Assembly: GCA_021740045.1 (NCBI GenBank)
Contig: JAIPAP010000039.1
Location: 1-35,527, forward strand
DNA length: 35,527 nt
Direction: 5' to 3'
Origin: Bacteroidales bacterium
GTDB lineage: Bacteria > Bacteroidota > Bacteroidia > Bacteroidales > JAIPAP01
Each line of letters begins with the position of its first letter. Position 1 is the stretch's first letter. The notes beneath the pieces are model-generated. The model saw only the letters and a program-made list of their open reading frames with translations, did no database searches and was not told the DNA's origin. Of the stretch, positions 1 to 35,527 are shown piece after piece. Position numbers and translations under genes: made by a program.

Positions 1-74
1 TTCCGAGGCTCGCGTTTACCGGACACCAGTGATTCGGAAATCCATCCAACTCTACCCTTAGTATGTATGGCATT

Positions 75-138
75 CAATCAATCAATCAATCATCCAATCA
101 ATCATTCAATCAATCATCCAATCAATCATCCAATCATT
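75..138. repeat. Tandem CAAT/CAATCAATCATC microsatellite
   Basis: A run of CAAT tetramers that settles into a 12-base unit, CAATCAATCATC/T, repeated about four to five times. It lies in the non-coding leader upstream of the first secreted-protein gene. A reading frame crosses it, but its product is only an Asn/Gln/Ser-rich artefact of the repeat. The tract may vary in length between isolates. No function is visible. Confidence 0.85.
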
Positions 139-227
139 ATATCAACATACCCCCCCTAATAAACAAACACTTATGTAATCATGTATTAAAATTTCAGCAA
201 ACTCTCCCTTATAAAATCTATATTTCA

Positions 228-257
228 TTGTCCGTGCGAACATTTTTTGTATCTTTA
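228..257 (+). promoter_or_regulatory. Bacteroidota-type promoter for the 287 gene
   Basis: TTG at 228-230, then 19 bases, then TATCTTTA at 250-257. This matches the Bacteroidota primary sigma consensus (TTG about 19-20 bases upstream of TAnnTTTG) with one mismatch in the -7 box. The ATG of the downstream gene is 30 bases after the -7 box. The same -7 sequence and spacing recur at 920-949. Confidence 0.55.
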
Positions 258-286
258 TGTTATAAACCGGGGAAAATCATTTACAA

Positions 287-820
287 ATGAAAAGAATCCA
301 GATTTTAACCATAATTACGCTGCTGTTTGTACCCTTAGTTGTACAAAGCCAATCGACCAAGCAAAAGCTAAGGAGATTGATCCTGCTTTCGGAGCAAATG
401 CAGCGACTGAGCTCTCAAGCCGTTGATTATATGAATAATTGTGACTCACTGTTTACCAGGGATGAATGTACACAACTGGCATACAACAGGATTGATACGG
501 CTTTGAAATTATCGGTGAGATTTAATCGCATTGCTGAGTCTCTAAGGGTAAACCACTTTCCTCAAACCCGCTCAACCCAGCGATCATGGGAACTGGAAGA
601 CAAGATTTATGACATTAAGAATTTAAGCTCACAAGCAATCGATGAATTCGAGGGATGCGAGCGGTATTTTAAGAAATATTTTGCCGTGAAAAGCCGAGGT
701 TCTTATTATTCAAAGGAGTCGTACAGTCAAATCATTTATCAGAAAATGATGTTCGCCTCCGAAAAGGTAAAGTTTTCCAACGATATTTCCATCGAAATTT
801 ATCAGATGTTTTATCAATAA
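287..820 (+). CDS. Exported hypothetical protein (177 aa)
   Basis: I do not recognise a family. The N-terminus (MKRIQ, then a hydrophobic stretch to about residue 20, ending VVQSQS) reads as a Sec signal peptide, so the mature protein should be periplasmic or surface-exposed. The rest is charged and probably helical, with four cysteines after the signal (in NNCDS, RDECT, EGCER and nearby), possibly forming disulphides. It ends in tyrosine- and lysine-rich helices. A promoter of the expected class sits 30 bases upstream and no other gene is close enough for an operon, so it is probably monocistronic. Coding status is supported by its length, signal peptide and promoter. Confidence 0.7.
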   Translation: MKRIQILTIITLLFVPLVVQSQSTKQKLRRLILLSEQMQRLSSQAVDYMNNCDSLFTRDECTQLAYNRIDTALKLSVRFNRIAESLRVNHFPQTRSTQRSWELEDKIYDIKNLSSQAIDEFEGCERYFKKYFAVKSRGSYYSKESYSQIIYQKMMFASEKVKFSNDISIEIYQMFYQ

Positions 821-853
821 TCATTAAACGCTATTTACGCTTAGCGCCATCAA

Positions 854-888
854 CCGGATTTATCCATTAATCATTTTCCGGATTTATC
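854..888. repeat. Direct repeat CCGGATTTATC x2, 24 bp apart
   Basis: Two exact copies of CCGGATTTATC begin at 854 and 878, 24 bases apart, about 30 bases upstream of the -33 box at 920. The spacing is near two helical turns, which would suit an operator, but no regulator is known and the motif is short. Confidence 0.4.
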
Positions 889-919
889 TCCTTTTTACTA
901 TTTTTCTTATCGTTGTTTA

Positions 920-949
920 TTGTGAATCCCCACAAATGAATTATCTTTA
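920..949 (+). promoter_or_regulatory. Bacteroidota-type promoter for the 1025 gene
   Basis: TTG at 920-922, 19-base spacer, TATCTTTA at 942-949. This position puts transcription start near 955, so an ATG at 953 would have no leader. The ATG at 1025, which begins a good signal peptide, is the better start. Confidence 0.55.
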
Positions 950-1024
950 CATATGACAAATATGTATATTGAAATATTATGTTATCTATATACATATAAA
1001 TCATTGGAACCTAAAACCCTAACT

Positions 1025-1840
1025 ATGAATCGTTTTCCATTAATGCTGCTACTGCTGATAGGATTATCGGCTACAGCCCAGCACGACACCATCCAGCCAA
1101 CATACAGTGGTGGATGGGATGCATACTATACCTACATTATCGAGAACATCGATTTCCCGTGTGCTATATTCCAGGAAAAAATGGACAAAGGTGAAATTTC
1201 ATTTTATGTGGAAGCTGACGGCACGGTTTCGGGTATCCATATAGCATGTTGTAAACGATCGGGCTATGAAAAAGCTTTGATGAAGGTGATCAAAAAAACA
1301 AGCGGTATGTGGAAACCGGGTACTGTGAACGGAACCCCGGCTAAACTTTTAGTTACTACCCCGCTCAATTTTAGTGATTATGCTGATATTGATTATTACG
1401 AACGGGGGCTGAAAAAGATGAAGCAAAAAGATTATAAGAGCGCTATTAAGGATTTCTGCCGTCATATCCATCAAAATCCCGAGGCCGGAGAAGCCTATTG
1501 TGCTATTGGTACCAGCAATTATGAATTGGGAAATACAAAACAAGCGATTATGGCTTGGGAAAAGGCTATGGAACTTGGAAGTAAGAAAAAGAAAAGCAAG
1601 CTTTGTGAAGCGTGCATGGAAATCGCAAAGCAATATATTGAAAAGAACCAATACTCGGCAGCCATAACCATATATTCCAAAGCTCTAAAATATGCTCCCG
1701 GTAATACAACCGCCCTCTTTAACAGGGGTATAGCCTACATGCGCCTGAAACAGATCAAAAAAGCCTGCGATGATTGGAAAGCGCTTAAGGAGCATGGTTC
1801 TTCAAAAGCCGACGACTATTTGGATAAATATTGCTCTTAA
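1025..1840 (+). CDS. Exported TonB-C-like / TPR protein (271 aa)
   Basis: Residues 1-19 (MNRFPLMLLLLIGLSATAQ) form a signal peptide. Residues ~20-120 resemble the TonB C-terminal (energy-transducing) fold: a phrase of the form GEISFYVEADGTVSGI followed by a KKTSGMWKPGTVNGTPA segment is typical of Bacteroidota TonB-C proteins. From ~128 on there are helical TPR-type repeats with YxxGxxxxxxxDYxxAIxDF and AxxxxGxxxYxxGxxxxAIxxWEKAxELG patterns, then a third near the C-terminus. The protein lacks the N-terminal transmembrane anchor and Pro-rich linker of true TonB, so it is a periplasmic or lipid-free relative, probably a protein-interaction scaffold. An in-frame ATG at 953 was rejected because it precedes the likely transcription start and would bury the signal peptide. 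Confidence 0.78.
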   Translation: MNRFPLMLLLLIGLSATAQHDTIQPTYSGGWDAYYTYIIENIDFPCAIFQEKMDKGEISFYVEADGTVSGIHIACCKRSGYEKALMKVIKKTSGMWKPGTVNGTPAKLLVTTPLNFSDYADIDYYERGLKKMKQKDYKSAIKDFCRHIHQNPEAGEAYCAIGTSNYELGNTKQAIMAWEKAMELGSKKKKSKLCEACMEIAKQYIEKNQYSAAITIYSKALKYAPGNTTALFNRGIAYMRLKQIKKACDDWKALKEHGSSKADDYLDKYCS

Positions 1841-1945
1841 GCACTCTATCAGTGTTTTTCCATGTAGGTAGAGTTCTGACTGAAAATTCTTCTTATTCTT
1901 GTAAGAAATTTATCCCCTGGGATACTATATAGGGAAAAAGCTATC

Positions 1946-2449
1946 ATGAAATCCAAAAGGGAAGAATTTCTTGAGATATTAATGAAATACCAAGGGATAC
2001 TGCATAAAGTAAACTTGGTGTATTTCAAAAATCAAACCGAGCGGGAAGATAATTTTCAGGAGATGGTTTACCAGATGTGGAAATCGTTCCCGCAATTGCA
2101 AAAGCGTAAAAGCATTGGATCATGGATCTATGCTGTTGCAATCAATACCAGCCTAAGCGGTTTAAAGAAAAACACCCGTATCAATTACCAGGAAAATCTT
2201 CCCGAATACCCCGGTATAAGTGACGCCTATCGCGAGATGGAGATCAACGAAGATACCCAACTTTTAATGGAAGCTATTCACAATTTAAATGAAATCGATA
2301 GGAGCATACTGCTACTTTATCTGGAAGAAAAAAGCTATGATGAAATTGCTCAAATTATCGGCATAACAAACTCAAATGTAGGCGTCAGGATAAACCGGGC
2401 AAAAGAAACCTTAAAAAAACACTTAAAACCTTTGTATCATGGAAAATAA
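1946..2449 (+). CDS. ECF-type RNA polymerase sigma factor (167 aa)
   Basis: The length is standard for an ECF (group 4) sigma-70 factor. Residues ~20-75 form sigma region 2 (aromatic MVYQMWKSFPQL stretch, then SIGSWIYAVAINTSL, matching the conserved WLYxIAxNxxxD helix). Residues ~110-165 form region 4, with LNEIDRSILLLYLEEKSYDE followed by a helix-turn-helix (IAQIIGITNSNVGVRINRA) for -35 recognition. It overlaps the next gene by 11 bases, implying translational coupling to a membrane protein that could control its activity. The target regulon is not evident. A poor promoter-like TATTCTTG lies at 1894-1901 without a good -33 box. Confidence 0.92.
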   Translation: MKSKREEFLEILMKYQGILHKVNLVYFKNQTEREDNFQEMVYQMWKSFPQLQKRKSIGSWIYAVAINTSLSGLKKNTRINYQENLPEYPGISDAYREMEINEDTQLLMEAIHNLNEIDRSILLLYLEEKSYDEIAQIIGITNSNVGVRINRAKETLKKHLKPLYHGK

Positions 2450-3047
2450 CGAATTACAAAAACTGTGGGAAAACATCGATACCGCAATGGGTCATGTTTC
2501 AAAAAGTGAACTGAACCGTGTGTTGAGGGATAAGGTCAAAAAAACGGTTCGGAAATACTTGTATATCATTGGACTATCTGTAACCATTAGTGCAGGTGTT
2601 ATCATTTTTTTAATCATCACTGCGTTAAACCGTCCCGGGGATGAGCTATACCTGCTCAATAATATGGTACTTGGCATTCTCACCCTTACAGCATTAGTAA
2701 TCAGTGTTAAGGCATGGATTAAGCTACAGAATAAAAATACCGGGCAATCTTTAAAAGAATGGCTTAATGCACAAATAAAGCAGCTTACGGAAGGCTTAAC
2801 CGGTAAACATAGCAAGCTTTATGTAATAACTATTCCGGTTTTCTTTATCCTGCTATTGCTTTCCATTCATGTATATTTTGAAAATATGCTTTTCAGTGAA
2901 GTGCTAAGAAACGAAGAATCCATAACCGGAATGGTCATAGCCATTCCAATAGGGTTGTTTGTATCCTACCAGGTGCATAAAGCCATACGGGCATACCAAA
3001 AAAAGCAACTGGAATACCTGTATGAAATTCAAAAAAAGCTGGATTAA
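2439..3047 (+). CDS. Membrane protein co-encoded with ECF sigma, possible anti-sigma
   Basis: 202 residues. A cytosolic N-terminal ~38-residue segment (MENNELQKLWENIDTAMGH..., charged and helical) is followed by four predicted membrane helices at about 40-62, 71-92, 126-147 and 161-182, with a basic amphipathic stretch between the second and third and at the C-terminus. The start overlaps the sigma gene by 11 bases. Bacteroidota often pair ECF factors with small membrane proteins that begin with such an ELQKLW segment. There is no cysteine, so it is not a zinc-binding anti-sigma domain. An anti-sigma role is an inference from gene order and topology only; it might simply be a sensor or an unrelated membrane protein. 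Confidence 0.75.
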   Translation: MENNELQKLWENIDTAMGHVSKSELNRVLRDKVKKTVRKYLYIIGLSVTISAGVIIFLIITALNRPGDELYLLNNMVLGILTLTALVISVKAWIKLQNKNTGQSLKEWLNAQIKQLTEGLTGKHSKLYVITIPVFFILLLLSIHVYFENMLFSEVLRNEESITGMVIAIPIGLFVSYQVHKAIRAYQKKQLEYLYEIQKKLD

Positions 3048-3114
3048 GAAATACAGACACGTTATTTATTTCCATTCGCTTCATCGGGCAAAACATAAAC
3101 ATTTATCTGACTAA

Positions 3115-3133
3115 CCGCCGATAGGCAAGGCGG
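3115..3133. repeat. Short GC-rich inverted repeat, REP-like
   Basis: CCGCC at 3115-3119 and GGCGG at 3129-3133 flank GATAGGCAA, 20 bases upstream of the hydrolase ATG. It is a GC-rich island in an AT-rich leader. It resembles palindromic CCGCC...GGCGG elements scattered in Bacteroidota intergenic regions, but only one copy was seen here. Confidence 0.4.
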
Positions 3134-3152
3134 CAGACATAAACACTATAAA

Positions 3153-3929
3153 ATGAACATTTACGGTAAAAAACCACACACAGTCATCCTCATCCACGGC
3201 GGCCCCGGTGCCATAGGAGAACTCAAACCAATAGCTGAGGAGCTTTCCCGATTTACCGGTGTTATCGAAACCGAACATTACGGGCTTAACATAGAGGAAC
3301 AAATCACCGAAGTGGATGAAGCGGTTGAAGCGGCAAAAAACAAGCCCCTTGCCCTACTTGGCCACTCGTGGGGAGCATGGCTGGCTTGTTTGTATGCCGC
3401 CGGATATCCCCAAAAAATACATAAGCTGATCCTGGTAGCCTGTGGCCCTTTTGAAGCTTCCTATGCCAGAAACCTTACCGGAAAACGCCTGGAACGCCTT
3501 ACCCATAAAGATAAACTGCAAATAAACAAGCTAATGTTAAGGTTGCCGGAAGAAAATAATGCCAAGGCCAACGAACTATTTGGTGAAATAGGGCAAATAA
3601 TCCGCAAAGCCGACACTTATCATCCGATAAAGACCCAACCGGCCCAGGTGATACACCGCTATGATGTATTTAAGAACGTTTGGCACCATGCCTCCCAAAT
3701 GCGTGACTCCGGTGAATTGCTGGGGGTTTGTAAACAAATCCAATGTCCTGTAACTGCCATCCATGGCGACTATGACCCCCATCCCCCGGAAGGTGTGAAA
3801 GAACCCCTAAACCAAACCTTGGAGAATTTCCGTTTCCACCTCCTTAAAAACTGCGGCCATGATCCGTGGAACGAATACTATGCCGCCGGGGATTTTTTCC
3901 GGATTTTGAAAGAAGAACTGAGTGGCTGA
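3153..3929 (+). CDS. Alpha/beta hydrolase (258 aa)
   Basis: A cytosolic single-domain alpha/beta-hydrolase-fold enzyme with no signal peptide. The oxyanion-region motif HGGPG is at residues 15-19, the nucleophile elbow GHSWG at 70-74 puts the catalytic serine at S72, the acid is D206 or D208 in IHGDYDPHPPEG, and the base is H236 in NCGHDPW. The HGGPG motif and W73 after the serine resemble the proline iminopeptidase/peptidase S33 branch, but the substrate cannot be told from sequence. The cap domain (about 100-190) is helical. A palindromic GC element lies just upstream; a weak hairpin follows near 3960. No operon partner. Confidence 0.88.
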   Translation: MNIYGKKPHTVILIHGGPGAIGELKPIAEELSRFTGVIETEHYGLNIEEQITEVDEAVEAAKNKPLALLGHSWGAWLACLYAAGYPQKIHKLILVACGPFEASYARNLTGKRLERLTHKDKLQINKLMLRLPEENNAKANELFGEIGQIIRKADTYHPIKTQPAQVIHRYDVFKNVWHHASQMRDSGELLGVCKQIQCPVTAIHGDYDPHPPEGVKEPLNQTLENFRFHLLKNCGHDPWNEYYAAGDFFRILKEELSG

Positions 3930-4103
3930 ATGGTTTCTGCAACAAATGCTATGAACAAGAGCCACCTTTGGTGCTTTATGGTATACAACATATAAAATGA
4001 AATAAACTTATAATCGTCTTAATTATGGAACCGATCCCGGTATTTTTTGAAAATAATTCCATATCTCAATAAACAAGTAAATGGGTTCGTTGTTACCCAA
4101 AGC

Positions 4104-4484
4104 ATGATGCGGATACTTACACATATGGTAATGGCCCTGCTGCTGGCTGTATTTACAACCGGCATCGATTTGAGTGTGCATTATTGCGAGGGTAAGGTTA
4201 CAGCCGTATCATTGACTCCGGAACATCAATCCTGCTGCTCAGACGGAGAAGTAAACTGCTGCTCCATTGTAAAGGACCAACTAAAAATTGAACAACAATA
4301 CCTGGTATCGCACCAAAACATTCAAATAAAGGATAATGAGCCTGTTACCATCGATTATTACACTACAGGGTTTAACGGCCTGCTTTTTCAGGCTATTACT
4401 CCACAACTAACTCGCATTGGTGATCCACCGCCACCTCCCGGAGTGAAAACTTTACTAGCCGGATTGCAATCCTTTCTTTTATAA
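4104..4484 (+). CDS. HYC_CC_PP family protein (126 aa)
   Basis: The protein has a hydrophobic N-terminal signal or anchor (MMRILTHMVMALLLAVFTTG), then HYCEGK, two vicinal Cys pairs (QSCCSDGEVNCCS) and a C-terminal PPPPPG. This order, His-Tyr-Cys, two CC pairs, then polyproline, is the hallmark of the small Bacteroidota HYC_CC_PP proteins, which often lie beside metal-transport genes. The Cys/His content suggests metal (copper-like) binding in the periplasm. A TTG at 4047 would extend it by 19 residues; I prefer the ATG at 4104 because it begins the hydrophobic segment. It is followed after 102 bases by an HMA-domain gene, which supports a metal role. Confidence 0.8.
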   Translation: MMRILTHMVMALLLAVFTTGIDLSVHYCEGKVTAVSLTPEHQSCCSDGEVNCCSIVKDQLKIEQQYLVSHQNIQIKDNEPVTIDYYTTGFNGLLFQAITPQLTRIGDPPPPPGVKTLLAGLQSFLL

Positions 4485-4586
4485 ATGATTTCTTTTATCT
4501 TCCTCTGAATTCATACGAAACTGGAGTAGATTTTCCGAAGAGGGAGATGTCTTGTTCCATATTGAAAACCCAAAAAATAATTAAAA

Positions 4587-4937
4587 ATGAAAACATTAAG
4601 ATCGATCATAATCATGGCGGCATTGTTGATGATGCCTGCTCATATATTCGCGCAATCCAATGCGCAAGAAGAACAACCGCAAAACAATCAGCAATCACAA
4701 CCCGATACATTAAGGTATACGGTTTATGGCATGGACTGCCCCGGTTGCGAAGGCGGTCTGGAAAAGCAAGTCGATAAAATCCCAGCAGTGAAGTCCAGTA
4801 AGGGCAATTGGGTTAAGCAAGAATTGCAGGTCATTGTAAAACCTGATTCCTCCTTGAGGATCAGGGAGCTGAAAAAACGGGTTAAAAAAGCCAATTTCAC
4901 CCTGGATATGAACACAACTAAGGAGGAAGATGAATAA
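4587..4937 (+). CDS. Exported heavy-metal-associated (HMA) domain protein (116 aa)
   Basis: Residues 1-23 (MKTLRSIIIMAALLMMPAHIFAQ) form a signal peptide, then a Gln/Asn-rich linker (24-40), then a ferredoxin-like HMA domain (~42-112). The metal motif is GMDCPGC with C51 and C54, a variant of GMxCxxC that binds soft metals such as Cu(I) or Hg(II) in chaperones and P-type ATPases. The downstream EGGLEKQVDKIPAV and later VIVKPDSSLRI strands fit the fold. Being exported, it would be a periplasmic metal-binding protein rather than a cytosolic chaperone. The last 8 bases overlap the next gene, so the two are coupled. The metal is not determined by sequence. Confidence 0.85.
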   Translation: MKTLRSIIIMAALLMMPAHIFAQSNAQEEQPQNNQQSQPDTLRYTVYGMDCPGCEGGLEKQVDKIPAVKSSKGNWVKQELQVIVKPDSSLRIRELKKRVKKANFTLDMNTTKEEDE

Positions 4938-5733
4938 AAGAGCGGTCTTATTCCTGACGATCATCCTGCTTGCCGTGAATCACTTGCAGGCCGGAGGTAT
5001 AAGTGTTGATGCCGGTTTAACTCCACCACAGGACAGGTTTATCCTGCGCTCCCAATACCGGTACATGACCATGGACAATGCAATGATGAGGGTAAACACG
5101 CAAATGACGCCTTTGGTACTGGCCTATGGCCTTACACCAAGCTTTACCCTTATGGCAAGAGGTGTATATGTTCACCAAAGCTTTGATAATAGCCCTGAGA
5201 TCAATAATGGCCTTAATGATCCTTTTTTATTGTCGAAATTCAGGTTATACCGGAAGAATACAGCTGATTACGTAATTGGCATTGCTTCACACATAGCCTC
5301 CAATATCCCCATTGGTTCCAAGGAGGTGAGCATGCGTGCATGGGATCCCGAGTTGGGCCTGAACGTTTCGTTCCGGCCACGCTTTTTTGCCGTGGATGTT
5401 TCAGCATCCTATATTTTTACGGATATATCGGAAAAACTCGAAACCAGGCCCGGAAACATCTTCAATATCAATACGGCGGTTTCCACCATGATTCCACTGA
5501 AAAGCATTCCAAACGCGGCCTTTTCGCCGGTGGCGGAAATAACCTATTCAACCCAAGCTGCAAGTAAAGCAACCCCATCGCATAGTATACTGTTTTTATC
5601 TCCGGGGGTATCAGTCATTTACTCCAACCTGTCATTGGAAGCCCTTGTTCAGTTCCCGGTCCAGCAAACCGAGCAAACAAGCATAATGAACCGGAACAGT
5701 AGGTTAATATTGGGGTTGAAGTACATGTTCTAG
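4930..5733 (+). CDS. Outer-membrane beta-barrel protein, transporter-like (267 aa)
   Basis: A signal peptide (MNKRAVLFLTIILLAVNHLQA) is followed by alternating amphipathic strands and a C-terminal aromatic (LGLKYMF, ending in Phe), the usual signature of a BAM-inserted outer-membrane barrel. Phrases such as LVLAYGLTPSFTLMARGVYV and NGLNDPFLLSKFRLYR resemble the small-barrel family annotated as transporter or phenol-degradation meta-pathway outer-membrane proteins, which often sit near metal genes. The start overlaps the HMA gene by 8 bases, so it is probably co-expressed with it and may help move the same metal across the outer membrane. That role is inferred from context. Transcription appears to end in the 246-base gap that follows. 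Confidence 0.72.
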   Translation: MNKRAVLFLTIILLAVNHLQAGGISVDAGLTPPQDRFILRSQYRYMTMDNAMMRVNTQMTPLVLAYGLTPSFTLMARGVYVHQSFDNSPEINNGLNDPFLLSKFRLYRKNTADYVIGIASHIASNIPIGSKEVSMRAWDPELGLNVSFRPRFFAVDVSASYIFTDISEKLETRPGNIFNINTAVSTMIPLKSIPNAAFSPVAEITYSTQAASKATPSHSILFLSPGVSVIYSNLSLEALVQFPVQQTEQTSIMNRNSRLILGLKYMF

Positions 5734-5979
5734 CAAAAGGGATGTTTGGCAACTCCGGTATGTCTGTAATTTTGGGGCAGGCTCATTCTTCATTCTAAAT
5801 TATGATCAGGTGATTGAGAACCTACAAATTTTGTTTTTGTTAAACCCTTATTTCATCCGTTAAACAAATGCAGATAATTGAATTATTTATCACTTTAAAA
5901 ATGCTACTAATTTAGAATGAACTGGTAAGTGAAACTTCCTTTTTTCACCGTTTGTTAATATAAGATTAAAAGAGGGAAT

Positions 5980-8670
5980 ATGTGGAGAAGCGGTCAAAAA
6001 AACCCGGAAAGGCAAAATAAACCGCTGGAATGCCTGAACAGGCTTTCGCAGCTATTGGATGATTACGGCCTTTCGGAAAATGATCTGCTACAAGCTGCCG
6101 TAGAACTTATTCCCTTCACATTCCCGCATCCTAATGAGGCCTGTGCCCGTATTCAATTGTCAGGCAAGGAATTCAAAACCAAAGGTTACAAAGAAACCTC
6201 AGGGAAGTTATCCACCAAACTCATTCTAAATAACAAGACCGAAAGGAGCATCGAAGTGTTTTACCCGGAAAACCTATGCCAGTTAGAGAAAGGAATTACT
6301 CCGGAGGAATCAGCTAAGCTTTTGGAAACCTTTGCAAAGTCATTGGCAAAAGGACTGGAGCAAAGACAAAATGAAGAAGAGCTCAAAAAAAACCGTGAAT
6401 TGCTAAGCAAAACCCAGGACCTGGCACAAATCGGTATTTGGGAATATGATTTGGTTTCGGATCACGTCACCTGGACAGACCAGGTTTATCGGATCTTTGG
6501 TCTAAACCCCCAGGAATTTGGCGCCACCTACCAGGCTTTCCTGGATCATGTCCATCCCGACGACCGCAAAAAGGTGAATAAGGCTTATAGTGATTCGGTG
6601 GAGGAAGGAAAAGATATGTATGAGGTGGAACATAGGGTGGTTCGTAAAAATACCGGCGAGGTCCTTTTTACCCATGGGAAATGTTTTCACGAACGTGGCC
6701 AGACGGGAAAGATTGTACGTTCGATAGGCCTTGTTCAGGATGTTACCAAAAGTACCAAGACAAAAGAAAAGCTCAGGAAAAGTGAGTACCGCTTGCGTAG
6801 TACGCTTAATAATATGAAAGAGGGATGCCAGATCATTAGCTTCGACTGGCGCTATTTATTTGTTAACGATGAGGTGGCTACCCATGCCCGCAAAACAAAA
6901 AGTGAACTACTTGGTAAAACTATGATGGAAGTATATCCGGGAATAGAAAAAACGGCCATGTTCAAAGTTTTGCAACAATGCATGGAAGAACGTACTACGC
7001 ATTATTTTGAAAACGAATTCACCTATCCTGATGGCTCATATGGTTGGTTTGATCTTACCATCCAACCCTCACCCGAAGGCATCATGGTGTTTTCGGTTGA
7101 TATAACCGAACGTAAACAAGCCGAAAAAGAACTACAGAAGTTGTATGATGATATATTCCTTATTTTAAAATCGAGTCCCACTGCCCTGGCGCTCACCCGG
7201 GTATCGGATGGGAAATTTATCACTATAAACGATACTTATACCACCATTATGGGATATCACCCTCATGAAGTAGTTGGCCATACGGTGTCCGATTTGAATA
7301 TTTACGTTAATGATAATGAGCGTGATCAACTCATGAAAATCCTGCAGGATGAAGGCAGAGTTTGGAATTATGAGTTAGATACGCGCCACAAAAACGGCAC
7401 GGTGCGAAATCTGCTGGTAAGTATGGAACCAATTATCTATAACGGTGAAAAAACCCTGATATCAACCTTTGTCGATATTACCGAAAAGAAAAAAATGTAT
7501 GAAGACCTTAAAAAAGCCAAAGAAAAAGCTGAAGAGAGCGACCGGCTTAAATCGGCATTCCTGGCCAATATGAGTCACGAAATACGAACACCAATGAACG
7601 GTATCCTTGGCTTCACCAACTTGCTCAGGGAGCCTGGGATCAGTGGCGAGGAAAAAGATCGTTATACCGAAATTATTGAGAAAAGCGGTGAACGCATGCT
7701 GGATACTGTGAATGACATTGTTGAAATATCGAAAATAGAAGCCGGTATCCTGAGCGTTGAAAAGAAGCAAATCAATGTAAATGACTGCGTAAACGACCTG
7801 GTGCAGTTTTTTAGTCAGGAAGCAAAAAATAAAGGACTTGAACTTTCCATTGACCACTTGTTGCCGGAAAACTCGGCAATTATTATCACCGACCAAAGTA
7901 AGCTTGAATCCATCCTCTCAAACCTGATCAAAAATGCGATTAAATACACCTTTGAAGGAAGCATCAAAGTGGGATGCCATATTCAGGAGGAATATATCGA
8001 ATTTTATGTGAAGGATACCGGTGTTGGGATTCCCGGAGACCGGCAAGAGGTTGTTTTCAATCGATTCGAACAAGCCGATATTTCCGATACTAGCGCTTTT
8101 GAAGGCTCGGGGCTTGGGCTGGCTATTTCCAGGTCGCTTGTTGATATGCTCAATGGTAGTATATGGCTGGACTCCAAGGTCGATAAAGGCTCAACGTTTT
8201 ATTTCACCATCCCGGTGCACAGAGAAGCTCAACCATCAACCACTGGTAATACAAGTGAGGTTGTAAATAATGAGAACCAGGCGTATGATGAAAAACCACC
8301 AAATAAACTCAAGATATTAATAGCCGAAGATGATCAGGTTAGCTTTAATTATCTTTCCACCCTGCTAAAAAGGATCGATTGCGAAATTATTAGGGCCATT
8401 AATGGAACAGAGGCAGTTCAATATTATCGCGATAACCCGGATATTGACCTTATCCTGATGGATGTTAAAATGCCGGAGATGGACGGTTATAAAGCAACCC
8501 GTAAAATCAGGGAGATCGATGAAGAAGTCCCAGTTATTGCGCAAACGGCATATGCTATAACAGGTGACGGTAAAAGAGCCCTGGAGGCCGGATGCGATGA
8601 TTATATTCCTAAGCCCATCAAAAAACATGTGTTAATGCAAAAGATCAATAAGCTGGTAAAAACCGGATAA
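5980..8670 (+). CDS. Cytosolic hybrid sensor histidine kinase / response regulator (896 aa)
   Basis: Domain order by eye: an N-terminal ~135-residue sensory module (contains IPFTFPHPNEACARI, similar to a GAF-like module found in front of PAS domains in other hybrid kinases); PAS1 ~148-262; PAS2 ~268-380; PAS3 ~388-505, with PAC-type DITERKQ/DITEKKK ends; a coiled linker; HisKA with SHEIRTPMNG (phospho-acceptor H533); HATPase_c with the N-box from N648, DTGVGIPG, and a GSGLGLAI G-box; and a C-terminal receiver with phospho-acceptor D828 in LMDVKMPEMDGY and a later conserved KP. There is no membrane segment, so it senses an intracellular signal, or redox or gas through PAS ligands. No Hpt or output gene is adjacent. 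The start has a purine-rich AGAGGG 5 bases upstream. It converges on the MgtC gene. Confidence 0.93.
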   Translation: MWRSGQKNPERQNKPLECLNRLSQLLDDYGLSENDLLQAAVELIPFTFPHPNEACARIQLSGKEFKTKGYKETSGKLSTKLILNNKTERSIEVFYPENLCQLEKGITPEESAKLLETFAKSLAKGLEQRQNEEELKKNRELLSKTQDLAQIGIWEYDLVSDHVTWTDQVYRIFGLNPQEFGATYQAFLDHVHPDDRKKVNKAYSDSVEEGKDMYEVEHRVVRKNTGEVLFTHGKCFHERGQTGKIVRSIGLVQDVTKSTKTKEKLRKSEYRLRSTLNNMKEGCQIISFDWRYLFVNDEVATHARKTKSELLGKTMMEVYPGIEKTAMFKVLQQCMEERTTHYFENEFTYPDGSYGWFDLTIQPSPEGIMVFSVDITERKQAEKELQKLYDDIFLILKSSPTALALTRVSDGKFITINDTYTTIMGYHPHEVVGHTVSDLNIYVNDNERDQLMKILQDEGRVWNYELDTRHKNGTVRNLLVSMEPIIYNGEKTLISTFVDITEKKKMYEDLKKAKEKAEESDRLKSAFLANMSHEIRTPMNGILGFTNLLREPGISGEEKDRYTEIIEKSGERMLDTVNDIVEISKIEAGILSVEKKQINVNDCVNDLVQFFSQEAKNKGLELSIDHLLPENSAIIITDQSKLESILSNLIKNAIKYTFEGSIKVGCHIQEEYIEFYVKDTGVGIPGDRQEVVFNRFEQADISDTSAFEGSGLGLAISRSLVDMLNGSIWLDSKVDKGSTFYFTIPVHREAQPSTTGNTSEVVNNENQAYDEKPPNKLKILIAEDDQVSFNYLSTLLKRIDCEIIRAINGTEAVQYYRDNPDIDLILMDVKMPEMDGYKATRKIREIDEEVPVIAQTAYAITGDGKRALEAGCDDYIPKPIKKHVLMQKINKLVKTG

Positions 8671-8792
8671 TTACTATGGATTATCTACCGTTTTATCACA
8701 GGCTCAGTAACTTTTAAACTTCTGAACCTTTTATGAAAATCAAGCATTTGATCTTTCAACCTGGTCAACCAACATGTCATATTGTTTTTGCA

Positions 8793-8813
8793 TTTAGACT
8801 TTAGACTTAAAAC
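8793..8813. repeat. Heptanucleotide repeat TTTAGAC
   Basis: TTTAGAC at 8793-8799 and 8800-8806, followed by the degenerate unit TTAAAAC at 8807-8813. It ends exactly at the stop codon of the minus-strand MgtC gene (8814). It is short but shares its 7-base period and post-stop position with the longer array at 9531-9600. Confidence 0.6.
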
Positions 8814-9296
8814 TTACTTCTTCTGCCTTTTCCTGCGTATTTTCCCGATCTTCTTATCGATGATATTTGCTCCCACGTTGATCAGCAGAATGAGGATGGT
8901 TACGCCAACAGCAAGGATGTATTGTTTAAGGGCTACACTGATGCCAATGCCTGCTGAGAAAAGAATAGCTGCTGCCGTAGTCAGGTATTGCACCCGGCTT
9001 TCACTTTCGGATTTAAGGATGGTGCCGGCCCCGATGAAACTGATCCCCACAATGATCGCTTCGATAATACGGATGGGGTCGGTCCGCAGGGCATCACCAA
9101 CTCCCAGCTCTGCATCAAAATTCATTACAAGGATTTTACCCAGCAATATCAGCAAAGCCGACGCACCGCCAATGATCATGTGCGTACGGAAGCCGGCGGG
9201 TTTATGAGAAGTTTCCCGCTCCAGCCCCACCAGCCCGGCCAAAACCGACGCAATCACCACATCCATTAATATGTGAAGTTCAGGTAAAATATCCAT
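8814..9296 (-). CDS. MgtC/SapB family membrane protein (160 aa)
   Basis: A small integral membrane protein with about four to five hydrophobic helices. The motif LAGLVGLERETSHKPAGFRT (residues ~19-38) followed by THMIIGGASALLIL is the MgtC/SapB signature, and RIIEAIIVGISFIGAGTIL is the next conserved block. It has only the membrane domain (no C-terminal ACT-like extension of enteric MgtC) and ends in a basic KKIGKIRRKRQKK tail. MgtC-type proteins are linked to Mg limitation and acid or phosphate homeostasis, but sequence does not fix the role. It lies alone, convergent with the hybrid kinase and downstream of nuoN. Confidence 0.9.
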   Translation of the reverse strand: MDILPELHILMDVVIASVLAGLVGLERETSHKPAGFRTHMIIGGASALLILLGKILVMNFDAELGVGDALRTDPIRIIEAIIVGISFIGAGTILKSESESRVQYLTTAAAILFSAGIGISVALKQYILAVGVTILILLINVGANIIDKKIGKIRRKRQKK

Positions 9297-9530
9297 ACCA
9301 ACATAACGATCGGGAAAAAAATATGTTGAAAACCAAGCTTGAAGATGCTATACAACTTGAAGATTGATATTTTTTACAAAGACCGGCGTGGATGCTGGGT
9401 CTTGGGAGAATACTCCGCGAATAAGTCTAATCCAACACAAATCAACGCGTGTAATCTTCACGTAAAATAGTGAACATCTTTTTGGAAACAAGCTATACAA
9501 ATGCACTTTCCTCCTTACCCCCGCACTCCA
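9297..9530. other. Non-coding gap behind nuoN
   Basis: About 230 bases between the start of the MgtC gene and the heptamer array. A short minus-strand reading frame crosses it but is repeat-driven and lacks any recognisable protein. No convincing terminator hairpin for the nuo operon and no clear promoter for the MgtC gene could be seen by eye. Confidence 0.5.
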
Positions 9531-9600
9531 TGCACCATGCTCTATGCTCTTTGCTCCTTGCTCTTTGCTCCTTGCTCCTTGCTCCTTGCACTTTGCTCCG
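9531..9600. repeat. Heptanucleotide tandem array, 10 units (TGCTCYT)
   Basis: Ten consecutive 7-base units, consensus TGCTCCT/TGCTCTT with a few variants, fill exactly 70 bases. It begins three bases beyond the nuoN stop codon on the minus strand, so it forms the start of the nuo 3' untranslated region. Because 7 is not a multiple of 3, any frame through it encodes a repeating EQGAKSK-like heptapeptide, which explains a spurious reading frame. It may be length-variable. Confidence 0.9.
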
Positions 9601-9603
9601 CAT

Positions 9604-11043
9604 CTACAAGACAACCACCATCCGGATAAAGTCGATCACGCTTTGGGGAAAAACGCCAAACCAAAGCAATGCTACAAAAAGCAGGGATAAAATGGCCAGG
9701 CTGCTCATCGAGGTCCTGTACAAGGTTTTGTTTATAGCCACCTCAGGGCCGGCAACGGGTGAAAACATCATCACCATAATGCGTAAATAATAGTACAGCC
9801 CTATAACGCTATTGACTGCAAGGATAATCACTAAGGCCAACTCTCCTGCTTCCACCCCGGCCAGGGCAATGTAAAATTTTCCAACGAAGCCTGCGGTTAA
9901 AGGAATTCCGGCCAGTGATAATAACATTCCCGAGAAGATCACCGCCAGCCAGGGTTGTCGCCAAAATAGTCCGCGGTAATCGGTAACATTGTCCATATCC
10001 TTTTCCCGGTCGCTAATGAGGGATACTATGCCGAAGGCTCCCAGGATAGTGACAAAATAAGCCAGCAGGTAAAAGCTGGCAGCTTCAAGTCCAAGCTGTT
10101 TGCCGGCAATAAAGGCAATAAGCAGGTAACCGAAATGGGCAATGGAAGAATAGGCCAAAATGCGTTTGACATTTTTTTGCAGCAAGGCCAGAAAATTCCC
10201 GGTAAACATAGAGGCTATGGCGATGATCATAAACAGCATCATTATGTTAGGAAAGGTATAAAGGTTCAGCTCCGCGAAAAACCGGAACAGCACGGCAAAG
10301 ATACCACCTTTCGAAACCGTGGCGATAAAGCCGGTAACCGGCACCGGTGATCCCTGGTATACATCGGGCGTCCACATATGAAAAGGAACCAGGGCCAGTT
10401 TAAAGGAGATCCCTACAAACATCATGGCAAACCCGAGCATCATAATATCGGTGGTTTCCTGGAATTTAAGCAGGTAATTGCCCAGCTCCGGGAAAAACAT
10501 GGTTCCCGCTTGCGAATAAACCAAGGCCATTCCAAACAGCAAAAATGCCGACGATGCTGCCGCCAGTACCAGGTATTTGGCCCCGGCTTCCACCGAAACA
10601 TCCCGTTGCCGCAAGTAAGCGATCATCACATATAATGACACGCTCAGCAACTCGAGCCCCAGGAAAAAGGTGGCAAAATGATTGGCCACCACCAGGATGC
10701 CAGCGCCCAAGGTTCCCAAAAATAGCAATATGTAGTATTCCTCCTTGTTTTCATTAAACTGCTTGATATAATCGTAGGATAAAATGGTTATGATCAAGGC
10801 TGATATCAGCAACAACACCATAAAATACAGGGCATATTCATCAAAAAGCATCATGGATTGAATTTGCCGGGGAAGCACAGATGATAATTGCCCCAGTGAG
10901 ATCAGCGAAGCGGCAAAAGCCAGTAGTGAAAAAATCACGGTGAACTGATGATTGCGCTTAACGGCAATCATGAGCATGATCACCACCGACGCTCCTGCCA
11001 GGATCATTAACGGTATCAGGCTTATAATGTCGAGCTTCTCCAT
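9604..11043 (-). CDS. nuoN: NADH-quinone oxidoreductase subunit N
   Basis: 479 residues, close to the 485 of E. coli NuoN, with about 14 hydrophobic helices. The antiporter-like core is clear: GAKYLVLAAASSAFLLFGM, then FKLALVPFHMWTPDVYQGSP (the conserved channel lysine in FKLALVP), then GFIATVSKGGIFAVLFRFF and RILAYSSIAHFGYLLIA. It is one of three proton-pumping Mrp-like subunits of the membrane arm, next to NuoM and NuoK. It is the last gene of the operon, starting 2 bases after nuoM, and a heptamer repeat follows its TAG stop. Confidence 0.97.
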   Translation of the reverse strand: MEKLDIISLIPLMILAGASVVIMLMIAVKRNHQFTVIFSLLAFAASLISLGQLSSVLPRQIQSMMLFDEYALYFMVLLLISALIITILSYDYIKQFNENKEEYYILLFLGTLGAGILVVANHFATFFLGLELLSVSLYVMIAYLRQRDVSVEAGAKYLVLAAASSAFLLFGMALVYSQAGTMFFPELGNYLLKFQETTDIMMLGFAMMFVGISFKLALVPFHMWTPDVYQGSPVPVTGFIATVSKGGIFAVLFRFFAELNLYTFPNIMMLFMIIAIASMFTGNFLALLQKNVKRILAYSSIAHFGYLLIAFIAGKQLGLEAASFYLLAYFVTILGAFGIVSLISDREKDMDNVTDYRGLFWRQPWLAVIFSGMLLSLAGIPLTAGFVGKFYIALAGVEAGELALVIILAVNSVIGLYYYLRIMVMMFSPVAGPEVAINKTLYRTSMSSLAILSLLFVALLWFGVFPQSVIDFIRMVVVL

Positions 11044-11045
11044 GC

Positions 11046-12617
11046 TTATTCACTTTTTTTGGTTAACTGAATACCGGCTTCACTCTCATGATCCGGCTTA
11101 AAGGCCTTGATGCCTCCCAATTCCTTGGTTTGCCGGTATTCCCTTATGTTTTCCTGCATCTTATCAATAGTTGGCTGCGAAGTACGCAGCACATTATTGG
11201 GGAAAAAGCCAAGCCAGATAATTATGGCAGCCATGCTCAGGCCCATGATCATCTCCCTCACCGAAAAGTCTTTCATCTTCACGGCTTCGGGTTTTCTTCC
11301 GAAGAATACCTTCTGCATAATATACAGGGCATAAATGGCATAAACGATCAATCCCATGGCGGCAATGATGGTATAAACCGGGTATACCTGGAAAGCTCCG
11401 ACCAGGGTCATAAACTCGGCCACAAAATTGCCCATTCCGGGCAGCCCCAGGGAAGCCAAAACAAACACCAGGGTTACTCCGCCCATGCGGGGAGCTATCG
11501 ACCACAATCCTCCCATCTTATTCAAATCACGGGTATGAAGCCGGTCCTGAATAGCGCCGGCGATCATAAACAAGGCCCCGGTGCTAATGCCATGAGCGAT
11601 CACCTGCATGAAAGCGCCCTGGAAGGCCAAGCTGTTAAAAGAATAAATTCCTATAAGGATAAATCCCATATGACTGATACTGGTATAAGCCACCAGTCGT
11701 TTCAGGTCGGTTTGGGCATAAGCCAATTTAGCCCCGTACATAATGCCGATAATTCCCAGTATCATGGCTGCCGGAGCAAATGCTTCCGAAGCTTCGGGGA
11801 ACAAGGGAATAATAAAGCGGAACAGACCGTAAGCGCCGGTCTTAAGGAGCAAACCCGCCAATATCACACTTCCGGCTGTTGGCGCTTGGGTATGTGCAGC
11901 GGGAAGCCAGCTATGCACAGGCACTGCCGGCAACTTAATCAAAAAGGCAATAAGAAAACCGGCCATGATCCAAGGTGCAGCGCGGGTTCCGGGGAAATTT
12001 TCGGCAATTACCAGGTAATTGTAAGTGTAATTTCCAGTGGCATCGCCATGGATGAAATACAGGGCCAGGATGGAAATAAACATTAACAGCCCACCGGCCT
12101 GTGTAAAAATGAAAAACTTATAGGATGCATCGATACGTTTTTCATGCCCCCAAATGCCAATGAGGAAATACATGGGGATGAGCATCACCTCCCAGAAGAA
12201 ATAAAAGAGAAACAGGTCCATGGCGAGAAATACGCCGGTTATGCCGGCCAATACCCATAACAGGTTAAAATGGAAAAAGCCTGTGCGGTGGGTGATCTCT
12301 TTCCAGGATGCCAACACGGCGATCAGTCCCAGGAACATGGTGAGAATCACCAGCATGAGGCTCAGCCCATCCATGGCCAGGTGAAACTGAATACCAAAGC
12401 GGGGTATCCAGTCCGACTGGAAATGCTGTATCCATTCACCTCCATTACCGGCTTCGATGGTGGGAGTACCGGTGATCCACAGCCCAATAGACATAAAAAA
12501 CCCCACAAGTAAAGCAACCAGGGCAATAAACCGGGGCCACATGGCATTGTAGCGCCCCGCCATCCAGGCTAGCAGCCCTGCACCCATTAATATCACTATC
12601 AACCAAACTAAAACCAT
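11046..12617 (-). CDS. nuoM: NADH-quinone oxidoreductase subunit M
   Basis: 523 residues (E. coli 509), about 14 membrane helices. Diagnostic blocks: FYFFWEVMLIPMYFLIGIWG with the conserved membrane glutamate, LIKLPAVPVHSWLPAAHTQA with the channel lysine in IKLPAVP, GSVILAGLLLKTGAYGLFRF, and LVAYTSISHMGFILIGIYSF. It is the middle antiporter-like proton channel of complex I. The C-terminal ~40 residues are a soluble charged tail (KMQENIREYRQTKEL...), a little longer than in E. coli. It lies 13 bases behind nuoL and 2 bases before nuoN. A 332-codon antisense open frame across it is only a coding shadow. Confidence 0.97.
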   Translation of the reverse strand: MVLVWLIVILMGAGLLAWMAGRYNAMWPRFIALVALLVGFFMSIGLWITGTPTIEAGNGGEWIQHFQSDWIPRFGIQFHLAMDGLSLMLVILTMFLGLIAVLASWKEITHRTGFFHFNLLWVLAGITGVFLAMDLFLFYFFWEVMLIPMYFLIGIWGHEKRIDASYKFFIFTQAGGLLMFISILALYFIHGDATGNYTYNYLVIAENFPGTRAAPWIMAGFLIAFLIKLPAVPVHSWLPAAHTQAPTAGSVILAGLLLKTGAYGLFRFIIPLFPEASEAFAPAAMILGIIGIMYGAKLAYAQTDLKRLVAYTSISHMGFILIGIYSFNSLAFQGAFMQVIAHGISTGALFMIAGAIQDRLHTRDLNKMGGLWSIAPRMGGVTLVFVLASLGLPGMGNFVAEFMTLVGAFQVYPVYTIIAAMGLIVYAIYALYIMQKVFFGRKPEAVKMKDFSVREMIMGLSMAAIIIWLGFFPNNVLRTSQPTIDKMQENIREYRQTKELGGIKAFKPDHESEAGIQLTKKSE

Positions 12618-12630
12618 AATTCAACCCTTC

Positions 12631-14508
12631 TTAAGAAAATACAAGCACAATGATCGCCACAATTGCCCCGGTGGCAATTCCCATGGCATACCATCGTATC
12701 TTGCCCGTTTGCAACTTACTGAACAAAACATGCCAGAACATATGAAAGCGGGCAATGCCTGTATAAAAATATTCGATAAAATCGTGTTCATCTATTTTCG
12801 ATAACCACACCACCGGCTTTATCACGAGTACCTCATACACGTAATCGAAACCCCATCCGGAAAACCAGTAGTGGTAGATCCCTTTTTTGCTAAATTGCTC
12901 ATCGACATTTCTCTTTAAGTAAAGCAGATAAGCCAGGTAAATACCCAGGAGCACCAACACGGCCGAAATAACCTGGAAGAGCGTTTCTATTCCCTTATCA
13001 TGAACGGCAGCATGAGCCTCCGGAAGGTTATTTGCTAAAAAGCCCGAAAGCCATTGCATATCGCCGAAGTTACCGGGGAAATTGATAAACCCGCCTATGA
13101 GTGACAAAACTGCCAGCACAATCAGCGGAATCTTAATAGATAGTGCAGTTTTTCCATGGGGCTCTGTTTTTATTTCGCCAAAAAACGTAATAAAAACCAT
13201 TCGGGAAGTATATACCGCCGTTAACAGAGAGCCCAATATTCCGGCTAACCAGAATAATTCATGCGATCCTTCTGCTGCCCAGGCATACCAAAGGATGATA
13301 TCTTTCGAATAAAAACCGGCTGTTATCAAGGGCAAGGCGGCTAATGAAGCAGAACCGATCAGGAACACCCAAAAGGTAAACGGCATGCTTTTTCGCAAGC
13401 CACCCATCTTAAACATATTGTGTTCATGATGAAGGTGCATGATCACAACCCCGGCACCGAGGAACAACAGGGCCTTAAAGAAAGCATGGGTCATAAAGTG
13501 AAACACTGCCGCGGACCAGGCTCCCACACCAAGCGCCAAAAACATATACCCGATTTGACTGATGGTGGAATAAGCCAGCACACGCTTGATGTCGCGTTGG
13601 GTAAGTGCACTAAAACCGGCCAGCAATAAGGTTACCGCTCCAACGATAGCCACAATGGTTTGTGCCACCGGAGCCATTTGAAAGATCACAAAGGTGCGGG
13701 CAATGAGGTAAACACCGGCCGTTACCATAGTAGCCGCGTGGATGAGTGCGCTAACTGGCGAAGGTCCAGCCATAGCATCGGGGAGCCATACCTGCAAGGG
13801 AAGCTGAGCCGACTTACCAACAGCACCACCTAATAGCATGATGGCAGTAGCAACGGCAAAGGGAGAGCCTTCAGCTACCTCGGCGGGGAAACGGGTTAAT
13901 ATCTCCTGTATTTGCAAAGTCCCAAACTGATCGAAAAGTAAAAACAGTCCGATGGCCATCAGGGTATCGCCAATACGGGTCACGATAAAGGCTTTGCGGG
14001 CCGCGTATCCGTTATCGGGGTTTTTATACCAGAACCCTATCAGCAGGTAGCTACAAAGACCTACAGCCTCCCAGCCCAGGTATAGAAAAACAAGGTTTCC
14101 GGCCATCACCAATAGCAGCATCGAACCCACGAAAAGGTTCATATAACTAAAGAAACGGGCATAGCCTTCTTCTTCAACCATAAATCCCGTGGAATAAAGA
14201 TGGATCAGAAATCCCACAAAGGTGATCACAAACATAAACACCAGCGATAAGCTATCGAGGTACAGGGTTATCTCAGGTGAAAAGGAGCCTACCTCTATCC
14301 ATGACCATAAGATTTGTTTAAAAACATGACCCCCTGGTGGATTCGTAAGAAAGGAAATCCCCACGATAATAGTGATCAGTGCCGACAGCCCGGTTGACAA
14401 GGAGCCTGTCCATGCCACCACCTTCCTGCTTAACTGTTTGCCGAATAATGCCAGGATCAGAAAGCCGGCAAACGGTAATGCCGGTATGGTCCATAACCAA
14501 TCCATCAT
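12631..14508 (-). CDS. nuoL: NADH-quinone oxidoreductase subunit L
   Basis: 625 residues (E. coli 613). It has the distal antiporter-like core: MLLVMAGNLVFLYLGWEAVG with the conserved glutamate, AVGKSAQLPLQVWLPDAMAG with the channel lysine, ALIHAATMVTAGVYLIARTF and RVLAYSTISQIGYMFLALGV. The C-terminal ~130 residues carry the long amphipathic lateral helix segment and a last membrane helix (YAMGIATGAIVAIIVLVF). It starts one base after the nuoK stop, so translation is probably coupled. The start is written MMDWLW: the first ATG at 14508 is used, but the second would serve equally. Confidence 0.97.
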   Translation of the reverse strand: MMDWLWTIPALPFAGFLILALFGKQLSRKVVAWTGSLSTGLSALITIIVGISFLTNPPGGHVFKQILWSWIEVGSFSPEITLYLDSLSLVFMFVITFVGFLIHLYSTGFMVEEEGYARFFSYMNLFVGSMLLLVMAGNLVFLYLGWEAVGLCSYLLIGFWYKNPDNGYAARKAFIVTRIGDTLMAIGLFLLFDQFGTLQIQEILTRFPAEVAEGSPFAVATAIMLLGGAVGKSAQLPLQVWLPDAMAGPSPVSALIHAATMVTAGVYLIARTFVIFQMAPVAQTIVAIVGAVTLLLAGFSALTQRDIKRVLAYSTISQIGYMFLALGVGAWSAAVFHFMTHAFFKALLFLGAGVVIMHLHHEHNMFKMGGLRKSMPFTFWVFLIGSASLAALPLITAGFYSKDIILWYAWAAEGSHELFWLAGILGSLLTAVYTSRMVFITFFGEIKTEPHGKTALSIKIPLIVLAVLSLIGGFINFPGNFGDMQWLSGFLANNLPEAHAAVHDKGIETLFQVISAVLVLLGIYLAYLLYLKRNVDEQFSKKGIYHYWFSGWGFDYVYEVLVIKPVVWLSKIDEHDFIEYFYTGIARFHMFWHVLFSKLQTGKIRWYAMGIATGAIVAIIVLVFS

Positions 14509-14509
14509 A

Positions 14510-14818
14510 TCATCCTTTCATTTTGTTTGCAGCGTCGGCATCGAGCGACTTATAGTGCTTGTGTAATTGAAGCAATATCGCCAGTCCAACCGAAACCTCT
14601 GCTGCTGCCATGGTTAATATAAATATGAACATGACCTGCCCATCGGGTTGATGCCAGTGGGAACCTGCCATAACAAAAGCAATTCCCGCTGCATTCAGCA
14701 TAACCTCCACGCTCATGAGCATAAAGATCACGTTGCGCCGTACCATTACCCCGAGGAATCCCATAAAGAACAGGATACCTGCAAGTAAAAGCCCGGTTTC
14801 CAGTGAAATATTGATCAT
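14510..14818 (-). CDS. nuoK: NADH-quinone oxidoreductase subunit K
   Basis: 102 residues (E. coli 100), three membrane helices. The two buried glutamates needed for proton transfer are present at E38 ([11 protein letters not shown]) and E74 ([20 protein letters not shown]), matching E36 and E72 in E. coli. Its ATG overlaps the nuoJ stop by 4 bases, a typical coupling junction, and nuoL starts one base after its stop. Confidence 0.97.
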
Positions 14819-15339
14819 TGTGATTCCTCCATAAATCGATGTTTCACTTTTCCACGTCCCCGTCCAATGTGATAGGCACCAATGATGCCGGCCATCAGCA
14901 GAACTGCGGATATTTCAACCCCCAATAAATATTTGCTGAACAGTGAAATACCCACCTGTTTGGGAGCTATGATTGCACTATTGATAGGAGTATCTGAAAA
15001 GCCGCTTACCAGCAAGATGAACAACACCAACAGGATAAGGCTGAAAATGCCCGGTCCTACCCATGTGCGGGGTTTAATCCAGATTTTCTCCTGTTCAATA
15101 TTCGCTTTTCCAACACTCAGCATCATGATCACAAAAAGAAAAAGCACCATGATAGCCCCGGCATAAATAATCACCTCGAGGGCAGCAATAAAGGGAGCCC
15201 CCGATACAAAGAACACCACCGACACCCCTAAAAGCGAAATAATCAAATAAAGCAGGGCATGTACGGCATGTGCCCTTGTAAGGGCCAATCCTGTGGTGAT
15301 TATGGCTACGGCTGCTGCTATGTAAAAAATTACCGTCAT
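14815..15339 (-). CDS. nuoJ: NADH-quinone oxidoreductase subunit J
   Basis: 174 residues (E. coli 184) with five predicted membrane helices. The block [20 protein letters not shown] followed by [20 protein letters not shown] is the conserved NuoJ core, containing the pi-bulge helix region linked to conformational coupling. The basic tail ([13 protein letters not shown]) faces the cytosol. It lies 40 bases behind nuoI and overlaps nuoK by 4 bases. Confidence 0.96.
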
Positions 15340-15379
15340 TTTATGTCCTTTTATATTCTTTGCTCAGGTTTTCTCCAGC

Positions 15380-15895
15380 CTAAGGCATCAATGAATTCAA
15401 ATCAACCGGTGATTCCTCGTTTTCCGCTTCGCCCTTATCTTTACCGGCTATCTTCAAACCGGCTACTTTATAAAAGTTATAGCCGTGGTACTTTCCTTCC
15501 CCCGCTATCATCAGGTCTTCCTTTTCATAAACCATGTTCTGCCGGTCGTATTCCGACATTTCAAAGTCGGGGATCAATTGTATAGCGTATGTGGGGCATG
15601 CTTCCTCACATAATCCGCAGAATATGCAGCGTGAAAAGTTGATCCTGAAAAACTCGGGATAACGCCGTCCGTGCTCATCCTCGGTCGCCTGCAATGAAAT
15701 GCAGTCCACCGGGCAAGCCACCGAACACAGATAACAAGCCACGCAGCGTTCCTGTGAATCCGGGTCGCGCGACAGTATGATCCGACCGCGGTACCGTGCC
15801 GGTAGCTCATAGGGTTTTTCAGGGTAAAGAACCGTTTCACGCTTCTTAAAAGCATGCATAAAAACCATCCATAATGAGCGTAACATGCTAATCAT
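15380..15895 (-). CDS. nuoI: NADH-quinone oxidoreductase subunit I (2x[4Fe-4S])
   Basis: 171 residues (E. coli 180). It has two ferredoxin-type clusters: C51-x2-C54-x2-C57-x3-C61 ([12 protein letters not shown]) and C90-x2-C93-x2-C96-x3-C100 ([12 protein letters not shown]), with the fourth cysteine of each motif ligating the other cluster (N6a and N6b). These pass electrons from NuoG to NuoB. The N-terminus is amphipathic and the C-terminus ([20 protein letters not shown]) is a charged, poorly conserved tail. It lies 38 bases behind nuoH. Confidence 0.97.
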
Positions 15896-15933
15896 ATATA
15901 TGTCGATTTTAGTTCGTTAATTGATTCTATCCA

Positions 15934-16872
15934 TCAAGCCAGCACTATGGCTGCCGTTACCAGTAAATTGATCAAGGCCAGCGGGAACAATATCTTCCAG
16001 CCGTATTCCATCAACTGGTCATACCTGGGTCGTGGGAATGTCGCCCTGAACAAGATAAAGATCACGATCAGTATAAATGTCTTGATCAGAAACCAGGCAA
16101 TGGGCGGTAAAAAACCGGGACCCAGCCAACCACCCAAAAACAAGGCGGTAATAATGGCCGATATCAGCGTAATACCGATATACTCGCCCACGAAAAACAT
16201 CCCGAACTTCATCCCTGAATACTCGGAATGATATCCGGCCACCAGCTCGCTCTCACCCTCGGGCATATCGAACGGAAGCCTGTGTGCTTCGGCCACCCCG
16301 GCAATGAAAAAGATCACAAATCCCACGATTTGAGGGCCGATGAACCACATGCCTTTTTGAGCTTCCACAATTTCGGTCAGCCGGAATGAATCGGCCAACA
16401 TCACCACTCCCATCAATGATACTCCCATAAACACTTCATAGGTAAGCATCTGGGCAGTTCCCCTAAGGCTACCCAAAAGCGGATACTTACTGTTCGAAGC
16501 CCAGCCACCTAGTACCAGGCTGTAAACGCCAAGCGACGACATAGCCAGGAAAAACAATATCCCGATGTTCAGGTCGACTACATAAAGCCCCGGAACAAAG
16601 GGTATGATGGTAAAGCTCATCAGTGTGGTGAATACCAGGATGGCAGGCGACATGAAATAAACCGGCTTATCCGAAAATGGCGGTATCCAGTCTTCCTTAA
16701 AAAAGATCTTGATCATATCGGCCAGCACCTGAAAAATACCAAAGGGCCCTACCCTGTTCGGCCCATAGCGCAATTGCCATAATCCCAAGAGCCGGCGCTC
16801 AACCCAGATCAAGCCGGCCGCCACGGATAACACCACCAAAAGCACTCTCAATATGACCGATACAGGATGCAT
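15934..16872 (-). CDS. nuoH: NADH-quinone oxidoreductase subunit H
   Basis: 312 residues (E. coli 325), eight predicted membrane helices. Highly conserved signatures are WVERRLLGLWQLRYGPNRVG near the N-terminus, KIFFKEDWIPPF, and FDMPEGESELVAGYHSEYSG, the acidic loop lining the quinone tunnel. NuoH forms the quinone chamber with NuoB and NuoD and links the arms. It lies 20 bases behind nuoG and 38 before nuoI. Confidence 0.97.
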   Translation of the reverse strand: MHPVSVILRVLLVVLSVAAGLIWVERRLLGLWQLRYGPNRVGPFGIFQVLADMIKIFFKEDWIPPFSDKPVYFMSPAILVFTTLMSFTIIPFVPGLYVVDLNIGILFFLAMSSLGVYSLVLGGWASNSKYPLLGSLRGTAQMLTYEVFMGVSLMGVVMLADSFRLTEIVEAQKGMWFIGPQIVGFVIFFIAGVAEAHRLPFDMPEGESELVAGYHSEYSGMKFGMFFVGEYIGITLISAIITALFLGGWLGPGFLPPIAWFLIKTFILIVIFILFRATFPRPRYDQLMEYGWKILFPLALINLLVTAAIVLA

Positions 16873-16892
16873 ATATTTTTCCTATTTTAGTT

Positions 16893-19595
16893 TTACTTCT
16901 TCTCTTGTTTTTCAATATTCCCCTTTAAGGGTAACTCAACGATATAGCTTTGACGGAAACCGGTTGTAATGCCGGCAACATCATCAGCCATCTTATCATC
17001 GGTTTTTACCTTTAATTTCCATTCCTTTCCATTGGCCCTTACAATCGCCACATCATCCTCATTAAGATCGTTTTGCCCGGCTACATTAGGATGGATGAGC
17101 ACATAGGGTTCCGGCGTAGCTTCCCGGATGGCTGCCGATAAGGAGCTCATTTCTCCCGAGCCGAATATATGCGGAACCGGTGTCAGGTATAGTTCGCCGG
17201 CTTCGGTTTTCGTTTCAAACACGGGCACTTTGAAATATTGCTGTTTTGGATTATCAGTGGGTTCTATCACCCGTTTACCGGGATCGCCGTCATGCATGGG
17301 ACCGCCCACTTCCTGCTGGTATTTGTTAAGTGCCTGAACCGAATTCCAGCCCGGTTTCCAATAATGGCTCACCAGTGATGAAGGCGGTGTCCCGTTATAG
17401 CCCTCCATGGTGAAGGACATGGGCGCATCTTCATCTTGCGGGGGCTTTTGCTCATGCACATTTTTGTGGGCATGCATGGAAGTCCTTCCTGTATAGCGAT
17501 GGGGGGCACGTGCTACCTTTTCACCGTTGATCCGGAAACCCGAAGGTGGCGCCAGTTCGGTTAAAGGTTTAAAGACGGTATAACCTTTAACCAGCTCGGC
17601 AAGGCATTCGTCCAACGAATTCCACTGCCCGCCGGTTTTTTTCAAATGATTTTCTATTCGACCCAACCATCGCCAGCTATCCATCACCGGAGCTTCGGGT
17701 ATATAAGCTTTATAAAAGCGTTGAGCCCTTCCCTCTGTATTAATAAATGTCCCGGAAGATTCGGCTGTTACGCCCGAGGGAAGCACAAATGAGGCATGAT
17801 CTGTTGTATTGGTCTCGGTATGATCGATCAGCAGGATATTCTTGAATTGATTAAAAAACTTATCTGCTTGCACTTTATCAAAATGGCGGTAAAGATCATT
17901 TTCGAGGATGATAAGGTTTTCGGGAGCATCCCCGGTTTCCATAATACCGGAAAGGTCATTACCCTCCAGTAAGCCCAGCCCCATGCTATTGGCTTCGGGA
18001 AGCGCATAAAACAACCCAGCCTTTCTTTCCTCACCGTTCAGGGCCTGTGTGATGTTAGCCGCTGCTTTCAACATCTCCTCCAGGCCATTTCCCCAACCGG
18101 ATACGATCAATGGCTTTTTAGCATTTATAAGCGCTTTTGCCAACTGATCCAGCCATTCATCCCATTCCCCGGGATAATCTTTAACAGCAGGGGCATCATT
18201 ATTAATACGATTGGCCAACAGGAATCCGAATTTCACGGTATCGTGCGGATTCAGGCGCAGCGATTTGGAAGCCACATCATCCAGCTTGGTGTTGTAAGGT
18301 GTGATTGTCGTCATGGGCGCCTTGCCATCCTGGTAAAACTCGCGCACCGCATGATCGAGCCAACGGGGAATGCTTACCCTCGCTGCTTCATCCATAGCTT
18401 TTTTCATAAGCGTTTGGCGGAGCGAAAGGGCCAGACGTGGCGCACTGTGCGTAATATCCTCACCCAACACCAGCACATAATCCGCTTCCTCCGTTTCCTT
18501 CATCGAGGGGACATTTACCGGATAATTCCTGAGGATATCAAGATAATTCCTGAGAATTTGATGATCCTTACCGGAAATTCCAGCATAGAAATTTTCTGCT
18601 CCCACCAGTTTGTTCAGGGCATAATTCGCTTCCACCGAAGCCCGGGCTGAGCCAATGCCAAGGGTTTTTCCTTTTTCAAAAGCATTGGTAATCTTATCCA
18701 ATATTTCATCTTCAGTAGTATCCTGAAGTTCAGCCCCAAACCTGGCTTTTATCTTTTTGATGCGGGTTTCCCGGTTTACATACTCATAGCCGAACCTTCC
18801 GCGATCGCAAAGGAAATAGCCATTTACATCATAATTATAGCGATTGCGGATGCGGCGGAGTTTGCCATAGCGTTCACCCGGAATGGTGTTGCATCCCAGG
18901 CTGCAATGTTCACAAATGGAGGGTGCTGTAGAAAGGTCCCATTTACGGGTATAATGCTTTTTAAGGGTTTTATCGGTAAAAACGCCTGTGGGACAGACTT
19001 CCACCAAATTGCCACTGAATTCATTTTCGAGCATCCCATCCTGATGCCTTCCGAAGAATACGCGGCTATGGATACCGAACACATCCAGATCATATCCGCC
19101 GGCATATTCACGGTAAAAACGGGTGCAACGGTAACATTGTATGCAGCGGTTCATTTCATGATTGATAAACGGGCCAAGGTATTGGTTGCGATAAGTGCGT
19201 TTCTTAAAACGATTGCGGCGATATACATGGCCGGTCATTACGGTCATATCCTGCAGGTGGCATTCGCCGCCTTCATCACAAATGGGGCAGTCGTGCGGGT
19301 GGTTGTTCATCAGGCTTTCAATCACCTGTGCCCTGAAATGCTTCACCTCCGGGTCTTCTATCGAAATGATCATCCCGTCCTGAACAGGCTGCACACACGA
19401 CATAATGATCTTTCCACGGGTATCGTTTTCATCCTTATACATCTTAACGGCACATAAACGGCAGGCTCCCACTGATCCCATGGCGGGGTGAAAACAGAAA
19501 TACGGGATATCCAGCCCTACCGAAAGGCAATAATCTAGCAGGTTCTTACCTTCCTCTGCCTGATATTTTATGCCGTCGATGTAAATGTTAACCAT
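16893..19595 (-). CDS. nuoG: NADH-quinone oxidoreductase subunit G, E. coli type with N7 cluster
   Basis: 900 residues (E. coli 908). Iron-sulphur ligands are all visible: [2Fe-2S] N1b C34, C45, C48, C67; [4Fe-4S] N5 H99-x3-C103-x2-C106-x5-C112; N4 C151, C154, C157, C201; and the off-path N7 cluster C228-x2-C231-x3-C235 with C263 (CEHCSLGCN and YFLCDRGRFGYEYVN). The rest is a molybdopterin-oxidoreductase-like domain that no longer binds the cofactor. C-terminal phrases (RYTGRTSMHAHKNVHE, PGWNSVQALNKYQQEVGG) match the enterobacterial form rather than the shorter NuoG of many other phyla. N7 is present in only some complex I lineages. It starts 14 bases behind nuoF. Confidence 0.97.
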   Translation of the reverse strand: MVNIYIDGIKYQAEEGKNLLDYCLSVGLDIPYFCFHPAMGSVGACRLCAVKMYKDENDTRGKIIMSCVQPVQDGMIISIEDPEVKHFRAQVIESLMNNHPHDCPICDEGGECHLQDMTVMTGHVYRRNRFKKRTYRNQYLGPFINHEMNRCIQCYRCTRFYREYAGGYDLDVFGIHSRVFFGRHQDGMLENEFSGNLVEVCPTGVFTDKTLKKHYTRKWDLSTAPSICEHCSLGCNTIPGERYGKLRRIRNRYNYDVNGYFLCDRGRFGYEYVNRETRIKKIKARFGAELQDTTEDEILDKITNAFEKGKTLGIGSARASVEANYALNKLVGAENFYAGISGKDHQILRNYLDILRNYPVNVPSMKETEEADYVLVLGEDITHSAPRLALSLRQTLMKKAMDEAARVSIPRWLDHAVREFYQDGKAPMTTITPYNTKLDDVASKSLRLNPHDTVKFGFLLANRINNDAPAVKDYPGEWDEWLDQLAKALINAKKPLIVSGWGNGLEEMLKAAANITQALNGEERKAGLFYALPEANSMGLGLLEGNDLSGIMETGDAPENLIILENDLYRHFDKVQADKFFNQFKNILLIDHTETNTTDHASFVLPSGVTAESSGTFINTEGRAQRFYKAYIPEAPVMDSWRWLGRIENHLKKTGGQWNSLDECLAELVKGYTVFKPLTELAPPSGFRINGEKVARAPHRYTGRTSMHAHKNVHEQKPPQDEDAPMSFTMEGYNGTPPSSLVSHYWKPGWNSVQALNKYQQEVGGPMHDGDPGKRVIEPTDNPKQQYFKVPVFETKTEAGELYLTPVPHIFGSGEMSSLSAAIREATPEPYVLIHPNVAGQNDLNEDDVAIVRANGKEWKLKVKTDDKMADDVAGITTGFRQSYIVELPLKGNIEKQEKK

Positions 19596-19609
19596 AATGA
19601 CCTCTTCAA

Positions 19610-20896
19610 TTATTTACCATTGCCTTTCCAGGCACATTTTTTATCTGTTATATGTTGTTTGAAATCCTTCCCAAAATATTTCATGGCGCTTTGTAATGGC
19701 TCCATAGCGCCAGGAGCAAACGCGCAGAAGGTATTGCCGGGCCCCATAAATTCCACATGCGATTCCAGCACATCCATATCGCCTTCTTTTCCTTTGCCGG
19801 CTTCCATAGCCTCCAGGGTCTTTTGAACAAAAGGAATTCCATCGCGGCAGGGCGTACACCAACCGCATGATTCCCGCCCGAAAAAGCGCATCAAATTAGC
19901 CACAAAGCCCACCGGGCAGGTTTTATCATCAAGCACCACCAGCGTTCCGGTTCCCAGGCGGCTTCCCACATTCATCACCGTTGAAAAATCGAGCTTTACA
20001 TCCATGTGATCGTTCACCAGGAAATCGGTAGATGCCCCGCCGGGTAAGGCTCCACGGAATGTATAGCCATTCATCATCCCGCCTGCATGCTCTTCGATGA
20101 CTTCACGCATGGTGGTTCCCAAAGGCAATTCCCAGGTTCCAGGGTTCTTTACATTACCGCTCACCCCATATAGCTTGGTTCCTCCTTCATCGGTGTAGCT
20201 TAAGTTTTTAAAGGCTTCGGCACCATGCTCCATAATATACGGAACACAGCATAAAGTTTCAACATTATTAACAATGGTGGGATTTCCAAAAAGTCCACTG
20301 GCCTGCGGGTATGGAGGCTTAAAACGAGGTGTGGCCCTTCTGCCTTCCAGGGCGTTCAGTAAAGCGGTTTCCTCACCACACATGTAGCGGCCCACACTGA
20401 TGTGGATGTAGAGATCAAGATCAAAACCGCTTTTTAAAATGTTTTTTCCAAGATAACCCTTTTCTCGCGCCTCATGTATGGCTTTTTCCAGCCTGTCAAC
20501 TGATTTCACATAGGCACCCCGGATGAAGATAAAGCCAATGGAAGCCTGAATGGCATAAGCCGAAAGGATCATCCCCTCGATCAATAAATGGGGATTCTCT
20601 TCCATGAGCAAGCGATCTTTGAACGTGCCGGGTTCCATCTCATCGGCATTGGCCACCAGGTATTTTGGTGTGATGGCATCTTCTCCCATGGGAACAAAAC
20701 CCCATTTCATACCGGTACCGAAGCCTGCACCACCACGTCCTTTCAGATTTGAATCCTTTACCGTGGCGGTAACATTTTCGGGATCAATCTTTCCAATGAC
20801 CTTTTTAACTGCCCGGTAACCGCCTTCCTTTTCATAGCCTTTTAGTTCAAGCTGCGATCCATCATCCTTGATATGTCCGGTTAAGGGTTTTTCCAT
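19610..20896 (-). CDS. nuoF: NADH-quinone oxidoreductase subunit F (FMN, NADH, N3)
   Basis: 428 residues (E. coli 445). It carries the FMN/NADH site GRGGAGFGTGMKWGFVP (residues 53-69), the ADEMEPGTFKDRLLME loop (84-99) that lines the flavin pocket, and CGEETALLNALEGRR (173-187). The N3 cluster ligands are C344, C347, C350 (ESCGWCTPCRDG) and C391 (GNTFCAFAPGA). NADH is oxidised here and electrons enter the chain. The sequence follows the enterobacterial form closely across its length. It lies 44 bases behind nuoE and 14 before nuoG. The initiator ATG precedes EKPLTGHIK, a usual short leader. Confidence 0.97.
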   Translation of the reverse strand: MEKPLTGHIKDDGSQLELKGYEKEGGYRAVKKVIGKIDPENVTATVKDSNLKGRGGAGFGTGMKWGFVPMGEDAITPKYLVANADEMEPGTFKDRLLMEENPHLLIEGMILSAYAIQASIGFIFIRGAYVKSVDRLEKAIHEAREKGYLGKNILKSGFDLDLYIHISVGRYMCGEETALLNALEGRRATPRFKPPYPQASGLFGNPTIVNNVETLCCVPYIMEHGAEAFKNLSYTDEGGTKLYGVSGNVKNPGTWELPLGTTMREVIEEHAGGMMNGYTFRGALPGGASTDFLVNDHMDVKLDFSTVMNVGSRLGTGTLVVLDDKTCPVGFVANLMRFFGRESCGWCTPCRDGIPFVQKTLEAMEAGKGKEGDMDVLESHVEFMGPGNTFCAFAPGAMEPLQSAMKYFGKDFKQHITDKKCAWKGNGK

Positions 20897-20940
20897 GCTA
20901 TCCGTTTACCTTAAGATCTTCAAAAAACATTATTAATCAA

Positions 20941-21405
20941 TTATTTATATTGTTCCAAAATTTCTTTAATCTTTTCCTCCGTAAGATTGACGTGAAGATC
21001 ATCATCAATCATCATCACCGGGGCTTTATCGCAGGCACCAAGGCAGGCTACCGGAATGAGGGTAAACCTGTCGTCGGAAGTAGTCTCCCCGGGTTTAATA
21101 CCAAGATGCTTTCCCAGTTGCTCTTGCAAATTATCCGCATTTTTTATCCAACAACTGATGCTGTCGCAAAACAGGATAACATGCCTGCCAACCGGCTTGC
21201 GGTAGATCAGGTTATAAAAGCTGGCCAGCCCGTCGATCTGTGTTTCCGACATACCAAGATATTCGCTGATATCACTCACAGCTTCATCGGAAATCCAGCT
21301 GCGGTATTTCTGCACCACCCGCAAGGCTTCCAGACCACCTGCAGTTTTTCGTGGCAGGTGTTCAAGTTCTTCGGCTATTTCTTTCTTTTCCTGTTCACTC
21401 AGCAT
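20941..21405 (-). CDS. nuoE: NADH-quinone oxidoreductase subunit E ([2Fe-2S] N1a)
   Basis: 154 residues (E. coli 166), a thioredoxin-like [2Fe-2S] protein. The four ligands are C80, C85 (ILFCDSISCWIKN, C-x4-C) and C121, C125 (PVACLGACDKAPVMMID, C-x3-C). The helical N-terminus (LSEQEKKEIAEELEHLPRK...) packs on NuoF. It forms the NADH-input module with NuoF and NuoG, so this operon is not the NuoEFG-lacking 11-subunit type. It lies 11 bases behind nuoCD. Confidence 0.96.
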   Translation of the reverse strand: MLSEQEKKEIAEELEHLPRKTAGGLEALRVVQKYRSWISDEAVSDISEYLGMSETQIDGLASFYNLIYRKPVGRHVILFCDSISCWIKNADNLQEQLGKHLGIKPGETTSDDRFTLIPVACLGACDKAPVMMIDDDLHVNLTEEKIKEILEQYK

Positions 21406-21416
21406 CTTGTCACATT

Positions 21417-23159
21417 TTATCGGTCAACATCGGCTAAAACATAATCAACACTACCCAGTATGGCCAGCAAATCGGGTATGGTATAACCCTTTGAGATATA
21501 GGGTACCATTTGGATATGAGGAAATGAAGGCGCTCTCACGCGGGTACGATACGATGTGGTATTGCCGTCGCTAACCAGGTAATAGCCATTGTTTCCTTTG
21601 GCGCCTTCAACACCCACAAACGACTCACCCGGGGGGATAACAGGCCCCCAACTAACTCCCAAAAAGTGATTAATAAGGGTTTCAATATCCTTCATAGTGC
21701 CGTCTTTCTTTGGAGGTGTAGCCAATTGATGGTCCGATTTATAATCACCCGGCGGCATATTATTCATGCATTGCTCGATAATGCGAAGACTTTGACGCAT
21801 TTCTTCGATCCTTACCATAGTCCGGTCATAACAATCGCCATTGGTTCCGGTGGGTATTTCAAAATCGAATTGCTCATAGCCCGAATAAGGGCGCATTTTC
21901 CTGAAATCCCATTCCATGCCGGTAGCTCTTAAGCCTGGCCCTGTTACGCCCCACTCTATCGCTTCCTGCGTTGTGTATACACCTATTCCTTCTGTCCGGT
22001 TTTTGAATATTTTATTCTTCATCACCATCTTGTCATAGGTTCTGAGGCGCTTAGGCAGGTAGTCGACAAATTCTTTCACCAGTCTTTCCCAACCTTTCGG
22101 AAGGTCCTGGGCCACACCACCAATCCTGAACCAGTTGGGGTGCATGCGGGCTCCGCAAACAGCCTCTACAATTTTAAAAGCCTTCTCACGATCGGTAAAC
22201 ATGTAGAACACCGGTGAAAGCGCACCAACGTCCTGGGCAAATGTTCCATAATACACCAGGTGACTGATGATGCGGAACAACTCACTCATCATGATGCGAA
22301 TAACCTTAGCGCGGTCGGGGACCTTGATGCCGGCAAGCTGCTCCACGGCCATCACATAGGGTAAATTATTGAGTACACCCGAAAGATAATCCACGCGGTC
22401 AGTATAGGGAATGTAGGTGTGCCAGGTTTGGCGTTCGCCCATTTTTTCGGCCCCCCGGTGATGGAATCCAATATCAGGTACCACATCCAGAATATTCTCA
22501 CCTTCCAGTTGCAATACCAGGCGAAGTAATCCGTGCGTGCCCGGATGCTGCGGACCAAGGTTCAGAAACATGAATTCGCTATCTTCACTGGAGCGTTTCA
22601 TGCCCCATTGTTCAGGGTTATAACGTAAGTGTTCCTCTTCTTCTTCCCATTTATCGTCGGGTAGTGAAAAGGGTTCCAGTTCTGTGGCCCTGGCAGCATG
22701 TTCCTTACGTAATGGATGGCCCGCCCAGGAGGAAGGCATCAGAATGCGCCGCAGATCGGGATGCCCGGAAAACCGCAACCCGAACATATCGAAAACCTCC
22801 CGCTCATACCAATTGGCTGCCGGCCAAATATCCTGTACCGTGGAAATTTCATCCCTGTCATTCAGGGGCACTTTAATTCTTACATCAGCATTGTTTTGAA
22901 ATGAAAGCAGGTGGTATACCAGGGTGAATTCGCTATCGGGCTGGCCTTGCCTGTTTTGGCGTTGGCGTTCATCAATCGCTGTAAGATCATATAACATACT
23001 AAATGCCAACTCGGAGTCATTTTTAAGATCCTGGCAAACGGCAGCAGCCTGGTCCTTCGCAACCCATAAAGTTGGGATATCATCGGCTGTATCCTGCCAA
23101 TGCAGCACCTCTTCCCCAAAGCGGATATTTAATTTGTTTATAAGCGATTGGTCTTTCAT
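21417..23159 (-). CDS. nuoCD: NADH-quinone oxidoreductase subunits C and D, fused
   Basis: 580 residues (E. coli fused NuoCD about 600). The C part (1-165) has the [26 protein letters not shown] signature at residues 119-151. A charged linker (~166-195) joins the D part, which opens with [17 protein letters not shown], where H205 and H209 correspond to quinone-pocket histidines. Later D blocks ([20 protein letters not shown] and [11 protein letters not shown]) and the [19 protein letters not shown] region are intact. Fusion of C and D is typical of the enterobacterial complex I lineage and uncommon elsewhere. It lies 22 bases behind nuoB. Confidence 0.97.
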
Positions 23160-23181
23160 ACAGTAGTGTTTCTATTGTCCT

Positions 23182-23802
23182 TTAAATTTCTTCCGGCGGT
23201 TTTATCCGGCCCATCTGCCCTCTATTTTCGCGTTTTTCATCGCGTCTGGACTTGTCTTCAGGTTTGATGATCTCTTGTGACTTCAGGGTCCAACTCAGCG
23301 GGCGTTTCTCCTTACCCACTTTTTCGCGGAGCATCAACAGGCCTTCCATAAAGGCATCGGGGCGAGGAGGGCAGCCCTGCACATAAACATCAACCGGCAT
23401 GAATTTATCCACACCCTGCACTACGCTGTATATGTCGTACATACCACCTGAGTTGGAACAAGAGCCCATGGAGATCACCCAGCGGGGTTCCATCATCTGT
23501 TGATACAAGCGTTTAATTACCGGGGCGATCTTGATAAATACCGTTCCGGCAATGATCATCACATCGGCTTCACGGGGTGTTCCCCTGATCACCTCAGCAC
23601 CGAAACGGGATATATCGTATTTGCTGGTCAAACTGGTAGCCATTTCAACATAGCAACAGGAAAGGCCGAAATTCAATGGCCACATCGAATTTTTACGGCC
23701 CCAGGCGATCATGTCTTCCAGTTTGCTGAAGAGCACTGTATCGCGTATGGTTTTCGAGATTGAATAATCGTTCTTAAAATCGTTAATGTTCGATTTTCCC
23801 AT
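23182..23802 (-). CDS. nuoB: NADH-quinone oxidoreductase subunit B ([4Fe-4S] N2)
   Basis: 206 residues (E. coli 220). N2 cluster ligands are C49 and C50 (LSCCYVEM), C115 ([12 protein letters not shown]) and C144 (VQGCPPRPD). N2 is the terminal cluster that reduces quinone, in the junction with NuoCD and NuoH. The C-terminal ~35 residues are a charged, lineage-variable tail ([20 protein letters not shown]). It starts 2 bases behind nuoA. Confidence 0.97.
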
Positions 23803-23804
23803 GC

Positions 23805-24236
23805 TTAGGTTTTTTGTTGATGCTTTTTCATTCCTTTAAGAATTTGCTTGCCCACCGGACCGTAATTAAGTGCCCCGATTCGCCATTCGTAAATCAGGAT
23901 GGCCAACAGCACCCCTGTAAATATGGCCGCCCCGATATAACCGGCCCAGCCAACTTCTCTGAAGGCTATTGCCCAACCGATCAGGAAAGCGGCATCCAAG
24001 TCGAAAATGACAAAAAACATCGCAATGAGGTAAAACTGCGATGAAAATTGTAAACGTGCCGAACCGGTAACCGGAATGCCTGCTTCATAAGGTTGTTCGG
24101 TAACTTTTTCTTTATGCTTTTCTCCAAGAAAGTAGGATAGTACAACCATCCCCCCGGCAATCAATAATGCCAATCCTGCATAAACAAGTATTGGCCATAA
24201 TTCGGCCATTCCCTGGTAAGTATTTTCTGCACTCAT
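23805..24236 (-). CDS. nuoA: NADH-quinone oxidoreductase subunit A
   Basis: 143 residues from the ATG at 24236 (E. coli 147), three membrane helices. Conserved parts are [19 protein letters not shown] before the second helix and [19 protein letters not shown] with the acidic FDLD in the membrane. An in-frame start at 24329 would add 31 residues (MGGLKWQSIG...) of no family similarity, so the shorter start is used. It is the first gene of the 13-gene operon. No promoter with both boxes was seen in the ~150 bases upstream. Confidence 0.94.
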
Positions 24237-24563
24237 TACGATCAATGACAACATTTTTTTGATGAATGTTTTATCATCGTTTTTGGTGTTGTGAGATGCC
24301 CCAATACTTTGCCATTTTAACCCACCCAAAAGATTATTTAAACAGGCCCGGTGAAAAAGTCCAAAACTCCCGGTATAATAAGTTTTGATTCAACCCATTA
24401 CTTCACAAAGCCGGATTTATTTCATATGATAAAACAGTGAATATCAAATAAGCAGTGAAAAATGAGGTGTGGAATCTAATGGGGAAGGTGTTGATAATTT
24501 TTCACGTAAACTCAAATCAACCTGGAGTTGAACCATGCATTTGTTGATAGGGTGATAAAACGG
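24237..24563. other. Gap upstream of nuoA; nothing recognised
   Basis: About 330 bases with no coding sequence that can be supported. It should contain the nuo operon promoter on the minus strand, but no clean TTG/TAnnTTTG pair was found. A minus-strand reading frame through 24444-24704 is low-complexity and has no family resemblance. Confidence 0.5.
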
Positions 24564-24594
24564 TTTTGAGTATGAGGATAATGCATTATATTTG
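24564..24594 (+). promoter_or_regulatory. Bacteroidota-type promoter for the 34-codon stub
   Basis: TTTTG ending at 24568, 18-base spacer, then a perfect TATATTTG (TAnnTTTG) at 24587-24594. It lies 33 bases ahead of the ATG at 24627. It is one of the best promoter matches in the window, yet it drives only a 34-codon frame. Confidence 0.6.
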
Positions 24595-24626
24595 TAGTAG
24601 ATGATGCATAAATAAAACCCCTGATC

Positions 24627-24731
24627 ATGAGCAACAATGACAATAAAGCCAATGAACCGTTGGAGGATTACAACCAGCCGTTGACCTTTGAGAAAGTTTG
24701 GCAAATGTTCCAGGAAACGGTCAGTTTGTGA
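24627..24731 (+). pseudogene. 34-codon N-terminal remnant with FEKVWQMFQET motif
   Basis: The frame reads MSNNDNKANEPLEDYN, then QPLTFEKVWQMFQETVSL, then stop. The TFEKVWQMFQET segment is the way a group of Bacteroidota and cyanobacterial coiled-coil proteins begin (followed by FQETD/KFQETDRK repeats, often with a nuclease-like C-terminal domain). Here the sequence departs right after the first QET and stops two residues later, and no downstream frame carries the repeat. With its own promoter retained, it looks like the 5' stub of a gene lost by deletion. An independent 34-residue peptide cannot be excluded. Confidence 0.5.
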
Positions 24732-24929
24732 TTAAAAGCGCAGGGGAAGGTTTAGTCAAAATAGCGAATCCAAAATCATTTGAACCCAAAGTTTTTTAAT
24801 AGCCCACAAAAAAAGTCGGTCAGGCGGGCGTTTAATCCGTGTCATCAGCGATCTATTCATTTACATCATTTACCGGATTTGAGATTATTTGTAATAGATT
24901 AAACACCTTAATCAGTTTTTTGGGTTCGG

Positions 24930-25757
24930 TCATATACTGTAGTTTATTCCTTTAATCATAATGTTAAACAAATTTTGAATTGTCTCAATATCTTCAAAAT
25001 AGGCTTTGTTGTAGTAATACAGGCTTATTTCACCAGTATTTTCCTCTGTTTCCTTTTTTAAAATCTGAAGGATATAGCTTTTGAGTTCCTCATACTCTCT
25101 CAACAAATTACCAATATCGTAACCTGCTTGCCAGGCTCCGGCTTCCAAAGGATAGTTTTCCTCGCTGAACTCATCCATAATATCCGGGAGAATTTCGTAA
25201 AAGCAATCACTTTTTAATTCAAAATAATTTATTAAAATATCATATATATCATCGAGGTCTTTGGCCCGTTCGGATTTTTCATCAAACGATACTAATTTCA
25301 GGATAATCAGCCCTTCAAGCGGCGTAACCTGCACTGTTGTCTCTTTATCCAGTTTCATCTCGGCAGGTCTGTTTAATACCTCTTTCAGGCCAACCACCGA
25401 AAGTTCTGTTTTCCGGTCTGTAAACTTCACAGTACCGGCTTCCTCCAATTGGCCAAAAGGCAATAAATCAACAACAGTCTTGGTCTCAAGGTGAATTATA
25501 CGGTAAGGCTCAACTGCTTTACGAAACCCTTTATTTAGAAGTAAGTCGAATAACATATCATACCTGTTCATGTCGGGAATCATCAGGGCAAAATCAATGT
25601 CCATTGTTCCACGAAAAGGTTTAATACCTTTTTCAGCCAAATGAAAATGCCTGGCCTGTGCTCCGATCAGGTATAACGGAGCATTCAATTCCCTGCACGA
25701 TTCATCCACAAGGTTAAAAACTTCTTTAAACCAGGGTGTTAATTCTTTAAAACTCAT
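24930..25757 (-). CDS. AbiEii-like nucleotidyltransferase toxin (275 aa)
   Basis: A DNA-polymerase-beta-type minimal nucleotidyltransferase. Counting from the ATG at 25757, the G-rich first motif (LYLIGAQARHF, ~28-38) leads to GTMDIDFAL with metal ligands D53 and D55, the third acidic residue is probably D97 in TKTVVDLLPFG, and the conserved KLVSFDEKSERAKDLDDIYD stretch (~151-170) corresponds to the AbiEii-family C-terminal catalytic block. In characterised type IV systems such enzymes transfer nucleotides, some onto tRNA, and arrest growth. A TTG at 25763 is in frame but the ATG is preferred. It overlaps the upstream AbiEi-like gene by 11 bases. It may instead be a solitary nucleotidyltransferase with another target. 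Confidence 0.72.
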   Translation of the reverse strand: MSFKELTPWFKEVFNLVDESCRELNAPLYLIGAQARHFHLAEKGIKPFRGTMDIDFALMIPDMNRYDMLFDLLLNKGFRKAVEPYRIIHLETKTVVDLLPFGQLEEAGTVKFTDRKTELSVVGLKEVLNRPAEMKLDKETTVQVTPLEGLIILKLVSFDEKSERAKDLDDIYDILINYFELKSDCFYEILPDIMDEFSEENYPLEAGAWQAGYDIGNLLREYEELKSYILQILKKETEENTGEISLYYYNKAYFEDIETIQNLFNIMIKGINYSI

Positions 25758-26745
25758 TGGCAAGGTGTTTTTTCCAGATCATTTGTGCGGTTTCATAACA
25801 TCTGTTATCTCCTGTATTCATTAAGTCTACATAAACCAAAAGAGGATGAACAATATCTTTATCCTGCTGCTCCATCGTGTTCCAAAAGGCATGAAAAGCA
25901 TAAACGTCGCCATGGGCATCAGGTATTAGTTTGTATCTTTTCATTAAATCTGTCCTCGTATTTGTAGTGTACAAGGTTAATTCACCGGGCCGGAGGTAGT
26001 CAGTTAATATATCTGCGGCGGGCTCACCTCCCCACCATGTATTTTCATCAAGTTTAATTTTACGGTAATGGATAAAATGGTTTTTATCGACAAACCTGAA
26101 TTGGCCTATTTTCAGGGCAGGTTGTAATGTGATAGCGTAGGCTTTCATCCATACGTCAAGCAACCCTTGTTTGTTGTTGAGTTGTTTTTGGGTTCGGTTT
26201 ACTTTTATCAAGAACTTTTCTTTTTGCAGGCCATGATTCACATTGCTTATGTTTCCGAGACCTGTGCCGGTATTTTTTGCAATTTTTCGTTGTGGTTCAT
26301 TTAACCAATCCTCATCTGTTAGATAAAGATAAACCACTTTAAGCCCGGTTTTTGTAAAGGCTCTATTACCGGTTTCCTTAGCTAAATCAATTGGCTTATT
26401 GGCATCAATCAAAATGAACACGTTTTTGTAATTTATGTAGATGTTGCCGTTTTTTTCCAGGTAGGCAATGTTTCTTTTGCGTAATTCGGTTTTGATTTTT
26501 GGGCGCAGGTAATGAGCAATCAAAATGAAGGGTTGTTTTTTTCGGGCTGTTGCTTCCAATATGGGCAATTGATGTTCCCTTAATTCCTTTTTTAATTCAA
26601 TATTGAAAGCAATTTCCTGATTTTTCAAAGTCAACCGTATTCTTCCTTCTCGATCAGCTAACGCATTTTTATCCCATGCGATATGGGTACCAATTTCATT
26701 TGGTATGTTTTCCAATGCTCTATACAAAACTTCCTGCACTTCCAT
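25747..26745 (-). CDS. AbiEi-like antitoxin / regulator (332 aa)
   Basis: N-terminal part (1-~125) has a region ending LRPKIKTELRKRNIAYLEKN-GNIYINYKNVFILID, resembling the nuclease-like or anchor domain of Bacteroidota AbiEi-type proteins. A winged helix-turn-helix follows (~140-190: KVVYLYLTDEDWLNEPQRKI, AKNTGTGLGNISNVNHGL). The C-terminal part carries WWGGEPAADILTDYLRPGEL, a phrase seen in type IV antitoxin-like regulators. It is transcribed first, overlapping the nucleotidyltransferase, which is the usual antitoxin-then-toxin order. The start is set at 26745 because the promoter lies at 26784-26814; an in-frame upstream start at 26799 would lie inside the promoter. It probably represses its own promoter. 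Confidence 0.7.
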   Translation of the reverse strand: MEVQEVLYRALENIPNEIGTHIAWDKNALADREGRIRLTLKNQEIAFNIELKKELREHQLPILEATARKKQPFILIAHYLRPKIKTELRKRNIAYLEKNGNIYINYKNVFILIDANKPIDLAKETGNRAFTKTGLKVVYLYLTDEDWLNEPQRKIAKNTGTGLGNISNVNHGLQKEKFLIKVNRTQKQLNNKQGLLDVWMKAYAITLQPALKIGQFRFVDKNHFIHYRKIKLDENTWWGGEPAADILTDYLRPGELTLYTTNTRTDLMKRYKLIPDAHGDVYAFHAFWNTMEQQDKDIVHPLLVYVDLMNTGDNRCYETAQMIWKKHLANEF

Positions 26746-26783
26746 GTTCACATAATATTTAGATTCACGCCTGCATGAACATA

Positions 26784-26814
26784 CAAAATTAGTGAACAAG
26801 CCTTACTTATCCAA
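26784..26814 (-). promoter_or_regulatory. Promoter of the AbiE-like pair
   Basis: On the minus strand, TTG (26814-26812), 20-base spacer, then TAATTTTG (26791-26784), an exact match to TAnnTTTG. The start codon at 26745 is about 39 bases further on. The -33 box lies within the last codons of the upstream DUF3883-like remnant, so the pair has its own transcription unit. Confidence 0.6.
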
Positions 26815-27031
26815 CACTTTTCCATTCTTTTTCCGGTAAAAAATATTGCACACCTTTTGCTTTTGCCTCAAACCTCATGCTGCTGGCTAGGTTTTGGATT
26901 CTTACGAGTACCGGCTTGGTTATACAATTATACACAATGTATAGCCAAGCAGAATCACCCAATTGGCTGAGTCTGAATATTTCATTCTCTGATAGCAAAA
27001 TGCTTAACTTAACCTGAAACGTATCTTTCTT
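26807..27031 (-). pseudogene. C-terminal fragment resembling DUF3883 proteins
   Basis: An open frame of 74 codons with no credible start (only a TTG at 26998), bounded upstream by TAA at 27034-27032. It reads QLGDSAWLYIVYNCITKP, VLVRIQNLASSMRF, then GVQYFLPEKEW before stop. The pattern LGxxxWLYIVYNC...P.L..IQNxA..........V.Y.....EW is the usual C-terminal end of DUF3883 (NO VEIN C-terminal) proteins, generally large ATPase, helicase or restriction-type defence proteins. Only the end remains; the frame breaks at the start of the domain. I call it a gene remnant. The family assignment rests on the motif pattern alone. Confidence 0.55.
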
Positions 27032-27067
27032 TTATTTTCGGCTATTGACCGCAACCAGGGCACAACT

Positions 27068-27111
27068 AAAAAACCCCCATCATCAAATATTGATCTGATA
27101 ATGAGGGTTTT
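27068..27111 (-). terminator. Intrinsic terminator of the tRNA-Arg gene
   Basis: On the minus strand a 14-bp stem (AAAACCCTCATTAT with ATGATGGGGGTTTT, G:U pairs at two positions) closes over a CAGATCAATATTTG loop and runs into six T residues. It lies 15 bases after the tRNA 3' end, as expected for a monocistronic tRNA gene. Confidence 0.82.
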
Positions 27112-27125
27112 GCATGTTCTAACTG

Positions 27126-27199
<74 letters not shown>

Positions 27200-27212
27200 G
27201 TGTTTGCGGGTG

Positions 27213-27220
27213 CAAATATA
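27213..27220 (-). promoter_or_regulatory. Promoter -7 box for tRNA-Arg
   Basis: TATATTTG on the minus strand, exact TAnnTTTG, 13 bases before the tRNA 5' end. No TTG is at the expected 19-20-base distance; the nearest is only 12 bases away, so this is a one-box call. Confidence 0.5.
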
Positions 27221-27221
27221 A

Positions 27222-27261
27222 AACTTTTTCATCAAGCACCGTTTTGATGAATGAAAAAGTT
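27222..27261 (-). terminator. Hairpin terminator at the end of the T9SS gene cluster
   Basis: AACTTTTTCAT (27222-27232) pairs with ATGAAAAAGTT (27251-27261), an 11-bp stem, with an extra CAA/TTG inside the loop. On the minus strand it is followed by TTATATTTG, a partial T tract. It lies about 45 bases behind the stop at 27308 and directly abuts the tRNA -7 box, so one unit ends where the next begins. Confidence 0.5.
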
Positions 27262-27307
27262 GTGGTTTTATTGTTAGGCAGATTTGATTTTATTATCCGG
27301 AAAAACA

Positions 27308-28645
27308 CTATCGTTTAATCAATAGCTTTCCCGAATGCTTATGGCCACCAATCGAAAGGGTATAAATATATATATCGGGCGAAGTATCTTTTGCATTCCA
27401 GGTTGCTTTCCCGGCGTTTAATTCCAATTCCCGCACCGGTCTTCCATGTATATCATGGATAAGTATGGTGCATTCTGTTCCGGAATTTACCTGCTGTGTA
27501 TTAAATGGCAGTTCAAACACCACAAAATCGCTTGTGGGATTAGGGAAAACTTTTAACCGGGTTAATGATGCAGTTTCAGGTACAGCAATCAGAGAATCCT
27601 GATTCATTTTGATAAAGGCGGCATGCGAGGGCGTTTGATCATCATCGTCATCATACTCCCCGGCAATATATAAATACCCATCCGAAAAATGGATGGAATT
27701 GCCCTCCAAGGAGTCATCCACCAGTACATCCGAAATAATATTACCTCCACGATCCATACTTCTGATAAAACAGCTATCACTGCGATTCCCTAAAAGGTAA
27801 AGAGTTTCTCCGGTTTCATCGATAGCCATATCCATGTAAAAATCATAGTTATGGGTGTTGATGTACATGACCGCACCACTGCTGTCAAACCGGCACAGCA
27901 TAGCCGCATCGGCCGCTAAGCTCATACCCAGGGCAGCATATTCATTATCGTCAATTTTTCCTAAGCGAGATAAATACGGTTGATATTCCGGGAAGAAAGT
28001 ATCAGACAGAACGGCTAAATCCATATTGCGTTTAACGATACTTGAGGTGCCCATTGTAGTTTGCTCAATTGTAAAAAAACTTACGGAGGTACCCATGATC
28101 ATATCCGTTACATAGTGATCAGCCGCCAACTGTTTCTCAATGATATTATTTTCTTCATCAAATCTTACGAAATAAGTGCAATCCACTGAGGGGAAATAAT
28201 CATTATTATAAACCTCTTCTGTTGCTAAATATTCAGGACCAGGTATTTCCATTACTTTCCCAAAATAAGCACTATTTAACTCCTGTATGGAGATACAATC
28301 GAGTGAATCACCACCGGGTCCCGTTTCCAGGAGCTGTGCTCGAAAGTTGCCATAAGGTATCAGCAAATTCCCGTTTGTCTTTTGCAAAACATTTCCATAC
28401 CAAAGCATCTCGCCCTCATAGTAGGTATGCCAGAGTATATCTCCTGATCCGGTAATTTCGGTTATGAAGAAATGGTAACCTTCATAAGCTTTGCCGGCAA
28501 TAATATAATTACCGTTATTGGAAGGGATCAAATCAACCGATTGGTACATAGGCTCTTCCAGTAATGTAATAAAATCTGCTTTTTGCGCTTGCATGCTTAG
28601 GGTTATAAGCAAGGTAATAACGGTAAAAACAGTGACTTTTTTCAT
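27308..28645 (-). CDS. Secreted protein with T9SS type A sorting domain (445 aa)
   Basis: Signal peptide MKKVTVFTVITLLITLSMQAQ; residues ~22-360 are beta-rich with recurring YIIAG/YLLGN-type phrases and DGN-like turns, similar to the propeller-type layout of its upstream neighbour but without clear regular repeats. The C-terminal ~80 residues begin LKVFPNPTSDFVVFELP and contain ILIHDIHGRPVRELEL and a final KHSGKLLIKR, which is the T9SS type A sorting domain that directs export through the outer membrane and cleavage. It starts 12 bases after the stop of the 536-residue gene, so the two share a transcript. The substrate or ligand is unknown. Confidence 0.85.
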   Translation of the reverse strand: MKKVTVFTVITLLITLSMQAQKADFITLLEEPMYQSVDLIPSNNGNYIIAGKAYEGYHFFITEITGSGDILWHTYYEGEMLWYGNVLQKTNGNLLIPYGNFRAQLLETGPGGDSLDCISIQELNSAYFGKVMEIPGPEYLATEEVYNNDYFPSVDCTYFVRFDEENNIIEKQLAADHYVTDMIMGTSVSFFTIEQTTMGTSSIVKRNMDLAVLSDTFFPEYQPYLSRLGKIDDNEYAALGMSLAADAAMLCRFDSSGAVMYINTHNYDFYMDMAIDETGETLYLLGNRSDSCFIRSMDRGGNIISDVLVDDSLEGNSIHFSDGYLYIAGEYDDDDDQTPSHAAFIKMNQDSLIAVPETASLTRLKVFPNPTSDFVVFELPFNTQQVNSGTECTILIHDIHGRPVRELELNAGKATWNAKDTSPDIYIYTLSIGGHKHSGKLLIKR

Positions 28646-28657
28646 GGTTGGTTATTT

Positions 28658-30268
28658 TTATTGAATAATTAATTGTCCTTTAAATATCATAGAAGAAAGC
28701 TGTAACCGGTATGAATAAGCGCCCGGGGGCAAAAATCGAATATCCCATATGGTTTTGGGGGTTTCAATGATTTTTGTGGCCATTTTTACACCCATTGTGC
28801 TAAAGATACTTATTTCACCATGGCACACCATGGTTTGTGGAGATATTGCCGGATCCAACTCACATATAACATATTCATGTGCAGGATTCGGATATATATT
28901 TACTTTCCTATTACTACTAAATTCAGTAACCCGGTTGGTTATTGTATCTTTAATTTCGAATACCCAAACATCAGGTACAATAAAGGAATGAGGAGTGCAT
29001 TGAACATCAAAGGAAGGCCCCTGATCGGTAGTACCGGCAATTACATAATTAAAATCACTCTTTTTTATTATTCCACTCTGCAATGTTTCATTCCTTTTAC
29101 CTCCAATGCATTGTTGTGAAAGTAAATCACCATTATCAGGATCAATTTTCAATATCCATATATCATTATCATGTTCACTAGTTGAATGATTCCCTATTAC
29201 GTCACCATCCTTTGATTTGGTTATACCAAATAATTTAAAGTTGTCATCTATATCCTGAAAAATAGCCATTGCGAACTCCACATTTGTACCCCCATAGCAT
29301 TTTTGCCAAATAATATTACCATTTATATCAGTTCTCAATACCCATATATCACATTCACCATGCCATCCCGAATCCGTAAGATCTCCATCATCAGAACAAC
29401 CATAAGCTAAAACAATATAACCATTATCAAGTTCGTGAAAACCTATTACTCCATCGTGGTCACTTCCACCATAACACTGCTGCCATTCGATATTTCGGTT
29501 TGAATCCAGTTTTATAACCACAGCTTCTGCCCATTCATTAAAGGGTTCACAACCAATATTACCACCATCTCCAATTATACATGCCCCCCCTGCAAGATAA
29601 CCTCCATCGGAGGTTTGTATAATGGCTTGCCCGTAATCCAAATTCTCGGTACCTATAGTATAATCCCATTCAATCGCCCCATCAGTGTTTAATTTAACCA
29701 TCCAGATATCAAAAGTCCCATAATACTCCGATATATCGCCTCCTCCCGCACCTATCCATCCATAGGCAATAACCCCACCATCGGCAGTTGCCGTGCCCGT
29801 ATATACCTGGTCAAATCCCTCACCTCCTAATATGCGTTCCCATACGATCTCACCAAGACTATTGATCTTTATAATCCAATAATCATTGTATGCATATGGA
29901 TCATAAGATATATCTCCATCCGAAGATGTAGCTCCCGCAATAATGTAATAGTAATCACCTGGTGCTTCAATAATTCGATGTCCCGCATCGCTTTTGCTTC
30001 CCCCATAAGTTCTTTCGAATAGCATATTCCCCTGGTTATCAGTGGCAATTAACCAAACATCCATATCGCCATTATTAAAGGAAATATCTCCATCTTCCGA
30101 CTTGGTGTAACCTACAATAAAATAACCAGCCTTTGTTTCGATCATATCAAATGCTTTGTCATATTCACTTCCCCCGTAACAATGTTGCCATTCTATTTCA
30201 TAACCCTGGGAAAATAATGAAGATGAGGTTATAAATAAAATTACAATTATAAAAGCCTGTTTTTTCAT
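28658..30268 (-). CDS. Secreted seven-repeat propeller-like protein, T9SS sorted (536 aa)
   Basis: Signal peptide (MKKQAFIIVILFITSSSLFSQ). Residues ~26-440 contain seven repeats of about 57-62 residues, each starting with a W/E-xxxxxYGGS...D phrase at about 27, 86, 146, 202, 264, 324 and 385 and then a TxDGGYxxxGxTxSxDGDxxxxxxxxDxWxxKxDxxG pattern. Seven such units suggest a closed seven-bladed beta-propeller. The T9SS type A sorting domain follows (VNIYPNPAHEYVICEL ... LPPGAYSYRLQLSSMIFKGQLIIQ). The function is likely binding rather than catalysis. A strong GC hairpin sits between it and the upstream protease gene. Confidence 0.87.
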   Translation of the reverse strand: MKKQAFIIVILFITSSSLFSQGYEIEWQHCYGGSEYDKAFDMIETKAGYFIVGYTKSEDGDISFNNGDMDVWLIATDNQGNMLFERTYGGSKSDAGHRIIEAPGDYYYIIAGATSSDGDISYDPYAYNDYWIIKINSLGEIVWERILGGEGFDQVYTGTATADGGVIAYGWIGAGGGDISEYYGTFDIWMVKLNTDGAIEWDYTIGTENLDYGQAIIQTSDGGYLAGGACIIGDGGNIGCEPFNEWAEAVVIKLDSNRNIEWQQCYGGSDHDGVIGFHELDNGYIVLAYGCSDDGDLTDSGWHGECDIWVLRTDINGNIIWQKCYGGTNVEFAMAIFQDIDDNFKLFGITKSKDGDVIGNHSTSEHDNDIWILKIDPDNGDLLSQQCIGGKRNETLQSGIIKKSDFNYVIAGTTDQGPSFDVQCTPHSFIVPDVWVFEIKDTITNRVTEFSSNRKVNIYPNPAHEYVICELDPAISPQTMVCHGEISIFSTMGVKMATKIIETPKTIWDIRFLPPGAYSYRLQLSSMIFKGQLIIQ

Positions 30269-30287
30269 ATTGATCTTAAACTGTTAT

Positions 30288-30314
30288 GGGGCCCGGGAAA
30301 ATTTCCCGGGACCC
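30288..30314 (-). terminator. Strong GC hairpin between protease and propeller genes
   Basis: GGGTCCCGGGAAA and TTTCCCGGGCCCC (minus strand) form a 13-base stem with one mismatch over a single base; allowing the inner A-T pairs to open gives a normal loop. It lies 8 bases after the protease stop and 19 bases before the propeller start. No T tract follows, so it is either a partial terminator (attenuator) or an mRNA-stabilising 3' element. Confidence 0.6.
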
Positions 30315-30322
30315 TATTTGAG

Positions 30323-33300
30323 TTAATTAGCAATTACTAATCTACCAGATTTTATTTCTCCATTTACATTGACAGTATAAAAATATAAGCCATTTTTTAT
30401 TTTACTTGTATCCCAAATATGTTTTCCTTTCTTACCAGTTAATCTAAATGTATAAACTATTTTACCAGTTGCGTCGCTTATCTTAACCATTCCTTTTGAA
30501 GCGTTTACGGGCAGTGTATAAATGAATTCGGTCCACAACTTAGCCGGATTGGGTGCAACCTGAATATTAAAACCGATAGATTTCCCAATTCTATTAGAAT
30601 AATTATTTGAATATTTAAAGCCTTGGCTGGTATCTACATTTAAACACTCGCAAAAATGGTGATCATAAAAGGATTCAAGAATACCTTTAGCCCAGCTACC
30701 GGCCATTCCTTTATTATTTACCGCCCAAACCTCAAGCAAATTAATATCAGCACTATCTAATTCTAAAATACTCATATTTTGCTGCTCCAGAGAAATCCTA
30801 AAATTAAGCATTTCCAAATACGTGTTGTGTTCAATTAATTCCGCACCTTCTAAATTGTAATTAACTGGAAGCATTTCCGCTAAGGCTATTGCATCAGAGT
30901 AATTGTTCTCAGCCAGGAAAGTTTCAATTATTTGCATATCAGCTTTAAGACCACCAATGTTGTCAAGCCAACTTCTAAATTCACTATAATTTGAAACCGT
31001 ATCGTTAAGAATACTTCTTATCATATCATGTGCTGCCCTTATTTTAATCCTGTTATATTCTGCCATTTGAGCCAATAATGCGGTTTTGTATGTAGTTCCG
31101 GCTGCCATTTCTCTAAGAATATTAATCATATAATCGGGTAAAGGGTCCTCCTTTTCCTCAAGATAATATATTAATTCCTCTTTCTTTAGCTCATCGGGAT
31201 TAGCAGATAATATTTCAAAAATTACACTTTCGGGAAGCACATCCGTTTTATCGGCGGCTGTCATTAATGCTTCCTGTGAAAGATGCGGTGAACTTCCCAG
31301 CAATTCGGATCTCAATTCCCAAGTTTCATCAGGCCAAGCTGTTTCAATATTAAAAACCATTGTTTCTGTGTTGCCTCCATCTTTCAAATCGTCAAATAGG
31401 GACATAGTATTATTATAATTAGAATAAGCTTGCGCATAATCCTCTTCCACTACTAGCTTTTCATCTTCACTTAAAACAGTACGAATTTCACCGCTTGTAC
31501 CTCCATAGTGGGATATACATTCATTTTCAGCGGTAGTTGATAAAGGAGTAATATGATAAACAAGATCAGGATATTCATTATCACAATTAGAACAATAATA
31601 ATAGTTAATCCAATGGACACCACCATTATAAAAATGCCCTGTGGATTGGAATTTGTTTCCAGTTGGATTATTAACGCTCCCTTGATTAGATTGAATTCCA
31701 GAAAATTCATCATAAGGAATGTAAAAATCTAAATTGTTATTTAAGTTATTATTACAGTAATAAGCTAAACCTCGATAAATAGATGCACCTTCCCAATTTT
31801 TCCCGACAGCATAATTACCGTAGTTCAGATTTACAAATTCATTTTTATAGATTTCATCAGCAGCCTCTGTTTCTTCAATTCTAATTCCCGTATAATTCCC
31901 GGTAGGTGCACCTGTGACTTTTGTAAAATAGTTTTCTTCAATGGCAAAGCCTGTAGAATTGGATGAACTGATACCATATCCGGAAGGGCTTAATCCTAAG
32001 CTTCCACATTCTTGTTCGTCTGCTGAATTATAACCTATGTAAAATTCAGAAAATAATACAGTATAATTATTCAAGCCTTCTACTTTAATACCGTATGCAT
32101 TATTATCGAAAATAGCCCTGCTAACATAGAAAGTATGGTTGCTAGGTCCGCTGGCATATATAGCATTATTAAATCCATTGAAGGTACAACCGTCATAATC
32201 TGAACATGGTTTTGTTGTGGTAGTACAAATAGCAAGAACATTAAATCCTGCATTGTATGAAGCAATACCATTATTCCATTGGGAAACTCCATTTGTGTTT
32301 ATTACTGAAAAATCACTAGCCTTGAAATCTATCCCATCAACATAAGTTAAGTCCACATGTTTATAGAATGTTTCAGTCGCCAGATAATCACTTGTTATTT
32401 CAAAGATACAATTTTCAAACGAACTAAGGTTATCTCTCTCCTCTTGTGGATCAAAAGGATTAAAATTCGTATAATATAAAGCATGTACAGATTTTGCATT
32501 ATTTCGAAATATAGCATTATCTGCATATACAACACCCCCGGTTGTCTCATAATGTCCAGGTCTCCACAGCTCAATTGCAGACACAGCATTTTCTATAATA
32601 GCATTATTTTTTAAAATAACTTGCCCCTGAGCATTATAACCATTTAATGTGTATTGGTGTTCGGAACTGTTACCCCAAACCTCGACCCCTAGCCACATAT
32701 TATTTTCATGACCGCAGCCCTTGATATTCGTAAGTGTCCCTTCATCTACTATTAATTTACCGGTTGGTTTAACAATTATTTTTGCATTTGATCCCATGTA
32801 TACAGTGGATGATATCGTAAGGGTAGCCCCTGCTTCTATAATTATATCATTTAGTGAATACTTGGGATCATTCCACAACTTATCTGTTTCAACAATAATC
32901 TGAGGTAATGATTGAAGCGACTCGCATATTGTTTGATATGCGTTAATTCTACCAAACCCAAAGTACTGATTCCATCCATTTTCATCATAGGCATGATCTC
33001 CTACTTTTTCTGCGGTATTTTTTAATATATCTCTTAACTCAATATTTGTAAGGTTGTGATTTACAGAAAGAGCCAAAGCAGCTGTAGCTGCCACCATGGG
33101 AGATGAAAGAGATGTTCCATCATAATACTCGGTGCTAAGATTATCTAAACTAATAATGTTAACTCCAGGAGCAGTTAGTTCAATTTCTTGTCCATAAGCT
33201 GAATATTCCCAAAGTTCATCATCAGTAGTTGTAGCTCCCACGGCAATAACATCATCATGAAGAGCAGGATACGTAATCGAACCACCTGTATTACCTGCTG

Positions 33301-34345
33301 CTGAAACAAAGAGTATATTATTGTCATGAGCTTCCTCAATAGCCGTATTTATGTTCTCACTCATACCTGGAGGTAGATCAAATATACCCCATGACATATT
33401 AATTATATTTGCATTCATTTCAATGGCATATTGAATAGCTGATGGAATCACGTCTGAGCTGCTTACACGAACCCAAGTACCTAAGGGATTTTCTTTCCAG
33501 TCAGAGATTTTTATTGGTAATATTTTTACGCCGCCATTGTCTTGAGCAAAATTACCACCTGCAATACCTGCAATATCTTCATTATTATTAGTTTTCGCAG
33601 CGATAATACCACTTACAGCAGTACCATGATCTCCAAGATCTACCTCAGGTATGACGTTATTATCTTCGATAATATTATGATTGGTAATCCAGTTATAAAA
33701 ATTCCATCCCTTCCAGTCATCAATTTTCCCATTACCATCATCATCAATATCATTTCCTGTGGAAGGAGAATCCCAGTGATCCCATTCATCCTCTCCTGAA
33801 TGATGATATACATTTTCCAAAATCTCCTCATCATCACCAACATCATCATGATCCAAAAATAATCCTTCATCAAGCACAGCGACTATAATGTTTTCAGATC
33901 CAACGGTTATATCCCATGCATCATAGGCATCAATAGTTTCTAGATACCACTGCTCAGATAAATCATCGTCATTTGGTGTAAAAATGTGAAAATTTATAAC
34001 ATAATCAAAAATAAACTCACTAATTCGATTATCATTATAAATTGAATCACAAACTCCTTCATAACCACTGCCAACCGATAATTCGTAATTAATATAATTC
34101 CCAATTGTTTCCCTTACATAGTTAAGGTTATAGAGCTGTTGAAAACTATATTTGTCATTTTCTGAGAGTGTATCCTGAAATTTAACTGTTATACTTGCAT
34201 CATCTAATAAAAGAGTATCATTTCCTAATAATAAATAATGCTCATTATTTTCCTCATAAATTGAGTATGGTCCAATTAATTCATTTTGAGCCGATATGCT
34301 TGATACGACACAAAAAGCCAAAACGTACAAAATTTTCCTTTTCAT
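30323..34345 (-). CDS. Secreted S8 (subtilisin) peptidase with beta-helix region and T9SS domain (1340 aa)
   Basis: Signal peptide MKRKILYVLAFCVVSSISAQ, then a propeptide-like region (~21-130). The catalytic domain spans ~135-470: D159 in VAVLDEG, H240 in GDHGTAVSGII, oxyanion N352 in SAAGNTGG and catalytic S412 in GTSLSSPMVAA. An insert (DIDDDGNGKIDDWKGWNFYN, ~199-218) looks like a calcium loop. Residues ~500-880 hold short Asn/Gly-rich repeats (NAIFRNNAKS, RAIFDNNAYGIKVEG), suggesting a right-handed beta-helix; ~960-1240 are mostly helical and unassigned. The end (VAPNPAKLWTEFIYTLP ... NGEIKSGRLVIAN) is a T9SS type A sorting domain. It leads the tandem of three secreted-protein genes. Confidence 0.92.
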   Translation of the reverse strand: MKRKILYVLAFCVVSSISAQNELIGPYSIYEENNEHYLLLGNDTLLLDDASITVKFQDTLSENDKYSFQQLYNLNYVRETIGNYINYELSVGSGYEGVCDSIYNDNRISEFIFDYVINFHIFTPNDDDLSEQWYLETIDAYDAWDITVGSENIIVAVLDEGLFLDHDDVGDDEEILENVYHHSGEDEWDHWDSPSTGNDIDDDGNGKIDDWKGWNFYNWITNHNIIEDNNVIPEVDLGDHGTAVSGIIAAKTNNNEDIAGIAGGNFAQDNGGVKILPIKISDWKENPLGTWVRVSSSDVIPSAIQYAIEMNANIINMSWGIFDLPPGMSENINTAIEEAHDNNILFVSAAGNTGGSITYPALHDDVIAVGATTTDDELWEYSAYGQEIELTAPGVNIISLDNLSTEYYDGTSLSSPMVAATAALALSVNHNLTNIELRDILKNTAEKVGDHAYDENGWNQYFGFGRINAYQTICESLQSLPQIIVETDKLWNDPKYSLNDIIIEAGATLTISSTVYMGSNAKIIVKPTGKLIVDEGTLTNIKGCGHENNMWLGVEVWGNSSEHQYTLNGYNAQGQVILKNNAIIENAVSAIELWRPGHYETTGGVVYADNAIFRNNAKSVHALYYTNFNPFDPQEERDNLSSFENCIFEITSDYLATETFYKHVDLTYVDGIDFKASDFSVINTNGVSQWNNGIASYNAGFNVLAICTTTTKPCSDYDGCTFNGFNNAIYASGPSNHTFYVSRAIFDNNAYGIKVEGLNNYTVLFSEFYIGYNSADEQECGSLGLSPSGYGISSSNSTGFAIEENYFTKVTGAPTGNYTGIRIEETEAADEIYKNEFVNLNYGNYAVGKNWEGASIYRGLAYYCNNNLNNNLDFYIPYDEFSGIQSNQGSVNNPTGNKFQSTGHFYNGGVHWINYYYCSNCDNEYPDLVYHITPLSTTAENECISHYGGTSGEIRTVLSEDEKLVVEEDYAQAYSNYNNTMSLFDDLKDGGNTETMVFNIETAWPDETWELRSELLGSSPHLSQEALMTAADKTDVLPESVIFEILSANPDELKKEELIYYLEEKEDPLPDYMINILREMAAGTTYKTALLAQMAEYNRIKIRAAHDMIRSILNDTVSNYSEFRSWLDNIGGLKADMQIIETFLAENNYSDAIALAEMLPVNYNLEGAELIEHNTYLEMLNFRISLEQQNMSILELDSADINLLEVWAVNNKGMAGSWAKGILESFYDHHFCECLNVDTSQGFKYSNNYSNRIGKSIGFNIQVAPNPAKLWTEFIYTLPVNASKGMVKISDATGKIVYTFRLTGKKGKHIWDTSKIKNGLYFYTVNVNGEIKSGRLVIAN

Positions 34346-34966
34346 TGTTCTAAAATTTTAAATTAACGAAATAAATTGATAATAAGATGGTTGCATTTCA
34401 GTCATAGGAAAAACATAATCAACCAATGCATAATTTGAATAAGAAAAGGTTGCAAATCTTAGTGCTTAATCTAAAAAAATGTATTTTTGCAGGCCAACCT
34501 CCTTTCTTTCATGATTAATGTATGAGTATCTAGCAGATGTTTGTCATTTTTCATTTAAGGGGGGGGGTTATATCAAATTATCCCCTTTACAAGTATTTAA
34601 TATAACCTAATATAGTTGTTTTTGAACAATTATTTATAAAATCGATAATGTACATTCATTTAAAATTAAAATTAAATATATGAATACTTATATGTTATGT
34701 TATTATTATGTATATTTTTATATTTTGCGACAAATTAGTGTGGTTAAAAATATAGTAAAAGATTAATAAATGCAATGTTTTTTTGATTTTTTTTTTAAAC
34801 ATTTTTATGAATTCCACTTGAATAGAGCTTTTCACAATTTCGCCACAGAATAAACTTTAAGAGCTAACTTTTAATAAAAACTACTAAAACGAATTAAGGG
34901 TTAAACAAAGCAACCATACCTCGCAATCCTTCCATATATTCGCCCTCTCTTATATGATCATGTTCA
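34346..34966. other. AT-rich gap upstream of the S8 peptidase gene
   Basis: About 620 bases, very AT-rich, no coding sequence. Holds a TATTTTTG box on the plus strand at 34482-34489 (no -33 partner), a G9 run at 34559-34567 and long T runs near 34773-34795. It must contain the S8 peptidase promoter on the minus strand, but no clean box pair was seen. Confidence 0.55.
34559..34567. repeat. G9 homopolymer tract
   Basis: Nine consecutive G residues in otherwise AT-rich sequence, about 215 bases upstream of the S8 peptidase start codon. Such tracts are prone to slippage. It is not in a gene, so any phase variation would act on transcription. Confidence 0.85.
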
Positions 34967-35527
34967 CTAATCTCCAAACAACACCTCCAGCCATTGCACT
35001 TCCCTTACTCCCGGCTTGTAATGCCGCACCGGGGCTTCGATATGTCCGATAAAAGCCTTACCGTTTTTTAACTGATAAGGCCTTGGGCGTACATAACTAG
35101 CCAGGGACCCATCCTTCATTTTAACCGGGTGGTTTTCAATTAACATCTTTAATTGATTTCCCGTTTGCATGTCAAGCTCTGCAAGAGGACTTACAGCATA
35201 TAAAGCAGCTAATCCGGTGGTTTTATCTTGGGCATCCGGGATAAGTTTTATAGCGATGTAGTTTTCACGAATATCCTGCCCGAAATACCGGCTTAGGCTT
35301 AGCCCCTGAATGATCATTAATTCTCCATCTTTGCCAATGAAGATATTTTCCTTTTCCCCGAGCTGTTGCCATTCAGAACCTGCTTTGGGATTGGCCTTTA
35401 CGGAAACAGCCAGGTGTTCACCCAGATGTTGACCATATATCACCAGGTCGAAACTCCCGCTTAGTTCATGTTGAGATCTTGCCTGCATATTGGCTCCCAT
35501 GCAGATCAATAAAAAAGTATTCAATAG
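34967..35527 (-). CDS. Unrecognised, probably exported protein, 5' end at window edge
   Basis: The frame is open to the right edge, so the start may lie outside. The visible N-terminal part (LLNTFLLICMGANMQARSQ) looks like the end of a signal peptide; mature sequence begins about HELSGSFDL. The remainder is beta-rich with charged turns (KANPKAGSEWQQLGEKENIF, GQDIRENYIAIKLIPDAQDK) and ends REVQWLEVLFGD. I do not recognise the family. It is transcribed towards the S8 peptidase gene but separated from it by 620 bases, so they are probably not co-transcribed. Confidence 0.6.
   Translation of the reverse strand, partial: LLNTFLLICMGANMQARSQHELSGSFDLVIYGQHLGEHLAVSVKANPKAGSEWQQLGEKENIFIGKDGELMIIQGLSLSRYFGQDIRENYIAIKLIPDAQDKTTGLAALYAVSPLAELDMQTGNQLKMLIENHPVKMKDGSLASYVRPRPYQLKNGKAFIGHIEAPVRHYKPGVREVQWLEVLFGD

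Follow-up and report, generated by a model that had tools for sequence, protein, structure and literature searches.

A HYC_CC_PP gene, an exported-looking HMA protein and a small predicted outer-membrane barrel as a probable metal-handling module in a Bacteroidales genome

The stretch of DNA analyzed here (hereafter the window) comprises the 35,527 nucleotides of contig C44 from the 3.9 Mb draft genome of a Bacteroidales bacterium, with open reading frames (ORFs) called mechanically. Between positions 4104 and 5733, three genes follow one another on the plus strand, just as the first-pass annotation had described. The features of this region are:

4104..4484, plus strand: HYC_CC_PP family protein (NF047658)
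4587..4937, plus strand: HMA protein, exported-looking, 116 aa (PF00403)
4930..5733, plus strand: small predicted outer-membrane barrel, 267 aa, C-terminal F (PF13557 below cut-off, strand count)
4930..4937, plus strand: 8 bases shared by the HMA and barrel frames (sequence)

The HYC stop and the HMA start are separated by 102 bases, and the barrel ATG, which lies within the HMA frame, has an AAGGAGG just 5' of it. The 8-base overlap, also correctly noted at the first pass, suggests that translation of the HMA and barrel genes is coupled; promoter and terminator signals between 3850 and 6050 occurred at chance level. Counted from the ATG at 4104, the first protein has 126 aa with a hydrophobic N-terminus and HYC, CC..CC and PPPPP motifs, and its original identification as HYC_CC_PP stands (NF047658, 41.2 bits; cut-off 28). 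The gene was recovered by a whole-genome scan too, and a second HYC gene lies on contig C66 of the same genome. The HMA protein carries a single HMA domain at residues 44-104 (GMDCPGCEGGLEK; PF00403, 41.7 bits, cut-off 24.8), and the cysteines 51 and 54 singled out earlier fall within GMDCPGC. Judging by eye from their N-termini, all three proteins appear to be exported.

That the third protein is an outer-membrane barrel, as first proposed, is likely from its sequence, given a PF13557 (Phenol_MetA_deg) score of 20.8 bits over residues 64-242, just short of the cut-off of 22, together with a home-made count of alternating strands. This count found 13 strand-like segments; none of 300 shuffled versions exceeded 12, and three soluble proteins of the window gave 2-4. 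It was also clear for the closest relative, encoded in genome G050 (PF13557, 21.1 bits; same cut-off), but not significant for several related barrels (L264, L265, L266 and L090), whose counts were reached by 5-17% of shuffles. AlphaFold2, run on the barrel with a two-sequence input, gave a mean pLDDT of 29.3, and a PDB sequence search returned no useful match. Pfam placed neither of the TonB-receptor domains PF07715 and PF00593 on the 267-aa protein, and the CopB family was absent among its Pfam matches at E ≤ 1.

Among the 28 window ORFs scanned with Pfam, none encodes a P-type ATPase or an RND pump, in agreement with the earlier claim that none lies nearby. The absence is local, however, since the genome does encode pumps: contig C2 carries a CopA-like ATPase frame of 771 aa with CPC and DKTG motifs (by eye), contig C69 carries an RND gene (PF00873, 986 bits) and a CDF protein with an HMA-like domain (PF01545), and six HMA domains were found in the genome. 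The scanned window ORFs likewise contained no merA, merT, merR, pco or TolC genes near the trio; the families that Pfam did recognize in the window were an ECF sigma factor, a hydrolase, a PAS histidine kinase, MgtC, a complex I operon, an AbiEi-like protein and a subtilase. The sigma factor gene is followed by that of a membrane protein, a possible anti-sigma factor (1946-3047), 1 kb upstream of the trio and separated from it by the hydrolase gene. On C69, the first 12 kb (L300, positions 1-12000) combine two Fur-family genes, the RND gene set and the CDF gene with a 223-aa exported protein containing CGPNCPAC, and the two Fur genes are 55-58% identical to the Fur gene upstream of the G050 HMA-barrel pair.

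One explanation for the pump-free window is that the trio is left over from a longer efflux operon, in which HYC, HMA and barrel genes were accompanied by CopA or RND and from which the pump has been lost, and two relatives, L087 and L090, indeed have the order HYC - barrel - HMA - NHL - ATPase. Yet the frames in the window are intact, the HMA and barrel genes overlap, and the G050 pair likewise has no pump within 11 kb, all of which makes a remnant quite improbable.

The context of HYC_CC_PP genes was surveyed across Bacteroidota, where the family occurs in 91 of the 296 genomes of a phylum draw and in 52 of the 149 genomes of the order. We took 109 HYC loci from the phylum set, excluding rows below cut-off, and 60 from the order set, the latter covering 64 of 67 rows (the exclusions were G036 and two rows from the window's own genome, already included). 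ORFs in the resulting 170 loci, window included, were classified with profiles made from the loci themselves. Counted regardless of kinship among the sampled genomes, 165 of the 180 HYC ORFs had a gene for an HMA protein (<300 aa), RND pump, TonB receptor or related barrel on the same strand within 5 kb, versus an opposite-strand neighbor in 11/180, and the metal-type gene lay downstream of HYC in 160/180. HYC_CC_PP therefore marks metal transport operons, in which it mostly stands early. Taken separately, the neighbors were HMA (90), RND (88), TonB receptor (64) and barrel (10), so that HYC-HMA is a common pairing. In spot checks, two of the RND proteins passed TIGR00914 (CusA/CzcA) and two of the receptors passed PF00593. 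The ATPase profile, only 18 of whose 47 matches exceeded 550 aa, was excluded from the counts; its inclusion would give 170/180. A plasmid of Pontibacter actiniarum (NZ_CP021236.1) offers an example of such an operon, with HYC, RND permease, TolC, adaptor, DUF3347 and HMA genes. The remark that HMA domains are mostly cytosolic proved a poor guide at this locus, because half of the HYC ORFs (90/180) have an HMA protein of <300 aa within 5 kb, and HYC genes in Bacteroidota often have a short, exported-looking HMA protein next to them.

Two further arrangements were seen behind HYC. At L095 (positions 5584-8824) a CusA-type RND permease is encoded as two genes, of 430 and 645 aa, both of which match PF00873 (profile positions 2-415 and 417-1019), and the same sizes recur in other loci. 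At L187, L191, L194 and L047 (C66 of the window's own genome), HYC is followed by a recurring set of proteins of 110-113, 180 and 113 aa, of which the 113-aa protein on C66 looks P-II-like by eye.

The complete trio is rarer than its component pairs. A check of whether the three genes co-occur across Bacteroidota had been proposed, and co-occurrence held for the pairs (HYC-HMA as above, HMA-barrel as described below) but only sparsely for the trio, found at 10 of the 180 HYC ORFs (L087, L090, L092, L101, L104, L111, L117, L121, L131 and the window). Three further loci (L275, L276 and L315) were met through the barrel search, so the full set of three does occur elsewhere, though seldom. In the genomes of the window's taxonomic order, none of the other 66 HYC ORFs has it. 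In the open-access literature we found no description of the trio, and likewise nothing on HYC_CC_PP.

Close relatives of the window barrel are few. A direct search matched 4 of the 149 order genomes, the window's own included and one of the four being dubious, with G050 the closest (52-53% identity). There, the HMA gene is directly upstream of the barrel gene and preceded by a Fur-family gene, and the HYC genes of that genome lie on other contigs. The barrel fragment in G129 stops at a contig edge, and a match in G141 (E 9e-4) was set aside for its internal stops. With the alignment of the window pair as the query, the window alone matched among 395 class genomes; a named genome collection contained a single locus (L043, from the Bacteroidales MAG JAIPBW010000020.1), and the barrels of the window, L265 and L092 had no counterpart in a plasmid search.

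A wider group was reached with profile A6, built starting from the trio loci, which matched 23 of the 296 phylum genomes; in 22 of the 23 the 1.5-kb flanks contained an HMA gene. Nine of these matches are not independent, because the A6 barrels were partly picked from HYC/HMA loci; among the 14 that were neither used in building the profile nor chosen from HYC loci, 13 had a flanking HMA gene. The window's genome was absent from the A6 matches at 1e-5, and the bridge to the window barrel is provided by three A6 matches, L264, L265 and L266. The L265 barrel aligns colinearly with that of the window (BLASTP, 39.3 bits, 25% over 214 aa), compared to 27.3 bits for the best of 900 shuffles, and profile A7, made without the window or G050, picked out the window barrel (E 2.7e-5) and nothing else in the window's genome at E ≤ 10. 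Direct hhalign comparison of the window barrel with the larger A3/A6 group was weak, at probabilities of 0.4 for A1-A3, 6.3 for A1-A4 (E 0.006) and 37.5 for A1-A6 (E 3.5e-4), and A3-A4 aligned well (95.6%). Judging from these alignments, the window barrel is likely homologous to the A7 group, and only probably so to the A3 group. A further profile, A9, matched 29 of 395 phylum genomes and 5 of 149 order genomes. At the thresholds used, no Pfam family was assigned to the barrels of L264, L265, L266, L090, L092, L121 and L271.

Pairing of the barrel with an HMA gene extends across this group. After merging of duplicates we had 45 barrel ORFs, two of which come from the two halves of a single gene that is interrupted in G457, and, counted regardless of kinship, 30 of the 45 had an HMA gene on the same strand within 1 kb, whereas none had one on the opposite strand. 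Gene order varies, with the HMA gene first in some pairs and the barrel gene first in others. Metal genes surround such pairs in relatives: L264/L302 (G550) runs MerR, barrel, HMA, MerT with HMA, flavoprotein reductase with HMA; at L303, mercury-type genes are seen by eye; a CsoR-type repressor (PF02583) is encoded upstream of barrel-HMA in L265/L304 and L303; and at L090 HYC, barrel, HMA and an NHL protein are followed by CopA (TIGR01511, 589 bits). At the G457 locus (L267/L272/L294), the interrupted barrel gene, broken by a stop or frameshift, sits beside an HMA gene with ArsR nearby.

These data also bear on whether the barrel might be a solute channel of the Phenol_MetA_deg kind, the HMA protein being a bystander or serving only as a sensor or buffer. 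PF13557 is the best Pfam resemblance of the window barrel and its relative in L273 passes the cut-off, as do L277, L278 and L281, the other Pfam-checked members among the 15 of 45 barrels with no HMA neighbor; the L262/L312 barrel, also among the 15, has no Pfam match. However, the HMA neighborhood recurs in both gene orders and on the same strand only, and metal regulators and pumps surround the related pairs, which leaves a solute channel improbable. The original proposal, in which the module passes metal to the outer membrane or takes it from there, is reasonable, because the HMA-barrel coupling recurs in distant Bacteroidota, surrounded by metal genes.

Which metal would be handled is less clear. 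The genes around the related pairs point to copper, mercury or another soft metal, and the metal of the window module is not settled by them. Among NCBIfam models, the window HMA protein most resembled a MerTP fusion (36.6 bits, far below the cut-off of 180), followed by ZntA (26.1 bits) and CopZ (17.2 bits), and a PDB sequence search matched it to HMA domains of copper ATPases. It is 50% identical to the partner HMA protein in G050, which headed a phmmer search with the window protein; the ten matches that followed were five barrel partners and five non-partners. The HMA partners of the nearest barrels read CPFCAYGLEK where the window has CPGCEGGLEK, giving a common CP-C---GLEK. The GMDC motif is typical of Zn/Cd/Pb-type HMA domains; a metal preference deduced from it was dropped, as no support was found in the open-access literature. 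The barrel, for its part, contains a methionine cluster (MTMDNAMMRVNTQM), with 5 Met between residues 46 and 61 (uncorrected shuffling p 0.007), which hints at Cu(I) or Ag(I). A cluster is present in the G050 barrel as well (p 0.02), while the other 12 aligned barrels gave p values of 0.25 or more. The two hints disagree, the HMA protein lying nearer to MerTP and ZntA than to CopZ.

A mercury module, in which a MerP-like HMA protein serves an outer-membrane passage for mercury, would fit the affinity to MerTP over CopZ and the mercury-type genes at L264/L302 and L303. The barrel-HMA pair of G550 lies inside a cluster of the mer type, and an exported HMA protein is common to the window and to MerP/MerT/MerA operons. 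Unlike those, however, the window has no merA, merT or merR near the trio, its HMA protein scored 14.8 bits on the MerP model TIGR02052 against a cut-off of 92.55, and other members of the barrel group sit with CopA, HYC or CsoR. We therefore consider a mercury module very unlikely.

Taken together, the three genes probably form a metal-handling module, because their relatives cluster in metal-handling loci of other Bacteroidota. The best explanation, to which we give an intermediate degree of confidence, is an exported HMA chaperone for soft metals with an outer-membrane barrel as its partner and HYC_CC_PP as an accessory. The HMA protein would carry soft metal in the periplasm and there meet the barrel, which, small and not TonB-dependent, may act as a passive outer-membrane conduit for metal or as a metal-binding gate. 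HYC_CC_PP, periplasmic or anchored in the membrane, would be an accessory in operons of this type, and the barrel would occupy the place where sister operons have either a TonB receptor or an RND pump of the CusA type. In defence, metal collected from the periplasm by the HMA protein could be released through the barrel, or buffered at it, while pumps from other loci of the genome would carry out the ATPase and RND steps.

The alternative direction is acquisition, with the barrel admitting a scarce metal that the HMA protein takes over in the periplasm, as is assumed for HYC - TonB receptor - HMA systems. TonB receptors hold the same place in 64 of the 180 HYC neighborhoods, and operons of the order HYC - TonB receptor - HMA or HYC - HMA - TonB receptor (for example L048 and L219) share with the window the HYC front, an exported-looking HMA protein and an outer-membrane protein; the window barrel differs in its 267 aa, with no plug and no TonB-receptor match. 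The Fur-family gene ahead of the G050 pair also fits uptake, as does L308 (positions 4623-7720), where a PF13557 barrel gene lies between NikR and CbiM/PDGLE genes in a nickel/cobalt uptake context; similar arrangements were seen by eye in L314, L280 and L290. Against this, RND pumps accompany HYC about as often (88/180), the pair accompanies mercury and CopA genes, and the barrels found between NikR and CbiM belong to PF13557 and stand at a distance from that of the window (E ~1e-8 with A9). Acquisition is thus a rather unlikely account as it stands, and we lean towards defence, with the two directions themselves nearly in balance.

Known systems offer partial parallels for such a module. PcoB/CopB is the nearest functional analog, in that the Pco operon, too, combines a small barrel with a soluble metal protein of the periplasm and features a Met-rich stretch; it differs in that the window barrel has no CopB match, its partner is an HMA domain protein instead of a multicopper oxidase, and no pco genes were seen among the scanned window ORFs. 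PcoB has a role in copper stress, and the literature on its direction is divided, PMC9210255 proposing import and PMC12509749 efflux. With CusCBA/CusF efflux, the window shares the idea of a periplasmic chaperone, and HYC precedes CusA-type pumps in many relatives, but the window has no RND or TolC gene.

A more specific version of the chaperone-barrel reading is a metal valve in the outer membrane that is loaded by the chaperone, the small dedicated barrel, independent of TonB and of any tripartite pump, receiving or delivering soft metal by direct contact with the HMA protein and its Met cluster at residues 46-59, shared with the G050 barrel, serving for docking or relay; this we put forward tentatively, as a possibility that is probably not correct in full. 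If it were, the barrel would represent a family outside Pfam that can take the place of TonB receptors and RND pumps behind HYC_CC_PP. The passage of soft metals through the outer membrane of Bacteroidota has been little tested, and a chaperone with a small barrel would make a compact, testable two-protein system. The recurring pair assigns a metal role to an uncharacterised group of barrels, and HYC_CC_PP gains a firm genomic context. Separately from the window, the NikR-barrel-CbiM arrangement of L278 and L308 may encode an outer-membrane barrel of nickel/cobalt uptake.
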